This document shows, one piece after another, positions 1-63,837 of a stretch of 63,837 nucleotides of DNA (positions within the stretch are counted from its first letter, which is position 1; each line of letters opens with the position of its first letter). A model generated the notes under the pieces. It was not told the DNA's origin, made no database searches, and was given only the letters and a program-made list of their open reading frames with translations. The translations under genes were made by a program, and so were the position numbers. The stretch lies in assembly GCA_903881475.1 (NCBI GenBank), contig CAIRTK010000075.1:1-63837 (forward strand), read 5' to 3'. This DNA is from an uncultured Opitutia bacterium. GTDB lineage: Bacteria > Verrucomicrobiota > Verrucomicrobiia > Opitutales > Opitutaceae.

Positions 1-57
1 GGGGTCCCAGGGCGGGGTTGGGGGGGGCGGCCACGTCCCGTGCCTGGCTGGCATGGG

Positions 58-90
58 AAAGGTGGAGCGCGTTGCCCTCAACGCGCTGAG
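58..90 (+). repeat. Dispersed palindrome, copy 1
   Basis: AAGGTGGAGCGCGTTGCCCT followed by CAACGCGCTG. The core folds as CGCGTTG / CAACGCG around CCCT. A copy with about two differences sits on the minus strand at 13199-13230, so this is a dispersed repeat and not a private terminator. Confidence 0.6.
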
Positions 91-213
91 GAGCGCGGTC
101 AGAGTCTCGTGATTGACGGAGTCAAACCTACGCATGAAGGGCAATGCGTACCACCCTCCATTGCATGAAGTCCGACTAAAAAATGGCTCAGCAGATCGAC
201 AGCGTCACATAAT

Positions 214-234
214 GCGGGCACGGGACGTGCCCGC
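214..234. terminator. Hairpin after the peptide-binding gene
   Basis: Perfect 9-bp stem GCGGGCACG / CGTGCCCGC around GGA, six bases past the stop of the minus-strand peptide-binding gene. There is no T-run on the minus strand, so it would act as an RNA-end stabiliser or a weak terminator. It is also one end of the 27-236 element. Confidence 0.4.
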
Positions 235-239
235 CCACC

Positions 240-1850
240 TCAGGGCGCTTGCAATTCGATCAGCTGGTAACGGTGGATGCCGAGGGGGGCGGGCAACCAG
301 TTTTTCACCGCGGGGTCGATCAGATAGGTACGGGCGCCGAAGACGAGGGGCGCGCAGGCGGCGTCATCGAGCATGAGTGACTCGGCCTTTCGCAACAGGG
401 CAAAGCGGGCGGAGCGGTCGGAAGTGACCGTCGCCCGGTCGAGCAGGGCGTCGTAGGCCGGGTTGCTCCAGCCAAAGGCATTGCTGCCGTTGCCGGTATG
501 GAACATGTCGAGAAAGTTGACCGGATCCGGGAAGTCGGCGGTCCAGCCGCGCAGGGCGAGGGTATGGCTCAGGGTCTGCTGGTTTTGCAGCCAGGTTTTC
601 TGGTCGTAGGGCTCGATGGTGATCTGCACGCCGAGCTCCCGGCGCCACAGTGCCTGGATGACCTCCGCAACGCGCGGCAGTTTGTCGTCATTCAGCACCT
701 GCAGGGACATCGAGGGCAGCCCGCGACCGCCAGGATAGCCGGCCTCGGCCAGCAGGGTGCGCGCGGCGGCAAAATCCTCGGCCTGGCCCGCGGGTCCGGT
801 GTAGCCGCCGCAGTTCGGCGGGACGAGCGCGTGGGCGGGGAGGCGGGCGCCGCTGAACACACTCGATGAGATTGCGGACCGATCCAGCGCGAGCGCGAGC
901 GCCCGGCGGACTTTGGGGTTGTCGAGGGGCGGCTTGGTGGCGTTGAAGTTGATCAGGTACAGCTGCAGCAGGGGATCGATGCGGAGCTTTTCCGGTGCGG
1001 TCGAGCGGTAGCTGGCGAGCTTCGATGGGGGGACGCTGTAGGTGACGTGCAGCTGCCCGGCCCGGAAATCCAGCTCCTCGGCATCGGCCTTCTCGATGGG
1101 ATAAATCATCACCCGCTCGAGGTGGTTCTGTGCCGCTCCCCAGTAGAACGGATTCTTGGTGACGACGATGCGGGCGTTGGGCTCCCAAGTGGTGAGGGTG
1201 AAGGCGCCATTGCCGATAAGTTTGCCCGGCCGCGCCCACGGCGAGGTGCGGTCGTCGAAGCGGCCGGCCGCCTCGACCGAGGCGCGGTGCACGGGCAGGG
1301 CGGACGTGGCAAGGATCCCGAGAAAATAAGCGGCGGGCCGGGCGAGGGTGACGCGCAGGGTGAGCTCATTGATGACCTCGACGCCGACGCGGGAGAAATC
1401 CGTGGTCTTGCCGGTGTTGAAGTCCTCGGCGCCGCGGACCGGGTACAGGTAGTAGGCGTAGGAATTGCCGAGGGCCGGGGTGAGGAAACGCTGGAAGGAC
1501 CAGGCGAAGTCCTGGGCGGTCACGCGGTCGCCGTTGGACCAGCGGGCATCGGGCCGCAGGTGAAACGTGTAGACGAGGCCGTCCGTGGAGATCTCCCAGC
1601 GCTCCGCCACGCCCGGGACGGGGGTCGCGGTTTTTTCATCGTAGTTGGTGAGGCCCTCGAAGAGCGCGCCGATGACGTTGTAGTCGGTGGCGGCGTCGTA
1701 GATCTGCGGGTCGAGCGTGGCGGGCTCGTTCTGGTTGCCGATGAGGAGGGTATGCGTGCGGATGCCCTCCTCGGCGGGGGTCTCGCGCCGGGTGCAGCTG
1801 GCAGCGAGCAATGCGGTGACAAGCAGGGAGAGCAAGGGCGGGCGACGCAT
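240..1850 (-). CDS. Oligopeptide ABC transporter substrate-binding lipoprotein (OppA/DppA type)
   Basis: A 536-residue family-5 extracellular solute-binding protein, expected to capture peptides outside the membrane for an ABC importer. The chosen ATG gives MRRPPLLSLLVTALLAASC, a lipoprotein signal with its lipobox Cys at about residue 19. An ATG at 1874 and a longer frame to 1937 are open but put extra residues before the signal. The mature part has the family's opening (NEPATLDPQIYDAATDYNVI), the YTFHLRPDARWSNGD block and the long C-terminal lobe. No permease or ATPase gene is adjacent, so it is an orphan or works with a transporter elsewhere. Family call is firm; the substrate is inferred. 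Confidence 0.88.
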   Translation of the reverse strand: MRRPPLLSLLVTALLAASCTRRETPAEEGIRTHTLLIGNQNEPATLDPQIYDAATDYNVIGALFEGLTNYDEKTATPVPGVAERWEISTDGLVYTFHLRPDARWSNGDRVTAQDFAWSFQRFLTPALGNSYAYYLYPVRGAEDFNTGKTTDFSRVGVEVINELTLRVTLARPAAYFLGILATSALPVHRASVEAAGRFDDRTSPWARPGKLIGNGAFTLTTWEPNARIVVTKNPFYWGAAQNHLERVMIYPIEKADAEELDFRAGQLHVTYSVPPSKLASYRSTAPEKLRIDPLLQLYLINFNATKPPLDNPKVRRALALALDRSAISSSVFSGARLPAHALVPPNCGGYTGPAGQAEDFAAARTLLAEAGYPGGRGLPSMSLQVLNDDKLPRVAEVIQALWRRELGVQITIEPYDQKTWLQNQQTLSHTLALRGWTADFPDPVNFLDMFHTGNGSNAFGWSNPAYDALLDRATVTSDRSARFALLRKAESLMLDDAACAPLVFGARTYLIDPAVKNWLPAPLGIHRYQLIELQAP

Positions 1851-1911
1851 GGGTGATACGAGAGCACGCCTCATGCCCGGTGCCAAGGCGGGCGAACGAG
1901 TCGGATTCATT

Positions 1912-2096
1912 TTCACCACGAAGATCACGAAGCGCACGAAGGCCGATCCAGCTGAATCTATTCTTACAGGAGGAAACGGAGAGAACAGAGAAATACCTCG
2001 GAAAACGATCTCTCAGTTCCCTCCGTTTCCTCCGGTAAAACTTTCTGAGGTTTGGGTCCGATCTTCGTGTGCTTTGTGTCCTTTGTGGTGAACTAA
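1912..2096. repeat. CACGAAG-word palindromic intergenic repeat, copy A
   Basis: The left arm carries CACCACGAAG, ATCACGAAG and CGCACGAAGG words; the right arm ends with their complement, CTTTGTGGTGAA. An inner pair, ACAGGAGGAAACGGAG and CTCCGTTTCCTCCGGTAA, is also inverted, so transcripts would fold into a long imperfect hairpin. Copy B is at 9479-9644 and shares both the outer words and the ACAGGAG..AACGGAG core. The right arm runs into the stop codon (2093-2095) of the ABC gene. Confidence 0.75.
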
Positions 2097-4036
2097 GCCT
2101 TGCTGTCGGTGGCGGCGCCCTCGAGCACGGCTTCCTCGCGTTCGCGGCGGAACTGGCTCGTGTAGAGCTCGTAGTAGTGGCCGCGCCGCTGGAGCAGCTC
2201 GGCGTGCGTGCCGGATTCCTCGATGCGACCCCGGGTGATCACGAGGATGCGGTCGGCGCGGCGGATGGTGCTCAGCCGGTGGGCGATGACGAAGCTGATG
2301 CGGCCGGAGAAAACCGTCTCGAGGCCGCGCTGGATGAGCTGCTCGGTCTCGGTGTCGATCGAGGAAGTCGCCTCGTCCATCACGAAGATCTGCGGCTGGG
2401 CGAGCAGGGCGCGGGCGAAGGAGAGCAGCTGGCGCTGGCCGGTGGAGAGGCGGTTGCCGCCCTCGCCGACCTGCGACTCGTAGCCCTGCTCCATCTGCCG
2501 GATGAACCCGTCGGCGTTCACCAGCGCCGCCGCGGCCTCGACCTCGGCGTCGGTGGCGGTGAGGCGCCCGTAGCGGATGTTCTCGCGCACGGTGCCCTTG
2601 AAGAGATGGGGGGTCTGCAGGACGATGCCGAGCTGCGACTGGAGCCAGGCGAGGGAGCGTTCGCGGTAGTCGGTGCCGTTGATCAGGACCTGGCCGCCGA
2701 CTGGTTCGTAGAACCGGCAGACGAGCGAGACGATGGTGCTCTTGCCGCCGCCGGAAGGACCGACGAGCGCGATGGTTTCGCCGGCGCGGACCGTCAGGTT
2801 GAAGTCGTGGAGCACGACCGGACCGCTCTCGTACTTGAAGGTGACGTTCCGAAATTCGATGGTGTCGATCCGGCCGGGCAGGCCGTCGGGGGCGATTTCG
2901 GATTGCGGATTTCTGATTGCGGATAGTTCTGGATGGGAAACGGGCCTCGGGTCCTGGCCGGCGGTGGCTGGACTATCCGGTATCCGCAATCCGACATCCG
3001 CAATGCGCTGTCGGACGGCAGCGCTGTCCCGGATCTTCGGTTCCGTCGCCAGCAGGCCCATGACACGTTCGCCGGCGGCCTGGGCGCCCTGCATCTCGGT
3101 GAGCCGCTGGGCGAGCTGGTTGATCGGGTTGAAGAACTGGCCGGCGAAATTGATGAAGGCGACGAGCGTGCCGAGGCTGAGGGCGTCGGTGGCGGCGAGG
3201 TAGCCGCCGCGCCAGAGGGCGAGGCCGGCGGCGAGGCTGCCGAGGGTGGTGACGATGGGGAAGTAGAGGGCGTTTTGCCGGGCGTTCAGGACGGAGGCGG
3301 CGAACATCCGGGCCGAGAGCTGCTGGAACTCGGCGAGGTTCTCCCTCTCCCGCACGAGGGTCTTGGTGGTGCGGACGCCCTGGATGGACTCGTTGTAGCT
3401 GGCGGTGACCTGGGAGTTGTACTTCCGGATTTCGCGCGAGCTCAGGATCATCCGGCGCTGGAAATATTTCGAGATGACCGCGAGGGGCGGCACGATGCCG
3501 ATGATGATGAGGCCGAGCCGCCAGTTCATGTAGAGCAGGCTGGCGGCGATCATCAGAAGGTAGCTGAGACCCCAGACGATATCCAGAAAGCCCCAGGAAA
3601 TGATGTGGGCGAGCCGGTTGCAGTCGCTGGTGAGACGGGTGATCAGCCAGCCGATGGGCCGGGTGTCGAAGAAGCCGAATTCCAGCTCCTGCAGCTTGTC
3701 GAAGCAGTCGCGGCGGACATCGTGGGCGAGGCGGTTGGAGAGGTTGCCGGCCGCGTCGATGAACACCCAGACGCCGATGCAGAACACGAGGGTGGCGCCG
3801 CCGAAGGCGGCGATGTAACGGGCAAAGGGCGCGTGGGCGCCTTCGCGTACAACGCCATCAATCACCCAGCGCGTGATCTGGGCGAAGCTGGCGTCGCACA
3901 CGGCGATGAAGATCGCGGCGACGAACAGCGGCCAGAGGTAGCGCGGATACGCGAGGGCGCGGCGGAAAATCTTCCACCAGAGTCCGGAGTCCAGCTTGGA
4001 CTGGAACTCGTCTTCCTGTGGTACGGGGGCGGGCAT
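2093..4036 (-). CDS. ABC exporter half-transporter, subunit with the intact catalytic glutamate
   Basis: A 647-residue MsbA/LmrCD-type fused membrane plus ATPase protein, predicted in the inner membrane. Six membrane helices occupy about residues 35-320. The nucleotide-binding domain has Walker A GPSGGGKST near 425, signature LSTGQRQL near 528 and Walker B VMDEATSSID near 550, with the catalytic Glu present and an H-loop (VIAHRLST). The signature departs from LSGGQ. The ATG follows the partner gene's TGA by two bases, so the pair is one operon. About 37 residues between the two domains (about 344-380, including RNPQSEI) are encoded by a palindromic repeat at 2897-3006. Substrate unknown. Confidence 0.9.
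   Translation of the reverse strand: MPAPVPQEDEFQSKLDSGLWWKIFRRALAYPRYLWPLFVAAIFIAVCDASFAQITRWVIDGVVREGAHAPFARYIAAFGGATLVFCIGVWVFIDAAGNLSNRLAHDVRRDCFDKLQELEFGFFDTRPIGWLITRLTSDCNRLAHIISWGFLDIVWGLSYLLMIAASLLYMNWRLGLIIIGIVPPLAVISKYFQRRMILSSREIRKYNSQVTASYNESIQGVRTTKTLVRERENLAEFQQLSARMFAASVLNARQNALYFPIVTTLGSLAAGLALWRGGYLAATDALSLGTLVAFINFAGQFFNPINQLAQRLTEMQGAQAAGERVMGLLATEPKIRDSAAVRQRIADVGLRIPDSPATAGQDPRPVSHPELSAIRNPQSEIAPDGLPGRIDTIEFRNVTFKYESGPVVLHDFNLTVRAGETIALVGPSGGGKSTIVSLVCRFYEPVGGQVLINGTDYRERSLAWLQSQLGIVLQTPHLFKGTVRENIRYGRLTATDAEVEAAAALVNADGFIRQMEQGYESQVGEGGNRLSTGQRQLLSFARALLAQPQIFVMDEATSSIDTETEQLIQRGLETVFSGRISFVIAHRLSTIRRADRILVITRGRIEESGTHAELLQRRGHYYELYTSQFRREREEAVLEGAATDSKA
2897..3006. repeat. 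GGATTGCGGAT-word palindromic repeat inside the ABC exporter gene
   Basis: Plus strand: TTTCGGATTGCGGATTTCTG and more words of that kind, a unique centre of about 40 bases, then the inverted counterpart (ATCCGGTATCCGCAATCCGA and onward). Both arms stay open in the coding frame and lie in the linker between membrane and ATPase domains. Related single-arm word runs occur at 5884-5928, 9121-9155 and 34950-34996. Confidence 0.7.
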
Positions 4037-4038
4037 GG

Positions 4039-5883
4039 TCAGCGGGGGGTGAGTTCGGTTTGGAAGTCGGCCTCGACGTTCGTCTGGATCTGCCAGAGCC
4101 GGCGGTAGAGGCCGTCCTGGGCGGCGAGTTCGGCGTGGGTGCCGGTCTGGATGATGCGGCCGTGGTCGAGCACGATCACGCGGTCGGCGTGGGCGAGGGT
4201 CGACAGGCGGTGGGCGATGACGAGGGTCGTGGCCCGGCCGCGGCGTTCGCGCAGGGCCTGAAGGATGAGCGCTTCCGTCTCGGCATCGATTGCGCTCATG
4301 GCGTCATCAAGGATGAGCAGGGGCGGCCGCTTGAGCACGGCGCGGGCGATGGCCACGCGCTGGCGCTGGCCGCCGGAGAGCGTGATGCCGCGCTCGCCGA
4401 CGAGCGTATTGTAGCCGTGCTCGAAGGAGAGAATGGTCTCGTGGATGGACGCGGCGCGGGCGGCGGCCTCGATCTCCTGATCGGGTGCGTCACCGCGGCC
4501 CAGCCGCAGGTTGTCGCGGAGGGTCTTGGAGAAAAGGAACGGCTCCTGCATGACCACGCCGATCTGGGCGCGCAGCCAGGGGCGGGGAAGGGAGGAAAGC
4601 TCGCGGCCGTCGAACTGGATCGAGCCCTCGGTGTAGTCGTAGAGCCGGAGCAGCAGGTGCATGAGCGTGCTCTTGCCGGAGCCGGAGGGCCCGAGGATCG
4701 CGAGGGTTTCGCCGGGGTGGAGATCGAAGCTCACGCCATTGAGCGCCCCGCGGCCGGTCGCCGGCAGTCCGGCGGCGGCATGGTGGAAATGCAGGTCGCG
4801 CACGGCGATCCGGCCGGTGAGCGGACCCGGCTGCGGTGTGGCCGGCCCGTCCGGCGCGGGCTCCCGGGCCACGGCGAGAATCTCGCGGATGCGGGTGAGC
4901 GCGACCGAGGTCTTGCCGAGATCGGTCAGGATCCGGCCCATCATGCGCAGGGGCCAGAGCATGATGCCAAGGTAGGAGAGGAAGGCGAAGAGCATGCCCA
5001 CCGAAAGGCGGCCTGCGACGATCCAGTGGGCGCCGACGATCAGGGTGAGCCCGATCTGGCTGAAGGCGACGAAATCGCTGATCGACCAGTACCAGGACAT
5101 GAGACGGAGGAGGCGGATGCTGCGGTCGCGATAAAGGGCGTTGGGGCCGGCGAACTTGGCGCGCTCGTGCTCCTGACGGGCGAACGCCCGCACGACGCGG
5201 ATGCCGGTGAGATTTTCCTGAATGACGGCGGTGAGGGCGCCGTCGGCCTCCTCCACGGCCTTGAAGTAGTGCTTCACCTGCCGGAAATAGATGTAGCCGT
5301 AGAGGATAATGGGGCCGATGAGGGAGAAGGACACGAGCGTCATCGGCACGCTGAGGGAGAGCAGCAGCGGCAGCGCGGTGGCGGCGAGGATGAGGGCATT
5401 GCCGATCTCCATCACCTGCGCCGCGAGGAACTGGCGGGCGGTCTCGACGTCGCTCGTGCAGCGCTGGACGAGGTCGCCGGTGTCGGCGCGGTCGTGATAC
5501 CGCGCTGGGAGGTGGTTGAGATGGTCGTAGAGCTCATCCTTGAGCTGGCGGGCGATGCCATCGCTGGCGAGCGAGGCGTGCCGGCCCTTGAGGTAGCTGA
5601 AGAACCCGCTGAGGGCGCTGAGCAGCACCATGGCGAGCGGCGCAAGCCAGAGATGGGCGCGCAGGTTGGCGGCGCCGCCGAGCAGGCCAAGGAGGCGGAC
5701 GATCAGCGCGGGGGTGTCGGGGCCGAGGGCCTTGCCCGCAACCGCGTAGTCGATGGTGGCGCTGCCGACCAGGGGCACGCCATAATTGAGGGTGGTGGCG
5801 GCCACGAGGCTGGCTAGGGCGAGCCCATAGCGCAGGCGATACCCGCGCATGAGCGACCAGATGATCTGAAATTGGGAAAACAC
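4039..5883 (-). CDS. ABC exporter half-transporter, subunit with a degenerate catalytic site
   Basis: Second half of a heterodimeric type IV ABC exporter, 614 residues from the GTG at 5883 (VFSQFQIIWSLMRGYRLRYG). The frame stays open to 5973, but that stretch is made of repeat words, so I do not count it; an ATG at 5850 is the alternative start. Six membrane helices are followed by Walker [10 protein letters not shown] near residue 397, a canonical LSGGQRQR signature near 500, and ILDDAMSAID near 522, where Asp replaces the catalytic Glu. With the partner's LSTGQ signature this makes one degenerate and one working ATP site, the known arrangement in TM287/288-like exporters. It lies directly upstream of the partner. 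Confidence 0.88.
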   Translation of the reverse strand: MFSQFQIIWSLMRGYRLRYGLALASLVAATTLNYGVPLVGSATIDYAVAGKALGPDTPALIVRLLGLLGGAANLRAHLWLAPLAMVLLSALSGFFSYLKGRHASLASDGIARQLKDELYDHLNHLPARYHDRADTGDLVQRCTSDVETARQFLAAQVMEIGNALILAATALPLLLSLSVPMTLVSFSLIGPIILYGYIYFRQVKHYFKAVEEADGALTAVIQENLTGIRVVRAFARQEHERAKFAGPNALYRDRSIRLLRLMSWYWSISDFVAFSQIGLTLIVGAHWIVAGRLSVGMLFAFLSYLGIMLWPLRMMGRILTDLGKTSVALTRIREILAVAREPAPDGPATPQPGPLTGRIAVRDLHFHHAAAGLPATGRGALNGVSFDLHPGETLAILGPSGSGKSTLMHLLLRLYDYTEGSIQFDGRELSSLPRPWLRAQIGVVMQEPFLFSKTLRDNLRLGRGDAPDQEIEAAARAASIHETILSFEHGYNTLVGERGITLSGGQRQRVAIARAVLKRPPLLILDDAMSAIDAETEALILQALRERRGRATTLVIAHRLSTLAHADRVIVLDHGRIIQTGTHAELAAQDGLYRRLWQIQTNVEADFQTELTPR

Positions 5884-5928
5884 GGAGTGACTAAAATTCG
5901 AAGGTGGAAATCCGAAATTCGAAAAAAT
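5884..5928. repeat. TCCGAAATTCGAA-word repeat arm
   Basis: Words AAAATTCGAAGG, AAATCCG and AAATTCGAAAAA abut the probable GTG start of the ABC gene on the minus strand. It belongs to the word family of 2897-3006 and 9121-9155. Only one arm is clear here. Confidence 0.5.
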
Positions 5929-5970
5929 GCGGAGAGAGGAGACGACGGAGGAAAGGACGAAGGGGAGAAA

Positions 5971-5996
5971 CAAAAAACCCGCTCGGGTAGAGCGGG
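5971..5996 (-). terminator. Leader terminator upstream of the ABC exporter pair
   Basis: On the minus strand: CCCGCTC, loop TACCC, GAGCGGG, then TTTTTTG, a textbook intrinsic terminator about 90 bases before the GTG at 5883. No minus-strand gene lies immediately to the right (the next gene, at 6401, is on the plus strand), so it either ends a short leader RNA or attenuates the exporter operon. Two more CCCGCTCG motifs follow at about 6026 and 6071, which could form alternative stems. Confidence 0.6.
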
Positions 5997-6400
5997 CGGG
6001 AAAAACACGGGGAGTTTTCCGGGGCCCGCTCGATGCGGCGGGCGGGAAACCGGCTCAGGTGGCCGGGGGGCCCGCTCGCGCTACGAGATGAATGGGATAA
6101 AAGTCGGCGCGGTTCATCATAAGGTGCGGGGTTCGATCCGGAGAAAGAGGATCGTGTGGCCGGCAGGCAAGCCGGGAATTTGGAATACACCCGGGCGAAC
6201 TTCCAACTCCGAACATCGAACGCCCAACTTTGAAGTCCGATCCACCGTTGGCCCGGCCTGGATTCGTCGCTTGAGCGCCAAAAGCCTGACGTTCAGCGTG
6301 GGGTGCTCTCTGGGACTCAGCTTGGCATTGCGCTTCGGGGCCGGTCGCATGGAAATTTCCTAAGAAACCCGCCGCCGGCCCGTCTCATCCGCAGAACCTC
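5997..6400. other. Gene-free interval with leader sequence and word repeats
   Basis: About 400 bases with no gene I can support. It holds two further GGGCCCGCTCG stretches, a tRNA-like but unpaired string at 6110-6140 that I reject, and a run of 8-9 bp words (GAACTTCCAACTCCGAAC, then CGCCCAACTTTGAAGTCCGA) at 6197-6243. Promoters for the exporter (minus) and the sigma factor (plus) must lie here, but I cannot place them securely. Confidence 0.5.
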
Positions 6401-6940
6401 ATGTCCACCGACCACCCGAATCCTCGGGCCCAGACGCATGACACCACCGGATTACTGGAACGCACCTTCGCGGAGCAACAGGCGCCCCTCGCGCGTTATG
6501 TCGCGCGGCTGCTCGGCGACGCCGACCGGGCGCGGGACGTGGTTCAGGACGCGTTTATCAAGCTCATGGCCCAGCCGCCCGCGGCGGTCGAGGGCCATGT
6601 GGTCGAGTGGCTGTTCACCGTCTGCCGGAATGGCGCGCTCGACGTGCTGCGGAAGGAGCACCGCATGAGGCGTTTCGAGGAAGGCGAGCTGGAGCGCGCC
6701 CCGGCAGCGGAGGACCGGCCGGGCCGCACACTGGAGGCGGCGGAAACGCACGCATCGGTGCTGCGCCTGATCGACCGGTTGCCGCCGAACCAGCAGGAGG
6801 TCGTGCGCCTGAAGTTCCAGAATGGTTTCAGCTACAAGGAAATCTCCGGGATCACCGCGCTGTCGGTGACCAACGTCGGTTTCCTGATCCACACCGCGGT
6901 GACCCGGCTGCGCCGCGAATTTGCCGCCGAGCGGCCGTAG
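6401..6940 (+). CDS. RNA polymerase sigma factor, sigma-70 family (ECF type)
   Basis: A 179-residue two-domain sigma factor that would direct RNA polymerase to a dedicated promoter set. Region 2 is visible at about residues 28-62 (LARYVARLLGDADRARDVVQ, then DAFIKLM) and region 4 at about 120-175 (RLPPNQQEVVRLKFQNGFSY, then KEISGI and a helix-turn-helix). Its stop overlaps the ribosome binding region (TAGGAGACA) of the next gene, whose N-terminus looks like an anti-sigma domain. The pair therefore looks like a sigma factor with its membrane partner. The regulon is unknown. Confidence 0.85.
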   Translation: MSTDHPNPRAQTHDTTGLLERTFAEQQAPLARYVARLLGDADRARDVVQDAFIKLMAQPPAAVEGHVVEWLFTVCRNGALDVLRKEHRMRRFEEGELERAPAAEDRPGRTLEAAETHASVLRLIDRLPPNQQEVVRLKFQNGFSYKEISGITALSVTNVGFLIHTAVTRLRREFAAERP

Positions 6941-6953
6941 GAGACAAATCCAC

Positions 6954-9449
6954 ATGAATTTTCCCAAGTTTTCCCCCGATGACCCGAGACTGACCGCCTA
7001 CGCGCTGGGCGAGCTGGAAGGCGGTGAGCGCGCCGCGGTCGAGGCGGCGCTGCGCGACGACCCGGCGGCGCAGGCCGCGGTGGAGGAAATCCGGGCCACG
7101 GCAGCGCTGCTTTCCGCGGCGCTGGCCGAGGAGGCCGCCGCGGATTTGCCAGCGGGCGCGGCGCCGGCGCTGACGAAAGCAGCGATCGTCCAAGGCAACG
7201 ATTACCGGAAGCTCGATGGCGGGCCGCTGGGCCGGCTGATCAAGTTCCCGCAGCTTTACTATGTCGTGGGCGGATTGGCGGCGGCGTGCTTCGCCGTGCT
7301 GGTGGTCTTGCGTTCGCCGGAGCCGCGGCCCGCCGCGGCGAAGATTTACCGGGAAGTGGCCCTGGCTCCGGCACCGGTTGCGGCCGTGGAGAGCGGGCCG
7401 ATGCCAGTGCCGCTTGCGATCGAGGAAAAGAAGGATGCGGCGCAATTGGTGCTGGCGCTGCCGGCTCCGCCGATGGTGGCGGACCAGTCCAGGGATAATC
7501 ATGCGCTCCTCAAAGCCGCAGCGAGCAGGGTTGGATCACAGCGGAGCGAGCGGCTGCGCTCACCGCGAACGACATCGGGATCGACCGCGGTCAATTACAC
7601 CTTCGGTGCCGATAGTGGAGCAACAGCACCGGCGCAGTCCGCGGCGGCGGTGCCGTCCCAGGGCTCGTTCGCGATGCTGCAGTCGCGCTCGAGCCAGTCG
7701 CTGCAGACATATTCCGCGAATAAGTCCACGGACCGCTGGGTTGAGACCGGGGGCAGCTGGAACCATCCAGCCTTGCCACTGGATCCCGCGATCGATGCCG
7801 ACCGCGCCTTTGCGCTCAAGACCGTCGATCTGCTGAGCCAGACCAAGCTGCTTGGGCCCGTACTGACGGAGAGGCCGGGCCTGTTCCAGCCGGGTTCACT
7901 GGCGCTAGCGACCGGCACTGTTGGTAAAGTTCCCTTTGGGTTTCCGGTCGCGGAGGATCACCTCCTCAAAGTTAATTCGGCCACGGCGACGAGGATCGGC
8001 ATGGAGATCCAGAGCGGGCCGAGGGATATCGGAGCGATCAGCATCCAGCGTCGGCCGAAGGACAGCGCCGCGCTTAACACCGAGGCCTACGCCTATGTGC
8101 GGGAGAATGATTTTCTGGGCGCGGCGGAAAACCCGCGGTCGACCTTTTCCGTCAAGGTGGACACGGCGAGCTATGCCAACGTGCGGCGATTCATCCAGGC
8201 CGGACGGCTGCCGCCGGCCGATGCGGTGCGGGTCGAGGAGCTGGTGAACTATTTTCCGTACCATTATGCGCCGCCCACCGGGGATGCGCCGTTTGCCGTG
8301 GCGATGGAAGTGGCGGATGCGCCCTGGGCGGCGGGGCACCGGCTGGTGCGCATCGGGCTGAAGGGCCGCGAGGTGGCGACGGCAGCCCGGCCGGCGGCGA
8401 ACCTGGTGTTCCTGATTGATGTGTCGGGTTCGATGAACGAGCCCAACAAGCTGCCGCTGGTGAAGGAGGCAATGCGGCTGCTCCTCGGCCGGCTGCGGCC
8501 GGATGACCGCGTGGCCATCGTGGTGTACGCCGGGGCGAGCGGGCTGGCGCTGCCGTCCACGCCGGCGGTGAAGTCACGGGAGATTCTCGCGGCGCTCGAT
8601 GCGCTGAGCGCAAGTGGCCCGACCGACGGCGCGCTGGGGCTGCAGCTCGCCTACGACATCGCGAAGGCGAACTTCATCCCGGGCGGCGTGAACCGCGTGA
8701 TCCTGTGCACGGACGGCGACTTCAACGTGGGCATCACGAGCGAGGGTGAGCTCACCCGGCTAATCCAGGAAAAAGCAAAGTCGGGCGTGAGCCTGACGGC
8801 GCTGGGCTTCGGGATGGGCAATTACAAGGACGCGACGCTCAAGCAGCTCGCGGACCAAGGGAACGGCAGCTACGGCTACATCGACACGCGGCGCGAGGCG
8901 GAGAAGCTGCTGGTCGAACAGGTGAACGGCATGCTGATGCCGGTCGCGAAGGACGTGAAGCTGCAGGTGGAGTTCAATCCCGCGCAGGTGGCGAGCTACC
9001 GGCTGATCGGCTATGAGGACCGGCTGCTGAAGCAGGAGGACTTCAACGACAACGCCATGGAGGGCGGCGAGATCGGGGCGGGATACACGGTGACGGCACT
9101 CTACGAGATTGTGCCGGCAGAAAGTCCGAAGTCCGAAGTTCGAAATTCGAAATCGGCAGCGTTGCTGACGCTCAAGGTGCGGTACAAGGAGCCGGCAGGG
9201 ACGGTCAGCCTGATGCGGGAGTTTCCGCTGACGGACGCCGGCGGGCGGTTTACGGGCGCGAGTGCGGATTTCAAGTTCGCGGCGGCGGTCGCGGAATTCG
9301 GGATGATCCTGCGCGACTCGCCGCACAAAGGCGCGGGCACGCTGGATCAGGCGGCCGCGTGGGCCGGGGCGGGCACGGACAGCGATGCAGGCGGCTACCG
9401 CGGGGAGTTCGTTGGACTGGTCCGGCAGGCGGAAGCGCTGATGCGATAG
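6954..9449 (+). CDS. Membrane anti-sigma-like / VWA (YfbK-type) fusion protein
   Basis: An 831-residue protein starting MNFPKFSPDDPRLTAYALGE after an AGGAG site; an in-frame ATG at 6921 lies inside the sigma gene and is unlikely. Residues 1-60 resemble the zinc-less anti-sigma head common in this phylum. One membrane helix is at about 102-121 (YYVVGGLAAACFAVLVVLRS), followed by a long low-complexity Ala/Ser region to about 330. The YfbK-type N-domain starts near 386, and the VWA domain has a MIDAS motif DVSGSM near 489. A DUF3520-like C-terminus follows. About 12 residues near 722 (SPKSEVRNSKS) come from a word repeat. Expected role: membrane sensor that holds the sigma factor. The function of the VWA part is unknown. 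Confidence 0.85.
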   Translation: MNFPKFSPDDPRLTAYALGELEGGERAAVEAALRDDPAAQAAVEEIRATAALLSAALAEEAAADLPAGAAPALTKAAIVQGNDYRKLDGGPLGRLIKFPQLYYVVGGLAAACFAVLVVLRSPEPRPAAAKIYREVALAPAPVAAVESGPMPVPLAIEEKKDAAQLVLALPAPPMVADQSRDNHALLKAAASRVGSQRSERLRSPRTTSGSTAVNYTFGADSGATAPAQSAAAVPSQGSFAMLQSRSSQSLQTYSANKSTDRWVETGGSWNHPALPLDPAIDADRAFALKTVDLLSQTKLLGPVLTERPGLFQPGSLALATGTVGKVPFGFPVAEDHLLKVNSATATRIGMEIQSGPRDIGAISIQRRPKDSAALNTEAYAYVRENDFLGAAENPRSTFSVKVDTASYANVRRFIQAGRLPPADAVRVEELVNYFPYHYAPPTGDAPFAVAMEVADAPWAAGHRLVRIGLKGREVATAARPAANLVFLIDVSGSMNEPNKLPLVKEAMRLLLGRLRPDDRVAIVVYAGASGLALPSTPAVKSREILAALDALSASGPTDGALGLQLAYDIAKANFIPGGVNRVILCTDGDFNVGITSEGELTRLIQEKAKSGVSLTALGFGMGNYKDATLKQLADQGNGSYGYIDTRREAEKLLVEQVNGMLMPVAKDVKLQVEFNPAQVASYRLIGYEDRLLKQEDFNDNAMEGGEIGAGYTVTALYEIVPAESPKSEVRNSKSAALLTLKVRYKEPAGTVSLMREFPLTDAGGRFTGASADFKFAAAVAEFGMILRDSPHKGAGTLDQAAAWAGAGTDSDAGGYRGEFVGLVRQAEALMR
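9121..9158. repeat. TCCGAAGTTCGAA-word repeat inside the VWA gene
   Basis: AAGTCCGAAGTCCGAAGTTC followed by GAAATTCGAAATCGG, in frame within the C-terminal third of the coding region, encoding SPKSEVRNSKS. The words match those at 5884-5928. Confidence 0.6.
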
Positions 9450-9478
9450 TGCGGACAAAAGATTCAACGACCGGATTT

Positions 9479-9644
9479 TTAAGCACGTAGGTCGCGAAGA
9501 GCACGAAGGCCGGACCAAGCCACTTTACAGGAGATAACGGAGAAAACAGAGGAGAGTTTCTCCCTTACCTCGGTTGCTTCGGGTGAAAATAATTGAAGGA
9601 TGGAGGGCTTGGCCTTCGTGTTCTTCGCGACCCTCGTGGTGAAC
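9479..9644. repeat. CACGAAG-word palindromic intergenic repeat, copy B
   Basis: It fills the gap between the VWA gene and the convergent PEP-CTERM gene. Left words: GTCGCGAAG and AGCACGAAGGCCG. Inner core: ACAGGAGATAACGGAG and AAAACAGAG, then CTCGGTTGCTTCGGGTGAAA. Right arm: GGCCTTCGTGTTCTTCGCGA, then CGTGGTGAACC. The order matches copy A at 1912-2096 but the unique parts have diverged. A terminator role for the two facing genes is plausible. Confidence 0.75.
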
Positions 9645-9676
9645 CCTCTGGCTGAAGTCCGCCAGGGCGGCCGAGC

Positions 9677-12600
9677 TCACGATTTGGGCGAGCGCTTGCG
9701 GCGCAGGGCGGGTACGAGGACGGCACCCAGACCCAAACCGAGCAAAGCGTACGTCGACGGCTCGGGGATCGGGGTGAAGTTCAGGTAGAGATCGTTGCCG
9801 CTCTGCGTGAGGGTGAAGACCGTTGGGCTGAGCGTACCGTTCTGGAACTGGCTCGCATTGATCGTGAAGGCGGAAGGCGAGAAGCCGGTGATGCCGCCGG
9901 AGGCGTGGGCGATCACGAGCGAATAGGGCGTGCCGACAGTGAGGTTGGCGAGGCCCTCGTTGCCGGTGGAATCGAAGGTCACGATGACAAGGTTGAAGCC
10001 GCCGGCAGAGGCGGTGATATTCAAGTTACCGCTGATATTCAGTAGCGAAAGGCCGTCGGTCCGGGTGACGTCCTGCAGGGTCCAGAGGTACGTGCCGCCG
10101 TTGGCAAAGGTGACGTTCGTGGTGAAGTTCAACGTACCAACCGGGCTGTTGCTGGTCAGGCCGCCCAAGCCGCCGACGACCATCTGGCCGGTGCCGAAGG
10201 TAATGTTGGTCAGATTGGATGGCGAAAACGTGCCGAAGCCGCCGAGTCCGCCGGCGGTGTAGGTCAGGCTGTTGGTGAATGTGACGCCCGAATTCAGGAC
10301 CAGGCCGCCATTGGTGGTATTGACGGTGACCCCGCCCGTGCCGGCGGCCGTGTTGCTGCCCAAGGCCAGCACGGCATAGGGGCCCGAGACGCTGGTGCCG
10401 CCGGTGTAGGTGTTGCTACCGGAGAGGTAGAGTGTGCTGGAGTCGGAGGAGGCATTGGGTGCGATGACGGTGACGCTGCCCGAGCCGGTAATGACCCCGG
10501 CGAACTTGTCCGAGCTATTGTTGCTGTTCGAGACGTCAAAGGTCAGGTTTGTGCCGCCCGGAATCGTGAGCGTGCCGCTGTCGCCCTCGATGCCGAAGAG
10601 CGTCGGGTTGGAGCTGCTGAAGGTGACTGTACCCGCGGTGTTGCTCGCGAACACAAGGGTGCCCTTGCCGGGGGCGTGGTCGCTGAGGAAGTCCAGCGCC
10701 CCGTTGACGAGCTCGATCGTGCCAAGGAAGTTGGAGTTATCGCCCGCGAGGCTGGCCGTGAGGCCGGAATTGGTCAGCCAGAGGGAAGTGGTGACATCGC
10801 CTGTGATGTTGCCGGAGAGAGTGAAGCCATTGGTGCCGGTGAGAAAGAGCTCGGGGCCGGTGGTGGTGGTAGTGGTGCCGGTGGTGGTGGTAGGGGTGCC
10901 GGTGTTGTACAGATTGATCGCGTTCGGCAGGTTGATGCCACCGGAGGTGGCCTGGAGACCGGCGCTGCCGCCATTGTTGCTCCTGAGGGTCAGGGTGCCG
11001 GTGCCGAGGGCGGAACTGTTTCCGAGGGCGAGGGTGAGGCCGGAATTATTGAAGGCATTGAGGGTCGTGCCGCCAGTATAGGTGCTAGAGCCGTTCATCA
11101 CCACGGTGCCGCTGCTGTAAACGCCGGTGTTAGAGGGGCTGCCCAGCATGACGGCGACGGGCGAGCCGTTGTCCGCAATATTGCCGCTGATCGTGAGAAC
11201 ACCGCCCTCGGCGGCGGTGAAGCGGAGCGTGTTGGCCGCGTTGTTGCCGTTGGTGACCATCGTACCCGTCAAGGTGCTGGCATCGATCTGGGCGGAGGTG
11301 GTCGTGCCAATGAAGACGCCATCATTGAACGCGCTGAGATTGAGGTTGCTGATCGAGACGGTCGAATTGCCGGCATGGGTGTCGAAACCGAGAATGCCCC
11401 AAGTGATGGCCTTCGTCGTCGTCGTGAATGCCCCTAGAAACGCTGCCGGAGTAGAGGCGCCGTAAATCTGATCGGTATAACCGATATAACTGGCGCCAAC
11501 ATTGGTGCTCGAACCGGAAGCGACCAAGGAGCCAGCGCCGGGTATGGCGTAGTACGAGTCGAAGATGAGGAATCCATTCGAAACGGTGGTACCGCCGACA
11601 TAGCTGTCGTTTCCCTGCAGATAGAGCGTCAGCGGTGCACTGCTGGAGTTGCTGAGCATCAAGGCACGGCTGCCCGCCAGACCCGACTGGACGTAGAGCG
11701 TGCCACCGCCATTGCCGAACTGATAAGGGCTGGTGGCAGTGCCCTGGGGCGTGATGGTTCCAGTGAGGATCGCACTCGTGGCAGTGCCGATGCGGATATT
11801 GGAGCTCGAGAAGGAAGACAGGTTGATGGCGTCTGTGAAGGTGGCGGTCGCGAAGCCAGGCAGGGTGTCAAGACCCACAGCACCACTGGAGGTGCTGACG
11901 TTGATGTGAGTGAGAAACGTGGTGAAATCTCCCGACGTGGCGTCACCCGCATAGCCGTTGCCGTTGACCAGGGCCACACCGGGACTCGAACTTGAGCTGC
12001 CAAAGACCACCGAGCCGTTGATGGTCGTGCCGCCGGTGTAGGTATTGGTCCCCGTCAGGACCATCACCCCGCCTCCATTCAACGTCAGGCTGTTTGAGCC
12101 GCTGATTGAGCCGCTGATCACACCGGAAAAAACGATGGGGTTGCGCGAGCCGGTCCCGGGGATCGGAAAGCTCCCATCCTGGGAGGGTGAGGGAATGGCG
12201 GCCTGGCTGATGGTGGCGCTGAGCGTCGTGGCAGTGGCGAGGGAGATTGCGCCGCTGAAGGTAAGGGGCGCGTCCCAGCTCTTGAAAACGGTGGTGCCCA
12301 GCCCGGTGAACGTGAGGGCATTGGCCACGGTCTGGGTGCCGTGGGCGGTAAATTGGTCTGAATCGCCCGCGCCGGTGATCACGTTAACGGCACCGGTGCC
12401 GAACGGGGAGGAATTCCAAAAGGCGACCGTGAGGGGATCGACGCCGTTGCCGACCGTGGTTGCGCCCGTGTAGGAGTTACCCGAGCTGGTATTCTTGAAG
12501 ACGAAGACGCCGCCGAGGGAGGATGAACTGATCAGGGTGACCGGACTGCTCCCGGTGATCTGGCCAGCGACCTCGATCCAGCCGAACCCGGCATCGAACA

Positions 12601-12973
12601 CCTGGGCGCCGGTGAGATTGAGGGTGATGTTGGGGGAAATCCAGAGTTGGTTGCCGTTGGAGCCGGACACCGACAATCCGCCGCCCAGAGTCAAGGTGAC
12701 GGCGCTGGACGCCTTGATGTTGTAGTCATCGTTACCGGCGAGGACGACGGAGTTAAGGCTGAGATTCGCGGGGAGGAAAAGATTCGTGTTCAGACCATAG
12801 CCCAGCACCACAACCGCGGAGCCGTCATTGGGCGGGACCGTGCCGCCACGCCAGTTCCCGCTGGTCGTCACATTGTGGTCGGTACCCAGCCCGGTCCAAA
12901 TGAACTGGGCGTGCGCCACAGCAACTGTGCCGAGCAAACCGGCGAAGACGAGCAGGAGACGTTGGGGCTTCAT
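9677..12973 (-). CDS. Large PEP-CTERM protein with autotransporter-type beta-strand repeats
   Basis: A 1098-residue exported protein. The N-terminus MKPQRLLLVFAGLLGTVAVA plus HAQ is a signal peptide. The body is Gly/Ser/Thr/Asn-rich and repeats the autotransporter-associated strand motif at least five times (variants of GTNTYTGGTTI, each followed by a hydrophobic strand), which predicts a right-handed beta-helix. The end, PEPSTYALLGLGLGAVLVPA then LRRKR, is a PEP-CTERM tail: PEP motif, membrane helix, basic end, known to be processed by exosortase. No exosortase gene lies in the window. A surface or matrix role is inferred. Residues TTTTTGT are encoded by a 21-bp tandem repeat at 10856-10897. 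Confidence 0.88.
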   Translation of the reverse strand: MKPQRLLLVFAGLLGTVAVAHAQFIWTGLGTDHNVTTSGNWRGGTVPPNDGSAVVVLGYGLNTNLFLPANLSLNSVVLAGNDDYNIKASSAVTLTLGGGLSVSGSNGNQLWISPNITLNLTGAQVFDAGFGWIEVAGQITGSSPVTLISSSSLGGVFVFKNTSSGNSYTGATTVGNGVDPLTVAFWNSSPFGTGAVNVITGAGDSDQFTAHGTQTVANALTFTGLGTTVFKSWDAPLTFSGAISLATATTLSATISQAAIPSPSQDGSFPIPGTGSRNPIVFSGVISGSISGSNSLTLNGGGVMVLTGTNTYTGGTTINGSVVFGSSSSSPGVALVNGNGYAGDATSGDFTTFLTHINVSTSSGAVGLDTLPGFATATFTDAINLSSFSSSNIRIGTATSAILTGTITPQGTATSPYQFGNGGGTLYVQSGLAGSRALMLSNSSSAPLTLYLQGNDSYVGGTTVSNGFLIFDSYYAIPGAGSLVASGSSTNVGASYIGYTDQIYGASTPAAFLGAFTTTTKAITWGILGFDTHAGNSTVSISNLNLSAFNDGVFIGTTTSAQIDASTLTGTMVTNGNNAANTLRFTAAEGGVLTISGNIADNGSPVAVMLGSPSNTGVYSSGTVVMNGSSTYTGGTTLNAFNNSGLTLALGNSSALGTGTLTLRSNNGGSAGLQATSGGINLPNAINLYNTGTPTTTTGTTTTTTGPELFLTGTNGFTLSGNITGDVTTSLWLTNSGLTASLAGDNSNFLGTIELVNGALDFLSDHAPGKGTLVFASNTAGTVTFSSSNPTLFGIEGDSGTLTIPGGTNLTFDVSNSNNSSDKFAGVITGSGSVTVIAPNASSDSSTLYLSGSNTYTGGTSVSGPYAVLALGSNTAAGTGGVTVNTTNGGLVLNSGVTFTNSLTYTAGGLGGFGTFSPSNLTNITFGTGQMVVGGLGGLTSNSPVGTLNFTTNVTFANGGTYLWTLQDVTRTDGLSLLNISGNLNITASAGGFNLVIVTFDSTGNEGLANLTVGTPYSLVIAHASGGITGFSPSAFTINASQFQNGTLSPTVFTLTQSGNDLYLNFTPIPEPSTYALLGLGLGAVLVPALRRKRSPKS
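10856..10897 (-). repeat. 21-bp tandem repeat within the PEP-CTERM gene
   Basis: Two adjacent 21-bp units beginning GCCGGTGGTGGTGGTAG (plus strand) differ at one base, and a third partial GCCGGTG follows. On the coding strand they encode Thr-rich heptads (TTTTTGT). Length changes by whole units would keep the frame. Confidence 0.6.
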
Positions 12974-13198
12974 CGGGCGCGAGGCTCATGCAAACGGCTG
13001 GCGCCCGCAAGATGAAATCCCCGAACCCGAATTACTTTCGAAATTCACCCTTTTGCCTGCAGTGCAGGGCTTGGCCGGAGTCATCTCGCTGATGGCGAAT
13101 TCTCCGGCTAAAGTCGAAGCGTCCCGCCTGCCTTTGGAGGGTCCTCAACGCGCTTGCATTTTGGAGATGCGGCGCCCTCGCCGCGGTTCCAACACAAG

Positions 13199-13230
13199 CC
13201 AACGCGTTGAGGGCAACGCGTTCCACCTTC
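13199..13230 (-). repeat. Dispersed palindrome, copy 2
   Basis: Minus-strand reading AAGGTGGAACGCGTTGCCCT then CAACGCGTTGG matches 58-90 with about two differences. A partial copy (CCTCAACGCGCTTG) lies at about 13143. This gap of about 270 bases between the two PEP-CTERM genes (12974-13247) contains nothing else I can name. Confidence 0.6.
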
Positions 13231-13247
13231 AAATGCACGATGCCGGC

Positions 13248-16200
13248 TTATGCGCGGCGGCGGCGGAGAGCGAGCAACATCGTGCCCAGGCCGAGACCCA
13301 GCAGAGCGTAAGTCGAAGGCTCCGGCACCGGGGTGAAGTTGAGATAAACATCATTGCCCACTGCGGTCACGGAGAAGGATCCCCCGTTGAGGCTGTTGGT
13401 GAAGCCGGTCGCCACGATCGAAATGTTGGCGGCAGTGAAGCCGGTCAGGCCGTCGGTATGGGCGATGAGCCAGGCATAGCTGAGCGAGGAATTGAAATCA
13501 GGGACCGCGCCGGCTGCGCCCGTCACGCCAAGGGAGAGCAGATTGAGGGTAAAGGGTGAGCCCAACGTGGCGGTGAAGGCGAGCCCGCCCGTGACATCGA
13601 TGCTGTCGTAGCCGGCGCCTCGGGTTCCGGCGGCGCTTTGCACCTGAACATCGTAGGTCCCGCCCGAAGCCCAGGTGAGGCCGGCGGCAAAGGTCAGCAG
13701 ACCGGGCGAATTGCCGGGCGAGATCACGACATTGGTGCCGGCGACGATGGGAGAACCAATGACGCCGTTGCCGCTCAGGGTGGCGCCCGCGCTGAGGTCG
13801 AGCGGATTGGTCAAGGTCACGCCGGTGCCCACGCTGAGACTGCCGCCGTTGAAGGTGATCGTCCCGGTGCCCAGGGCAGTGCTGGAACCGGCGATCAGGG
13901 TCCCGCCGGAAATCGTGGTCCCGCCCGAATAGGTGTTGTCGCCCGTGAGGGTGAGGGTGGAGCTGCCACATTTGTTGATCCCCCCGGTGCCAATGATGGT
14001 GCCTTGGAAGGTGTCGTTGTACGATTGGCGGATCTTCAGGGTGCCCGACCCCAAGTCCAGGGTGGTGGAACTGTCGCCGCCGAGGGAACCAATCCTTGGG
14101 TTGGACGAAGTGAAGACCGCCGAACCACTATCCGAAAGGTACATGCCACCGGAGCCCGCCGCGGTGTCACTGGCGAAGATCATCGTCCCGCCCTCGATAT
14201 CGATGGAGGAGGAGAGCCCGCAGTTGTTGCCGCTCAGGGTGACGGTGTCGGATCCGATTTTTTCGATGCTGCCGCCGCTGCCGATCAGGGTTCCCATCAG
14301 CGTGAAGTCGTGATCCCCACCCAGGGTGAAGCCGTCCATGTTGCCGAAGTCGATCGCATTGCAGATCGTGAGATCGTCGATACTCGTGCTCAGCCCGGCC
14401 AGTTGGGAATTATCGCTAGCAACGGTCAGTGCCCCGGTGCCGAGCGCGTGGGTGCTGCCCAGCACGAGCTGGCCGGACTGAAGGGTCGTTCCTCCGGTGT
14501 AATTGTTGTTGCCCGAAAGGGTGACGGTGCCGGTGCCAAAGGCGGTGTCGGGATGGCCGATGATGACGGAGGTCACGCCATTGGCGGTCGTGAGGTTGGA
14601 GGTGACGTTGAGGATGCCGCCGTCGATGCCGGTTAGCTTGAGCGTCATGCCTTCTGGCACGGTGATCGTGCCGGTCAAGGTGAGCCCGTAATTTCCTGAT
14701 ATGCTGTCGTAGCCGTAGGTCGTGGTACCAAGATAAGGCAGCTCGGAAGCGCCGGAGAGCGGGGTCAGGTTGATACTGTCGCTGATCGTGCGCCCGGAAG
14801 TGGCCGGCTGGGAGGAATCGAAGCCGATGATGCTGGTCGGATCGAGGGTCAGGGGGTTGAGCAGCGCGATGAGATCCTGCGGCTTATACGCAACAAAATC
14901 GTCGGGATAATAGCCCCAGTTTTCCGTATAACCCACGTAGCCGGATGGCCCGAGGTTGATCGTCTGGCCATCGGCAAACGGGAAGGCCTGCGAAGAATCG
15001 AAGATCAGGATGGAATGCGTCACGTTCACGGCACCTGAGAACGTGTTCGAGCCCTGCAGGACGAGGGTAAGCGGCGCGTTTGAGGGGGAGTTGACCGTCA
15101 GCCCGGTCGTCTCATCGAGATTATCCGCCAGACCAGCCTGCACGGTGAGCCGCCCACCACCGCCACCGAACTTATAATCGGTATCCTCGGGCAGGAGGAT
15201 GACCGTGTCGCTGTCCAGGACGGCACTGGTCGAGCTGCCCAAGCCGTAAAAATTTGCGTTGGTGAAACCGCTCAAGTCGATCGTGCCGGAGAAGGCGTTG
15301 GTCGAGCGTGAGGGATTGGAGTCGAACCCGAGCGTGCCGCTGAAGCAGGCCGGGTTGGTGATCAGGGAAATCAGGGTCGCTGGGGAGTTGTCGCTGTCGT
15401 TGTTAAAGCCGCGTCCCATACCGATGTAGCCGCCATTCTTGGCCTGGATGCTGACCGCCGGCAGGGCGTCGGTGCTGGTGAAAATGATGCCGGCGCCGTC
15501 GGCCGTCAGGCGGTCGATCTGGTCGCTGTCGGTGGTTCCGGTAATGATGGCAAACCCGCCGCCGGTGAAGGTGATCTTCGAATCCTCGTTGTCAGCCGTG
15601 AGGGTGCCGGCGAAATAGGTCTTGGTCTGATCGGCCAGATTGAGGGTCGTGCACGTGTCGGTCGCCGTGACCGTGCCCGTGAGCTTGAGGGTGCTTAGGC
15701 CGTAGCCGTTGTTCTGCTGACCCAGCGCGACGTTGTTGTGGAGGATGACGTCGTTGGCGAGGGTGACCGTGTTGGTGTACGCCAGCGCCATCGTGGTATT
15801 GTCCATCAGCTCCACCGTGCCGGTGCCGACGGGGCCGCTGATGATGGTGCCGGAGTTGGTGACCGTCGAAGCGAACAGCAGGATGCTACCGGAGGAGACG
15901 GTGACGCCGCCCGTGAACGTGCTGTTCGCGGAGAAAATGATGCTTTGGGCGCCGGTCTTGAGAATGCTGCCGCTGCCGCTGACCGGGCTCCAAAAGTAGA
16001 TGCTCGCCCCGTCGGCATCAATCGTGTGCACGCCGGACGGGAGGGCGACCGGCAGCCAGAAAATACCCCACCAGCCCTGGTCCGCGATGGAAGTGATATT
16101 GCCGGTCAGCGTCAGGGTGGAATCGTTGGATCCGTTGCCGAGGTAGTAGGTCGTGGAGGCTCAGGTGAACGTGAGATTGTGTAGCGTGAGCGAACTGGAG

Positions 16201-16406
16201 AATTCGATGTTTTGCTGCACGGCGCTGCCAAAGGTCACGTCTTCATTTGGAGTGCCCGTGCCGGTCGGAACGTTGCCACCCTGCCAGTTGGCCGGATTCG
16301 TGAACGCCCCATTGGTGCCGAGACCTGTCCAAACAAACTGGGCGCGCAGCGGCATGGCGCTGTACAAGAGGCCGGCCAGTCCGAGGAGCATCAACCTCAG
16401 TTTCAC
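13248..16406 (-). pseudogene. Second PEP-CTERM beta-strand-repeat protein, interrupted by an in-frame TGA
   Basis: A GTG at 16406 gives a signal peptide (VKLRLMLLGLAGLLYSAMPL, then RAQFVWTG) that parallels the neighbouring paralogue. About 81 codons later the frame meets TGA at 16161-16163, then continues without shift as ASTTYYLGNGSN and on to a normal C-terminus, PEPSTYALLGLGLGTMLL plus ALRRRRA, at 13248. The total would be about 1052 residues. Strand motifs such as GNNNYTGGTTLQSGQ and GDNTYSGGTTISGGT repeat through the body. Only one codon is wrong: GGA to TGA would explain it, since Gly-Ala commonly follows the LTF strand. It is either a nonsense mutation, a sequencing error or, less likely, read-through. 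A GTG at 16031 could start a signal-less remnant. Confidence 0.8.
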
Positions 16407-16526
16407 GGTCGGCCATCCTCGTGGATCATGACGGGATCGACAAGGCAATTTCCGGGGCAAGAGTTCGCGTTTTCGAGGGAAACATGCGGAAATCGGGACG
16501 GCGCGGAAGCGGGACCGCGCGCGGGT

Positions 16527-17084
16527 TCACTCCTTTCGGACCGGGTCGGCGGAGTGGTTCCGTCCAAGGGTGGCGACGTGTGGTTCGAAATGTACGAGGA
16601 AATCCTTCATCGTGCTGTCGAGGCCAAGGAACCAACGGGCCACGGCGCGGAAAACCGGCGGGTTGATGAAGCCATCCTCGGTGAGGGTGAGCCGGGTGGC
16701 GTCGGGGCCAGCGTCGGCCAGTTCGTAGGTCCAGCTGCCGCCGAACGGCAGGTCATTGGTGGCGATGGCCCGCACGAGCTTTTCGCCGGTCCGCGCTTCG
16801 GCCGTGCGAAAGGGGATTTCCCCGCCGTGTCCGTCCATGTTCCAGGTGAGCTCGGTGCCGTCGGGCCGCCGCTCGAAGCGCACGGATTTCACGGCGGGCC
16901 ACCATTGCGGCATCGCCGCATAGTCGGTGAGCGCTGCCCAGACGGTGGCACGGCGGGCCGGCAGGATGACCGCGATCTGGGCGCGGTGTTCGCGTGGCAG
17001 GCCTGAGCCCGCGAGATACAAGCCTAGCAAGACCAGCACCAAAACGCCGGCCAGTCCGAGCACAACCAGGAGGAGGATTTTCAT
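16527..17084 (-). CDS. SRPBCC (START-like) family protein with N-terminal membrane anchor
   Basis: 185 residues. A hydrophobic N-terminus (MKILLLVVLGLAGVLVLVLL) acts as anchor or signal. A polyketide-cyclase/START-type ligand-binding fold follows: an ARRATVWAALTDYAAMPQWW block at about 43-62, then a WTYELAD strand and a C-terminal helix. Such proteins bind hydrophobic ligands. No ligand or partner is evident; it lies between the PEP-CTERM genes and the esterase on the same strand, with gaps that do not suggest an operon. Confidence 0.75.
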   Translation of the reverse strand: MKILLLVVLGLAGVLVLVLLGLYLAGSGLPREHRAQIAVILPARRATVWAALTDYAAMPQWWPAVKSVRFERRPDGTELTWNMDGHGGEIPFRTAEARTGEKLVRAIATNDLPFGGSWTYELADAGPDATRLTLTEDGFINPPVFRAVARWFLGLDSTMKDFLVHFEPHVATLGRNHSADPVRKE

Positions 17085-17159
17085 GCGAGGCGGTGCCGCG
17101 AATCCTGGGGGTCGACGGACGCTCGGGCAAGTCCCGGGTGCCGGGGATGGCCGGCCCGG

Positions 17160-17783
17160 CTATAGCAGCGGCTGCAAGACCTGCCAGACGGTTTCCGCCA
17201 CCTTGGCTGCGCCCTCGGCGGTCGGATGGATGCCGTCGGGCTGGTTGAGGTCGGCATGGCCGCCGACGCCGGCGAGCAGAAACGGGATCAGGACGAGGTG
17301 GTTTCTGGCGGCGAGCGCCGGGTACATCGCCGCGAAGGACCGGACGTACTCCTCGCCCATGTTCGGCGGCATCTGCATGCCCGCGAGGACGATTTTTGCC
17401 GCGGGGTATTTGGCGTGCACGCGGTCGATGATGCCTTGAAGATTGGCTTGGGAGACGGCGGGCTCGATGCCGCGCAGGCCGTCATTGCCGCCCAGGGCGA
17501 GGACGAAAATGTCCACGGGCTGGCGGAGAATCCACTCCACGCGATGAAGTCCGCCCGCGGTGGTTTCGCCGCTGAGGCCGGCGTTGACGGTGCGCCACGG
17601 CAGGTGGGCGGCGTCGATTTTCCTCTGCACCTGGGCCGGGTAGGAATCGGCTGCCGGATCATCGAGCCCGTACCCGGCCGTGAGGCTGTCGCCGAAGAAC
17701 ACCAGGGTGCGCGGCGCGTCCGCGCCGAACGCGGCCGCGGCGAGGAGGAAGCCTAAGACCAAACCGGGGAAAGGGACCTTCAT
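17160..17783 (-). CDS. tesA: SGNH-family arylesterase / lysophospholipase (TesA-like)
   Basis: A 207-residue secreted esterase. A signal peptide covers about residues 1-20 (VPFPGLVLGFLLAAAAFGAD). SGNH blocks follow in order: FFGDSLTAGYGL with the catalytic Ser, the oxyanion Gly in LSGETT, GGNDG with the Asn, and DGIHP with the catalytic Asp/His. It hydrolyses acyl or aryl esters, probably in the periplasm. It is divergent from an ABC ATPase and a large permease, which is the conserved tesA / ybbA-ybbP arrangement of other bacteria and supports the assignment. Confidence 0.85.
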   Translation of the reverse strand: MKVPFPGLVLGFLLAAAAFGADAPRTLVFFGDSLTAGYGLDDPAADSYPAQVQRKIDAAHLPWRTVNAGLSGETTAGGLHRVEWILRQPVDIFVLALGGNDGLRGIEPAVSQANLQGIIDRVHAKYPAAKIVLAGMQMPPNMGEEYVRSFAAMYPALAARNHLVLIPFLLAGVGGHADLNQPDGIHPTAEGAAKVAETVWQVLQPLL

Positions 17784-17849
17784 GCAGGAAATCGACCGCT
17801 TGAACTAGCTTTCGTGCCGTTTCCCGTGTTTCGTGGCCAGATTCTTCTT

Positions 17850-18536
<687 letters not shown>

Positions 18537-18540
18537 GATG

Positions 18541-18642
18541 GCCTGTGACATGTGCCGTGTGACCTGTGAACAGCCTTCAATCCTGATGCTCGACTGACCC
18601 CATTCCGATGCCCCGTCACATGTCACTTGTCACACGTCACAG
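18541..18642. repeat. GTCAC-word palindromic intergenic repeat, copy 1
   Basis: The left arm TGTGACATGTGCCGTGTGAC then CTGTGA is inverted relative to the right arm, GTCACATGTCACTTGTCACA then CGTCAC. The core is about 45 unique bases. It fills nearly the whole gap between ybbA and the permease and ends seven bases before that start codon. A second copy lies at 21304-21398, on the other side of the permease gene. Confidence 0.7.
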
Positions 18643-18648
18643 CCCGGC

Positions 18649-21285
18649 ATGAACTTCATCCTGAAGATGGCGTGGCGGGATTCGCGGGCGTCGCGGCGGC
18701 GGTTGGTGCTGTTTTCGTTGTCCATCGTGCTCGGCATCGCGGCGCTCACCGGCATCGGTTCGCTCGGGGAGAACCTTCGCCGCACCGTCGAGCTCCAGAC
18801 CAAGTCCCTCCTCGGCTCCGACCTCGCCGTCACGTCGCGCAAGCCGTTCGACGAGGCGGCGATGAAGTATTTCCGCAGCGTGGGCGGCGAGATCTCGAGC
18901 GAGGTGGCGCTCACCACGCAGCTTTATTTCACGAAACGGCCCGGCGAGCGGAAGCTGGTGCAGGCAGTGGCGATGGAGGGCGGTTTCCCCTTCTACGGTG
19001 ACGCCGTGACGGTCCCGGCGGGGGCGCTGGCGCATTTGGGAGACGGCCACTCGGCCGTGCTCGAGGAGACCTTGTTTGTGCAGTATGACGTCCAGGTGGG
19101 CGACGAAGTACGGCTGGGCGCGGGCACGTTCAAGGTCGTGGGCATGCTGAAGAAGATCCCGGGTGATGCCGCGATCGTGGCGTTGTTTTCACCGCGGGTG
19201 TACGTCTCGTCTGCGGGGCTCGCGGGCACGGGGCTGCTCAAGAAGGACGGATTCTCCCGGCACCGGTTGCACTTCAAGCTGCCGCCGGCGACCGACGCCG
19301 AGGCCCTGGCCAAGGCGATGAAGGAAAAATTTAAGAATGCGCGCGTCCAGTTCGACACGGTTGAGGAGCGCAAGCGGCAGCTGGGCACCACGCTCAAGGA
19401 CATCTACTCCTTCCTCAGCCTCATCGGATTTGTCGCCCTGTTCCTCGGCGCGGTGGGCGTGGCCAGCGCGGTCCACGTCTATATCCGGCAGAAGATCGCG
19501 ACGGTTGCCGTGCTCCGCTGCCTCGGGGCGAGCGGACGGACGGGCTTCGCCATCTACCTCGTGCAAGGCATCGGGCTCGGCGTGCTCGGCTCGCTGCTGG
19601 GCGCGGCGCTGGGCGTGGCGGTGCAGTTCGTGCTGCCGGCAGTGCTCAAGGATTTCCTGCCGTTCGAGGTGGAGCTGTTCATCTCCTGGGTGTCGCTCGC
19701 CAAGGGCGCCGCGGCCGGGCTGGTGATTTGCGTGCTGTTTACGCTGCTCCCGCTGCTCGCGGTCCGGCGCGTGTCGCCGCTGGTGGCGCTGCGCTCGGCG
19801 CTGGGCGAGACCACCCGCCTGGATCCGCTGACGCCGGTCGTCTACCTCGCGATCGCGCTGGCGGTGCTGGGCTTCGCGATCCTGCAGACGGGGCACTGGC
19901 AGACCGGGCTGGGGTTCACGCTCATGATGGGGCTGGGTTTCGGGCTGCTCGGCGGGATGGCCAAGCTGGTCACCTGGGCGGCCAAGCGGTTTGTGCCGCG
20001 CAAGCCGCTCACCTACGTCGTGCGGCAGGGCCTGGCCAACCTGCACCGGCCCAACAACCGCACGGTCCTGCTGCTGCTCTCGCTGGGACTCGGGACGTTC
20101 CTGATGATCAACCTCGTGCTCGTCCGCGCGACGATCCTCGACAAGATCATGGGCGTGGGCGCGGGGGCGCGGCCCAACCTCATGTTCTTCGACGTGCAGG
20201 ACGACCAGTTTCCCAGGCTGGAAAAAATTCTCCGGGAGAACGGCACCCCCATCCTGGTCTCGGCGCCCATTGTCACGATGCGGATCGAGTCGCTCAAGGG
20301 CCATCCGGTCGCGGAACTCCTGAAGGACGAGACGAAAGTCATGTCGCGCACCGCAGGCAGTGCGCCGGGCGGCCCCGGAGGCGGAGGCGGGGCGCAGCTG
20401 CGCATGGGTTCGGCCCGCGAGGCGGCGCGGGAGGCGCGCGACAGCGGTCGGATCCCGGCCTGGACCCTCACGCGGGAGTACCGCTCCAGCTATCGCGGGG
20501 AGCTGGACGAAACCGAAAAAATCTCGTCTGGCGAATGGATCGGCCGGGCTGTCGCCGGCGAGGCGCGCGTGCCGATCTCGGTCGAGGAAGGGCTGGCGAA
20601 GGACCTTCAGGTCGCGCTGGGCGACGAGATCGTCTTCGACGTCCAGGGCGTGCCGGTGCGGACCTACGTCGCCAGCCTGCGCGCCGTCGAATGGCAGCGG
20701 ATGCAGCACAATTTCTTCGTGCTGTTTCCCGAGGGCGTGCTGGAGTCCGCGCCGAAAACCTTCGCCGCGGCCGCGCGCGCGGCCACGCCGGCGGATTCCG
20801 CCCGCGCGCAGCAGGCCGTGGCGCGGGAGCTGCCCGGCATCTCGGCGATCGACCTCGCGCTCATCCTGCAGACCTTCGACGGCATCTTCTCGAAGGTGGC
20901 GTTCGTGGTGACCTTCATGGCGGGTTTCACCGTGCTGACGGGGGTCGTGGTGCTGGCGGGCGCGATTCTCACGGGGCGGTTCCAACGCATCCGCGAAACC
21001 GTGCTGCTCCGCACCCTCGGCGCGACGCGCCGCCAACTGATGCAGATCCAGCTGGTCGAGTATGCCGTGCTGGGCGTACTCGCCACGGTGACGGGCGGCG
21101 GGCTCGCGGTGCTGGGCAATGCGCTGCTGGCGAAATTCGTCTTCAAGACCGCGGTGGCGCTGCCGGTGCCCGCCCTGCTCGGCTCGATGGCCGCGGCGGT
21201 GGTGGTCACGCTGGTAACCGGCCTGCTCGCCAACCGCGGGGTCGCGGACCATCCGCCGCTTGAGGTGCTGCGGCAGGAGACGTAG
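18649..21285 (+). CDS. ybbP: ABC transporter permease, FtsX family (YbbP-like)
   Basis: An 878-residue large permease with two FtsX domains. One membrane helix near 15-35 is followed by a periplasmic domain, three helices around 255-375, a second set (about 395-490), a second periplasmic domain and three C-terminal helices (about 750-860). FtsX signatures include VLRCLGASGRTGFAIYLVQG and VLLRTLGATRRQLMQIQLVE. A Gly-rich stretch (GGPGGGGGAQ) near residue 575 is probably a flexible loop. It pairs with the upstream ATPase. GTCAC-word repeats flank it on both sides. The family's role is lipid or lipoprotein handling; the exact substrate is unknown. Confidence 0.87.
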   Translation: MNFILKMAWRDSRASRRRLVLFSLSIVLGIAALTGIGSLGENLRRTVELQTKSLLGSDLAVTSRKPFDEAAMKYFRSVGGEISSEVALTTQLYFTKRPGERKLVQAVAMEGGFPFYGDAVTVPAGALAHLGDGHSAVLEETLFVQYDVQVGDEVRLGAGTFKVVGMLKKIPGDAAIVALFSPRVYVSSAGLAGTGLLKKDGFSRHRLHFKLPPATDAEALAKAMKEKFKNARVQFDTVEERKRQLGTTLKDIYSFLSLIGFVALFLGAVGVASAVHVYIRQKIATVAVLRCLGASGRTGFAIYLVQGIGLGVLGSLLGAALGVAVQFVLPAVLKDFLPFEVELFISWVSLAKGAAAGLVICVLFTLLPLLAVRRVSPLVALRSALGETTRLDPLTPVVYLAIALAVLGFAILQTGHWQTGLGFTLMMGLGFGLLGGMAKLVTWAAKRFVPRKPLTYVVRQGLANLHRPNNRTVLLLLSLGLGTFLMINLVLVRATILDKIMGVGAGARPNLMFFDVQDDQFPRLEKILRENGTPILVSAPIVTMRIESLKGHPVAELLKDETKVMSRTAGSAPGGPGGGGGAQLRMGSAREAAREARDSGRIPAWTLTREYRSSYRGELDETEKISSGEWIGRAVAGEARVPISVEEGLAKDLQVALGDEIVFDVQGVPVRTYVASLRAVEWQRMQHNFFVLFPEGVLESAPKTFAAAARAATPADSARAQQAVARELPGISAIDLALILQTFDGIFSKVAFVVTFMAGFTVLTGVVVLAGAILTGRFQRIRETVLLRTLGATRRQLMQIQLVEYAVLGVLATVTGGGLAVLGNALLAKFVFKTAVALPVPALLGSMAAAVVVTLVTGLLANRGVADHPPLEVLRQET

Positions 21286-21303
21286 CGCGGCGGGGCCGCG
21301 CCA

Positions 21304-21398
21304 CGCAGTGACTTTTGACGTGGGCCGGGTGACGAGCAGGAAGGAAGCGCACGGGCAGGTTTGAACTTGTCACGCGCCACCGGTCACTCGTCACTCCT
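21304..21398. repeat. GTCAC-word palindromic intergenic repeat, copy 2
   Basis: Left arm GCAGTGACTTTTGACGTGGG then CCGGGTGACGAG. Right arm TTGTCACGCGCCACCGGTCA then CTCGTCAC, ending just before the FKBP start codon. Same word family as 18541-18642. Confidence 0.6.
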
Positions 21399-21402
21399 CG
21401 CC

Positions 21403-21879
21403 ATGCGACGCGTCGTCACTTTCCACTATACGCTGCGCGACCCGGCGGGTCGCGTGCTGGACTCCTCCGCGGGCGGTGAGCCCATCACCTACCTCGAAGG
21501 CGCGGGGCAGATCATCGACGGGCTCGATGCGCGCCTCCGCAGCGCGGAGGCCGGGGCGAAGCAGCGCGTGCAGGTGCCCGCGGCCGAGGCCTATGGCGAG
21601 CGCGACGCCGCGCAGGTGCAGCAGGTGAAGCGCGCGGTGCTGCCGCTCGACGGCGAGCTGCAGCTGGGGGCGCAGTTCCAGGCGGGACCGGACCGCCATG
21701 CCCCGGTCGTCACCGTGGTCGCGATCGACGGCGAGGATGTGACGCTGGACGCCAACCATCCGCTGGCGGGCGTCGACCTGGCGTTTGACGTCGAGATCGT
21801 GGCGGCGCGCGCGGCGACGGCCGAGGAGCTGAGCCACGGACATGCGCATGGCGGCGACGGAACCGGGCATTGCCAGTAG
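21403..21879 (+). CDS. slyD: FKBP-type peptidyl-prolyl isomerase, SlyD-like
   Basis: A 158-residue proline isomerase and chaperone, likely cytosolic (no signal). The FKBP start (VTFHYTLRDPAGRVLDSS), PITYLEGAGQIIDGL and the inserted IF chaperone domain (about 70-125, ending DANHPLAGVDLAFDVEI) are typical of SlyD. The C-terminus HGHAHGGDGTGHC is a short metal-binding tail. I start at ATG 21403; the open frame back to 21361 is repeat sequence. The downstream glucokinase gene begins about 27 bases on, so they may share a transcript. Confidence 0.85.
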   Translation: MRRVVTFHYTLRDPAGRVLDSSAGGEPITYLEGAGQIIDGLDARLRSAEAGAKQRVQVPAAEAYGERDAAQVQQVKRAVLPLDGELQLGAQFQAGPDRHAPVVTVVAIDGEDVTLDANHPLAGVDLAFDVEIVAARAATAEELSHGHAHGGDGTGHCQ

Positions 21880-21906
21880 GCGCGGGGCAGCCCAACTTCG
21901 CGGCGC

Positions 21907-22641
21907 ATGAAAATCCTCGGCATCGACATTGGGGGATCCGCGCTGAAGGGCGCGCCCGTTGACATCAAGACCGGCCGGCTCCTGGCGGAGCGTTTCCGGG
22001 TCGAGACGCCCGAGGTGGTCACGCCTGCGGCGATGGCGAAGATCGTGGCGGAGATTGCGCGGCACTTCAAATGGCGCGGACCCATCGGGATCGGCTTCCC
22101 TGGAGTCATCCATGGCTCGCGCATCCTGACCTCGGCGAATCTCCATCCGAAATTCATCGGCTGTGACGGCGGGAAGCTCTTCGCCAAGGCGACGGGCTGC
22201 CCGGTCACGCTGACGAACGACGCGGCGGCGGCGGCGCTGGCGGAAATGAGGTTTGGCGCCGGGCGCGGCTTCAAGGGGAAGACCCTCCTGCTGACCCTGG
22301 GGACGGGCATCGGCTCGTCGCTCTGCTACCACGGCATGGTCGTGCCGTGCGAATTCGGTCACCTGCAGGTGCACGGGAAATCGGCGGAGTATTTTGTCTC
22401 GGCGTCGGCCCGCAAGCGCCGGGACCTGTCGTGGCACAAGTGGGGCACGGAATTGGGCGAGTACATCCGCACGCTCGAGCAGATGCTCTGGCCCGAGCTG
22501 ATCATCATCGGCGGCGGCGTCAGTGCCAAGAGCCGGAAGTTTTTCAAATACGTGAAGCCGCGGGCGCGGATGGTCCCGGCGAAATTCCTCAACGAGGCGG
22601 GGATCGTCGGGGCCGCGCTCTCGATCGGACGGCACGACTAG
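21907..22641 (+). CDS. ppgK: Polyphosphate glucokinase (ROK family)
   Basis: A 244-residue ROK kinase that phosphorylates glucose with polyphosphate and usually also ATP. Seen: phosphate loop [10 protein letters not shown] at residues 6-15, GIGFPGVI, catalytic Asp in [19 protein letters not shown], and a C-terminal [15 protein letters not shown] typical of PPGK rather than generic ROK kinases. It lacks the ROK zinc motif and the N-terminal HTH of NagC-type regulators. A hairpin follows the stop. The gene gives glycolysis an entry that spares ATP. The family call is good; actual donor preference cannot be read from sequence. Confidence 0.85.
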
Positions 22642-22647
22642 CGCCCG

Positions 22648-22664
22648 GCGCGGTTTAACCGCGC
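22648..22664. terminator. Hairpin after the glucokinase gene
   Basis: Perfect stem GCGCGG / CCGCGC with loop TTTAA, seven bases past the stop. There is no T-run, so termination by this hairpin alone is uncertain. Confidence 0.35.
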
Positions 22665-23101
22665 AATACGCCCAGACGCGACGTTTGGCCCAAGCTACGC
22701 GCTCGGGCCGGAAGCACCGCCCGGCGAGCGGCGGGCCTTGCCCGGCCTTCGGCCCCGAGCCCTGGGTCCCGCCCATCCCTCGGGCCGCCCGTTCATCAAA
22801 AAATCGTGTAACTTTCATCCCGCCCCCGTGTTGTCGGGACATGCCAGCGCCTGTGTTTTCCGTCCCACTTGCGGGTGATGCCTGCCGCCGTGTTTTCACG
22901 GCCGGCCGGATGGTCCCTGCTGTCCTGGGTGCGGTGCCGCGGGCCGGCGTGTTGTTGTCCCTCGTTCGTAGTCATCAGTCAGGTTGGGGTGGAGGGGTCG
23001 TTGTGGGCCTCTCCACCCAATTTTCCGGACGCGGCGCATCCGCTTGCCAAGGCGGAACGGATTTTTACCCTCGCACCTTTTAACACCAGCTCCTGCCAAC
23101 C
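22665..23101. other. Gene-free leader region upstream of the MacA operon
   Basis: About 437 bases with no convincing gene; the short open frames here lack ribosome sites and family features. Apart from the terminator-like hairpin at 22984-23024, I see no recognisable motif. Presumably it carries the promoter and a long leader for the efflux operon. Confidence 0.5.
22984..23024 (+). terminator. Terminator-like hairpin in the macA leader
   Basis: TTGGGGTGGAG pairs with CTCCACCCAA (one bulged G) across a 16-base loop and is followed by TTTT, about 80 bases before the macA ATG. It could end a short leader RNA and so attenuate the efflux operon, or be a remnant of upstream termination. Confidence 0.4.
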
Positions 23102-24493
23102 ATGAATCAGACCCCAGCATCCAAGCCCAACCCCGCCCCGGCCGTGGTGAAGAAGAAATCCAACCTCAAGTGGATCGTCGCCGGCAGCATCATTGTGCTG
23201 GTCGGGCTGATTGCCTTGGCCATGATGAAGAACAAGAACTCGGAAGGGGGCACTCCGGTCACCGTCGAGAAGGCCTTCGTCAAGACGATCACCCAGATCG
23301 TCACCGCCACCGGCAAGGTCCAGCCGGAGGTGGAGGTGAAAATCTCCCCTGAGGTGGGCGGCGAGATCCTGGCGATCCCCTTCAAGGAGGGTATGGCGGT
23401 GAAAAAGGGCGATGTCATGGTGAAGATCAAACCCGACCTCTACCAGGCCCAGGTGGAGCAGGAGGAGGCCCTGCTGGTGGCGGCGAAGGCCACGGCGGTC
23501 CAGGCGCAGGCGCAGCTCCTGAAGGCCCAGGACGATTACAAGCGCAGCGCCGACCTCTACGCCAAGAAGCTCCTGTCCGAGTCCGATTACAGCGTCGCCA
23601 AGACCGCGCGCGACGTGGCGCAGGCCAACTATGACAACGCGCTGGCCCAGATCCGCAGCACCGAGGGCCTGCTCAGCCAGGCGCACGATTCGCTCAGCAA
23701 GACCGTGATCTACGCCCCGCTGGACGGCACCGTCAGCTCGCTGTCGAGCGAGGTGGGTGAGCGGGTGATCGGCGGCGGCCAGTTTGCCGGCACGGAAATC
23801 ATGCGCGTCGCCGACCTCGGCAACATGGAGCTCCGCGTCAAGGTGAACGAAAACGACATCGTCAACGTGAAGCTCAACGACCGGGCCGTCATCGCCATCG
23901 ATGCCTACCCGAACCGCAAGTTCTCGGGCATCGTCCGGGAAATCGGCAGCTCGGCCGACAACAGCGGCGCCTCGGGCAGCGGTTCCTCCTCGCAGGCCAG
24001 CTCCACCGTGAGCGACGAGGTCACCAATTTTCTCGTCAAGATCCGCATCACCGACCGCGACGCGCAGCTGCGGCCCGGCATGAGCGCCACGGCGGACATC
24101 GAGACGCAGACGGTGGAGAACGTCGTGGCCATCCCGATCCAGAGCGTCACGGTGCGAGCCGAGGGCGGGCTCACGACCGAGGACCTCCAGAAGCGCCAGG
24201 CCAAGGAGGCCCAGGCCAAGTCCGGCAACGACCTCGAGGTGAAAAACGAGCATGACGACGCCCGGCGCAACCGGGACAAGCTGCAGCGCGTGGTCTTCAT
24301 CCGCAACGACGGCACGGTGCGCATGCAAAAGGTCGAGACCGGCATCGCCGATAACACCCACATTGAAGTGAAGAGCGGCGTGAAAGCCGGCGAGGAAGTC
24401 GTCTCGGGCAGCTACGCCGCCATCAGCCGCAAGCTGAAGGACGGGGCCAAAATCACGATCGAAAAGCCCAAGAAGGACGAGGACACGAAGTAA
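23102..24493 (+). CDS. macA: Periplasmic adaptor protein of a tripartite efflux system (MacA-like)
   Basis: A 463-residue HlyD/MacA-type membrane fusion protein. A membrane anchor lies at about 18-40 ([18 protein letters not shown]), then a biotinyl-lipoyl half-motif ([17 protein letters not shown]), an alpha-helical hairpin at about 115-195 rich in Ala/Gln, the second lipoyl half ([10 protein letters not shown]) and beta-barrel domains. A Ser/Gly linker ([15 protein letters not shown]) interrupts the barrel near 285-300, and a charged insertion near 355-395 is unusual. It heads a four-gene operon with one ATPase and two permeases. The outer-membrane channel is not in the window. Confidence 0.87.
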
Positions 24494-24525
24494 CCGCGTC
24501 GTCATCCCGCGCCGCCCTTCCCGTC

Positions 24526-25263
24526 ATGTCCAATTCCCTCGCCCCCGATTTCACGGGCCGCATCACCCGCCCGGCCGGGCCGATTGTCATCGATATCGCC
24601 GGCGTCACCAAGCTCTACAAGATGGGCGAGGAGATCATCCACGCGCTGCGGGGCGTTTCCGTCGAGATCCGGCGGAATGAGTACCTCGCCATCATGGGCC
24701 CGTCCGGTTCCGGCAAGTCCACCCTGATGAACATGCTCGGCTGCCTCGATACGCCCACGGCGGGCCGCTACGAGTTCACCGGCAAGAATGTCGCCCACAT
24801 GGAGGACGACGAGCTGGCCGACATCCGCAACCGCGAGATCGGCTTTGTCTTCCAGACCTTCAATCTCCTGCCGCGCTCCACGGCGCTCGCCAATGTCGAG
24901 CTGCCGTTGATCTATGCCGGCCTCCCGCCCTCGGTCCGCCGGGAACGCGCGACCCAGGCGCTGCAGAGCGTCGGCCTGGGCGAGCGCATGCTGCACAAGC
25001 CGAACGAGCTCTCGGGCGGCCAGCGCCAGCGGGTCGCCATCGCGCGCGCCTTGGTCAATAATCCCTCGATCATCCTGGCCGACGAGCCGACGGGCAACCT
25101 CGACTCCAAGACCGGCGTGGAGATCATGGCGCTGTTCGAGCAGCTGTACGAGCTGGGCAATACGATCATCGTCGTGACGCACGAGGAGGACATCGCCCGC
25201 CACGCCCGGCGCATCGTGCGCCTGCGCGACGGGCTGATCGAGAGCGACGGCCCGGCGCTGTGA
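24526..25263 (+). CDS. ABC transporter ATP-binding protein (MacB/LolD class)
   Basis: A 245-residue ATPase encoded apart from its permease domains, unlike canonical MacB, where they are fused. Walker [10 protein letters not shown] (about 60-68), signature LSGGQRQR, Walker [12 protein letters not shown] and the H-loop THEED are all intact. The N-terminal 20 residues before the [14 protein letters not shown] strand are extra. It lies about 30 bases after the adaptor gene and 13 before the first permease gene, so the four are co-transcribed. Role: powers the two following permeases. Confidence 0.9.
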
Positions 25264-25276
25264 CCGCCAACCCGCC

Positions 25277-26530
25277 ATGGCACGCCTCCTTTACGAGCTG
25301 ACGGAGTCCTTCCGCATCGCCTTCGCGCAGATCCGCGCGAACAAGATGCGCTCGGCCCTCACGGCGCTGGGGGTGATCATCGGCATCGTGGCCGTCACGC
25401 TCATGGGCACGGCCATCCGCGGCATCGACATCGGCTTCGAGCGGAGCCTGGCGATGCTGGGTGACGATGTGCTCTACGTGCAAAAATGGCCGTGGGGCAA
25501 CGTCGAGGACTGGTGGAATTACCAGAACCGGCCGCCCCTGCTGATCGAGCAGTGCGAGGCCCTGAACCGGGTCATTGCCTCGACGCCGAATTCGCTGCTG
25601 GAGGTCGCCGTGCCCATGGCGCAGCGCGGCTCCGCGGTCAAAGTCGGGGAAAACCAGGTCAGCGGCATCGCCATCTTCGGTACGACGGCGGATTACTCCC
25701 GGCTCATGTCGGTCGATTTCCAGGAGGGGCGCTTTTTCAACGAGACGGAATCCACGGCCGGCCGCCAGGTCTGCGTCCTCGGGGGCGATGTGGGGGAGGC
25801 GCTGTTTCCGGGGCGTTCGGCGCTGGACCAGACCGTGCTGATCAAGGGCCAGCCCTTCACCGTGATCGGCGTGCTGGCCAAGCAGGGCTCGTTTCTCGGG
25901 CTCTTCAGCTTCGACGCCCAGGTCCTGATGCCGATCAACGCCTTTCGGAAATACTACGGCATCCGCAACGGCGGCACCAGCCTGCGGGTGAAGGTCACGG
26001 ACAAGACCCGGCTGATCGAGGCGAGCGACGAGCTGATCGGGGCGATGCGCCGCGTGCGCAGCCAGCTGCCGGGCGAGCGCGATAATTTCTCCATCAACCA
26101 GCAGCAGGCCTTCAAGGAGCAGCTCGACCCGGTCAAGTCGGGCATCGCGCTGGCCGGCCTCTTCATCACCGGCCTCTCGCTCTTCGTCGGGGCGATTGGG
26201 ATCATGAACATCACTTTTGTGAGCGTGAAGGAGCGCACCAAGGAAATCGGCACCCGCAAGGCCCTCGGGGCGCGCCGGCGCACCATCCTGCTGCAGTTCC
26301 TGATCGAGGCCGTTTCGATCTGCCTGATCGGCGGCCTGATCGGCCTCTCGTTCACCTACGCGGTCTGCCTGTTCCTTGAGCACTACGTGCCCAGCCTGCC
26401 GGTGGAGTTCTCCGCGAACCTCGTCGTGGTCAGCATGGGCGTGTCGGTGGCCACCGGCATTCTCTCGGGTTTCATGCCCGCCTGGGGCGCCTCGCGTCTC
26501 GATCCGGTGGTCGCCCTGCGCTACGAGTAA
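25277..26530 (+). CDS. ABC transporter permease 1, MacB type
   Basis: A 417-residue MacB-like permease. One membrane helix near residues 22-45 is followed by a large periplasmic MacB_PCD domain (about 50-270) and an FtsX domain with three helices (about 285-410). FtsX signature: [20 protein letters not shown]. The C-terminal [12 protein letters not shown]-type ending (here [12 protein letters not shown]) is typical. A second, divergent permease gene follows 11 bases later, so the working pump is probably a permease heterodimer on an ATPase homodimer, with the MacA-like adaptor. Confidence 0.88.
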
Positions 26531-26541
26531 TCCCCAACCCC

Positions 26542-27780
26542 ATGCTGCTCCAAGAAACCCTCCGGATGGCCCTCAGTTCGCTCGGGGTGAACAAGCTCCG
26601 CTCGTTCCTCACCATGCTGGGCATCACCATCGGGGTGTTCTCCGTCATCGGCGTGATGACGGCGGTTTCGGCCCTGCGTAACTCGATCGAGACGGGCCTG
26701 AGTTTCCTCGGCTCGAACATGGTCCAGTTCGCGAAGTACCCGACCTTCAGCAATGGTGGCGCGGACCGCCGCAAATACGATTTGCGCCGCAACATCACCC
26801 TGGAACAGGCGCAGCGTTATCAGCGGCTCATGGAAAGCTTCACCGATGTCGTCTGCCTCAAGGTCTTCGAGCAGAACAGCGCCCCCCAGGCCGTCTACCA
26901 GAACCGCAAGTCCACGCCGGGAGTCACCTTCGGCGGGAGCAATGAAAACTTCCTGGTGGCGAACCAATATGCCGTCGAGATCGGCCGCAACATCACCGCC
27001 GAGGATGCCGAGCTCGGGCGCCCGGTCATCATCATCGGCCAGGATCTTGTCAAGAAGCTGTTCCCCTCCGAGTCGCCTCTCGACAAGCTGATCAAGATCG
27101 CGGGCCGCACCTACACCGTCATCGGCACGTTCACACCGAAGGGATCCTCGTTCGGGCAGAGCCAGGATGACATCGCCATCGTCCCGATCACGCGCTTTCT
27201 CAGCGATTACGGGGCGAACAACTACACCGTGAATGTCGCCACGCAGGCGCCCAGCCAGCTGCTCTACAACGATACGGTGGACAAGGGCATCACCGCCATG
27301 CGCATCGTGCGCGGGCTCAAGCCGGAGGACGAGAACGACTTTGAGATTTACTCCAACGATTCGCTGGTCGCCGCCTTTGCCAAGGTGGCCGATGCCGTGC
27401 GGGCCGGCGCGTTCGTCATCAGCGCGATTGCGCTCCTCGCGGCCGGCGTGGGCATCATGAACATCATGCTGGTGAGCGTGACCGAGCGCACGAAGGAGAT
27501 CGGCATCCGCAAGTCCATCGGGGCGCGCAAATTCAACATCCTGACGCAATTCCTGATCGAGGCGGTTGCCATCTCGCTGGCCGGCGGCGTGCTCGGCATC
27601 CTGCTGGGCGTGGCCGGGGGCAACGCGCTGGCGCTGATGCTCAAGGCCTCGGTGGTTTTCCCCTGGGACTGGGCGGCACTGGGCCTGATTGTCTGCAGTG
27701 CCATCGGGATCGGCTTCGGGTTTTATCCGGCCTGGAAGGCCGCGGGACTCGATCCGATCGAGGCGCTGCGGTACGAATAA
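26542..27780 (+). CDS. ABC transporter permease 2, MacB type
   Basis: A 412-residue paralogue of the previous protein with the same plan: N-terminal helix (about 22-44), periplasmic MacB_PCD domain, then three FtsX helices. Signature: TKEIGIRKSIGARKFNILTQ; ending GLDPIEALRYE. Its periplasmic domain differs strongly from permease 1, which suggests division of labour in substrate or adaptor contact. Last gene of the efflux operon. A hairpin-forming repeat at 27809-27919 separates it from the convergent kinase gene. Confidence 0.88.
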   Translation: MLLQETLRMALSSLGVNKLRSFLTMLGITIGVFSVIGVMTAVSALRNSIETGLSFLGSNMVQFAKYPTFSNGGADRRKYDLRRNITLEQAQRYQRLMESFTDVVCLKVFEQNSAPQAVYQNRKSTPGVTFGGSNENFLVANQYAVEIGRNITAEDAELGRPVIIIGQDLVKKLFPSESPLDKLIKIAGRTYTVIGTFTPKGSSFGQSQDDIAIVPITRFLSDYGANNYTVNVATQAPSQLLYNDTVDKGITAMRIVRGLKPEDENDFEIYSNDSLVAAFAKVADAVRAGAFVISAIALLAAGVGIMNIMLVSVTERTKEIGIRKSIGARKFNILTQFLIEAVAISLAGGVLGILLGVAGGNALALMLKASVVFPWDWAALGLIVCSAIGIGFGFYPAWKAAGLDPIEALRYE

Positions 27781-27808
27781 TACGGGGCGCCGGCCGGCAG
27801 GAGTTTTT

Positions 27809-27919
27809 GGCGGCGAAGAGGCACAAAATTTCAAAGACTCCAGGCCAAATCTCCCGCGCGCCCATAGGCGCAATGGCGACTCCTGTGCAGTCTTTTCAGC
27901 CCTTGTGCCTCTTTGTGGC
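27809..27919. repeat. AGAGGCACAA-word palindromic intergenic repeat
   Basis: Outer arms GCGAAGAGGCACAAAA and TTGTGCCTCTTTGTGGC are inverted; an inner pair, CAAAGACT and AGTCTTTT, is inverted as well, around a core of about 50 bases. It fills the gap between two convergent genes and could terminate both. Same architecture as the CACGAAG repeats but with different words. Confidence 0.65.
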
Positions 27920-27949
27920 AATCCCTTCCGGGTCTGGTTGGCTGGCGGT

Positions 27950-29182
27950 TCAACCGCGGCGGATTTCGGAACCGACGAACCGGATCTGGATCCGGTAGAC
28001 TTTTTTCACCCGGCAGGTGATCTGCCCGGTGGCGAGGTCGAATTTCTCCGGCACCTCGATGCGATGGAGGTCGACGACCGCGTGGAAGCCGCGCTCCGAA
28101 AACACGTCGATCAGCATCGCCAGGGCCATGGGGTCATCGAGGACGGGTTCCTCGGTGTTGATCAGCGCTGCACCGGAAATGGCATGGCGCTGCACGATCG
28201 GCATGACTTTCTTTGCCACGAAACCGACCACCCGGCCAAAGAGCTCCGGCTGACCGAACTCATAGCTGTCGAGCCGCTTCACCAGCTCCTGCCGCGCATG
28301 CACGATGATTTCGTTGGCGACCGGCAGGCAGCGGAGGCGGTCCACCGTGCGCGGATCGAGCTCCAGCGTGCTCTGGTACTCCAGCTCCCTGAGGATGTTC
28401 TGCTCGACCTCCTCCAGCGAGCCCTGGGCGTTGATGAAGTGATAATGGAAGATTTCCTTCAGGGACTGGAGGGCGTCCCACGTCTGTTCCTTGAAGACGC
28501 GGTAGCGGCGTTGTGCGAGACCCTCGTCGTGGTCGGTCGGCCGGTCCTCCCAGAGCTGGCCGACCCCGGTGCGCAACACCTCGTCGTTGTGGGCCCGGGT
28601 TTCGCGACCGCGCTTGAGCTGGCGGGCGATGGACTCCCGCTCGTCGACGAACAGCACCATGATGTGGATCGTCGGCTGGCGGAAGTGGATGCCGAGTGCG
28701 CTGCTGAAGAACTCGCGCCGGAGGGCATGCATCTTGTCCACCAGCAGCTTCAAGCACTCGACCTGCACGTTGGTGCGGGGAAAGCCGTCCAGGATGACAC
28801 CGTCACGATAGGCCGGTTTCATGAGCTCACGGAGGAGCAAGCCGACGACCTCGCGGTCGCCCACCATGTTGCCGGCGTCCTTCAGGCGCTGGGCATCGGG
28901 CGAGTCGAGCAGGGCGCTGATCACGATCGGCGGGCAGGTGAGGCCGCGGGTTTTCGTGATGAAGGCCGTGTTCGTGCCCTTGCCCGCGCCGGGCGCGCCG
29001 CCGAGCAGGATGATTTCCTTGGGGAAGCGGAGATTCTCCCGGCCGAAATCGGCCTCCAGGTCCTGCCAGACCGACTCGAAGATGAGCTGGGCGTCCTTGA
29101 TCTCGAGGTCGCTCAATTTTCCCGCGACAGGGGTGGCGGCGGAGGCAACCGGTTTGGAGGGGGTGGCGATGGGGGTGCTCAT
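27950..29182 (-). CDS. Nucleoside monophosphate kinase with long C-terminal extension
   Basis: 410 residues, about twice an ordinary adenylate kinase. An N-terminal Pro/Ala-rich stretch (about 1-22) is followed by the kinase: P-loop LGGAPGAGKGTN (about 55-67), ISALLDSPDAQRLKDAGNMV (substrate region) and DGFPRT (about 110). The lid region is present, and from about 220 on there is an extension with no family I can name (blocks LRELEYQSTLELDPRTVDRL, and VVDLHRIEVPEKFDLATGQI near the end). The start ATG at 29182 is the first with coding-like sequence after it. The kinase reaction is likely; the extension's role is unknown. Confidence 0.75.
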   Translation of the reverse strand: MSTPIATPSKPVASAATPVAGKLSDLEIKDAQLIFESVWQDLEADFGRENLRFPKEIILLGGAPGAGKGTNTAFITKTRGLTCPPIVISALLDSPDAQRLKDAGNMVGDREVVGLLLRELMKPAYRDGVILDGFPRTNVQVECLKLLVDKMHALRREFFSSALGIHFRQPTIHIMVLFVDERESIARQLKRGRETRAHNDEVLRTGVGQLWEDRPTDHDEGLAQRRYRVFKEQTWDALQSLKEIFHYHFINAQGSLEEVEQNILRELEYQSTLELDPRTVDRLRCLPVANEIIVHARQELVKRLDSYEFGQPELFGRVVGFVAKKVMPIVQRHAISGAALINTEEPVLDDPMALAMLIDVFSERGFHAVVDLHRIEVPEKFDLATGQITCRVKKVYRIQIRFVGSEIRRG

Positions 29183-29224
29183 GCGGGTTGGGTCTGGCGC
29201 GAGGCTTAGAGAGGTTTGCGGGCG

Positions 29225-29278
29225 GATTCGACAACAGAATCGCCGGCCGGCAAATAACCGGCCGGTCGTGCAAACGAC
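29225..29278. promoter_or_regulatory. Cluster of small palindromes in the divergent kinase / mini-transcript region
   Basis: Three dyads in 54 bases: GATTC-N7-GAATC (29225-29241), CCGGCCGG-CAAATAA-CCGGCCGG (29243-29265) and GTCGT-GCAA-ACGAC (29265-29278). The last two lie 150-190 bases upstream of the start expected from the sigma-54 site at 29400, the range where NtrC-type activators bind. An RNA hairpin in the kinase leader is the alternative. Confidence 0.35.
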
Positions 29279-29399
29279 AAGGGTGGCCCGGGCCATTCCG
29301 GTATTTTGCATGACTTGGCCGCGGCGCGAAAAAAGCGGTGCGGCCAAGATCGGCAGCAAACTGCTGACGCCCAACGCCTGTGTCCCGGCGGGAAGTTGC

Positions 29400-29415
29400 T
29401 GGCACGATTCCGGCA
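29400..29415 (+). promoter_or_regulatory. Sigma-54 (-24/-12) promoter
   Basis: TGGCACGATTCCGGCA matches TGGCACG-N4-TTGCA with GG and GC exactly spaced; only the two Ts before GC differ. Transcription would start at about 29425-29427, right at the small open frame. A sigma-54-dependent activator is encoded 320 bases downstream, which supports function. Confidence 0.55.
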
Positions 29416-29427
29416 AAACCAGACGGC

Positions 29428-29553
29428 ATGACTCCGCTCATCGTTTCCTTTTCCCTCCTCGGCGCCTTGCTGGGTGCCTTGGTCAGTCTCGACCACCAGG
29501 CATCCGCGGCCGCCGAGGCCACCACCGTGCGCACCTTTGAAAATAAAAAATAA
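29428..29553 (+). CDS. Small hydrophobic protein (41 residues), possible
   Basis: ATG to TAA encodes MTPLIVSFSLLGALLGALVS followed by a polar tail ending RTFENKK. The first 20 residues could be a membrane helix or signal. No Shine-Dalgarno site is clear, and the sigma-54 start would leave almost no leader, so translation would be leaderless or the RNA may be non-coding. I do not recognise the family. Confidence 0.4.
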   Translation: MTPLIVSFSLLGALLGALVSLDHQASAAAEATTVRTFENKK

Positions 29554-29657
29554 CGCCGGCGCCGCGTCCAAGGCGGAACCCGCGCCGCGGGCTTTGGTCG
29601 ATGCAGCTGACACCTCCCGCGGGCCTGGCCTGCGGGAGATTAGTTGAAGCTGGACCT

Positions 29658-29695
29658 GGCGGGGTCGCCTTTGTGGCGGCCCCGCCTTGGCTTTT
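29658..29695 (+). terminator. Intrinsic terminator before the NtrC-type regulator gene
   Basis: GGCGGGGTCGCC, loop TTTGT, GGCGGCCCCGCC (12-bp stem with one G-T pair), then TTGGCTTTT. It separates the mini-transcript from the regulator gene whose ATG is about 42 bases further on. Confidence 0.65.
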
Positions 29696-29736
29696 AGGAT
29701 TGGCCCGCGCTGCGCGCGAAACACACTTTCGTTCCC

Positions 29737-31071
29737 ATGCGTGTCCTCATAGTCGACGACGAGCCCGGCATCCGCAAAACGACCCGGATCGCGGTCGAGG
29801 GCGCCGGGCACGCCGCCGCCGAGGCGGCGAACGGGCTGCGGGCCCTCAAGTCGCTGGATGAGGAAACCTTCGATGCCGTTTTTCTCGACCTGAAGCTGGG
29901 CACGGATGATGGGCTCGAGGTGCTCGCAAAGCTCCTGAAGGCGCAACCCTCCCTCGCGGTCGTCATGTTCACCGCCTATGCCAACATTGCCACGGCGGTC
30001 GAGGCGATGCGTCGCGGGGCCTTTGATTTCATTCCGAAGCCCTTCACGCCCGACCAGATCCGGGGGGTGCTCGCGAAGATTGAAAAGAACCGGGTGCTGG
30101 AGACCCGCGTGCGCTCGCTGGAGAGCGAGCTGGCGCGCGAGGCGCCGCCGATCGACCTCGACTCCGCGGAACCCGCCACGCGCCGCGCCCTTGAGATTGC
30201 GTTCAAGGCCGCCGAGACCCCGGCCAACATCCTGATCCTGGGGCCGAGCGGCACGGGCAAGAGCGTCCTCGCCCGCGAGCTCCACCGCCGCAGCGCGCAG
30301 CATGACGCGGCGTTTGTCACCGTCAGCTGCCCAAGCCTGTCGCGCGAACTGCTGGAGTCCGAGCTGTTCGGCCACGTGAAGGGGTCGTTTACCGGCGCGG
30401 TGGCCGATGCGCAGGGCAAGGTCGCCGCCGCGGATGGCGGCACGCTCTTCCTCGATGAAATCGGCGAACTGCCGCTCGAGATCCAGCCCAAGCTCCTGCG
30501 CCTGCTGCAGGAGCGTGAATACGAGCGCGTCGGCGAGTCGCGGCCGCGCCATGCCAATGTCCGGGTCATCGCCGCCACCAACCGCGACCTCGCCGCGGAG
30601 GTCAAGGCCGGCCGGTTCCGCGAGGACCTGTATTACCGGCTCAACGTCATCACGGTGGTGCTGCCCGGCCTGCATGAGCGGCCGGGCGACCTGGCGCGGC
30701 TGGCGGACAGCTACCGGAAGTTTTTCTCCGCGCGGCTGGGCAAGAAGATCACGGCGTTCTCGCCGGCAGTCAGCACCGCCTTTGCCGGCTACCGATGGCC
30801 GGGCAACCTGCGGGAGCTGCGCAACGTCATCGAGCGCGCCACGATCCTGGCCGGCGGCGACACGCTCGAGCTCTGCGACCTGCCGGAGGAGTTTGGCGCG
30901 AGGCCCGACCCGCACATTGCCGTGGGTGCGCGGGTCACGCTGGACGAGCTCGAGGCCGAGCACCTCCGCCGCATCCTGGCCAGCTGCCGCAATCTCGATG
31001 ACGCGGCCCGCACGCTCGGCATCGATCCCGCCACCCTGTACCGCAAGCGCCAGAAGCTCGGCCTGATCTAG
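29737..31071 (+). CDS. Sigma-54-dependent response regulator (NtrC family)
   Basis: 444 residues: a receiver domain ([10 protein letters not shown] at about 4-13, acceptor Asp in VFLDLKLG near 53, Lys in PKPF near 103), a AAA+ domain (about 140-375; Walker [16 protein letters not shown] near 166, loop GSFTGA in place of the usual [26 protein letters not shown]) and a Fis-type HTH at the end ([20 protein letters not shown]). It should activate sigma-54 promoters on phosphorylation. The histidine kinase gene follows about 100 bases later, and a fitting sigma-54 promoter lies just upstream at 29400, suggesting a local target. Confidence 0.92.
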
Positions 31072-31169
31072 GCGGACCAGCCTCGTGAAAACAACACCGC
31101 TCACGATGGCTGGACAGAGGGTGGGCGGGGACGAGCCCGCCCGCCTTCCGGAAGCAGCCCCATCCTGAA

Positions 31170-32963
31170 ATGCTGCGCACGCGCTTCACCCTCGGGCTGC
31201 TGCCCCTGCTCCTGCTGTTCCTGGTGGTGTGCGCGTATGCGGTCCGCACCAGCCAGGAGCTGGGCGACTCCGTCGAGGCCATCTTTGCGCGGAACTTCCG
31301 TTCCATCCGCGTCGTGCAGGATCTGCGCGACGCGGCGGCGGAGATGAATGTGGCGCTCGGGGATGCGCGGCAGGGCGACCTGGCCGGGGCCCGCCGGCGG
31401 TTTGTCGAGCATCGGACCCGGTTCATGCGCAGCCTGAACGACGAGCTGCTGGCCCAGCCGGCCAGCGACAAGGCCGAACTGCTAAACACCCTCGACACCC
31501 AGCTCCGGCATTTCACGGCGGCCGGGGAGGACACGCTGCGGCTGGGCTCGCTCGGCGGCCTGGACCTGCTCAAGGAGACCGAGACCACCTTCTTCTCGGT
31601 CAACAGCACCCTCGACGCCCTGCTGGAGCGGGACCACCAGGAAATCTACGGGGCGGAGACCCGCATGAAGGCACGCATCGACGAATCGTTGCGCCTGCTG
31701 ATTGCGGCGATGCTGGCCGCGGTCCTGCTTTTCTTTTACCTCGCCTGGCGGCTGGCCGACTCGTTCCTGAAACCCATCCAGGCCGTGACGGCGTCGGCCA
31801 TCGCCCTGGGTGCCGGCGACCTGGACCGCGAGGTGCCGGTGACCTCGCGGGACGAACTCGGGCAGCTGGCCAAGTCCTTCAACGCGATGGCGGTCCATCT
31901 GCGCGGCTACCGCGACGCCACCCTGGCCAAGGTGCTGCGGACCCAGCGCACGATGGAGGCCACGCTGACGTCCACGCCCGAGCCGGTGTTTGTGGTCGCG
32001 CGCGACGGCACGCACGAGGTGCGCAACCCGGCGGCCGAGCAGCTGGCCCAGTCGCCGGATTTCGCGCAGGGATTTCCGCCCGGGCTGGCCGATCCGCTCG
32101 CGAACGTGCTCGCCACGGGGAACCATTACCTGCCCACCGACTATGCGCGGGTCGTCACTTTCCGGGTGGCGCGCGAAGACCGGCACTACCTGCCGCGCAT
32201 TCTGGCGATCGGCGACAAGCTCACCGAGTTCAAGGGCGCCGCCGTCATCCTCCAGGACGTGACAAAATTCCGCCTGCTCGACGACGCGAAGACGAACCTT
32301 GTCGGGACGGTCAGCCACGAGCTCAAGTCGCCCCTGACCAGCCTGCGGATGGCGGTCTACCTGCTGCTGGAGCAGAAAATCGAGGGCCTGACCCCCACGC
32401 AGCATGAACTGCTGGAAACGGCGCGGGACGATGCGGACCGGCTGCTGCGCATCCTCGACAACCTGCTCGATCTCGCCCGCCTGGAGGCCGGCGCGTCGAG
32501 CCTCGACCGCCGCACTGTCCTGATTCCCGCCCTGCTGAAGGAGGTGGCGGCGGAAGCCCGGGGCTTCATGGAACCCGCGGGGCTTTGCCTCGCGCTGCAG
32601 ATCGAGCCTGAGTTGGAGGGCCAGACGATCAACGTGGATGGCAGCCGGCTCCGGCACGTGTTCATCAACCTGCTGACCAACGCCGCCAAATATTCCCCGC
32701 CCGGCGGGGCGGTCACGCTGGGGGCAACCGTCGCCCCGCTCGGATTCATCCGCTTTTCCGTCACGGACCAGGGGCCCGGCATTCCGCCGGAGGTGCTGCC
32801 GCATGTGTTCGACCGCTTTTACCGCGCCCCCGGCCAGACCAAGACCGGCGCCGGGCTCGGGCTCGCCATCGCGCGCGAGATTGTCGTGGCCCATGGCGGC
32901 AGCATCAGCTGCACGAGCGAAGTGGGGCAGGGCACGGCGTTTCATTTCCTGCTGCCGCGCTAA
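31170..32963 (+). CDS. Sensor histidine kinase, partner of the NtrC-type regulator
   Basis: 597 residues. TM1 at about 6-25 and TM2 at about 176-195 enclose a helical periplasmic sensor of the four-helix-bundle type. HAMP spans about 195-250 (SFLKPIQAVTASAIALGAGD), then a PAS-like domain at about 260-360. HisKA has its H-box VGTVSHELKSPLTSLRMAVY near 385. HATPase_c shows an N-box NLLTNAAKYSPPGG, DQGPGIPPEV and GAGLGLAIAREIV. Autophosphorylation at the H-box His and transfer to the upstream regulator are expected. The signal is unknown. A GC hairpin (GGGCGGG/CCCGCCC type, about 31117-31142) lies in the gap before it. Confidence 0.9.
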   Translation: MLRTRFTLGLLPLLLLFLVVCAYAVRTSQELGDSVEAIFARNFRSIRVVQDLRDAAAEMNVALGDARQGDLAGARRRFVEHRTRFMRSLNDELLAQPASDKAELLNTLDTQLRHFTAAGEDTLRLGSLGGLDLLKETETTFFSVNSTLDALLERDHQEIYGAETRMKARIDESLRLLIAAMLAAVLLFFYLAWRLADSFLKPIQAVTASAIALGAGDLDREVPVTSRDELGQLAKSFNAMAVHLRGYRDATLAKVLRTQRTMEATLTSTPEPVFVVARDGTHEVRNPAAEQLAQSPDFAQGFPPGLADPLANVLATGNHYLPTDYARVVTFRVAREDRHYLPRILAIGDKLTEFKGAAVILQDVTKFRLLDDAKTNLVGTVSHELKSPLTSLRMAVYLLLEQKIEGLTPTQHELLETARDDADRLLRILDNLLDLARLEAGASSLDRRTVLIPALLKEVAAEARGFMEPAGLCLALQIEPELEGQTINVDGSRLRHVFINLLTNAAKYSPPGGAVTLGATVAPLGFIRFSVTDQGPGIPPEVLPHVFDRFYRAPGQTKTGAGLGLAIAREIVVAHGGSISCTSEVGQGTAFHFLLPR

Positions 32964-33073
32964 CGGCCGCCCGCGATTGCGCCGGCTGGCCAGGCTGCCG
33001 ACCGGAGAACTATTTTATTTCCATGGGCCGGTCCGGGTGCGAATCTGCCGGGGTTTCCTTCACCCGCGCACCC

Positions 33074-33307
33074 ATGTCATTCAAGAAACTCGTCGGAATC
33101 ATCCTCATTATCGCCGGCGGTTACCTCTGTTACGTGGGTGACCAGCGGCGCAATTCCCTGGTCGGTGGCCTGCAGGTCGCATCGGTCAAAGTCGCCAGCG
33201 GGATTGATGGCAAGACCCGCGTGGCCGACTCCACCTGGTATTTTGTGGGCGGTGGCGCCCTGATCGTGGCCGGCGCCTTCGGCCTGTTTCGCCGCTCAGG
33301 CGGCTAA
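33074..33307 (+). CDS. DUF3185-type small membrane protein
   Basis: 77 residues with two membrane helices, MSFKKLVGIILIIAGGYLCY at the start and a FVGGGALIVAGAFGLF helix near the end, separated by a polar loop. The pattern matches the DUF3185 family of unknown function. The ATG at 33074 fits the family's start; an earlier one at 33023 does not. Its stop overlaps the stop of the convergent transglutaminase gene. Confidence 0.7.
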   Translation: MSFKKLVGIILIIAGGYLCYVGDQRRNSLVGGLQVASVKVASGIDGKTRVADSTWYFVGGGALIVAGAFGLFRRSGG

Positions 33308-34125
33308 GACGCCACGGCTCCGAGCGCCGTGGCCGGCTGCGCTTCGGCCGCGGGCGCGCAGGTCACGACCACCGGGCCGATCTGCACCTTGCCGAAGATC
33401 GTGGTCAACCCCGCGCTCGCCGCATCGCGGCCGCGGGAAATGACGACGATTTGATCCGGTGCGATGCCATCCGTCGGATCGAAGAGATGCCACTCCCCGC
33501 CGAGGTAGGCTTCGAAACAGGCGTGGAAATCCATCGGCGTCAGCCCCGCCGCGTAGCCGCCGACGTAGCGCGCGGGGATGCTCAGCGCGCGGCAAAAGGC
33601 GATGGCGAGATGGGCGTAGTCGCGGCACACGCCCTTCCGGCCCTGCCAGACGTCCCACGCTGAGGTGCGGGCGTCGGTCGTGCGCGGGGCATAGGTGAGG
33701 TTGGCGTCCACCCAGCGGCAGATGGCGCGCACCTGCTCGGCGCGGTCCTCGGTCTGGCCGAACAGTTCCCACGCGACCGGAGAGAAACGGTCGCTCTCGC
33801 AGTAGCGGCTGGGCAGCGTGTAGGTCAGGATGCTGAGGGGCAGCCGGCCGGGATTGTCGGCCTTGACCACGGGGGGCAGGGCCGGGCGGTTGACATCGAT
33901 GGTCGCCTGATAGCGCAGCTCGAAGGCCCCCTGGGGCACCTCGGTGCGGAGCACGCGGTTGCCCTTGGTCGTGGCGATCTGCTCGGTGGGCACCTCCGGG
34001 GTGCCGGTGATGGTTTCGCGGACGATGCGCTGCTGGGCATCCGTGTTGGCCAGCACGTTGAAGGTGAATGCCGCGGTGGGGGCGTGGACTTGGTAACCCA
34101 GGGTGCAGCCGACGGAGAGAATCAT
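33304..34125 (-). CDS. Transglutaminase-like cysteine peptidase family protein
   Basis: 273 residues, no signal peptide. An N-terminal beta domain of about 125 residues is followed by the transglutaminase core: Cys in RKGVCRDYAHLAIAFCRALS near 170, His in MDFHACFEAYLGGEWHLFDP near 205 and Asp in LFDPTDG, a complete catalytic triad. The bacterial family (SMART TGc) includes peptidases and amidases. No neighbour points to a substrate. The four C-terminal bases overlap the DUF3185 gene end to end. Confidence 0.82.
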   Translation of the reverse strand: MILSVGCTLGYQVHAPTAAFTFNVLANTDAQQRIVRETITGTPEVPTEQIATTKGNRVLRTEVPQGAFELRYQATIDVNRPALPPVVKADNPGRLPLSILTYTLPSRYCESDRFSPVAWELFGQTEDRAEQVRAICRWVDANLTYAPRTTDARTSAWDVWQGRKGVCRDYAHLAIAFCRALSIPARYVGGYAAGLTPMDFHACFEAYLGGEWHLFDPTDGIAPDQIVVISRGRDAASAGLTTIFGKVQIGPVVVTCAPAAEAQPATALGAVAS

Positions 34126-34247
34126 GAGAGGAGAGCTTTAGGCGGTAAGCAGCAGGCTTGAGGCGGGATGCTGAGAGTTGAGAGCTGTAAAATGAGCTTA
34201 GTGGTGGGCGGCTTATTGCCTAGTGCCTAATGCCGAGAACTCATGGG
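34126..34247. repeat. TGAGAGTTGAGAGC-word repeat region
   Basis: A gap of 122 bases with short AG-rich words on one side (GCTGAGAGTTGAGAGCTG at about 34169-34186) and a TGCCTAGTGCCTAATGCC run at 34217-34234. It resembles the other word repeats but the inverted arms are poor. Confidence 0.4.
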
Positions 34248-36818
34248 CTAGCGCTTTCCCTCCATCTGGCCGCGGGTGACGCCGAGCTGGTTGAGCAACT
34301 TCAGTTCCCGCCACAGTTCGCCGCCCGTGATTTCGCCCCGGATCAACTGATGGTAGCGGGTCAGGGTGCGGCTGACCTCGGCGGCGTCCTCGTTGACAAA
34401 CTCCACGCGGAAACTGCGGGCGCCGAGTTCGAGCAGGCGGGCGACGTATTCGGCGCCAGTCTGGGCGCGGTTGTTGAAGACGGTGTTGCGGCAGCCGGCG
34501 TCGGCCCGGAGCGGGAGCTCGGCGCCGACGCGGTCGCGCAGGGCCACGCGGTGCTTGTCGCACGGCCGGCCGCAGTCGCGGTAGTCCTTGCCGGTCGAGA
34601 GGAACGCGCAGAAGACGCAATGCTCCATATGAAACATCGGCATGTGCTGGTGCACGGTGAGATCGAACCAGGTCCCGGGCGCGGCCTGCAGCAGCGCCTC
34701 GAGCTGGGTGATGTTCAGGTCGTAGCTGGCGGTTACGCGCTCCAGACCGTGATGCCGGATAAAATAATCCGCGGTCAGCGGGTTGGCGACGTTGAGCGAG
34801 AAGTCGCCGCGCTTCCGGTCCCCGGCGAAGAATGCGAGATGGTCGTAGTTGCGGACAAGATAGCCATCCGCGTCGCAGGAGCGCACCTGCTTCAGGATCC
34901 ATTCCTCGCCGGGCTTGAAGATCCGCGGTGGTGCGACCCAGATGCTGCCGGGATTTTCGATTTTGGCTGCGTGATTTTGGCTCTCGGAAGATTGCAGGGT
35001 CCGGAAGCGGGCCACCGCCTCGCGGTAGAATTTCGGATTCTCGAACTCGCAATAGAGCGTGCGGGCGCCGGCGGTCCACGCGGCGTCGAGCTGCTCCGGC
35101 AGCCGGATGACCGCGATCAGTTCGGGCGCGCAGCCGGCCGGCGGCGGTGGGCTGGCGGTGTCCTCCCGCCGATAGTCCAGCGTGCGCCACCGTCGGGGCG
35201 CCGCGCGCAACTGCTCGAGCGCGGCGGCGGACTCGCGGCGCAGGCGGTTGAGCTCGCTGACCGGCAGGATGACATCGCCTTCCAGGAACGAATGCAGTTC
35301 GCCGAGCGTGAACGGCGTGCCGCCGAGCCGGCCGAGCTGCTCGCGCAGGCGGGCCGGCGTCAGCGGATGGTTTTCCGCGGCGGCCAGCGGGAGGGTGGAT
35401 TCGAGCTTCACGACATGGCCGTGGCCATCGTTGGCGATGAGCGTGAGCGGCGTGCCGGCGCGGCCGTGAACTTCCAGCGTGATGGAGCGCTGGAAGCGGA
35501 TCCTGTCGCCGTCAAAGGACGCGCGGACATCGCGGTCGAGGGCGGGATCATTGGTTTTCCAAACGAGCTGGCCGGCCCGGACACGGCGCCAGTCGATATC
35601 GCCGTGGCCGAACCGGAGGGTGGCCCCGCCCTCTTGGGCGGCGGTGACCTGGTAAACCCGGCCGCCCTCTTCGCGCTCATCAGGCTTGCCGGCGTCGAAC
35701 ACGAGGCCGTCGCCGGGCTTGAGCGGGGCGAGCAGCCGCAGCGTGACGCTTTCGCCGGCGACGCGGAGCACTTCGCCGAGAAACACGCCGCGCTTGGTGC
35801 CGAAACGCGCGTGAGCCAGTTCCTGGTTGTTGATACCGCGGAACCAGCCGGGGTACAGGCCGCGTGAAAAACTCATCTCAAGCTCGTAGCGGGCGGCCTG
35901 CGGTTCGAAACGCGGGACGGCGGTGCCGGTGAGGTCCGCCATGACCTTGTCGAGTGCCTGCCGGTAAACGCGCGTGATGCTGGCGACGTATTCCGGAGAT
36001 TTCAGGCGTCCCTCGATCTTCAGCGAACTGACGCCCGCGCGCACGAGGTCGGGCAGCACCTCGAGTCCCGACAGATCCTGCGGGCTGAGCAGGTAGCGTC
36101 GGTCGCCGAGCGGGACCTGATGGCCATCGGCGATGAGGTCATAGGGGAGACGGCAGGCTTGGGCGCATTCGCCGCGGTTGGCGGACCGGCCGCCGAGCGA
36201 TTCGCTGGTGAGGCACTGGCCGGAATAGGCGACGCAGAGCGCGCCATGCACAAACACTTCCAGCGGCAACTGTACTTCGGCGGCGGCCTGCGCGGCGTTG
36301 ATCTTCGCGATATCCTCGAGTGAATTTTCCCGGGCCAGGACGACAAGCTGGGCGCCGAGCTCGCGCGCAAAGGCGACGCCCGCGCCGCTCGTGACCGTCA
36401 TCTGCGTCGAGCAATGGATCGGAAAATCGGGCGACAGTGCGCGGATCAGCCGGCAGGCTCCGACGTCCTGCACAATGGCGGCATCCACGCCGGCGGCGAT
36501 AATCGTGCGGAGGTAATCCTCCGCCTCGGCCAGCTCGGCGGTGAAGATCAGCGTGTTGAACGTCACATATCCGCGCACGCCGCGGCGGTGAAGAAATTCC
36601 ATCAAGCCGGGCAAGTCGGCCTGCGTGAAGTTTTTCGCGCGCATGCGGGCGTTGAACCGCTCCAGGCCAAAGTAGATGGCATCGGCGCCGTTCTCCACCG
36701 CCGCACGGGCGCATTCCCAGTCGCCGGCGGGCGCGAGCAGTTCCGGGCGGCGGAAGGCCGGCGGCGTTTCCGGCCGCGTGGCGGGCGAAGGGGAGGACGA
36801 TTGGGCGGGTGCGCTCAT
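34248..36818 (-). CDS. U32 family peptidase / tRNA-rRNA hydroxylation protein type (long form)
   Basis: 856 residues with the U32 core (about 15-290: PELLAPAGDWECARAAVENG, DAIYFG) and its Cys-rich motif RSANRGECAQACRLPYDL near 210. A C-terminal DUF3656-like part follows, with more cysteines (HCVFCAFLSTG, CGRPCDKH). Long U32 proteins include E. coli RlhA (YdcP), which is needed for 23S rRNA hydroxylation; that role is possible here. About 14 residues near 607-620 (SSESQNHAAKIENP) come from a word repeat. The start ATG is one base past the MFS gene's stop (TGACATG), so the two are coupled. Confidence 0.85.
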   Translation of the reverse strand: MSAPAQSSSPSPATRPETPPAFRRPELLAPAGDWECARAAVENGADAIYFGLERFNARMRAKNFTQADLPGLMEFLHRRGVRGYVTFNTLIFTAELAEAEDYLRTIIAAGVDAAIVQDVGACRLIRALSPDFPIHCSTQMTVTSGAGVAFARELGAQLVVLARENSLEDIAKINAAQAAAEVQLPLEVFVHGALCVAYSGQCLTSESLGGRSANRGECAQACRLPYDLIADGHQVPLGDRRYLLSPQDLSGLEVLPDLVRAGVSSLKIEGRLKSPEYVASITRVYRQALDKVMADLTGTAVPRFEPQAARYELEMSFSRGLYPGWFRGINNQELAHARFGTKRGVFLGEVLRVAGESVTLRLLAPLKPGDGLVFDAGKPDEREEGGRVYQVTAAQEGGATLRFGHGDIDWRRVRAGQLVWKTNDPALDRDVRASFDGDRIRFQRSITLEVHGRAGTPLTLIANDGHGHVVKLESTLPLAAAENHPLTPARLREQLGRLGGTPFTLGELHSFLEGDVILPVSELNRLRRESAAALEQLRAAPRRWRTLDYRREDTASPPPPAGCAPELIAVIRLPEQLDAAWTAGARTLYCEFENPKFYREAVARFRTLQSSESQNHAAKIENPGSIWVAPPRIFKPGEEWILKQVRSCDADGYLVRNYDHLAFFAGDRKRGDFSLNVANPLTADYFIRHHGLERVTASYDLNITQLEALLQAAPGTWFDLTVHQHMPMFHMEHCVFCAFLSTGKDYRDCGRPCDKHRVALRDRVGAELPLRADAGCRNTVFNNRAQTGAEYVARLLELGARSFRVEFVNEDAAEVSRTLTRYHQLIRGEITGGELWRELKLLNQLGVTRGQMEGKR
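34950..34996. repeat. AAAATC-word repeat inside the U32 peptidase gene
   Basis: On the coding strand, words such as CCAAAATCACG, CCAAAATCGAAAATCC and the preceding AATCTTCCGAG run in frame and encode SSESQNHAAKIENP, residues with no match in the conserved flanks. Related to the AATCCG/TCCGAA word family. Confidence 0.5.
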
Positions 36819-36819
36819 G

Positions 36820-38094
36820 TCAGGCGGGCACCTCAACAGGCGTCAACGGGACGACGTCCTTTTTCCCGGGGGTGGAGACGTGCGGTGCGGCCGACCGGAG
36901 CCGGGCGGCGCAGACCACGGTGAGGACAAAAAACCCGACGGAGACAGTGCCGAGCAACGGATAACCGGCGAGGTGGCCGGCGGAATCGCTGGTGACGAAG
37001 AAACCTGCGATAACGTTGGCGCAGCCGCTGGCGGCCTGCTGCAGCGCGGCGTTCACGCTCATGAAACCGCCCCGGTAACGGGCCTCGACGGCGTTGGTGA
37101 TCATCGTCATCGCGGGCGTGAAGCGCCCGGACATCGTGACCATGAAGAGGGCCATCATCAGCGCGGCCACCCCGAGGGAGGACGGCCCGAGCCGCACCAG
37201 GAAGAGCACCACGACGATCGCCGCGGCCGACAGCCAGGCGAGGAGCTTGAAGCGGTCCATGTGGTCGCACAGCCAGCCGAGGACCGGCATGCTGAGCATG
37301 CTGGCGAGACCGCCGATCGCGTAGGTCAGGGGGAGCTGGAATTTTTCATCCAGGCCGACGTTGACGATGAAGGATGGCGCGATGAACGGGACGAGCAGGC
37401 CGCCCGCCATCACCAGCACGGCCCCGAGCGCAAAGGCGCGCAGATGGATGCCATGCGAAAGGATTTCCCGCATTTGCCGTCCCGGGTTGTGGTCTGCGAC
37501 GGCGGTGGGCAGATGGGGCAGGACAATCGAGGCGAGCAGCAGGTTGGCCGCCGCGCAGGACCCGAGCAGGAAGAAGGGGGCATGCCAGCCGTATTTTCCC
37601 GCGAGCACGAGGCCGACCGGCACGCCGAGCACGGAGGCCATGGGAAACGCCCCCATCACATAACTCATCGCCCGGCCGCGCCGGACCGGTGGAATGATGT
37701 CCCCGACCATGGCGCTCACCATCGAGCCGGCCAGTCCGCCGAAGGCCCCGGCGGCCAGCCGCGCAGCCATCAGCCAATGCTCGGTTGGCGCCAGGCCGCA
37801 GGCGAGCGTGGCCAGGCCGAAACCGGTATAGAGCACCAGCAAGGCGCGCTTGCGGTCGAACCGGTCCATGTAAAAGCCGCCCACGAAACCGCTGAGCGCC
37901 GCGGCCAGTCCATAGCAGGCGACCAGCCGGGTAAATTGTGCCGGGGAAATCCCGAAGCTACGCATCAGCTGCGCGCCCAGCGGCATCATGATCATGAAGT
38001 CCAGGACATGCGTGAATTGCACCGCGCCCAAGGTGAGCAGCGTGGCGCGCTCGCGACCCGGCGGAAGGGCATGGTGTTGACCGGAGATGGGCAT
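36820..38094 (-). CDS. MFS transporter
   Basis: 424 residues with twelve predicted membrane helices. The start is ATG 38094 (MPISGQHHALPPGRERATLL); the frame continues upstream to 38133 without support. Features: FTHVLDFMIMMPLGAQLM in the first helix, the loop motif GFYMDRFDRKRALLV (loop 2-3) and a central loop of about 30 residues. The pattern resembles drug or sugar efflux permeases. The LysR gene upstream on the same strand and the coupled U32 gene downstream suggest shared regulation. Substrate unknown. Confidence 0.82.
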   Translation of the reverse strand: MPISGQHHALPPGRERATLLTLGAVQFTHVLDFMIMMPLGAQLMRSFGISPAQFTRLVACYGLAAALSGFVGGFYMDRFDRKRALLVLYTGFGLATLACGLAPTEHWLMAARLAAGAFGGLAGSMVSAMVGDIIPPVRRGRAMSYVMGAFPMASVLGVPVGLVLAGKYGWHAPFFLLGSCAAANLLLASIVLPHLPTAVADHNPGRQMREILSHGIHLRAFALGAVLVMAGGLLVPFIAPSFIVNVGLDEKFQLPLTYAIGGLASMLSMPVLGWLCDHMDRFKLLAWLSAAAIVVVLFLVRLGPSSLGVAALMMALFMVTMSGRFTPAMTMITNAVEARYRGGFMSVNAALQQAASGCANVIAGFFVTSDSAGHLAGYPLLGTVSVGFFVLTVVCAARLRSAAPHVSTPGKKDVVPLTPVEVPA

Positions 38095-38221
38095 GAAAGC
38101 TCTGAAAGGTTGGTTTTTTTCGCCGGAGCGCAATCCGCCATCGCTAAACCTTGGGCGGGACCGGCTCAGGCCTGGGCCAAAGGGTGAGCGGGGTCAGGCT
38201 CATGATTGTCGTGCTTTCACT

Positions 38222-39124
38222 TCAAAGGGTCTCGGTCTTCCCCTGGTTGCGGGCGTGTTCGCGAAGGAGCGCGAGAAATTGTTCCGCCCCGCGGCTTTGG
38301 TAGCGTTGCAGGTGGCGGATCACGGCGATTTCGCGGGTGGGCGCGCTGCCGGTGAGCCGCAGATAAGTGAGCGACTCGCGGTCCGCCGGCAGCCGGGCCA
38401 CCTGGGGCAGGATGGAGATGCCGGCGCCCATGGCGACGAAGAGCTTGAGCGTGGCCACCTGGGCGCAGCGGTAGCCGATTTTCGGGGCAAAATTATGGTC
38501 GCCGCAGAAGCTGCGGATCTGCGCGGCGAGCGTGCTGGAGTCGCCCATGGTCACGAAGGTTTCCTCGGCGAGGTCGTTGGCGGTGATCTCGGACCGGCCG
38601 GTCAACGGATGTCCCTTGCCCACGACGAGCAGGAGCGGCTCGGTCAGCAACGGCTCGACGGAAAGACGGTGGTCTTTGATGGGCAGGGTCACGACGGCGA
38701 GATCGAGTTCCCCCTCCAGCACGGCTCGGTTGAGATCGCTGCGGAAATCCTCCCGCATATGGACCAGCAGATTGGGATGGGTTGTGCGGCAGCGCTCGAT
38801 GAGCGGAGCGACCAAGTAAGGCGCCACGGTGGGTACGGCCCCGACCGTGATACGCCGGTCGAGCGCCGGATGGTCCTTCAGTTCTTTGGTGGCATTTTCG
38901 ACTTCAAAGAGAATGCGGCGGGCACGCTCAAGGAAGGTCGCTCCGGCTTCGGTCAAAACTGCTTTCCGGCCGAGGCGGTGGAATAGTTTGTGCCCAACCT
39001 CGCGCTCCAAATTCAGTATTTGTTGACTGAGAGAAGGTTGAGTGATATGGCTGCGCTCCGCCGCCCGGGTGAAATTCCCGGTTTCGGCCACGGCAAGGAG
39101 ATAGCGAAGCTGATGCAGTTCCAT
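38222..39124 (-). CDS. LysR-family transcriptional regulator (OxyR-like subgroup)
   Basis: 300 residues: winged HTH at 1-60 (MELHQLRYLLAVAETGNFTR, ITQPSLSQQILNLEREVG) and a type-2 periplasmic-binding effector domain from about 90. It resembles the OxyR/CynR branch and has Cys residues in a suitable region (RSFCGDHNF and GYRCAQVAT), but the first active OxyR cysteine position appears to be Thr. I therefore do not call it OxyR. It lies upstream of the MFS gene on the same strand and divergent from a small membrane-protein gene. Confidence 0.85.
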   Translation of the reverse strand: MELHQLRYLLAVAETGNFTRAAERSHITQPSLSQQILNLEREVGHKLFHRLGRKAVLTEAGATFLERARRILFEVENATKELKDHPALDRRITVGAVPTVAPYLVAPLIERCRTTHPNLLVHMREDFRSDLNRAVLEGELDLAVVTLPIKDHRLSVEPLLTEPLLLVVGKGHPLTGRSEITANDLAEETFVTMGDSSTLAAQIRSFCGDHNFAPKIGYRCAQVATLKLFVAMGAGISILPQVARLPADRESLTYLRLTGSAPTREIAVIRHLQRYQSRGAEQFLALLREHARNQGKTETL

Positions 39125-39180
39125 AGCTAAAAACGATGATTATGATAGATAGTGATTATTTCAACTATTGAAAGGGATGG
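39122..39180. promoter_or_regulatory. AT-rich divergent control region of lysR and the small membrane-protein gene
   Basis: It contains two GATTAT copies 16 bases apart (39138 and 39154), overlapping ATAG words (39145, 39149) and CTAT at 39165, in unusually AT-rich sequence for this genome. A LysR autoregulatory site is plausible. The spacing does not fit a full OxyR box. Confidence 0.35.
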
Positions 39181-39236
39181 CGTACTATGGGTCCGTCGGT
39201 TCCAAAGGGAGCCGGCGAACCAAACCAAAATACATT

Positions 39237-39422
39237 ATGAAAAACGAAATCACCCTCCTGGCGGTCCTCCTCGGCCTGATCGGCTCCGCCGCATACCTGC
39301 TTTCCCGTGCGAACCCCGCGGTCACCGCGGACTCCTTGGTCGGCTTTGGCGTCGTTGCGGCGCTGCTGGCTTTGGCGGCACTTGAGTACCGCATTCGCTG
39401 GAAGAGCCTGATTGGGCGGTAA
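39237..39422 (+). CDS. Small membrane protein (61 residues)
   Basis: MKNEITLLAVLLGLIGSAAY begins a first helix; a second helix, GFGVVAALLALAALEY, follows after a short polar loop, with a basic C-terminus. No family recognised. The ATG at 39237 follows an AT-rich leader; the open frame extends back to 39168 without support. A strong terminator follows 33 bases after the stop, so this is a single-gene transcript divergent from lysR and possibly its target. Confidence 0.65.
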   Translation: MKNEITLLAVLLGLIGSAAYLLSRANPAVTADSLVGFGVVAALLALAALEYRIRWKSLIGR

Positions 39423-39454
39423 GCCCGGCAAACGTCAGAGGCCCAGAATCGAGG

Positions 39455-39480
39455 CCCGGAGCAATCCGGGTCTTTTTTTT
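39455..39480 (+). terminator. Intrinsic terminator of the small membrane-protein gene
   Basis: CCCGGA, GCAA tetraloop, TCCGGG, then TCTTTTTTTT. It isolates this gene from the sigma-factor operon that follows. Confidence 0.9.
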
Positions 39481-39499
39481 GCGCCTGCGGGGTGACAGG

Positions 39500-39515
39500 G
39501 AAACTTTTTGGGCGG
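39500..39515 (+). promoter_or_regulatory. Sigma-type promoter box of the ECF operon, copy 1
   Basis: GAAACTTTTTGGGCGG, followed by ATTATAGAC as a possible -10 and the sigma gene 24 bases after the box. The same 16 bases with one change lie upstream of the 77-residue protein gene at 42542-42557. GAAAC fits an ECF -35, suggesting autoregulation. Confidence 0.5.
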
Positions 39516-39538
39516 ATTATAGACAAATCCCAAGCCCG

Positions 39539-40090
39539 ATGACGCTTCTCAGGAAACTACCCGACCCTGAACGCATGGAGGATATTCCTGACGATGAATC
39601 CTGGAAAGACTGGTTTGAGCGACACGGACCCAAACTGCTGCTGTGCGCGCGGCAGTGGACGCGCTCACTCGCGGATGCCGAGGATGTCGTCCAGGAAGCC
39701 TTTGTCCGGTTCTGGAGGCGGCAGCGTCAGCTGGGCGGCTCGGCCCAGGCGCTTCTCATCACCTCGGTGCGGCGGGCTGCGATCGACCTGGCGCGACGCA
39801 ATGCGCGGCGAGGCGTCCGCGAAGAGCGGACCGAAGGCGCCTTGGAAAGCACCGGGCCTGTTTTTGAAACCCCGCTGGAAGGCGACGACCGCCGCCAAGC
39901 CATTGAGTCCGCGCTCCGTCAGCTGCCCGCCGAACAGCGCGAGGTGCTTGTGCTCAAGATCTGGGGTGAACTCACGTTCGGGCAAATCGCCGCGCAGCTC
40001 GGCATTTCCCCCAACACCGCAGCCTCCCGTTACCGCTATGCGCTGGCTGCGTTGCGCGAAACCCTGACTGCCGCCGACTGCCATGGATGA
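39539..40090 (+). CDS. ECF RNA polymerase sigma factor
   Basis: 183 residues. Region 2 covers about 30-90 (LLLCARQWTRSLADAEDVVQ, then EAFVRFWRR), with a linker, and region 4 at about 125-180 (QLPAEQREVLVLKIWGELTF, then GQIAAQLGISPNTAASRYRY). ATG 39539 is preferred; 39575 is an alternative. The stop overlaps the next gene by eight bases, typical of a sigma factor with its membrane regulator. A candidate self-recognised box lies at 39500. Confidence 0.87.
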   Translation: MTLLRKLPDPERMEDIPDDESWKDWFERHGPKLLLCARQWTRSLADAEDVVQEAFVRFWRRQRQLGGSAQALLITSVRRAAIDLARRNARRGVREERTEGALESTGPVFETPLEGDDRRQAIESALRQLPAEQREVLVLKIWGELTFGQIAAQLGISPNTAASRYRYALAALRETLTAADCHG

Positions 40091-40517
40091 CGAATTTTAC
40101 GAACTTGAGGCGGAATTGAAACGCCTGCGTCCGGTCTCTGCCTCCCCGCTGCTGGCCGCCAGGGTGGAGCACGCCCTGGGCGTCCCCCGGCGCAACTATT
40201 GGAGGTGGGCGGCACTGCCGGCCGCCGCGGCGCTGGCCGGTGCCGTTCTGCTCCGGGAAAACCAGCCGCTGCCCGTGTCCGGGCCAAGCCCCGCGGCCGC
40301 CGGCAACGTGGTGACCTACAAGCCGGTGTCGGCCCAGAATCTCCTCTATGAGCAACAGGACGGAGGCCTCGTGACCCTCGCCGACGGCACAACCGCACGC
40401 CGCTACCTGAATTCCTACGTGGACACGATCACGTGGAAGAATCCCCGCACCCAGGCCTCCTTGCGCTGGAGTGTGCCGCGCACCGAGGTGCGCGTGGTGC
40501 CGGTCAGTTTCCAGTAA
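40083..40517 (+). CDS. Single-span membrane protein, probable anti-sigma partner
   Basis: 144 residues. A cytoplasmic N-terminus of about 40 residues (MDDEFYELEAELKRLRPVSA) is followed by one membrane helix at about 42-58 (AALPAAAALAGAVLL) and a periplasmic domain of about 80 residues. No zinc anti-sigma motif (HxxxCxxC) is present. The position (overlapping the sigma stop) and topology support an anti-sigma role, which is inferred. The next gene encodes an exported PDZ protein, together resembling an envelope-stress module. Confidence 0.65.
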   Translation: MDDEFYELEAELKRLRPVSASPLLAARVEHALGVPRRNYWRWAALPAAAALAGAVLLRENQPLPVSGPSPAAAGNVVTYKPVSAQNLLYEQQDGGLVTLADGTTARRYLNSYVDTITWKNPRTQASLRWSVPRTEVRVVPVSFQ

Positions 40518-40546
40518 ATCAAACCCATCCATCAAATCACATCATC

Positions 40547-41557
40547 ATGAAATCCATCCTCCGTTATCTCATTCCGGTCGCAGGCCTCGCCGCCGCCTGG
40601 CCGCTGCTTCGTGCCGAAGAGCCCCCGCCCGCCGAACAAAAGGATCTGCGGGTCATCACCGGTCCGGATGACGCCCCGCCTCCGCCGGCGTCCGGCCATC
40701 ACTTCCGCCGCCTCGGTGGGCCGCTTGGGCTCGAGAGTGTCACCTTTCTGGGTATCGAGACGCGGCCGGCCGATGCCACCCTGGCCGAACAGCTCAACCT
40801 GCCGAAGAACACCGGCCTGATCGTGCGCAACATTGTGCCGGACAGTCCGGCGGCCAGCGTGCTCAAGCCAAACGATGTCCTCGTCCGGCTCGACGATCAG
40901 GTACTCATCGAGCAGCGCCAGCTCTCGGTGCTGGTGCGCAACCATCGCGACGGCGACGAAGTCGCGCTGACTTACATCCGCGGCGGCAAGGAGGCCACGG
41001 CGAAGGTGAAGCTGGCCAAACACGAAGTGCCGAAAATGGCCCGGATGGACGCGGGGCCCGGGATCCAGCCCTTTGCCATGCTGCAGGACGACGAGGCCAT
41101 GCCGCCGGGTTTCGGCCGGGAGGACATGGACCGCGTGCTCGCGCTCATCGACAACGGCCAGCCGGGCCCGCAGCAGCGGCGAATCCGTATCGGCCGTGAT
41201 GACACGCCGGGCATGCAGAGCACCACCGTCAGCACGAGCAACAGCAACATGGTCTTCAGTGATGACAAGGGGTCGCTGGACCTGACCATCAAGGACGGCC
41301 AGAAGACCCTCATCGCGAAGAACGCGAAGGGGGAGCAGCTGTTCTCCGGCCCGGTTACGACGCCGGAGCAGCGCAAGGCCCTGCCGCCGGAGATCCGCGA
41401 ACGCCTCGACAAGCTGGAAGGGATGCAGGAATTCAGCTTCCGGACGGATGACGATTTCCAAGGCGGCAATACGCAGGTGGTGCAGCCCGGGAAAACCAAG
41501 ATCTCGCTGCCCTCGGAAGCGGCAGCCACTCCCGCTCCGCGAACCCCCGCGTTTTAA
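40547..41557 (+). CDS. Exported PDZ-domain protein of the ECF sigma operon
   Basis: 336 residues. The signal peptide is MKSILRYLIPVAGLAAAWPL then LRA. A PDZ domain covers about 60-150 (TFLGIETRPADATLAEQLNL, NTGLIVRNIVPDSPAASVLK, LVRLDDQVLIEQRQL). The rest is Asp/Gln-rich, with no protease catalytic site visible, so it is not a DegS or HtrA. It could sense unfolded C-termini and act on the membrane partner encoded upstream. The gap before it is 29 bases and a strong terminator follows, defining a three-gene operon. Confidence 0.8.
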   Translation: MKSILRYLIPVAGLAAAWPLLRAEEPPPAEQKDLRVITGPDDAPPPPASGHHFRRLGGPLGLESVTFLGIETRPADATLAEQLNLPKNTGLIVRNIVPDSPAASVLKPNDVLVRLDDQVLIEQRQLSVLVRNHRDGDEVALTYIRGGKEATAKVKLAKHEVPKMARMDAGPGIQPFAMLQDDEAMPPGFGREDMDRVLALIDNGQPGPQQRRIRIGRDDTPGMQSTTVSTSNSNMVFSDDKGSLDLTIKDGQKTLIAKNAKGEQLFSGPVTTPEQRKALPPEIRERLDKLEGMQEFSFRTDDDFQGGNTQVVQPGKTKISLPSEAAATPAPRTPAF

Positions 41558-41565
41558 GGGGGCGT

Positions 41566-41599
41566 AAAAAAGCCGGTTCCCGCGGGAACCGGCTTTTTT
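41566..41599. terminator. Bidirectional intrinsic terminator
   Basis: AAAAAA, GCCGGTTCC, CGCG, GGAACCGGC, TTTTTT: perfect stem with A- and T-runs on either side. It serves the ECF operon (plus) and the DUF4199 gene (minus). Confidence 0.95.
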
Positions 41600-41618
41600 G
41601 TCTCAGGAATTATGCCGC

Positions 41619-42161
41619 TCAGGCGACGGGCGGAACCGAGAGATCCTCCACGGCGGCGCGTTTGAGGAAAGCCGCGGCGATGAGGGAAATGACCGTATTG
41701 ATGAACATGATGAATAAAAAGACGAACACGACGTTCAGAATGCTTCCAAGCGGCGACCGCATCATTTTTTCGGCTTGCTCGATGCGCTCACTGCTCATGC
41801 CTGCAGCTTCCCATTTGGTAGTCTGGACTTGGATAATGAGCTCTTGAAACCCGGTGTTGATGAAATGGGTGTAGAGAAAATTCGTCACAATGCCGAAGAG
41901 ACAGGAGAACAGGCTCACCAGCACGCCGGCGCCGAGCGCCCAGCCGTAGCTGAATTCCTCGGTGAGGGGGACCTCGGCGCGCCGGGCTTTGATGCCAAGC
42001 ACGATTAAAACAATGCCGAGTGCGAGGCCGGCGATGCCGCCAATCCATTGGGCCGCCACCCATTTATCCACAGTGGAGTGAAAGCCGGTGAGGTACAGGA
42101 GGACGTTGAGCAACAGGCCGCCCAGCGCCAGGAAGAAGCCGTAGGTAACGTAGGTTTTCAT
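41619..42161 (-). CDS. DUF4199 domain membrane protein
   Basis: 180 residues with four predicted helices (about 7-27, 38-58, 75-100 and 140-168). Family features: TEEFSYGWALGAGVLVSLFS followed by a long loop with an amphipathic stretch, and a final helix (FVFLFIMFINTVISLIAAAF). DUF4199 has no known function and is common in Bacteroidota and Verrucomicrobiota. It shares the bidirectional terminator with the ECF operon. Confidence 0.8.
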   Translation of the reverse strand: MKTYVTYGFFLALGGLLLNVLLYLTGFHSTVDKWVAAQWIGGIAGLALGIVLIVLGIKARRAEVPLTEEFSYGWALGAGVLVSLFSCLFGIVTNFLYTHFINTGFQELIIQVQTTKWEAAGMSSERIEQAEKMMRSPLGSILNVVFVFLFIMFINTVISLIAAAFLKRAAVEDLSVPPVA

Positions 42162-42257
42162 TTCGCCGCGAGCATGGCAGCTGCGGCGTCGAAAACAATC
42201 CTGCCGTGACCGGCGGTGCCGATGCCGGATAAGTGGCTGGCCTGACGCATCCGGGCG

Positions 42258-42491
42258 TCAGGCTGCAAGGCGATCCAGTTGACGGGCCGGGGTGGTCGGA
42301 AACTGCACGGCAGAGATGCGGCGCGGCTGCCAGTAAGGGCGGCGCGGGGCGTAATCCCGGACGACGCCAATCAGGAAGAGCACGGAGGCCGTGGCGGCAT
42401 ACAGCCCCAAGTGGGCATGAAAGGAGAGATCGAGGACGGAAGCGGCCAGTCCGATAAGGGCGGTGGCGGAAAGGAAGGAGATGAATTTCAT
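42258..42491 (-). CDS. Small membrane protein (77 residues) under the shared promoter box
   Basis: Start ATG 42491: MKFISFLSATALIGLAASVL, then a second helix (LGLYAATASVLFLIGVV) and a basic, proline-rich tail with RPYWQPRRISAV. Family unknown. The 16-bp box GAAACTTTTCGGGCGG lies 51-66 bases upstream, nearly identical to the one before the ECF sigma gene, so it may belong to that sigma factor's regulon. Confidence 0.6.
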   Translation of the reverse strand: MKFISFLSATALIGLAASVLDLSFHAHLGLYAATASVLFLIGVVRDYAPRRPYWQPRRISAVQFPTTPARQLDRLAA

Positions 42492-42541
42492 GACGGAAGA
42501 AGTTAAAACGGTGTTGAGGTGTACGCCGTAAGAACGCTTCC

Positions 42542-42557
42542 CCGCCCGAAAAGTTTC
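42542..42557 (-). promoter_or_regulatory. Sigma-type promoter box, copy 2
   Basis: Minus-strand GAAACTTTTCGGGCGG differs from the copy at 39500-39515 at one base. Continuing on the minus strand, GGAAGCGTTCTTACG offers CGTTCT as -10 at ECF-like spacing. Confidence 0.5.
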
Positions 42558-42609
42558 AGTCATTCCGTCCCATTTGGAGGGACGGGCGATCACCGGGATG
42601 GACGGCCGC

Positions 42610-43851
42610 CTACTTGCGCAGGAAGGCGCGGACGAGCCGGTCGTCCCCGTCGTTCGGCGCCGGGGTGAGCTGCAGTGCGGCGCAGAGCAGGTTGTAGATA
42701 TGGATGTTCTCCACCGGATCGATCACGACCCCGCTGTTGAACGACGGGCCGCTGGCGATGAGGATGCCGCGCATGGTTTCAAGCGCGGGGTCGAAGCCAT
42801 GATCGCCGTGCATGAACTTGTCGCGGACGGCGGCGAAATGCCTGCGCGTGTCGGTCTCCCAGCCTTCGTCGCTCATGATCCAGACCGGCGGGATGCGCCC
42901 GTTGCCCGTCAGGTGGAAGCGGGCGGGCAGATCCTGCGTAAGATAGGCCTTGGCATGCGGCAGGGCGGACAGGGCGCGGACGATTGACTCCGCGCTGCCC
43001 TCCAGCGGCCGCAGTCCGGTGGCGGGGCCAAAGAAGTCCACCTGCACGGAACTGAGATCGAGGTAGTCATCGAGCAGGATCACGCGATCCTTGCTGATGG
43101 ACGTCATGCCGTGGTCGGAGACGATCACCAAATTGGCGGTCTTGCCCTCGGCTTTCAGGCGGTCGCGGATCGCACCGATGCGGCCGTCGAGGAGTTTGAC
43201 CGCCGCGGCAACCTCCTTGGAATCCGGCCCGTATTTGTGGCCGGCCGAGTTGGTCTCCTCGAGGTAGAAGCAGATGACGGCCGGCTGCTGGTCGGCGGGC
43301 AGATTCAGCCAGCCGGCGAGCTCGTCTAGCCGCTTTTCAAAAGGAATGGTGTAATCGTAGCGCTTCCAAAAGGTGGGATAGACTCCCTCAATCGCCGCCT
43401 CGGATCCGACCCAGAACGACGCGGCGCTGGGGCGCCCCTGCTTGATGGCGGTGACCCAGATCGGCTCGCCGCCCCACCACTGGCTCTCATGCACAGAGGT
43501 GGGCCGGTTGTAGTGAAAGACGCTCTTGGTCGCGGGGTCGAACATCTCATTGTTGATGATGCCGTGGTGCGCCGGATAAAGGCCGGTCGCGATCGAGTAA
43601 TGGTTCGGAAAGGTGTTGGACGGATAGACCGGAATCAGCGCACGGGCGGAGCTGCCCTCGCGCATGAGCTGCCGCAGGTTCAGCGTCTCCTCGGGGTACT
43701 TGGTGAAATAGTCCCACCGGAAGGCATCCATCGAGATGAGAATGAGCGGAGGGGCGGATTTGACCCCGGGAGAGGTCGCGCAGCCGGTGAGCAGGCCGAG
43801 GAGCAGCGCCGCCATCAACTGGACGGCAAAAAAACGGGAGAGCGGTTTCAT
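42610..43851 (-). CDS. Ectonucleotide pyrophosphatase / phosphodiesterase family lipoprotein
   Basis: 413 residues. Lipoprotein signal: MKPLSRFFAVQLMAALLLGL then LTGC. Alkaline-phosphatase-fold ENPP features: LILISMDAFRWDY (first metal Asp), nucleophile Thr in VYPSNTFPNHYSIATGLYPA, NSAGHKYGPDS (metal His/Asp), IVSDHGMT and HGDHGFDPA. It hydrolyses phosphodiester or pyrophosphate bonds outside the inner membrane. Its ATG overlaps the stop of the Smr gene (ATGA), so the two are translationally coupled. The frame is open much further upstream, but without coding character. Confidence 0.88.
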   Translation of the reverse strand: MKPLSRFFAVQLMAALLLGLLTGCATSPGVKSAPPLILISMDAFRWDYFTKYPEETLNLRQLMREGSSARALIPVYPSNTFPNHYSIATGLYPAHHGIINNEMFDPATKSVFHYNRPTSVHESQWWGGEPIWVTAIKQGRPSAASFWVGSEAAIEGVYPTFWKRYDYTIPFEKRLDELAGWLNLPADQQPAVICFYLEETNSAGHKYGPDSKEVAAAVKLLDGRIGAIRDRLKAEGKTANLVIVSDHGMTSISKDRVILLDDYLDLSSVQVDFFGPATGLRPLEGSAESIVRALSALPHAKAYLTQDLPARFHLTGNGRIPPVWIMSDEGWETDTRRHFAAVRDKFMHGDHGFDPALETMRGILIASGPSFNSGVVIDPVENIHIYNLLCAALQLTPAPNDGDDRLVRAFLRK

Positions 43852-44138
43852 CAGCGTAAAGTAACGAGGGTGGCGCCCCAGGAGCCGGTAAATTCGTCCC
43901 CAAGGCGGCAGGTCCGGACGAAGGGAGAATGCCGCAGCAGGGAGTGGACCCTCGTGCGCAGCCGACCGGTGCCCTTGCCATGAATGATGCGGATTTCGCG
44001 CAGCTGGCGCGCGTAGCACTCGGCCAGGTAGGCGGGGATAAGGTCGTCGACCTCCCGCGGGTTGAAGGTATGCAGGTCGAGTTCCCCGGTGATCGGGAGC
44101 GGCACCGGGGCGGCGTGGTCCGGGGCAGCGGCGTTCAC
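43851..44138 (-). CDS. Smr domain protein
   Basis: 95 residues, almost only a Smr domain: GELDLHTFNPREV at about 18-30 (the LDLH motif), then IIHGKGTGRLRTRVHSLLRH and the closing GSWGATLVTL. Smr domains nick or bind nucleic acids; stand-alone forms are less well defined. It starts at GTG 44138, overlapping the TatA stop (GTGA), and ends on the ATG of the phosphodiesterase gene, so three genes form a tightly overlapped operon. Confidence 0.85.
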   Translation of the reverse strand: MNAAAPDHAAPVPLPITGELDLHTFNPREVDDLIPAYLAECYARQLREIRIIHGKGTGRLRTRVHSLLRHSPFVRTCRLGDEFTGSWGATLVTLR

Positions 44139-44440
44139 GGGGTGGGCGAGGTACCGGGCGGCGGTGGCGGATCGATCCGGACCGGGGGCGCGGCGGGACG
44201 CGGGGCGGGCGGCGTGATCTTGGGGGGCGGAGTGTCGGGCACCTCGTCGAGCGCCCGCTTGAACTCCTGTTCCACGTCACCGGCGGCCTTCTTGAACTCC
44301 CGGACGGCCTTGCCGAGCCCCTTGGCGAGCTGGGGCATTTTCTCCCCGCCGAACAGGAGCAGGACCACGAGGAAGACGACCATCATCTCTCCGCCGCCGA
44401 TTGTGGGCAGCAGCGCAAGGGAAAGGCAGGCGGAGGACAT
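44135..44440 (-). CDS. tatA: Twin-arginine translocase subunit TatA/TatB family
   Basis: 101 residues. Short N-terminus, membrane helix IGGGEMMVVFLVVLLLFGGE, hinge and amphipathic helix KMPQLAKGLGKAVREFKKAA, then an acidic stretch and a Pro-rich tail, the TatA plan. It forms the pore of the folded-protein exporter. TatC is not in the window. The start is taken at ATG 44440, 18 residues before the helix core, slightly longer than usual; the Met at the helix (MMVVF) is too late to include the Gly-Glu of the motif. Confidence 0.85.
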   Translation of the reverse strand: MSSACLSLALLPTIGGGEMMVVFLVVLLLFGGEKMPQLAKGLGKAVREFKKAAGDVEQEFKRALDEVPDTPPPKITPPAPRPAAPPVRIDPPPPPGTSPTP

Positions 44441-44483
44441 GGCCAAAAGGTGACGCGAGAAGGGGCAAAATGTAACGGAAAAA

Positions 44484-45317
44484 CTATCCGCCCTCGCGCT
44501 TCCGCCGCGAGCGCCAGGCGCGGGGGCTGGCGCCGCCGTGGCGCTTGAAGCGCAGCGTAAAGTAGAACGGATTTTCAAACCCCACGGCCCGGGCGATGGC
44601 GGTGACGGGCTCCTGCGTGAATTCGAGCAGCTGGCGGGCGCGGTTGAGCCGCTGCAACTCGAGGTAACGCTGCGGGGTTTCCCCGGTCTGGGCGCGAAAC
44701 AGATGGGCAAAGCGGGACGGCGAGAGCCCGCACTCGGCGGCGATGCGCGCGACGTTGAGCGCCTCGGCGAAATGCTCGCAGATGAACTCGAGCGAGTGGC
44801 GGATGCGGCTGTCAAGCCCGGCGGTGTCCCGGCGCGGGTTGGCCAGGTCGCACCAGAGCAGGACTTCCTCCAGGGCGTTGAGCGCCAGGGCCTCGCGCTG
44901 GCGGCTCGGCCCGGCATTCAGGCGGATGGCGTCGCGGAACCGCTGGGCGAGGCGGGGGGCGGTTTCATGGCCGCGCAGCGCGAGGCGGTGGAGGCCGGGT
45001 GCGGCCTCTGGCCAGTCGAGCCACGGCAGCCAGGCAGGGCGCGGGATGAAATGCGCCCAGAGCGGTTCCCAGTGGCGCTGCCCGCGGGCCGTTCCATAGT
45101 CGTGGAGGATCCCGGGCCGCACCAGCACCAGGTCGCCCGGCCGGGTGATGCATTCACCCCCGGCGTGACCGAAGCGGCCCCGGCCGCTGACCGTGTAGAC
45201 GAGCAGCCAGTCCCTGGTGCCGTGGGCGCGGTAGGTCGCATACCGCGGTCCCTTGTGAAAATGGCCGGTGACCAGCGTGCCCGGGGGCGGGGCGGGAGTA
45301 TTGGCGCGGGCGGTCAT
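44484..45317 (-). CDS. AraC-family transcriptional regulator
   Basis: 277 residues. An N-terminal cupin sensor (LLVYTVSGRGRFGHAGGE and RPGDLVLVRPGILHDYG) resembles the arabinose-binding fold, followed by two HTH motifs at the end (ALNVARIAAECGLSPSRFAH, then VTAIARAVGFENPFYFTLRF). Divergent from the PhyH-family gene with an 79-base gap, which makes that gene a likely target. The ligand is probably a sugar; inferred. Confidence 0.87.
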   Translation of the reverse strand: MTARANTPAPPPGTLVTGHFHKGPRYATYRAHGTRDWLLVYTVSGRGRFGHAGGECITRPGDLVLVRPGILHDYGTARGQRHWEPLWAHFIPRPAWLPWLDWPEAAPGLHRLALRGHETAPRLAQRFRDAIRLNAGPSRQREALALNALEEVLLWCDLANPRRDTAGLDSRIRHSLEFICEHFAEALNVARIAAECGLSPSRFAHLFRAQTGETPQRYLELQRLNRARQLLEFTQEPVTAIARAVGFENPFYFTLRFKRHGGASPRAWRSRRKREGG

Positions 45318-45396
45318 GGAACGGGCAGGAGGATATTATAGGTATTTGACGGAGCGGGTTATTGGTCAAAATCCCGATCGATGCTAGGCTATTTGC

Positions 45397-46227
45397 ATGG
45401 TTGCCGACCTCCATCCCGCCCCGGACCAAAACATCAGAGCCCAGGCCGAGTTCTTTGCCCGCGAGGGCTACGTGAATGCCCCCGGTCTGTTCACGCCCGG
45501 CGAGGTGGAGGAGATCCGCGCGATCTTCGCCCGGATGCATGCCGAGGGCGTCCCGGGCCATTATGAGCCGCGCCAGGTGGCCGACGGCGTGCAAAACCCG
45601 GATGATCCCCTGTTCCAGTATCCCCGCGTAATGATGCCGCACCGCTTCAACGCGCGCGCAAAGCACTACATGCTACTGCCGCGCGTCACCGACCGGCTGC
45701 GGGCCTTCTTCGGCCAGGATCCCGTGGCCGCCCAGAGCATGTTTTATTTCAAGCCGCCCGGGGCCCGCGGCCAGGCTTTGCACCAGGACCAGTTTTATCT
45801 GCTCGTGGAGCCGGGCTCATGCATCGCGGCCTGGACGGCCATCGATGACACCGACGCGGAAAACGGCGCGCTGTTGGTGGTGCCGCAGACCGACCGCGCC
45901 GACATCGTGTGCCCCAAGGTCGCCGATGCCCGGGTCAGCTACACGTCGCATTTCGTGCCGGTGCCCGAGGGGCACAAGGCCGTGCTGGTGCCCATGAAGG
46001 CGGGCGACACCCTGTTTTTCAACGGCAACCTGATCCATGGCTCGGGCCCGAACCGCTCGAAGACGCGCTTCCGGCGCTCCTTCATCTGCCATTACGCCGC
46101 GGGCAATGTCCGCAAGATCTCCGCCAGCTACCGGCCGCTCATCAGGATGGATGGCACCGAGTACGAGGTGGAGCCGCAGGCGTCCGGCGGCCCGTGTGGC
46201 GAAGGGTGGAAGGGCGCGTTGCACTGA
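45397..46227 (+). CDS. Phytanoyl-CoA dioxygenase family protein
   Basis: 276 residues, an Fe(II)/2-oxoglutarate oxygenase of the PhyH fold. Metal ligands: His and Asp in LHQDQFYLLV (about 129-133) and a distal His in NLIHGSGPNRS near 214; the 2-oxoglutarate Arg could be in KTRFRRSF. The start MVADLHPAPDQNIRAQAEFF fits the family. Substrates of bacterial members vary widely (lipids, ectoine, secondary metabolites). The divergent AraC regulator suggests inducible expression. Confidence 0.85.
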   Translation: MVADLHPAPDQNIRAQAEFFAREGYVNAPGLFTPGEVEEIRAIFARMHAEGVPGHYEPRQVADGVQNPDDPLFQYPRVMMPHRFNARAKHYMLLPRVTDRLRAFFGQDPVAAQSMFYFKPPGARGQALHQDQFYLLVEPGSCIAAWTAIDDTDAENGALLVVPQTDRADIVCPKVADARVSYTSHFVPVPEGHKAVLVPMKAGDTLFFNGNLIHGSGPNRSKTRFRRSFICHYAAGNVRKISASYRPLIRMDGTEYEVEPQASGGPCGEGWKGALH

Positions 46228-46243
46228 GCCGCGGTGGCGAGCG

Positions 46244-46346
46244 GCGGAGTTCGCAGATCGCAGTTCGAAGATCGGCCGATCCGGCGCAGAGCGCATGGCG
46301 CCTGTCTGACCAATCCGGCCGACGACCGAACTGCGGGCTGCGAATC
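46244..46346. repeat. GTTCGCAGATCGC-word palindromic intergenic repeat
   Basis: Left arm GAGTTCGCAGATCGCAGTTC then GAAGATCGG. Inverted right arm CCGACGACCGAACTGCGGGC then TGCGAATC. The core is about 45 bases. It lies between the PhyH and Rieske genes, which converge, and is followed by a separate hairpin at 46349-46371. Confidence 0.65.
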
Positions 46347-46348
46347 CC

Positions 46349-46371
46349 GAAACGGGCCCGCGTCCCGTTTC
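46349..46371. terminator. Hairpin between converging PhyH and Rieske genes
   Basis: GAAACGGG, loop CCCGCGT, CCCGTTTC: eight-base perfect stem reaching into the Rieske stop codon. No T-run. Confidence 0.45.
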
Positions 46372-46675
46372 AGACTTCAACCTCGACCTGGTCGCCGTTG
46401 AGGTGGACGGGATAGACCTTCAGGCAATCCTCGGCTTGGCCGGGCATGCGGCCGTTCGTGACGTCGAAATCCCAGCCATGCCAGGGGCAGGTCACGACGC
46501 AGCCGTTGAGCCGGCCGTCGGACAGGGGCGCGCCGGCGTGCGGGCACAGGTCATCCATCGCATGGATCTTGCCGTCCACATTGAACAGGGCGATGCGACG
46601 GCCGGCGATGGTGAAGGCCTGGCTGCTGCCGGAGGCAAGGGCGGCGAGGGCGGTGACGGGGTGGCGTTGAGGCAT
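46370..46675 (-). CDS. Rieske [2Fe-2S] ferredoxin-like protein
   Basis: 101 residues of the NirD/BphF type. Cluster ligands: CPHAGAPLSDG near 44 and CPWHGWDFDV near 65, i.e. Cys-X-His and Cys-X2-His with the usual 17-residue gap. A small soluble electron carrier. Beyond a 16-base gap to the aldose-epimerase gene upstream, nothing shows its partner; the convergent PhyH oxygenase is not known to need one. Confidence 0.88.
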   Translation of the reverse strand: MPQRHPVTALAALASGSSQAFTIAGRRIALFNVDGKIHAMDDLCPHAGAPLSDGRLNGCVVTCPWHGWDFDVTNGRMPGQAEDCLKVYPVHLNGDQVEVEV

Positions 46676-46691
46676 GGGAAGCGCGGAGGAT

Positions 46692-47615
46692 TTATTTTAC
46701 AGCGATGCTGATGGCAAAGGTCTCGGTTTCCCCCGGGCGGACCCAGTGCAGGCCGAGTTTGTGCTCGGGCGCGTTGGGCGGACCCATCCAGGGTTCGACA
46801 CAGTAATAGGGGGCGTCATCGCCACCGGTCCAAGTGACGACCGTGGCATCGGCGGGCGGAACCTTGGCATGGCCGAGCCGCAGTACGACATCGCCCGGAC
46901 GGCCCTTTTCACCGAACACGATCTCATTGGAACGCAGCGCGGTGTGCAGGGTGTCGATGAGCGCGGGATTCGCGAGGTTTTCGTCTGTCTGCAGGGCGGG
47001 TCCGGGGATCAGTTGTCCGGTCGCGAAGTCCTGCTTCAGGCGCTTCGCGGCCGGAATCCGGATGAGGTAATCGCTGCGCACGGAGCCCTCGCTCCACGGC
47101 ACGGTGAAATAAAAATGATGGCCGGCGCTCCACGGCAGCGGTTCGCGGCCGAGATTTTTCAGGGTGAGTTCGCAGACCAGGCCGAACGGCTCGAAGCGAT
47201 AGGTGACGGTGAACTCATAGTCGAAGGGATAGCAGGCCCGTGCCTCCTCGCCGGGAACGAATTGCGCCGAGAATCCGCCGGCGTCGAGCCGCGTCAGCTT
47301 GAAGTTCCCCTGGCGGGCCAGCCCGTGCATGGGCATCGGCCGGCGGATGCCGGCGGCATCGCGCCAGAAGTGGATCTCCCCTCGGTCGTAACTGCGGGCA
47401 TTGAAGGGGAACAGGATCGGGTTGCCGCCCCGGACCTTGTAAAAGTCGTCGAAGGTCTTCAGCTCGGGCCAGAAAATCACATCGCGCACCGAGCCGTCAC
47501 CGAGCGTGATGGTCCAGTTCATGAGCCGCGCGCCGATTTCGGGCAGCGCGAGGAACGTGGACTGGCCGACGCGCCAGCGGGTGAGCGTGTGGCCGAGATG
47601 GGAGATTTTCTCCAT
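46692..47615 (-). CDS. Aldose 1-epimerase family protein
   Basis: 307 residues of the galactose-mutarotase superfamily. Features: RGGNPILFPFNAR near 70, MPMHGLARQGNF with the catalytic-type His near 105, SAGHHFYFTVPW, and VVTWTGGDDAPYYCVEPWMG with an acidic residue in the C-terminal block. It interconverts sugar anomers, perhaps of a sugar phosphate, as in YeaD-type members. The start is ATG 47615 (MEKISHLGHTLTRWRVGQST); the frame extends upstream without support. Confidence 0.83.
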   Translation of the reverse strand: MEKISHLGHTLTRWRVGQSTFLALPEIGARLMNWTITLGDGSVRDVIFWPELKTFDDFYKVRGGNPILFPFNARSYDRGEIHFWRDAAGIRRPMPMHGLARQGNFKLTRLDAGGFSAQFVPGEEARACYPFDYEFTVTYRFEPFGLVCELTLKNLGREPLPWSAGHHFYFTVPWSEGSVRSDYLIRIPAAKRLKQDFATGQLIPGPALQTDENLANPALIDTLHTALRSNEIVFGEKGRPGDVVLRLGHAKVPPADATVVTWTGGDDAPYYCVEPWMGPPNAPEHKLGLHWVRPGETETFAISIAVK

Positions 47616-47761
47616 GGGCAGCGAGTAAGTGGCGGCGGCGCGGGCGCGCAAATTTTTTCCGCTGCCTTGGCTGGGCGGTGGAAACACGCCGGAGCTTTCC
47701 AACGGCTTCGCGCTTGTGGCGGCGAAGGGATGATGCGAGGGTCGGCCATCTTCCCACGGCC

Positions 47762-48232
47762 ATGACGACCATTCTTCTCCTCTTTGTGCTCGGCATCGTG
47801 CTGCTTGTCCTCGACCTCTTCACGCCGGGCATCATTCTTGCGGTCTTTGGCACGCTCGCGCTGCTGGCGGCCACGTCCCAGGCCTTTGCGCAATACGGCG
47901 TGAGCGGCGGACTGCTGGCCTTCGGGATTGGCGCGGTGCTGCTGACCGTGGCGCTCTACATTGAGTACGGGCTGCTGCCCAAGACCCGCTTCGGGAAGAA
48001 ATTCTTCCTGCATGCCGAGGTCCATGGCACCAGCCAGGCGCCGGCGGCGGCCATTGCCGCGCTGACCGGCCGGGAGGGCGTGGCGGTCACCCCGCTCATG
48101 CCGAGCGGACAGATTGAAATCGAGGGCCGCCGCTATGAGGCGCTTTCGTTGGAAGGCCATGTCGCCACGGGCACCCGGCTCAAGGTCACCGGCGCGCAGA
48201 ATTTCTCCCTCACCGTCACCAAACTATCATGA
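47762..48232 (+). CDS. NfeD-family membrane protein
   Basis: 156 residues. Two or three membrane helices at about 3-20, 24-45 and 50-70 ([30 protein letters not shown]), then a C-terminal OB-fold ([20 protein letters not shown], and RYEAL). NfeD proteins partner with flotillin-type scaffolds. The stop overlaps the FloA start by four bases (ATGA), the standard nfeD-floA pairing. Confidence 0.87.
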
Positions 48233-49230
48233 ACCCCAGCAACCTCGTCTTTCTCATCATCGGCGTTTTCGTCCTCGTTCTCGCCGCGATCATCTTTTCG
48301 TTCTTCAGCGTCTGGCTGCGCGCCATGCTCGCCGGGGCGCCGGTCAGCATGTTCAACCTGCTCGCGATGCGACTGCGACAGGTGCCCTACGGCGTCATGG
48401 TGGATGCGCGCATCCGGGCCACGAAGGCGGGCATCAAGCTCTCGATCGACGAGATCGAAGCGCAGTACCTGGCGGGCGGCAACGTGCTGGCCTGCGTGCA
48501 TGCGCTGATTGCGGCCCAGAAGGCCGGCATCGCCCTCGACTGGCAGCGCGCGTGCGCGATCGACCTCGCGACCAAGGGCTCCGGCAAATCCGTCGAGGAA
48601 GCGGTGCGGACTTCGGTGGACCCGAAGGTCATCGACTGCCCGAACCCCGCGAGCGGGCGCACGACCATCGACGGCGTGGCAAAGGACGGCATCCAGGTGA
48701 AGGTCAAGGCGCGCGTGACGGTGCGCACGCACCTCGACCGTTTCGTCGGCGGTGCCAAGGAGGAGACGATCATTGCGCGCGTGGGCGAGGGCATTGTCTC
48801 CACCATCGGCTCGTCCGAGAGCTACAAGGTCGTGCTCGAGTCGCCGGACAGCATTTCCAAGACCGTGCTCGCGCGCGGCCTCGACGTCGGCTCGGCGTTT
48901 GAGATCCTCTCGATCGACATCGCCGACGTCGATGTCGGCGAGAATGTCGGCGCCAAGCTGCAGGAAGCGCAGGCCGAGGCGAACAAGAGCATCGCGCAGG
49001 CGCAGGCGGAAATCCGGCGGGCGGCCGCGGTGGCGGTCGAGCAGGAGATGAAGGCCCGCGTGCAGGAGATGCAGGCGAAGGTCGTCGAGGCGCAGGCCCA
49101 GGTGCCGCTCGCAATGGCTGAGGCGTTCCGCTCCGGCCGGCTCGGCGTGATGGATTACTACCGGATGGAAAACGTGCAGGCGGACACCGCCATGCGCGCG
49201 AGCATCGCGCAGCCTGAGGGCAAGAAATAA
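48229..49230 (+). CDS. floA: Flotillin-like protein FloA
   Basis: 333 residues. N-terminal membrane hairpin at about 5-27, then an SPFH domain (about 30-235) with the FloA-specific [20 protein letters not shown] and [17 protein letters not shown] blocks, and a helical Ala/Gln/Glu-rich region (about 240-300) for oligomerisation. It scaffolds membrane microdomains and is involved in envelope organisation. Translationally coupled to nfeD. A coiled-coil membrane protein gene follows 12 bases later. Confidence 0.92.
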
Positions 49231-49242
49231 TCCGGCATCGTC

Positions 49243-49788
49243 ATGGCGGGGATCCTTCAGCTTCTGCCGTTCCTTATCTTCGGCTTCGTGGTGATTTCGG
49301 TTATCCGGAACGCCGTGAAAGTCGCGCGGAAAGTCAGCGAGCCAACGACGGTTTCCCGGGCGCCGGCCGGCTATGACCCCGCGGAAGCCGAACGGACGCG
49401 GCGGATCCAGGAGGAAATCCGGCGGAAGATCGCCGAGCGCCGCAGCCAGGCCGCGCCGGCGGAAGTGATGCGCCGGGCCGAGCCGGAGCCGGAGCGGATG
49501 GCCGAGCCGGAGAACGTGCCGCCGGAACCGCTGCCCGTTGATTCAACCGAAGCGGTGCTGGAGCGGCAGCAGCAACTGGCCGACCAAATGCGTGCGCTTG
49601 AGACGGCCCGCCTGCTGGAGCAGCGCAAGGCCGCCGCGGTGGCGGACACGGCCCGGCATGAAACGGAACGCGCAGCGGCCGTGGTGGCGATGCGCGGCGC
49701 GCTGCTGGCGGATCTTCGCAACCGGCCGACGGCGCGGCGGGCGATGCTCCTGCGCGAGATTCTGGACCGGCCCGTCGCGTTGCGCTGA
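49243..49788 (+). CDS. Membrane-anchored coiled-coil protein of the floA operon
   Basis: 181 residues. One N-terminal helix (AGILQLLPFLIFGFVVISVI) is followed by a basic stretch, a Glu/Arg-rich region (about 45-105) and a likely coiled coil at about 108-150 (AVLERQQQLADQMRALETAR). No family recognised. Its position directly after floA, with a short gap, suggests it is part of the same membrane-domain complex. Confidence 0.6.
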   Translation: MAGILQLLPFLIFGFVVISVIRNAVKVARKVSEPTTVSRAPAGYDPAEAERTRRIQEEIRRKIAERRSQAAPAEVMRRAEPEPERMAEPENVPPEPLPVDSTEAVLERQQQLADQMRALETARLLEQRKAAAVADTARHETERAAAVVAMRGALLADLRNRPTARRAMLLREILDRPVALR

Positions 49789-49797
49789 CCGGATGGA

Positions 49798-50613
49798 TTA
49801 CTTCATCTGGGCGCGACTGGCGCCCGTGAAGCCGGAAGGATAGCGCTTGCCCTTGTACTCAATCTGCAGGTTTTCGCCCGCGCTGGCGGTGATGTAAATC
49901 GGGCCGGCCCACGGGACCTCCTTCAGCTGGTTCCGATTGAGCGTGCCCTGGTAAATGATCTCACCCTCGCTCCCGTCGCTGTTCTGGCGCGTCACGGTCA
50001 CGCGCACGACATCAAGGGCGACCAGCGTGATGGTTCTTTCGACGGCGGGCAAAGCGGCGGGAGGATTGGAAGCGGCGGATACGGCCGGGCGGGACGGGGT
50101 GGACGAGCCGCTGCCACTGCGGATGATCGCGGTGGCGCCCCAGATGAACAAGAGGGCGATGAGGGCGAAGGCGCCCCATTTGCCGAGCTTGAACAGCAGG
50201 GCCGGATCAATGGCCGGACCGGCGGCCGAGCTGCTGCCGCGCGAAACCGTGGCCTGGCGCCGCGCAGGCTGGGGTGCGGCGACTTCCTCGGCGGCGGTCT
50301 CCCCGCGATCCTCGGCGGAGGCGACGGAAACATCCATGCGGCCGTAGATTTCGCGGCTGGGCTGGCGCGGGCGCGGCTCGCCGCGGCCCAGGGACGCATA
50401 ATCGTTGAGGATCTTGTCGACGGGCAGCTTGAGGTAGGTGGCGTAGCCGCGCAAGAAGCCGCGGACGTAAATCTCGGTGAGGTTGATGTCGAACCGGTTG
50501 TTCTCGAACTGCTGCAGGTAGTCGCCGCGAATCTTGGTGGCCTCCGCGGCCTCGCGGATGGAAATGCCTTTCTTCTTCCGGGCCTCTTCGAGGCGCTCGC
50601 CGATGGATTGCAT
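49798..50613 (-). CDS. RodZ-like HTH membrane protein
   Basis: 271 residues. N-terminal HTH_25 (SIGERLEEARKKKGISIREA, EATKIRGDYLQQFENNRFD), a Pro/Ala/Arg-rich linker, one membrane helix at about 142-163 (WGAFALIALLFIWGATAII) and a periplasmic DUF4115 beta domain at the end. The pattern is that of RodZ, which links MreB to the rod-shape machinery. It lies just downstream of ftsK on the same strand, so both relate to shape and division. Confidence 0.85.
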   Translation of the reverse strand: MQSIGERLEEARKKKGISIREAAEATKIRGDYLQQFENNRFDINLTEIYVRGFLRGYATYLKLPVDKILNDYASLGRGEPRPRQPSREIYGRMDVSVASAEDRGETAAEEVAAPQPARRQATVSRGSSSAAGPAIDPALLFKLGKWGAFALIALLFIWGATAIIRSGSGSSTPSRPAVSAASNPPAALPAVERTITLVALDVVRVTVTRQNSDGSEGEIIYQGTLNRNQLKEVPWAGPIYITASAGENLQIEYKGKRYPSGFTGASRAQMK

Positions 50614-50663
50614 AGGGGTGTGAGTAAGGGAGATGGCCGCGGAGGGGAAGGGGATTCTCGGGA

Positions 50664-53165
50664 TCAGAGGGTATCGAGATCGACCAGGATTTCCCGCGGG
50701 CTGGAGCCGTTTTCGGGTCCGACCACGCCCTTTTCCTCCATGAGATCCATGATGCGGGCCGCGCGATTGTAGCCGATCCGCAGCCGGCGCTGCAGCATCG
50801 AGGTGCTGGCCCGCTTGCTCGACTTCAGGACGTCGATGGCCTGGGCGTACAACTCCTCGTCGTCGCCCATGTCGCCGTCCTCGCCCACTTCACCGCCGTC
50901 CTCGTCCTCGTCGCGGGATTCACGGTCGATCTGCTGCTGGACGGCCTGGGCATACTGGGGCGGGCCGTTCTTCTTGAGGAATTCGACGATGGCGGTGACT
51001 TCCTCGTCGGCGACAAAAGCGCCCTGGGCACGCACGAGGCGCGAAGTGCCGGGCGGCGAGAAGAGCATGTCGCCGCGGCCGATGAGGGTGTCGGCGCCCT
51101 TGGTGTCGAGGATGGTGCGGGAGTCGACCTGCGAGGCGACCTGGAAGGCGATGCGCGAGGGGAGGTTGGCCTTGATGACGCCGGTGATGACGTTCACCGA
51201 CGGGCGCTGCGTCGCGATGATCAGGTGGATGCCGGCGGCGCGCGCGAGCTGGGCGAGGCGCGCGATGCTCGTCTCGATCTCGGCGGGGGCGATCATCATG
51301 AGGTCGGCGAGCTCGTCGATGATGGCGACGATGTAGGGCAGGCGGTCGGGAATCTCGATGTCCTCCGTCGCGAGCGGATCGACGCCGGTGAGCGCGGCCT
51401 GGGCGTCGGCCGCGGGCTTGGCGTCATCGGATTTCTTGCGCGAGTTGAAGCCGACGATGTTGCGGACGTTGACCTTGGCGAAGACCTGGTAGCGCTGCTC
51501 CATCTCGCCGAGGAGCCACTTGAGCGCGGCGGGCACCTTTTTCGGCTCGGTGACGACCGGGATCAGCATGTGCGGGAGGGAATTGAAGATCTTCAACTCG
51601 ACGACCTTCGGGTCGACCATGATGAGCCGCACGTTCTTGGGCGAGGCGCTGTAAAGGATCGAGGCGACAATGGCATTGATGCAGACGGATTTGCCGGAGC
51701 CGGTCGCGCCCGCGATGAGCAGGTGCGGCATCTTGGTCAGGTCGGAGATGAGCGGCTTGCCGGATACGTCCTTGCCGAGGGCGATCGGAAGCTCGGCCTT
51801 GGCGCTGCTCCAGTCCTCGCTCTCGAGGATTTCCCGCAGGCCGACGGGGGTGGGGTGCTGATTGGGCACCTCGACGCCGACGGCGGCCTTGCCCGGGATG
51901 GGCGCGAGGATGCGGACGGACTGGGCGCGCATGCCCAGGGCGATGTTCTTGTCGAGGCCGGCGATCTTCTCGACGCGCACGCCGGCGGCGGGCACGACCT
52001 CGTAGCGGGTGATGACGGGGCCGACGTGGATCTCCCCGAGTGTGACCTCGACGCCGAACTCGCCGAGGATGCGGAGGAGGTTCTCGGCGTTCTGGCGGTG
52101 TTCCTCCTCGCTGTTGGCGGCCGTGGGCTTGATCTGTTCCTTCAGCAGCGAGAGCGGGGGGAACTCGTAATTCTTGTCGTCGCTGCGCGCGGGCAGCACC
52201 GCGGTCTTGGATTTCTTGGTCTCCTCCGGCTTGACGATGTTGAGCTCGAGTTTTTTGGCGGGAACGTTGACCGGCTTGGGCTCTAGGGGCGGTTCCAGGG
52301 GCTTGACCTCCGCCTTGGTGACGGCCGCGGGCACAGGCTCGGGCTTGCTGAAAGGCGACATGGTCTTGCCCGCGGCGGGAGCGGCGGCGGCGGCCTTTTC
52401 GGTCGCCAATTTTTCCAGTTCCTCGGGACTTTTCGGGACGAAGACCTTTTTGCCGGCGGGGCCGATGGCAACGGGCGCTGGCGGGGGTGTGGGTGCCGGG
52501 GGTTTTGACCGGACGGTGGCCTCCTTGTCCTTGCGTTTCTGGTCAGCCAGCAAGGCCTTGCTGGCGCGACGCGCGGCGCGCCACGTTTGGAACATCGTGA
52601 GGTAGCGTTCGAGCTCCAAGCCGATGTCCTTGGTGAAAATAAACATCAGCGCGAACACATAGCCCGTGCCGAGCAGGAGGCCGGAGCCAAAGGGCCCGAT
52701 GGGCTCCGCCAGGAGCCGGTGATAGAGGATCACGCCGGCGAGCCCGCCGGGGCCGCTGGGGAAATACGGGTTGTACCACTTGGCTTCCTTGAACATGGAG
52801 GCGATACTGGCCAAGGCGACCGCGGCCACCGCCATGGCGATGATGCGGGTGATGACGAGATGCCGGGCATTCCGCATGGCCACATAGAGCATCCAGAACA
52901 AAAAGATCGGCAGGAGCCAGGTGCTCACCCCGATGGAGTAGAGGAGCACCCACACGGTGTCGGCGCCCAGCCAGCCCATGAGGTTCTTGGCGGTGGCGGC
53001 GGCTGTCGTATGCAGGGTGACCTGCGTGGGGTCGTAATCAACCAGCGCGACCGTCAGGAAACTGCCCAAAATGAAGCACGTGACGGCCTCCAGCCAGTTG
53101 GGGCGGTAACGTTGGGCTTGAAACGACGGTCCGTCGTTTGGGTTTGAAGTCTCCGACTTGGGCAT
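50664..53165 (-). CDS. ftsK: DNA translocase FtsK/SpoIIIE
   Basis: 833 residues. Four N-terminal helices (about 25-185) are followed by a Pro/Lys/Ala-rich linker (about 210-330), alpha and beta translocase domains with Walker A GATGSGKSVCINAIVAS near 490 and Walker B VAIIDELADLMM near 615, and a winged-helix gamma domain (about 770-833) that reads KOPS-like polar sequences. It pumps DNA at the septum toward dif recombination. The RodZ-like gene is 50 bases downstream. Confidence 0.93.
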   Translation of the reverse strand: MPKSETSNPNDGPSFQAQRYRPNWLEAVTCFILGSFLTVALVDYDPTQVTLHTTAAATAKNLMGWLGADTVWVLLYSIGVSTWLLPIFLFWMLYVAMRNARHLVITRIIAMAVAAVALASIASMFKEAKWYNPYFPSGPGGLAGVILYHRLLAEPIGPFGSGLLLGTGYVFALMFIFTKDIGLELERYLTMFQTWRAARRASKALLADQKRKDKEATVRSKPPAPTPPPAPVAIGPAGKKVFVPKSPEELEKLATEKAAAAAPAAGKTMSPFSKPEPVPAAVTKAEVKPLEPPLEPKPVNVPAKKLELNIVKPEETKKSKTAVLPARSDDKNYEFPPLSLLKEQIKPTAANSEEEHRQNAENLLRILGEFGVEVTLGEIHVGPVITRYEVVPAAGVRVEKIAGLDKNIALGMRAQSVRILAPIPGKAAVGVEVPNQHPTPVGLREILESEDWSSAKAELPIALGKDVSGKPLISDLTKMPHLLIAGATGSGKSVCINAIVASILYSASPKNVRLIMVDPKVVELKIFNSLPHMLIPVVTEPKKVPAALKWLLGEMEQRYQVFAKVNVRNIVGFNSRKKSDDAKPAADAQAALTGVDPLATEDIEIPDRLPYIVAIIDELADLMMIAPAEIETSIARLAQLARAAGIHLIIATQRPSVNVITGVIKANLPSRIAFQVASQVDSRTILDTKGADTLIGRGDMLFSPPGTSRLVRAQGAFVADEEVTAIVEFLKKNGPPQYAQAVQQQIDRESRDEDEDGGEVGEDGDMGDDEELYAQAIDVLKSSKRASTSMLQRRLRIGYNRAARIMDLMEEKGVVGPENGSSPREILVDLDTL

Positions 53166-53268
53166 TTGTGTGAACCAACCGAAACAGCGCGGATTCCATG
53201 CTAACCCTCTAGGCGGTCAAATGTAAACTCCCCCTCTCCGGGGTTTCGCCCACTCCAAACTTCCTTCC

Positions 53269-54246
53269 ATGCGAGATCTTCTGCGCTTTGACCCCATTTA
53301 TCAGGAACGAGTCTGGGGCGGCCGCGTCCTCGAATCGACCTTTGGCCGGTCGCTGCCGCCGAGCCGGCCGATCGGTGAAAGCTGGGAGATCGTGGACCGG
53401 CCTGAAGCCCAGTCCGTGGTCCGGGCCGGACATTTTGCCGGCAAGACCCTGCACGAGGTGCTGGCGAAGCACGCGGCGGACGTGATGGGGCCGAAATGGC
53501 CGGCCGGGCGGCCATTTCCGATTCTGGTGAAGTGGCTCGATTGCCGGGAACGGCTCAGTCTCCAGGTTCATCCGCCCGCCGCGGTGGCGGCTGAGCTCAA
53601 AGGCGAGCCGAAAACGGAGAACTGGTACATCGCCCACAGCACGGCCGATGCCCACCTGCTCGTCGGCCTGAAGCGCGGCGTCACCCGCACCCAGTTCGAG
53701 CAGGCGATCAACCACGGGACGCTTGAGCAGTGCATCCATCATTTCCGGGTCGCGGCGGGCGATTCCATCCTCGTGCAGAGCGGCCAGGTCCATGCCATTG
53801 ACGCGGGCAACCTCATTCTCGAGATCCAGCAAAACTCCGACACCACGTACCGCGTGTACGACTGGGGCCGGGTCGGCCTCGACGGCAAGCCCCGCCAGCT
53901 GCACATCACCGAGTCGCTGCGCTCGATCCTGTGGAATGACTTTGAGCCTGCGCCGGTGCGGGCGGCGCCCACCTCGGGTGTCATCGCGGATTGCGCGGAA
54001 TTCTGCATCCGCCGGGTCGTGCTGGGCGCGGGTGAGCGGTTGTCCGTCAGCGCCGGCGAGCAGCCCCGCCTGCTGAGCATCGTCAGCGGATCGGTCCGCT
54101 GCGGGGCGGATGGCAGCACGGGCTCGCGGGCGCCATTTGGCCAGGCACTCGTGCGCGGCGAAAACGTCCTGCTGCCCTTTGCCGGCGCCTTCACCTTCAC
54201 GGCCGAGAGCACCGCGATCCTGCTGGTGACCGAGAATTTCGCCTGA
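53269..54246 (+). CDS. manA: Class I mannose-6-phosphate isomerase
   Basis: 325 residues, short bacterial PMI type. FDPIYQERVWGGRVLESTFG at the start, IGESWEIVDR, zinc ligands in SLQVHPP (His) and the GQVHAIDAGN block, plus YRVYDWGRVGLDGKPRQLHI near 205. It interconverts fructose-6-P and mannose-6-P for GDP-mannose supply. The next gene starts five bases after its stop, though with an unrelated function. A divergent ftsK shares the upstream gap of about 100 bases. Confidence 0.87.
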   Translation: MRDLLRFDPIYQERVWGGRVLESTFGRSLPPSRPIGESWEIVDRPEAQSVVRAGHFAGKTLHEVLAKHAADVMGPKWPAGRPFPILVKWLDCRERLSLQVHPPAAVAAELKGEPKTENWYIAHSTADAHLLVGLKRGVTRTQFEQAINHGTLEQCIHHFRVAAGDSILVQSGQVHAIDAGNLILEIQQNSDTTYRVYDWGRVGLDGKPRQLHITESLRSILWNDFEPAPVRAAPTSGVIADCAEFCIRRVVLGAGERLSVSAGEQPRLLSIVSGSVRCGADGSTGSRAPFGQALVRGENVLLPFAGAFTFTAESTAILLVTENFA

Positions 54247-54251
54247 TCGCC

Positions 54252-55055
54252 GTGCCGCGCGTCGGTCGTCCATCGCCATCCTGCCACGGCGGCATCTTCT
54301 TCAAGCTGCTCGTTTTTCTGGCCGTGGTGTTTGCCGCGCTGGCCTTGGCGTGGATGCTGTTCCTGCCGCTGGTGTTCACCACCCAGCTGCGCCAGCGCAC
54401 CGGATTTGACGCCACCGTCGAGAGCCTCGCGGTCAATCCGTTCACGGGCACCATCGAGTTGCGCGGGCTGGTGATCACCAATCCGCCCACGTTTCCCGTC
54501 CATGAGTTTGTGCAGCTGCGCCGGTTTCATGCCGATGCCGAGCTGTTCTCGCTGCTGACCGACCGGCCGGTGTTCGCCTCCGTCATTTTGGACGTGGCAA
54601 AGCTGACGTTGGTGAAGGGGGAGGACCGCCGGACCAATGCGGGCGCGTTTCAAGGGCATCTGGCGGCACCGGGACAGGATCCGGCCCTGCCGGTGCCGGC
54701 CCGGCCCGCGCGAGGCATCCTCATCCGCCGGCTGGCCGTGCGCATCGATGAGGTCGTGATTGCGGACCATACGGGGCCGGTCCCGGTGGTGCAGGATTAC
54801 CGGCTTGGCTTCAACCAGATCTACACCGATGTCACCGGCGTGAAACAGTTGATGGCCCCGGCGGCCCTGGCGGGCCTCATGCCGGCGGGAGCGGCACTGG
54901 ACGGCCTTTTGCCCGGGGCGCTCGGGCGCGCACTGCGCGAGACCGCGAAAGACGCCGCGAAATCGGGCGCCGGCCTGCTCAAGGCCGCGGGCCGCAGGAC
55001 CGGGGAAAAGATCAAGGGCTACTTCGACGCGCTTGAAGAAAGCCAAAAGCCGTAG
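54252..55055 (+). CDS. AsmA/DUF748-like membrane-anchored protein (unassigned)
   Basis: 267 residues from GTG 54252. One membrane helix at about 17-38 (FFKLLVFLAVVFAALALAWM) is followed by a region like the AsmA/DUF748 N-terminus (GFDATVESLAVNPFTGTIEL, RGLVITNP, FVQLRRFHADAEL), then a helical, Lys/Ala-rich end. AsmA-type proteins help move lipids across the envelope; a short form such as this is not well characterised. It precedes grpE by 17 bases. Confidence 0.6.
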   Translation: MPRVGRPSPSCHGGIFFKLLVFLAVVFAALALAWMLFLPLVFTTQLRQRTGFDATVESLAVNPFTGTIELRGLVITNPPTFPVHEFVQLRRFHADAELFSLLTDRPVFASVILDVAKLTLVKGEDRRTNAGAFQGHLAAPGQDPALPVPARPARGILIRRLAVRIDEVVIADHTGPVPVVQDYRLGFNQIYTDVTGVKQLMAPAALAGLMPAGAALDGLLPGALGRALRETAKDAAKSGAGLLKAAGRRTGEKIKGYFDALEESQKP

Positions 55056-55072
55056 TTAACTAACAGATTCCC

Positions 55073-55642
55073 ATGTCTGCATCCGATTCCACCGATACGC
55101 TCCACACTCCATCCGACGCCGGCCAGGGCGCCGTCGCGCCCGACTCAGCTGCACCCGCGCCGGACGCGCTGGCCGCCGCGAAGAAGGAGGCGACCGAGAA
55201 CTACGACCGCTACCTGCGCTCCGTGGCGGACCTCGAGAACTTCCGCCGCCGCACGGTGAGGGAGAAGGACGAGCTGCGCCAGTTTGCCGCCTCGCGGGCC
55301 CTGGAGGATTTGCTGCCGGTGATGGACAACCTCGCCCTCGGCCTGGCCGCGGCGAAGCAGCCGGGCGCCGACCTGAAGGTGCTGGCGGGCGGCGTTGACA
55401 TGGTCCTGGCGCAGCTGAAGACCGCGCTGGCCAATCACGGACTGAAGGAAATCAATCCGCTGGGTCAGCCGTTCGACGCCAATCTGCACGAGGCGATTTC
55501 CGAGCAGCCCAGCACCGAGGTTGCCGAGGGCAAGGTGATCACGGTGGTGCGCACAGGCTATTCCCTGAATGGCCGGCTGCTGCGGCCTGCGTCGGTGGTG
55601 GTGTCCAGCGGAGCCGGCAAGAAGGACGGGGAGAAAGCCTGA
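55073..55642 (+). CDS. grpE: Co-chaperone GrpE
   Basis: 189 residues. An acidic/Ala-rich N-tail, then a long helix (about 30-80, YDRYLRSVADLENFRRRTVR) and a four-helix/beta-wing part ending in the GrpE signature region (VITVVRTGYSLNGRLLRPAS, VVVS). Nucleotide exchange factor for DnaK. dnaJ begins six bases later. dnaK is not in the window. Confidence 0.92.
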   Translation: MSASDSTDTLHTPSDAGQGAVAPDSAAPAPDALAAAKKEATENYDRYLRSVADLENFRRRTVREKDELRQFAASRALEDLLPVMDNLALGLAAAKQPGADLKVLAGGVDMVLAQLKTALANHGLKEINPLGQPFDANLHEAISEQPSTEVAEGKVITVVRTGYSLNGRLLRPASVVVSSGAGKKDGEKA

Positions 55643-55648
55643 CCAACC

Positions 55649-56806
55649 ATGGCCAAAGAAGGTTACTACGAACTGCTCGGCGTGGAAAAAGGCGCCAGCG
55701 AAGAAGAACTCAAGAAGGCGTACCGCAAGAAGGCGGTGCAATATCACCCGGACAAGAACCCCGGCAACAAGGAGGCGGAGGAGATGTTCAAGAAAATCTC
55801 CCACGCCTACGAAGTGCTCAAGGATCCCGAAAAGCGCGCCGCCTATGACCGTTATGGCCCCGCGGCCTTCGAGGGCGCGGGGGCCGGCGCGGCGCGCGGT
55901 CCCGGCGGCATGGCCGGCGGCGGCGGTTTCCACGATCCGTTTGATATCTTCCGCGAAGTGTTCGGCCAGCAGCAGGCTGGCGGCGGGGGCGGCATCTTCG
56001 ACGAGATGTTTGGCGGCGGCGGGCGGGAGTCTGGCCGCGACGGCTCGGACCTGCGCTACGACCTTGAAATCACGCTGGAAGAGGCGGCGCGCGGCGCCGA
56101 AAAGGAGATTTCGTTCCGCAAGCATGCTACGTGCGAGCGCTGTGACGGCTCGGGTGCGGAGCCCGGGTCGAAGCGCGTCACCTGCCCGACGTGCCGTGGA
56201 GCCGGCCAAATCCGCCGTTCTGGCGGCATCATCACCTTCACTCAGACCTGCCCGACCTGCGGCGGCATGGGCACCAAGGTGGAGAAGCCCTGCACGGCCT
56301 GCCGGGGCGAAGGCCGGGTGGTTCAGACGTCCAAGCTGAATGTCCGCATCCCGGCGGGCGTGGATAACGGCTCGCGCCTGCGTTCCTCGGGAAACGGCGA
56401 GGCGGGTCTGGCCGGCGGCCAGTCCGGCGACCTGTACATTGTCCTTTCGGTCAAGGAGCATGAACTCTTCGAGCGGCAGGAGGACAATCTCTTCTGCGAA
56501 ATCCCGATCAAGTTCACGCTCGCGACGCTGGGCGGCACGATCGAGGTGCCGACGCTGTTTGGCAAAGCCTCGCTGAAGATTCCCCACGGCACCCAGAGCG
56601 GCACGACCTTCCGGTTGCGCGAGAAGGGCATGCCCTCGCTCCGCGGCGGCCGGCAGGGCGACCAGTTGGTACGGGTCCAGGTCGAGGTGCCGCAATCGCT
56701 CTCGGCGGAACAGCGGAAGCTGCTCGAGGACTTCGCGCGGGTCAGCGGCGACGCGAGCGAGCCGACGTCGAAGAAATTCTTCGAGAAGGCGAAGAAGTTC
56801 TTCTGA
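55649..56806 (+). CDS. dnaJ: Chaperone DnaJ
   Basis: 385 residues. J-domain with HPD ([14 protein letters not shown] near 33), a Gly-rich linker (about 75-125), four CxxCxGxG zinc repeats ([32 protein letters not shown] at about 160-225), then two beta-sandwich client domains and an [20 protein letters not shown] block. It delivers clients to DnaK. In an operon with grpE. Confidence 0.95.
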
Positions 56807-56809
56807 GAC

Positions 56810-57937
56810 TCAGCGTTTCGCCAGTTTCACGTCCATCCACACAGCGAGCGTGAGCACGACGCCGCGGGCGATGAATTTCAGCTCGGGCGACACCGCGAGC
56901 AGCGTCATGCCGTTCAGCAGGCTCGCCATGATCAGCGCGCCAAAGATCACGCCGAGCACGGTGCCGCGTCCGCCACGGAGGCTGGTGCCGCCGATGACAC
57001 ACGCGGCGATGGCATCGAGCTCCATCGAGTCGCCGACCGTCGTGGTCGAAGCGCCGGCGTAGGCGGTCTGGAGGAGGCCGGTGATCGCCACGATTCCGCC
57101 TAGCAGCGTGTAGGCGCCGATCACCACGCGCTGCACGGGCACGCCGGACACGAAGGCGGCCTCCTCGTTGCCACCGATGGCATAGAGATGCCGGCCGAAG
57201 GGCGTGTGCCGGGTGATGACCTGGATCACGAGTGCCACGACGCCGAGAATCAGCACGGGGAGGGGAATGCCGCGAAACTGGTTCACGCAGAGCACAAACA
57301 GCAGCAGGGCTTGGGCGGTGAGGAAGAGCTTGAGGAATGCGAGTTCGGCATCGTCGACCTCAAACCCCATGGAAGCCCGGCGTTTCCGGCCGCGCAAGGT
57401 GACGGTGACCAGGGCCAGCAGGACGAATGCGATCAGTCCGTAACTGGCGAGCGGCGGCAGATAATAGGTGGTCAGCAGCGAAAACAGGTTGGGCCGCCCG
57501 CCCGGAGCCACGGGCACGGTGTGGGTGTTGATCACGAGCCAGAAGGCGCCCTTGAAGATGAGCAGGCCGCCCAGCGTGATGATGAACGCCGGAATGCGCT
57601 CGCGGACGATCAGGGTGCCCTGGGCGAACCAGATCAGCAGGGCGATGGCGATGGCCGGCAAAAACGCCAGCAGCGCGGGCCAGTGATGGTTGAACACCAG
57701 CACGGCGGCGATGCCGCCGATGAGGCCGACGCCGCTGCCGACCGAGAGGTCGATATGCCCCGGCAGGATCACGAGCAACATGCCGAGCGCGAGGGTGGCG
57801 GTGATGGCGAGTTCGACGGAGAGGGCGGACAGGTTGCGCGCGGACAGATACTGGGGCGAGGCCACCGCGAAAAAGACCCAGATCGCAACCAGGCTCAGGA
57901 TGAGGGAAAAATCCCGGGCGGAAAATTTGATTTTCAT
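56810..57937 (-). CDS. xylH: Sugar ABC transporter permease (XylH/RbsC family)
   Basis: 375 residues, about ten predicted helices. Family motifs: LPGHIDLSVGSGVGLIGGIA near 57 and the C-terminal IGGTSLRGGRGTVLGVIFGA, the EAA-like loop of branched/ribose-type permeases. It includes a soluble insertion of about 30 residues near 185-220, as in XylH. With the genes just upstream (binding protein, dual ATPase) it makes a complete importer, probably for xylose or a similar pentose. It converges on dnaJ, with three bases between stops. Confidence 0.85.
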   Translation of the reverse strand: MKIKFSARDFSLILSLVAIWVFFAVASPQYLSARNLSALSVELAITATLALGMLLVILPGHIDLSVGSGVGLIGGIAAVLVFNHHWPALLAFLPAIAIALLIWFAQGTLIVRERIPAFIITLGGLLIFKGAFWLVINTHTVPVAPGGRPNLFSLLTTYYLPPLASYGLIAFVLLALVTVTLRGRKRRASMGFEVDDAELAFLKLFLTAQALLLFVLCVNQFRGIPLPVLILGVVALVIQVITRHTPFGRHLYAIGGNEEAAFVSGVPVQRVVIGAYTLLGGIVAITGLLQTAYAGASTTTVGDSMELDAIAACVIGGTSLRGGRGTVLGVIFGALIMASLLNGMTLLAVSPELKFIARGVVLTLAVWMDVKLAKR

Positions 57938-57939
57938 GG

Positions 57940-59463
57940 TCAGGCGGCGGAAAGCCGGCGGCCCAGGGCGGCGGCGAGGAGTCTTTCGGGGGTGGCCTCG
58001 GTGCGGCTGAACTCGCCGCCGAGGCCGCCTTCGTGGAGCATGAGGATGCGGTCGCTCATGCCCATCAGCTCAGGCAATTCGCTGGAGACGAGCACGACGG
58101 CCTTGCCCTCGGCGGTGAGGCGGTTGACGAGCTCGTATACCTCCAGCTTAGCCCCGACGTCGATGCCGCGGGTGGGTTCATCCAGAAACACGACCCGTGG
58201 TCCGGTCATCAGTGCCTTGCCGATCACGACCTTCTGCTGATTGCCGCCGGAGAGGGTGCCGACGACGGTCTCAAGCGATGGTGCTTTCACCCGCAGCGAG
58301 GAGAAGAATCCCTGATTGGCCCGGACCTCGGCTTCCTCGTCCACGAGCAGACCGCGCCGCAGGCGGAGGAGTGACGAGAGCGAGAGATTGAACCCGATGT
58401 CCCGATCGAGCACCAAGCCGTAGCGCTTGCGATCCTCACTGACGAGGGCAAGTCCGGCGGCCAGGGCCTCCACGGGGGTTGCATCGCGAAGGGACCGGCT
58501 CCCGATCATCACCTGACCGCCCAGCCGTAGGCCCCAGGCCCCGAAAATATGCATGAGCAGCTCGGTGCGTCCTGCACCCATGAGGCCGCCGATGCCGAGG
58601 ACTTCTCCGGCCCGGACGGTAAAACTGATGTCGTGCAGCCGGGCGGGCCGATTGGGCGAGGCGGCGACGCTGAGGTGATCCACCTGCAGCAGGACGTCAC
58701 CAACGCGGGAGGCGGCCCGTGGAAACAGGTCCTTGATTTCGCGGCCCACCATGTCGCGGATGACGCCAGACTTGGAGGTGGCGGCCGTGGAATGGGTTGA
58801 GATGGTGGCGCCATCACGCAAAACCGTGATGCGATCGGCGACGGCGAACACCTCATCGAGCTTGTGCGAGATATAGATGCAGGCGATGCCGCGCGCCTGG
58901 AGTTCACGCAAGAGCGTGAGGAGGATTTCCACCTCGCGCTCGGCGAGCGCGGCGGTGGGCTCGTCAAGGATCAGGATGCGGGTCTGCTTGCCGAGGGCCT
59001 TGGCGATCTCGACGAGCTGCTGCTGGCCCACGCCCAGCTGCCCGACTGGCGTCTCGGACGAGAGGTCGAGACCCACCCGGGCTAGGACGGTGCGGGCTTC
59101 GGTGTAGAGCTTTTCCCAGTCGATAAGCAGGCCACGGAGCGGTTCGCAGCCAAGAAAGAGATTTTCCGCGATGGAGAGCTCCGGAATGAGCGCGAGCTCC
59201 TGGTAAATCACCGCGATGCCGTGGCGCTGGGCGTCGGCAATCGAGCGAAACTGCACGGAGTGGCCGTCGAGCAGGAGCTCGCCCTCGTAGCTGCCATGGG
59301 GATGCAGGCCGGACAGCAGTTTGATGAGGGTGGACTTGCCGGCACCATTCTCGCCGCAGAGTGCATGGATCTCGCCGGGCCGCAGATCAAAGCTCACCTC
59401 GCGCAAGGCAGTCACCCCGGGAAAGCGCTTCGTGATTGCACGGGCCTCAAGGAGGGCGGGCAT
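57940..59463 (-). CDS. xylG: Sugar ABC transporter ATP-binding protein (XylG type, two ATPase domains)
   Basis: 507 residues with two tandem ATPase domains. The first has Walker A GENGAGKST near 35, a VGQQQLVEIAKAL signature and ILDEPTAAL. The second lacks a classical P-loop (VLGIGGLMGAGRTELLMHIF), with signature LSGGNQQKVVIGKAL and FLDEPTRGID, as is normal for RbsA/XylG. The gene lies between binding-protein and permease genes with gaps of 2-4 bases. Confidence 0.9.
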   Translation of the reverse strand: MPALLEARAITKRFPGVTALREVSFDLRPGEIHALCGENGAGKSTLIKLLSGLHPHGSYEGELLLDGHSVQFRSIADAQRHGIAVIYQELALIPELSIAENLFLGCEPLRGLLIDWEKLYTEARTVLARVGLDLSSETPVGQLGVGQQQLVEIAKALGKQTRILILDEPTAALAEREVEILLTLLRELQARGIACIYISHKLDEVFAVADRITVLRDGATISTHSTAATSKSGVIRDMVGREIKDLFPRAASRVGDVLLQVDHLSVAASPNRPARLHDISFTVRAGEVLGIGGLMGAGRTELLMHIFGAWGLRLGGQVMIGSRSLRDATPVEALAAGLALVSEDRKRYGLVLDRDIGFNLSLSSLLRLRRGLLVDEEAEVRANQGFFSSLRVKAPSLETVVGTLSGGNQQKVVIGKALMTGPRVVFLDEPTRGIDVGAKLEVYELVNRLTAEGKAVVLVSSELPELMGMSDRILMLHEGGLGGEFSRTEATPERLLAAALGRRLSAA

Positions 59464-59467
59464 GGCG

Positions 59468-60508
59468 TTACTTCCCGTAAATGGACTCGTGGGAGTGGAA
59501 GCCGTCCGCGATGACGGTGCTCTCCATCGTGCCCTTGTCCACGACCTGCACGGACAGGAAAATCGCCGGGACGTTGATCCGGCCGTTGGGGAGCTCCTCC
59601 TTCGCGACGATGACCTCGCGCCGGGCCAGCTTGACCGCGAGCTCGGCGGCGGTGTTGGCGAGATGCTTGATCGGCTTGTAGATCGTCATGCTCTGCGTGC
59701 CCTCCACGATGCGCTGGCAGGACGAGAGGTCCGCGTCCTGGCCGGTGACGAGCACCTTGCCGGCCAGACCTTCCTCCAGGAGCACTTGGATGGCCCCGCC
59801 GGCGAGGATGTCGGCGGAGCAGAGCACGGCGTCAATGTTGCGGCCGGACTTGGTGATGGCGGCGTTGAGGACCTTCTTGGCGTTCTCCGGGCGCCAGCCG
59901 TCGCACCAGTCCTCGTGGACAATCTCGATGTCGCCGCGGGCGATGGCGGGATTGAGGATGTTATCCTGGCCCTGCTTGAAGAGGAAGGCGTTGTTGTCAG
60001 TCTTGGAGCCGAGGAGGCGGACGATGCGGGCCTTCTTCCCCTTCAGCTTGTCGACGAGATAACCGGCCTGCAGTTCACCAACATGGACGTTGTCGAAGGT
60101 GAGGTAAAGATCGAGGTCGCAATTGAGGATGAGGCGGTCGTACGCGAGTACCGGGATGTGGGCCTCATGGGCGAGGCTGACGCCCTTGGCCATGGCGGCG
60201 CCGTCGTGGGGAATGATGACGAGGGCGCTGATTTTGTTGTTGATGAGGGCCTCGCAATCGCGGACCTGGCGGGTGTCGTCGCTGTTGGCGGAGACCACGA
60301 GCACGTCGGCACCGAGTTCCTTGGCCCGGGCGACGAAAAGATCGCGGTCGTGCTGCCAGCGCTCGACCTCGAGGGTGTCCATGGACAGGCCAATGAGCGG
60401 CCGGGCTGGGCCAGTGGTGACCGCGCCTCCTGCGCCGCGACGCAGAGTCAGGCCGATCAGGAGCGAAAGCACGAGGGAAAGGACTACGAGGGCGATGCGG
60501 GGCTTCAT
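59468..60508 (-). CDS. xylF: Sugar ABC transporter substrate-binding protein (XylF type)
   Basis: 346 residues. Signal or anchor at 1-25 (MKPRIALVVLSLVLSLLIGL, no lipobox Cys). Two-lobe periplasmic fold with IGLSMDTLEVERWQHDRDLF, IPVLAYDRLI and a VTGQDADLSSCQRIVEGTQS hinge-region motif, all close to XylF. It binds a pentose, most likely D-xylose, for the downstream permease/ATPase. Start at ATG 60508; the frame extends upstream without support. Divergent from rfaE2. Confidence 0.87.
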   Translation of the reverse strand: MKPRIALVVLSLVLSLLIGLTLRRGAGGAVTTGPARPLIGLSMDTLEVERWQHDRDLFVARAKELGADVLVVSANSDDTRQVRDCEALINNKISALVIIPHDGAAMAKGVSLAHEAHIPVLAYDRLILNCDLDLYLTFDNVHVGELQAGYLVDKLKGKKARIVRLLGSKTDNNAFLFKQGQDNILNPAIARGDIEIVHEDWCDGWRPENAKKVLNAAITKSGRNIDAVLCSADILAGGAIQVLLEEGLAGKVLVTGQDADLSSCQRIVEGTQSMTIYKPIKHLANTAAELAVKLARREVIVAKEELPNGRINVPAIFLSVQVVDKGTMESTVIADGFHSHESIYGK

Positions 60509-60581
60509 CGGGGGTAACACCAGCAAAGCGAGGGAAAGGTAATTTACAACGGCAGAGCGGCCTGCGAGCCTCGCGCCAGGC

Positions 60582-61079
60582 GTGAAACTCGATAATCCCA
60601 AACTCCTGACGCTGGATGCGGCAGTGGCCCTCCGGGCAAAGTGGCGTGCGGCAGGCCGGAAAGTGGTGCTCACCAACGGGGTTTTTGACCTGCTGCACAC
60701 CGGTCATCTTTATTCCCTGCAGGCGGCGCGCGCGCTGGGCGACATAATGGTGGTCGTGATCAACGCCGATGCCAGCGTGCGCGCCCTCAAGGGCCCGACC
60801 CGGCCGGTCCAGGGTGAAATCGAGCGGGCTTACGCGCTGGGGGCGCTGGCATGCGTGGATGGCATCGTGGTGTTTCGGGAGCCGCGTCTGACCGCGGAGA
60901 TTCAGGCGCTGCGGCCCGATGTTTACGCCAAGGCCGGCGACTATACCCTCGCCAAGCTGAACCCGGAGGAGCGGGCCGCGCTGGAGGCGGCTGGGACGAA
61001 GATTTCCTTCGTGCCCTTCCTGCCGGGCTTCAGCACGACCGGTCTGATCGCGCGGATCAGGGCGGCGGGAGAAGTTTGA
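60582..61079 (+). CDS. rfaE2: D-glycero-beta-D-manno-heptose 1-phosphate adenylyltransferase
   Basis: 165 residues, GTG start at 60582. Nucleotidyltransferase: VVLTNGVFDLLHTGHLYSLQ at about 28-47 (HxGH motif), VVVINADASVRALKGPTRPV, and the C-terminal TTGLIARIRAAGE. Activates heptose phosphate with ATP in LPS core synthesis; here without the fused kinase domain of E. coli HldE. The purN gene starts four bases later, an odd pairing by function. Confidence 0.88.
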   Translation: MKLDNPKLLTLDAAVALRAKWRAAGRKVVLTNGVFDLLHTGHLYSLQAARALGDIMVVVINADASVRALKGPTRPVQGEIERAYALGALACVDGIVVFREPRLTAEIQALRPDVYAKAGDYTLAKLNPEERAALEAAGTKISFVPFLPGFSTTGLIARIRAAGEV

Positions 61080-61083
61080 TGCT

Positions 61084-61656
61084 ATGCGAGTGGTCATTCT
61101 CGGTTCCGGCCTGGGAACAAACGCCGAGGCGATTCTCCTGGCTCAGCAGGCCGGCCGGCTCGGCCGGGCGCACGTGGTGAGGATTTTATCGGACCGGCCG
61201 GAGGCGGAAATCCTTGCGCTGGGTCGGCGCTTTGGCGTGCCGGCGGAATATGTGGATCCCGCGCCGTTCAAGACGAAGCTCGAGGGCGAAGGGGAGGCGC
61301 GCTTCATCGCGGCGGTCAGGGAATGCGCGCCCGATCTGGTCGTGCTGGCGGGATTCCTGCGGGTCTTGAAGCCAGGATTTCTCGGCGAATTTGCCGGCAG
61401 GATTATCAACCTTCACCCGAGCCTGCTGCCCGGGTTTCCCGGTCTCGATGCCATCGGGCAGGCGTTCCGTCGCGGGGTGAAGATCACCGGATGCACCGTG
61501 CACGAGGTCACGGCCGAGGTCGATGGCGGGCCGATCCTCGACCAGGTGGCGGTGCGCATCGAACCGGGCGACACTCTTGAGTCGCTGTCGGCCAAAGTGC
61601 ATGCGGCTGAGCATGCCTTGCTGCCGGCGGTGATTGCGCGGTTGAGCGAAACCTGA
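61084..61656 (+). CDS. purN: Phosphoribosylglycinamide formyltransferase
   Basis: 190 residues of the formyltransferase fold. Start VVILGSGLGTNAEAIL, active-site block IINLHPSLLPGFPGLDAIGQ near 103-122 (Asn and His), and catalytic Asp in HEVTAEVDGGPIL near 142. It transfers formyl from 10-formyl-THF to GAR in purine synthesis. Slightly short but complete. Four bases after rfaE2, so co-transcribed. Confidence 0.87.
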   Translation: MRVVILGSGLGTNAEAILLAQQAGRLGRAHVVRILSDRPEAEILALGRRFGVPAEYVDPAPFKTKLEGEGEARFIAAVRECAPDLVVLAGFLRVLKPGFLGEFAGRIINLHPSLLPGFPGLDAIGQAFRRGVKITGCTVHEVTAEVDGGPILDQVAVRIEPGDTLESLSAKVHAAEHALLPAVIARLSET

Positions 61657-61667
61657 GGAATCGAGGC

Positions 61668-62456
61668 ATGGAGACCCTCACCTGGCCGATGCCGCTGAAG
61701 AACCCGCCGCAGCTGGTGCAGGCCGGCCGGGCCGTGCACGGCCGTCTGCGGAGCGTGGAGAAATACCAGCTGCCCGAACTGTGGTGCCTGCACCTTTACG
61801 GATATGAGGGCGCCTTCACCATTGATGACCGGGAATTTCCGATCCGGCCCGGCTGGGCGAGTGTGACGCCGCCGAAGGCCCGCATCGTCTACCGGTTTCG
61901 CGGCGAGTCGCGCCATGTCTTCGCCCATTTCCGACTGCCGGAGGGAGGCGATCCCGTCGCGATGCCGGCGATGCAGGACCTCGGGGAGGCGATCGATCCG
62001 CTGACGCGGGCGATGGAAGAGGCGGCGGGGTGGCTGCCGTCGCAACCGCGCCGCGCATCAGTGCGGTTGTGGGATGTGCTCTGGCAGCTGGCCGGGCAGC
62101 CGCTGGCCGAGCGGGCGCCGAAAAAAAGGCAACATCCGGCGCTGAGCCTGGCGGTGCGCGAGATCGAGCGGCATCTATCGCAGCCCCTGGTGATACCGGC
62201 AATCGCGCGGCAGGCGGAGATCTCCCACAATCATCTCACCCGGCTGTTCCGGGCCCAGTTTGGCGTCACCATCGAGGGCTACATCCGGCGCCGGCGGGTG
62301 GAGCGGGCGCTGCACATGCTGGTTCACACCACGCTGGCGGTAAAAACCATCGCGGGCGAAGTCGGCCTGCCGGACCTGCATTTTTTCAACAAGACGATCC
62401 GGGCGACCGTGGGGATGAGTCCCCGGACGTATCGCGAGCGCCGGGGCGAGGGTTGA
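61668..62456 (+). CDS. AraC-family transcriptional regulator
   Basis: 262 residues. Cupin-like sensor (YEGAFTIDDREFPIRPGWAS near 47) followed by AraC HTH pair (PLVIPAIARQAEISHNHLTR, then TLAVKTIAGEVGLPDLHFFN) with the usual GMSPRTYRERR ending. It could control nearby sugar transport (xylFGH at 56810-60508 on the other strand), but this is only by proximity. It follows purN by 11 bases. Confidence 0.85.
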   Translation: METLTWPMPLKNPPQLVQAGRAVHGRLRSVEKYQLPELWCLHLYGYEGAFTIDDREFPIRPGWASVTPPKARIVYRFRGESRHVFAHFRLPEGGDPVAMPAMQDLGEAIDPLTRAMEEAAGWLPSQPRRASVRLWDVLWQLAGQPLAERAPKKRQHPALSLAVREIERHLSQPLVIPAIARQAEISHNHLTRLFRAQFGVTIEGYIRRRRVERALHMLVHTTLAVKTIAGEVGLPDLHFFNKTIRATVGMSPRTYRERRGEG

Positions 62457-62502
62457 GAGGATTGGCGTTGCGGTAGGATAGTGGTGGGGGAATTTTCGGC
62501 GG

Positions 62503-63393
62503 ATGGATCTGTTTGAAATCAAGGTGGAGATTCCCGCGGCACGGGTGGAGGAAACCGACATAGTGCTGCTGGAACTCGGTCAGGAGGGCTGGAGCCTGCT
62601 CGAGGACGTCATTGCGAAGCGGGCCTGGGTGGTGGGAATATTTCAAACCGAGGCCGAAGCGAGGAGCCGCTGGACGGAATTGCGACCCCTGCTGCCGGAA
62701 GCGCCGGGCGCTGAGCCGGCGCTGCGTGCGTTAGCCGATGCGGACTGGCGCGACAGCTACAAGGCCCACTTCAAAGCCTGGCGATTTGGCCGGCTCCACT
62801 GGGTTCCGGTCTGGGAGCGCGACAGCTATGATTTACCTGCGGGCGACGAGGTGCTGTGGCTTGACCCGGGACTGGCGTTTGGCACGGGCAATCATGAAAC
62901 CACCCGGTTGTGCGTGGAACGGCTGGCGGCACTGGATGAGGAATTGGCTGCGAGCGGGAAGAGTCGAGCGGGCCTGGAGGTAGTCGACGCAGGCTGTGGG
63001 TCGGGAATTTTGGCCCTATCGGCCGCGAAGCTCGGATTCCGGAATATCTTGGGCTTTGACAATGACCCTGAGGCAGTGCGCGTCAGCGAGGAGAACGCGC
63101 AGCTGAATGCGCTGTCGGGCCGGGTGGAATTCCTCGTCGGCGACCTGGTAAGCGGGCTCAAGGGTCGTTCTGCTGACGTGCTGCTGGCGAACATTCTGGC
63201 GGACGTGCTGATTCGCTTTGCCGGCGAGTTGGTTGGGGCGGTGGCACCGGGAGGGACGCTCATCCTCAGCGGAGTCCTTGCGGCGGAGAACACGCAGGTA
63301 CGCGCGGCATTTTCCGAGGCGGCACCGGGCTGGCCGGTGTCTTATCGCGTGATGGGTGAGTGGAGCGATGTGGTTTTGACCCGGCCTGCCTGA
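62503..63393 (+). CDS. prmA: Ribosomal protein L11 methyltransferase
   Basis: 296 residues. N-terminal substrate-recognition domain of about 85 residues, then a class I methyltransferase: [19 protein letters not shown] (the PrmA signature) near 122, SAM site [19 protein letters not shown] near 160, and [15 protein letters not shown] near 230. Methylates L11. Convergent with accC, with a hairpin between them. Confidence 0.9.
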
Positions 63394-63408
63394 GTCCAAA
63401 AAGCAAAT

Positions 63409-63430
63409 GAGCCCGCCTGGGGGCGGGCTC
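63409..63430. terminator. Hairpin between prmA and accC
   Basis: GAGCCCGCC, loop TGGG, GGCGGGCTC: perfect nine-base stem 15 bases after the prmA stop. On the minus strand it is followed by ATTTGCTTTTT, so it probably terminates accC; the plus-strand tail has no T-run. Confidence 0.65.
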
Positions 63431-63460
63431 GAAGTGAAGCGGAGGATGGAACAGTCAGGT

Positions 63461-63837
<377 letters not shown>

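Follow-up and report, generated by a model that had tools for sequence, protein, structure and literature searches.

How do the spacers of a single bacterium come to carry palindromes that share a layout and differ in their letters? The question is raised by E7, a gene-less palindrome in the window, the whole 63,837-nucleotide stretch analysed here, which is contig 75 of a genome of 3.21 Mb in 83 contigs and whose MacB-type permease has its nearest named relatives in Opitutaceae and other Verrucomicrobia MAGs. Five elements of the window, that at 27809 included, had been predicted to combine tandem words, inverted arms and a unique core, to lie tight against gene ends, and to stem from one process generating many word families. 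All five exist, with the correction that the word quoted for the 27809 element starts at 27817. For comparison we used three genomes of the same genus, G348, G060 and G372. Stretches of G348 are collinear with most of the window at about 84–89% nucleotide identity, leaving 9.5–16.6 kb without a long alignment, and stretches of G060 (up to window 52 kb) are also collinear with most of it, mostly at 74–87%, with 64–67% in 9.7–12.6 kb; for G372, one 10-kb contig was compared with the window there. The ORF calls around the elements are crude.

Palindromes of tandem words in the window and across the genome

E7 lies between convergent genes that end at 27780 and 27950. Its exact 11-nt arms, AAGAGGCACAA and TTGTGCCTCTT, are at 27816 and 27903, its words have a period of about 10 by inspection, and a consensus scan found no terminator-like site there. 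The features of the window are as follows, none of them being assigned to a strand:

27807–27925: E7, the element under study, a gene-less palindrome of GCCACAAAGAGGCACAA-type words with nested inner arms, in a convergent gene gap
46245–46349: E8, a gene-less palindrome of TTCGCAGATCGCA words, period 7
18540–18645: E4, a gene-less palindrome with GTCACAT words of period 7, lying between two ABC transporter genes of the same orientation
2899–3007: E2, a gene-less palindrome of GGATTGC words, period 7
1914–2092: E1, CACGAAG arms with a period of 9, the loop enclosing a nested GGAGGAAAC palindrome
1964–2038: the inner palindrome nested in E1, GGAGNNAAC words, period 9
9479–9643: another CACGAAG element, which likewise encloses a nested GGAGNNAAC palindrome
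9118–9156: E3, a one-armed run of AAGTTCG words inside ORF 6921–9449
5888–5928: E5, a one-armed run of AAATTCG words
57937–57940: a site that is empty relative to locus L254 of G060, with two genes 2 bp apart that are adjacent in G348

Several particulars of the original prediction did not survive. The families were said to share no sequence, but by inspection the words of the 27809 element (AGAGGCACAA) and CACGAAG are both CAC-R-AAG-like. The core of E7, with its ATAGGCGCAATGG stretch, is not unique because the E7 family recurs inside the CACGAAG loops of both L148 and L156, and a second palindrome is common to the cores at 1917 and 9484. Placement tight against gene ends is contradicted by E2, which sits in frame within an ABC exporter ORF (2093–4036, minus strand). 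On folding, E7, E8, E4 and E2 each form one long hairpin (z = −4.70, −4.85, −2.04 and −5.34, respectively), and no Rfam match was found in the window at gathering scores. A further degenerate 7-base word run (AACTTCCAACTCCGAACATCGAAC) was observed at 6170–6240 in a doubtful ORF. At 41566–41599 a convergent gap contains a perfect 16-bp hairpin ending in T6 that resembles an ordinary bidirectional terminator.

The architecture itself extends far beyond these few cases. An ungapped scan for inverted arms over 431,711 bases (the window and 20 stretches of its own genome) returned 113 pairs with an arm score of at least 13 and 54 with a score of at least 16, against 10 and 0 in one Markov-1 simulation. 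A tandem period was present in 26 of the 84 arm pairs scoring at least 14, compared with 2.35 for shuffled arms, and the predicted combination of a common layout with different words is thus confirmed. On the basis of pattern, another 24 of the 84 pairs were classed as REP-like or as members of other non-word families and left out of this group. The lag of the 26 word palindromes was 7 in five, 8–10 in 20 and 12 in one; with the crude ORF call, eight lie in convergent gaps and eight inside ORF calls. Also observed were a separate palindromic family without tandem words, GTCATTCTGAGCGNAGCGAAGAATCC (L007:17196, L008:499, L013:7865, L016:3210 and L017:9295), a palindromic family GGTGGAACGCGTTG (L003:166, L004:8150, L012:11522 and L015:16650, and nested in the CACGAAG loop of L141 too), and one RAYT gene of the same genome (L002 flanks; L012:16145) whose flanking TGTGGGCGGGGTGCCC hairpins are present at other places in the genome too, which makes it an ordinary REP/RAYT pair.

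With at most one mismatch, CACGAAGNNCACGAAG occurs 130 times in the genome against 6 times for the reversed pattern. CACGAAG-type words gave 29 paired elements, together with 52 single runs of which some are chance matches, in stretches many of which had been picked for that pattern. Loops of the paired elements often contain another palindrome or a piece of one: GGAGNNAAC words (both window copies, L142, L148 and L153), the E7 family (L148 and L156), CACGGAT words (L140 and L157) or GGTGGAGCGCG (L141). The linker bases of the two arms agree at 16/45 positions within a CACGAAG element against 13% (166/1256) between elements (p about 0.001), so the arms are related beyond the family consensus, though most linkers differ. 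Among 387 Verrucomicrobiota genomes the exact CACGAAG pattern is patchy, occurring in 119 with a maximum of 132 hits per genome.

Orthologous spacers and the genes they carry

Across congeners some of the same spacers are empty, or hold elements made of other words. The E7 spacer has CACAAAG-type words in the window, ACAAGGA in G348 and GTGTTAG in G060, and six of 17 more distant relatives have the convergent neighbour of E7 but, by eye, no such element (L026, L027, L028, L031, L033 and L036), L026 having only a 23-nt hairpin at this gene pair. In an Opitutus MAG (L024, after 4239), period-7 words GATTTTCGATTTTTGATTTTCGATT directly follow the permease stop, and the word at the E7 position is a different one. 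The E8 spacer holds TTCGCAGA words in the window and TTGGGAG words in G348; in G060 it has no palindrome, and the BLAST blocks leave 5 bases there compared with 133 in the window. At the E1 site the same family is present in G348 and other words in G372 and G060. G348 has also retained E2, in place of which G060 and G372 have one-armed runs of other words. At the E4 spacer the GTCACAT words are kept in G348, and both G060 (L206) and G372 (L203) have a GxxExxY gene between arms of CGCGAA words. Because of this gene, we surveyed the flanks of candidate loop genes.

The second family with genes in such loops is the four helix bundle protein IVP. L254 of G060 is an IVP gene with CTAATGC arms, inserted between the two genes that stand 2 bp apart in the window, and L354 of G348 is an IVP element in a spacer where the window's genome has a CACGAAG palindrome (L145). 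By eye, no target-site duplication was evident at the E8 or L254 site. At one further orthologous site the GxxExxY gene is inverted between its arms in G060 (L212) relative to the window's genome (L222) and G372 (L214), and the comparison of L212 with L222 hints at loop-gene inversion.

Genes for GxxExxY (PF13366) and IVP (PF05635) were sought in 12 Verrucomicrobiota, each with at least 17 exact CACGAAG hits, and in 30 genomes labelled Bacteroidota/Bacteroidetes, Chlorobi, Ignavibacteria, Kryptonia, Marinimicrobia, KSB1 or just bacterium. The best 30 of 56, 92, 137 and 58 matches, which include gene fragments, were analysed in the respective searches, one of the 30 PF05635 loci from other phyla being unusable; ParE genes served as the control (30 of 83 matches, one unusable). 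For each locus, 300 bases on either side of the gene were aligned as inverted repeats. Arms scoring at least 14 flank 39/60 PF13366 and 33/59 PF05635 genes and 0/29 ParE genes (Fisher tests against ParE, 3e-10 and 4e-8), p-values that are optimistic because Verrucomicrobiota rich in CACGAAG were chosen, only the best 30 matches per search were used and orthologous copies were included. The counts are not fully independent, since L203/L206, L212/L214/L222, L233/L244, L228/L232 and L242/L246 are orthologous copies. Between Verrucomicrobiota and the other genomes, the armed loci divide into 22/30 and 17/30 for PF13366 and 21/30 and 12/29 for PF05635. With arms scoring at least 16 the figures are 30/60 (19/30 and 11/30), 24/59 (17/30 and 7/29) and 0/29 for ParE. 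This leaves 21/60 PF13366 and 26/59 PF05635 loci without arms scoring at least 14; at L208, the stop-codon boundary concealed arms that become visible once the match end is taken as the boundary.

Ordinary genes of 330–750 bases have arms scoring at least 14 in 4/111 cases. Flanks cross-paired between loci reach this score in 9/150 and 8/150 pairings for PF13366 (17/300), 2/150 and 1/145 for PF05635 and 0/145 for ParE, the PF13366 value being above zero because the arm words of this family resemble one another. RAYT genes have such arms in 11/27 cases (best 30 of 63 matches, three unusable), a frequency from which PF13366 and PF05635 differ with Fisher p-values of 0.04 and 0.25. Arms therefore flank PF13366 and PF05635 genes at roughly the frequency seen for RAYTs, and at one far above that of ParE. 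An enzyme tracking with the elements had been suggested, and this is borne out as physical linkage, with a putative nuclease family and a four-helix family lying inside such palindromes. The set is not confined to this lineage: half of the PF13366 and PF05635 loci are from genomes of other phyla. No GxxExxY or IVP gene was found in 80 genome-contig loci by tblastn with six proteins at E <= 1e-4; in viral contigs there were three GxxExxY loci, one of them with word arms. In a tally made by hand over the 387 genomes, with genome size and relatedness uncontrolled, PF13366 is present in 23/24 genomes with at least 10 CACGAAG hits versus 211/363 others (p 1.2e-4), although G275 is CACGAAG-rich yet has no PF13366 match.

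GxxExxY corresponds to TIGR04256/PF13366, and all three proteins scanned match TIGR04256 in NCBIfam, one having also been scanned with Pfam. IVP corresponds to PF05635/TIGR02436, and both proteins scanned match TIGR02436 (NCBIfam). In 20 aligned GxxExxY proteins, D63 and K75 are invariant and E73 is found in at least 90%. This is the D...ExK active-site pattern of PD-(D/E)XK nucleases, the fold to which PF13366 is assigned, and GxxExxY is a likely DNA-cutting enzyme. For IVP we know of no catalytic motif. Searching the PDB by sequence gave nothing significant for GxxExxY (best E 0.57) and identified 2gsc and 2rld for IVP; a GxxExxY structure model built from a two-sequence alignment had a pLDDT of 45 and was unusable.

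The two gene families also differ in the period of the words around them. Where PF05635 arms score at least 14, the best lag is 7 in 24 of 33 cases, 8 in six, 6 in two and 10 in one, while for PF13366 it is 8–10 in 35 of 39, 7 in two, 5 in one and 11 in one (Fisher p 6e-10 for period against family, with four rows of lag 5, 6 or 11 excluded). These look like two element classes that are distinguished by word period and not by letters. Of the single generating process first proposed for the many word families, one architecture with many words remains; the two period classes are better read as mobile elements and their derivatives than as spacers generated locally.

Gene-less copies, a deletion derivative and words changed in concert

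In four congeners, 31 loop-gene copies were analysed, a few weak or fragmentary matches being left out, and 25 of them (26 with L208) have arms scoring at least 13. Several gene-less spacers share words with these gene-bearing copies. E2, E3, E5 and E8 match IVP arms, the class predicted by their period, with scores higher than in any of 100 shuffles and much higher than those of other-phyla arms: E2 has the words of L353 in G348:C51 (20 versus a shuffled maximum of 11.5), E3 those of L352 in its own genome (16 versus 11), E5 those of L355 in G348 (21.5 versus 12) and E8 those of L244 in G060 (15.5 versus 12.5). In G348, the elements occupying the E7 and E8 sites match IVP arms as well (16.5, and 13.5 versus a shuffled maximum of 12.5), and at the E1 site those of G060 and G372 match GxxExxY arms at 16.5 each, with an arm from another phylum scoring 21 for G060. 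For E7 itself the closest gene-bearing congener arm is that of L350 (GxxExxY, G060), a weak match at 13.5 versus a shuffled maximum of 12.5, with other-phyla arms at 14.0. Among the congener loop-gene arms scored, no gene-bearing partner was found for the GTCACAT words of E4, the GGAGNNAAC palindromes or the G060 element at the E7 site. The CACGAAG outer arms were partnerless in this scoring because the arms of L208 were missing from the set; by inspection, the arm words of E1 match the CACGAAG arms of L208, a GxxExxY copy in G348.

One gene-less copy is a deletion derivative of a gene-bearing element. L197 of G348 is a GxxExxY gene between ACGCAGAG arms, and at the orthologous site the window's genome has a gene-less palindrome (L021, ~15704–15816) with flanks 93–94% identical. 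The L021 loop aligns with the first bases of the L197 gene at a score of 19, compared with a maximum of 10 in 500 shuffles. A translated search for gene remnants in 77 loops gave nine hits at E <= 0.5 in real and nine in shuffled loops (best 0.002 versus 0.012), and it says little either way because it missed the L021 loop itself. Since that search added no cases, the deletion derivative rests on this one pair.

Words can also change in concert across both arms. L233, in the window's genome, and L244, in G060, are orthologous IVP genes with an identical insertion point and 74% nucleotide identity over 239 aligned positions. The words of L233 are mostly AGATGGA/AGATGGG and those of L244 AGATCGG/AGATCGA, in each case in both arms; there are a few departures, for example, in the left arm of L233, one AGATTGG and one AGATCGA.

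Mismatches between arms, read on the gene strand, were divided into G-U and A-C. The ratios are 54:58 for PF13366 and 31:62 for PF05635, and by locus the lean is to G-U in 10 and to A-C in 13 PF13366 loci (16 equal) and in 4 and 19 PF05635 loci (10 equal). As there is no excess of G-U, there is no sign that a gene-strand RNA hairpin is what is kept. Upkeep at the RNA level through wobble pairs on the gene strand is thus unsupported, with IVP arms leaning the opposite way. The A-C lean of PF05635 on the gene strand is as if the antisense strand were kept in shape.

Origin of the elements and their relation to known systems

In our judgement these spacers are probably small palindromic selfish elements, mostly gene-less, that fall into two classes by word period and have fuller forms with a gene in the loop. 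Class A would have arms of at least two tandem words with a period of 8–10 (CACGAAGNN and kin) and a GxxExxY gene in the loop of its fuller form; class B would have arms of period-7 words and, when fuller, a four-helix 23S-IVP/S23 gene. The word period would be held within each class and the letters of the words would vary freely. Gene-less copies would arise by internal deletion, as in the one case seen, and presumably spread in trans, like MITEs. We infer that the elements are mobile and that the loop proteins have roles in moving them. Their arms might extrude as DNA hairpins, GxxExxY could cut the hairpin or cruciform, or the target, and repair would then copy the element into a new spacer, while slippage within words together with template switching between arms would rewrite the words in concert. 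Class B may work similarly, with IVP as the subunit that binds nucleic acid and with cutting left to a nuclease of the host.

Other origins have to be weighed against this one. GxxExxY and IVP genes could be passengers that inserted into pre-existing palindromic spacers, the loops being insertion hot spots; loops do harbor other nested palindromes, and the same spacers take differing elements across congeners. We nevertheless find this unlikely, because the period of the arms depends on the gene inside, the gene-less L021 loop retains the gene start at an orthologous site, and arms and gene appear jointly between genes that abut elsewhere. The joint appearance of a whole arm-gene unit at a site empty elsewhere also speaks against the single generating process first proposed, in which slippage during replication and template switching would make words and arms locally, without any mobile element. 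Concerted word change in both arms would fit such an origin, as would linker bases that agree more within an element than between elements (16/45 versus 13%), but the same words occur in several genomes, both around genes and at sites that are not linked. Slippage and template switching probably act on the words but do not spread the elements, and as the full account they appear quite unlikely.

Selection for host features such as bidirectional terminators, mRNA 3' end protectors or RNA regulators could place palindromes in convergent gaps, where 8/26 word palindromes are found with the crude ORF call, and would suit the strong folding of the four elements folded. It is a very unlikely explanation, however, for elements of which 8/26 lie inside ORF calls, which have no terminator-like site at E7, which give way to other word families or to no element at the same spacer in congeners, which are patchily distributed (119/387 genomes, up to 132 hits), and in whose gene-bearing copies G-U is no commoner than A-C among gene-strand arm mismatches. 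Least credible is that they are REP/BIME-type repeats spread by RAYT (Y1) transposases. The genome does have two Y1_Tnp genes and GTAG-type palindromes, O. terrae is reported, in the accessible part of the source, to be rich in GTAG repeats (PMC3733652), and RAYT flanks hold inverted arms too (11/27 scoring at least 14). Yet these RAYT arms are short hairpins of their own and not tandem words (by inspection, 0/11 armed RAYT loci have word arms), and the word palindromes form a group apart from the 24/84 pairs set aside as REP-like or non-word. In the same uncontrolled hand tally, a RAYT match is found in 21/24 CACGAAG-rich genomes versus 261/363 others (p 0.15), and G017, with 56 CACGAAG hits, is not among the genomes with a RAYT match.

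If the spacers are selfish elements of two period classes, a bolder proposal can be put forward tentatively. They might be a new kind of selfish element whose partner protein recognizes the period of the words and the shape of the hairpin and not the sequence, with GxxExxY as a homing-like hairpin nuclease and the rRNA intervening sequences as a few members of the sister class that landed in rRNA genes. A protein of this sort would ignore sequence, and the words would therefore drift freely, yet in concert across the arms. GxxExxY and the four-helix bundle/S23 proteins, both widespread and uncharacterized, gain a context as frequent loop genes of palindromic elements, which makes the function of both families directly testable. 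This context also gives rRNA intervening sequences a candidate origin. It could account for many of the puzzling repeats in spacers of environmental bacteria and for some of their in-frame inserts, and it raises the question of how a protein could follow a period instead of a sequence.

Among known systems, REP/REPIN sequences with their RAYTs are likewise high-copy palindromic spacers accompanied by a gene family flanked by its own palindromes. They differ in having a Y1 protein, where the present elements have a likely PD-(D/E)XK or a four-helix protein and arms of tandem words with no GTAG tag seen; by inspection none of the 26 word arms has a terminal GTAG, a result that is partly circular because REP-like pairs had earlier been set aside. 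MITEs, too, are short, have terminal inverted repeats and can derive from a gene-bearing copy by internal deletion. Terminal inverted repeats are common to the gene-less and gene-bearing copies here, the latter being presumably autonomous. Unlike in MITEs, no DDE transposase or target duplication was found, and the arms are words of free sequence and fixed period. Rickettsia palindromic elements are palindromes inserted in frame in genes and in this resemble the element at 2899–3007; to our knowledge, they have no word architecture or partner gene. Cyanobacterial STRRs are intergenic tandem 7-mers of high copy number. The same is true of the TAACTGA heptamer repeats of Beggiatoaceae, as described in the accessible part of their report (PMC4679880), in which the terms 'S23' and 'four helix' are absent. 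Both are direct repeats, unlike the present elements, with one inverted case reported. A search of titles and abstract openings, which mostly did not cover subscription journals and is not proof of absence, found no paper linking GxxExxY or IVP genes to word palindromes outside rRNA.

The original prediction was made without knowledge of a named element of this kind; for the period-7 class there is in fact a relative, the intervening sequence (IVS) of 23S rRNA. As far as the available text describes it, the Coxiella IVS is 428 nt long, with 28-bp inverted ends, an S23 ORF and two or three GACAGAT heptamers, and is termed a selfish element (PMC4990558). According to the same text it has, like the period-7 class, inverted terminal repeats, an S23-family ORF in the loop and tandem heptamers before the ORF; unlike that class, it lies in 23S rRNA and is excised by RNase III, whereas the present elements occupy spacers or ORFs in many copies and words and are mostly gene-less. 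IVP ORFs are also described, in the accessible parts of the respective papers, within insertions in the rRNA of CPR bacteria (PMC11270868) and at some cas loci (PMC3936711). Within our own survey, an S23/IVP ORF lies in the loop at 33/59 PF05635 loci, with lag 7 in 24/33, while the gene-less copies have no ORF. Because the window elements lie outside rRNA, in protein-gene spacers or ORFs with no Rfam match, they are IVS-like and not IVS, and the rRNA IVS is the named relative of the period-7 class.
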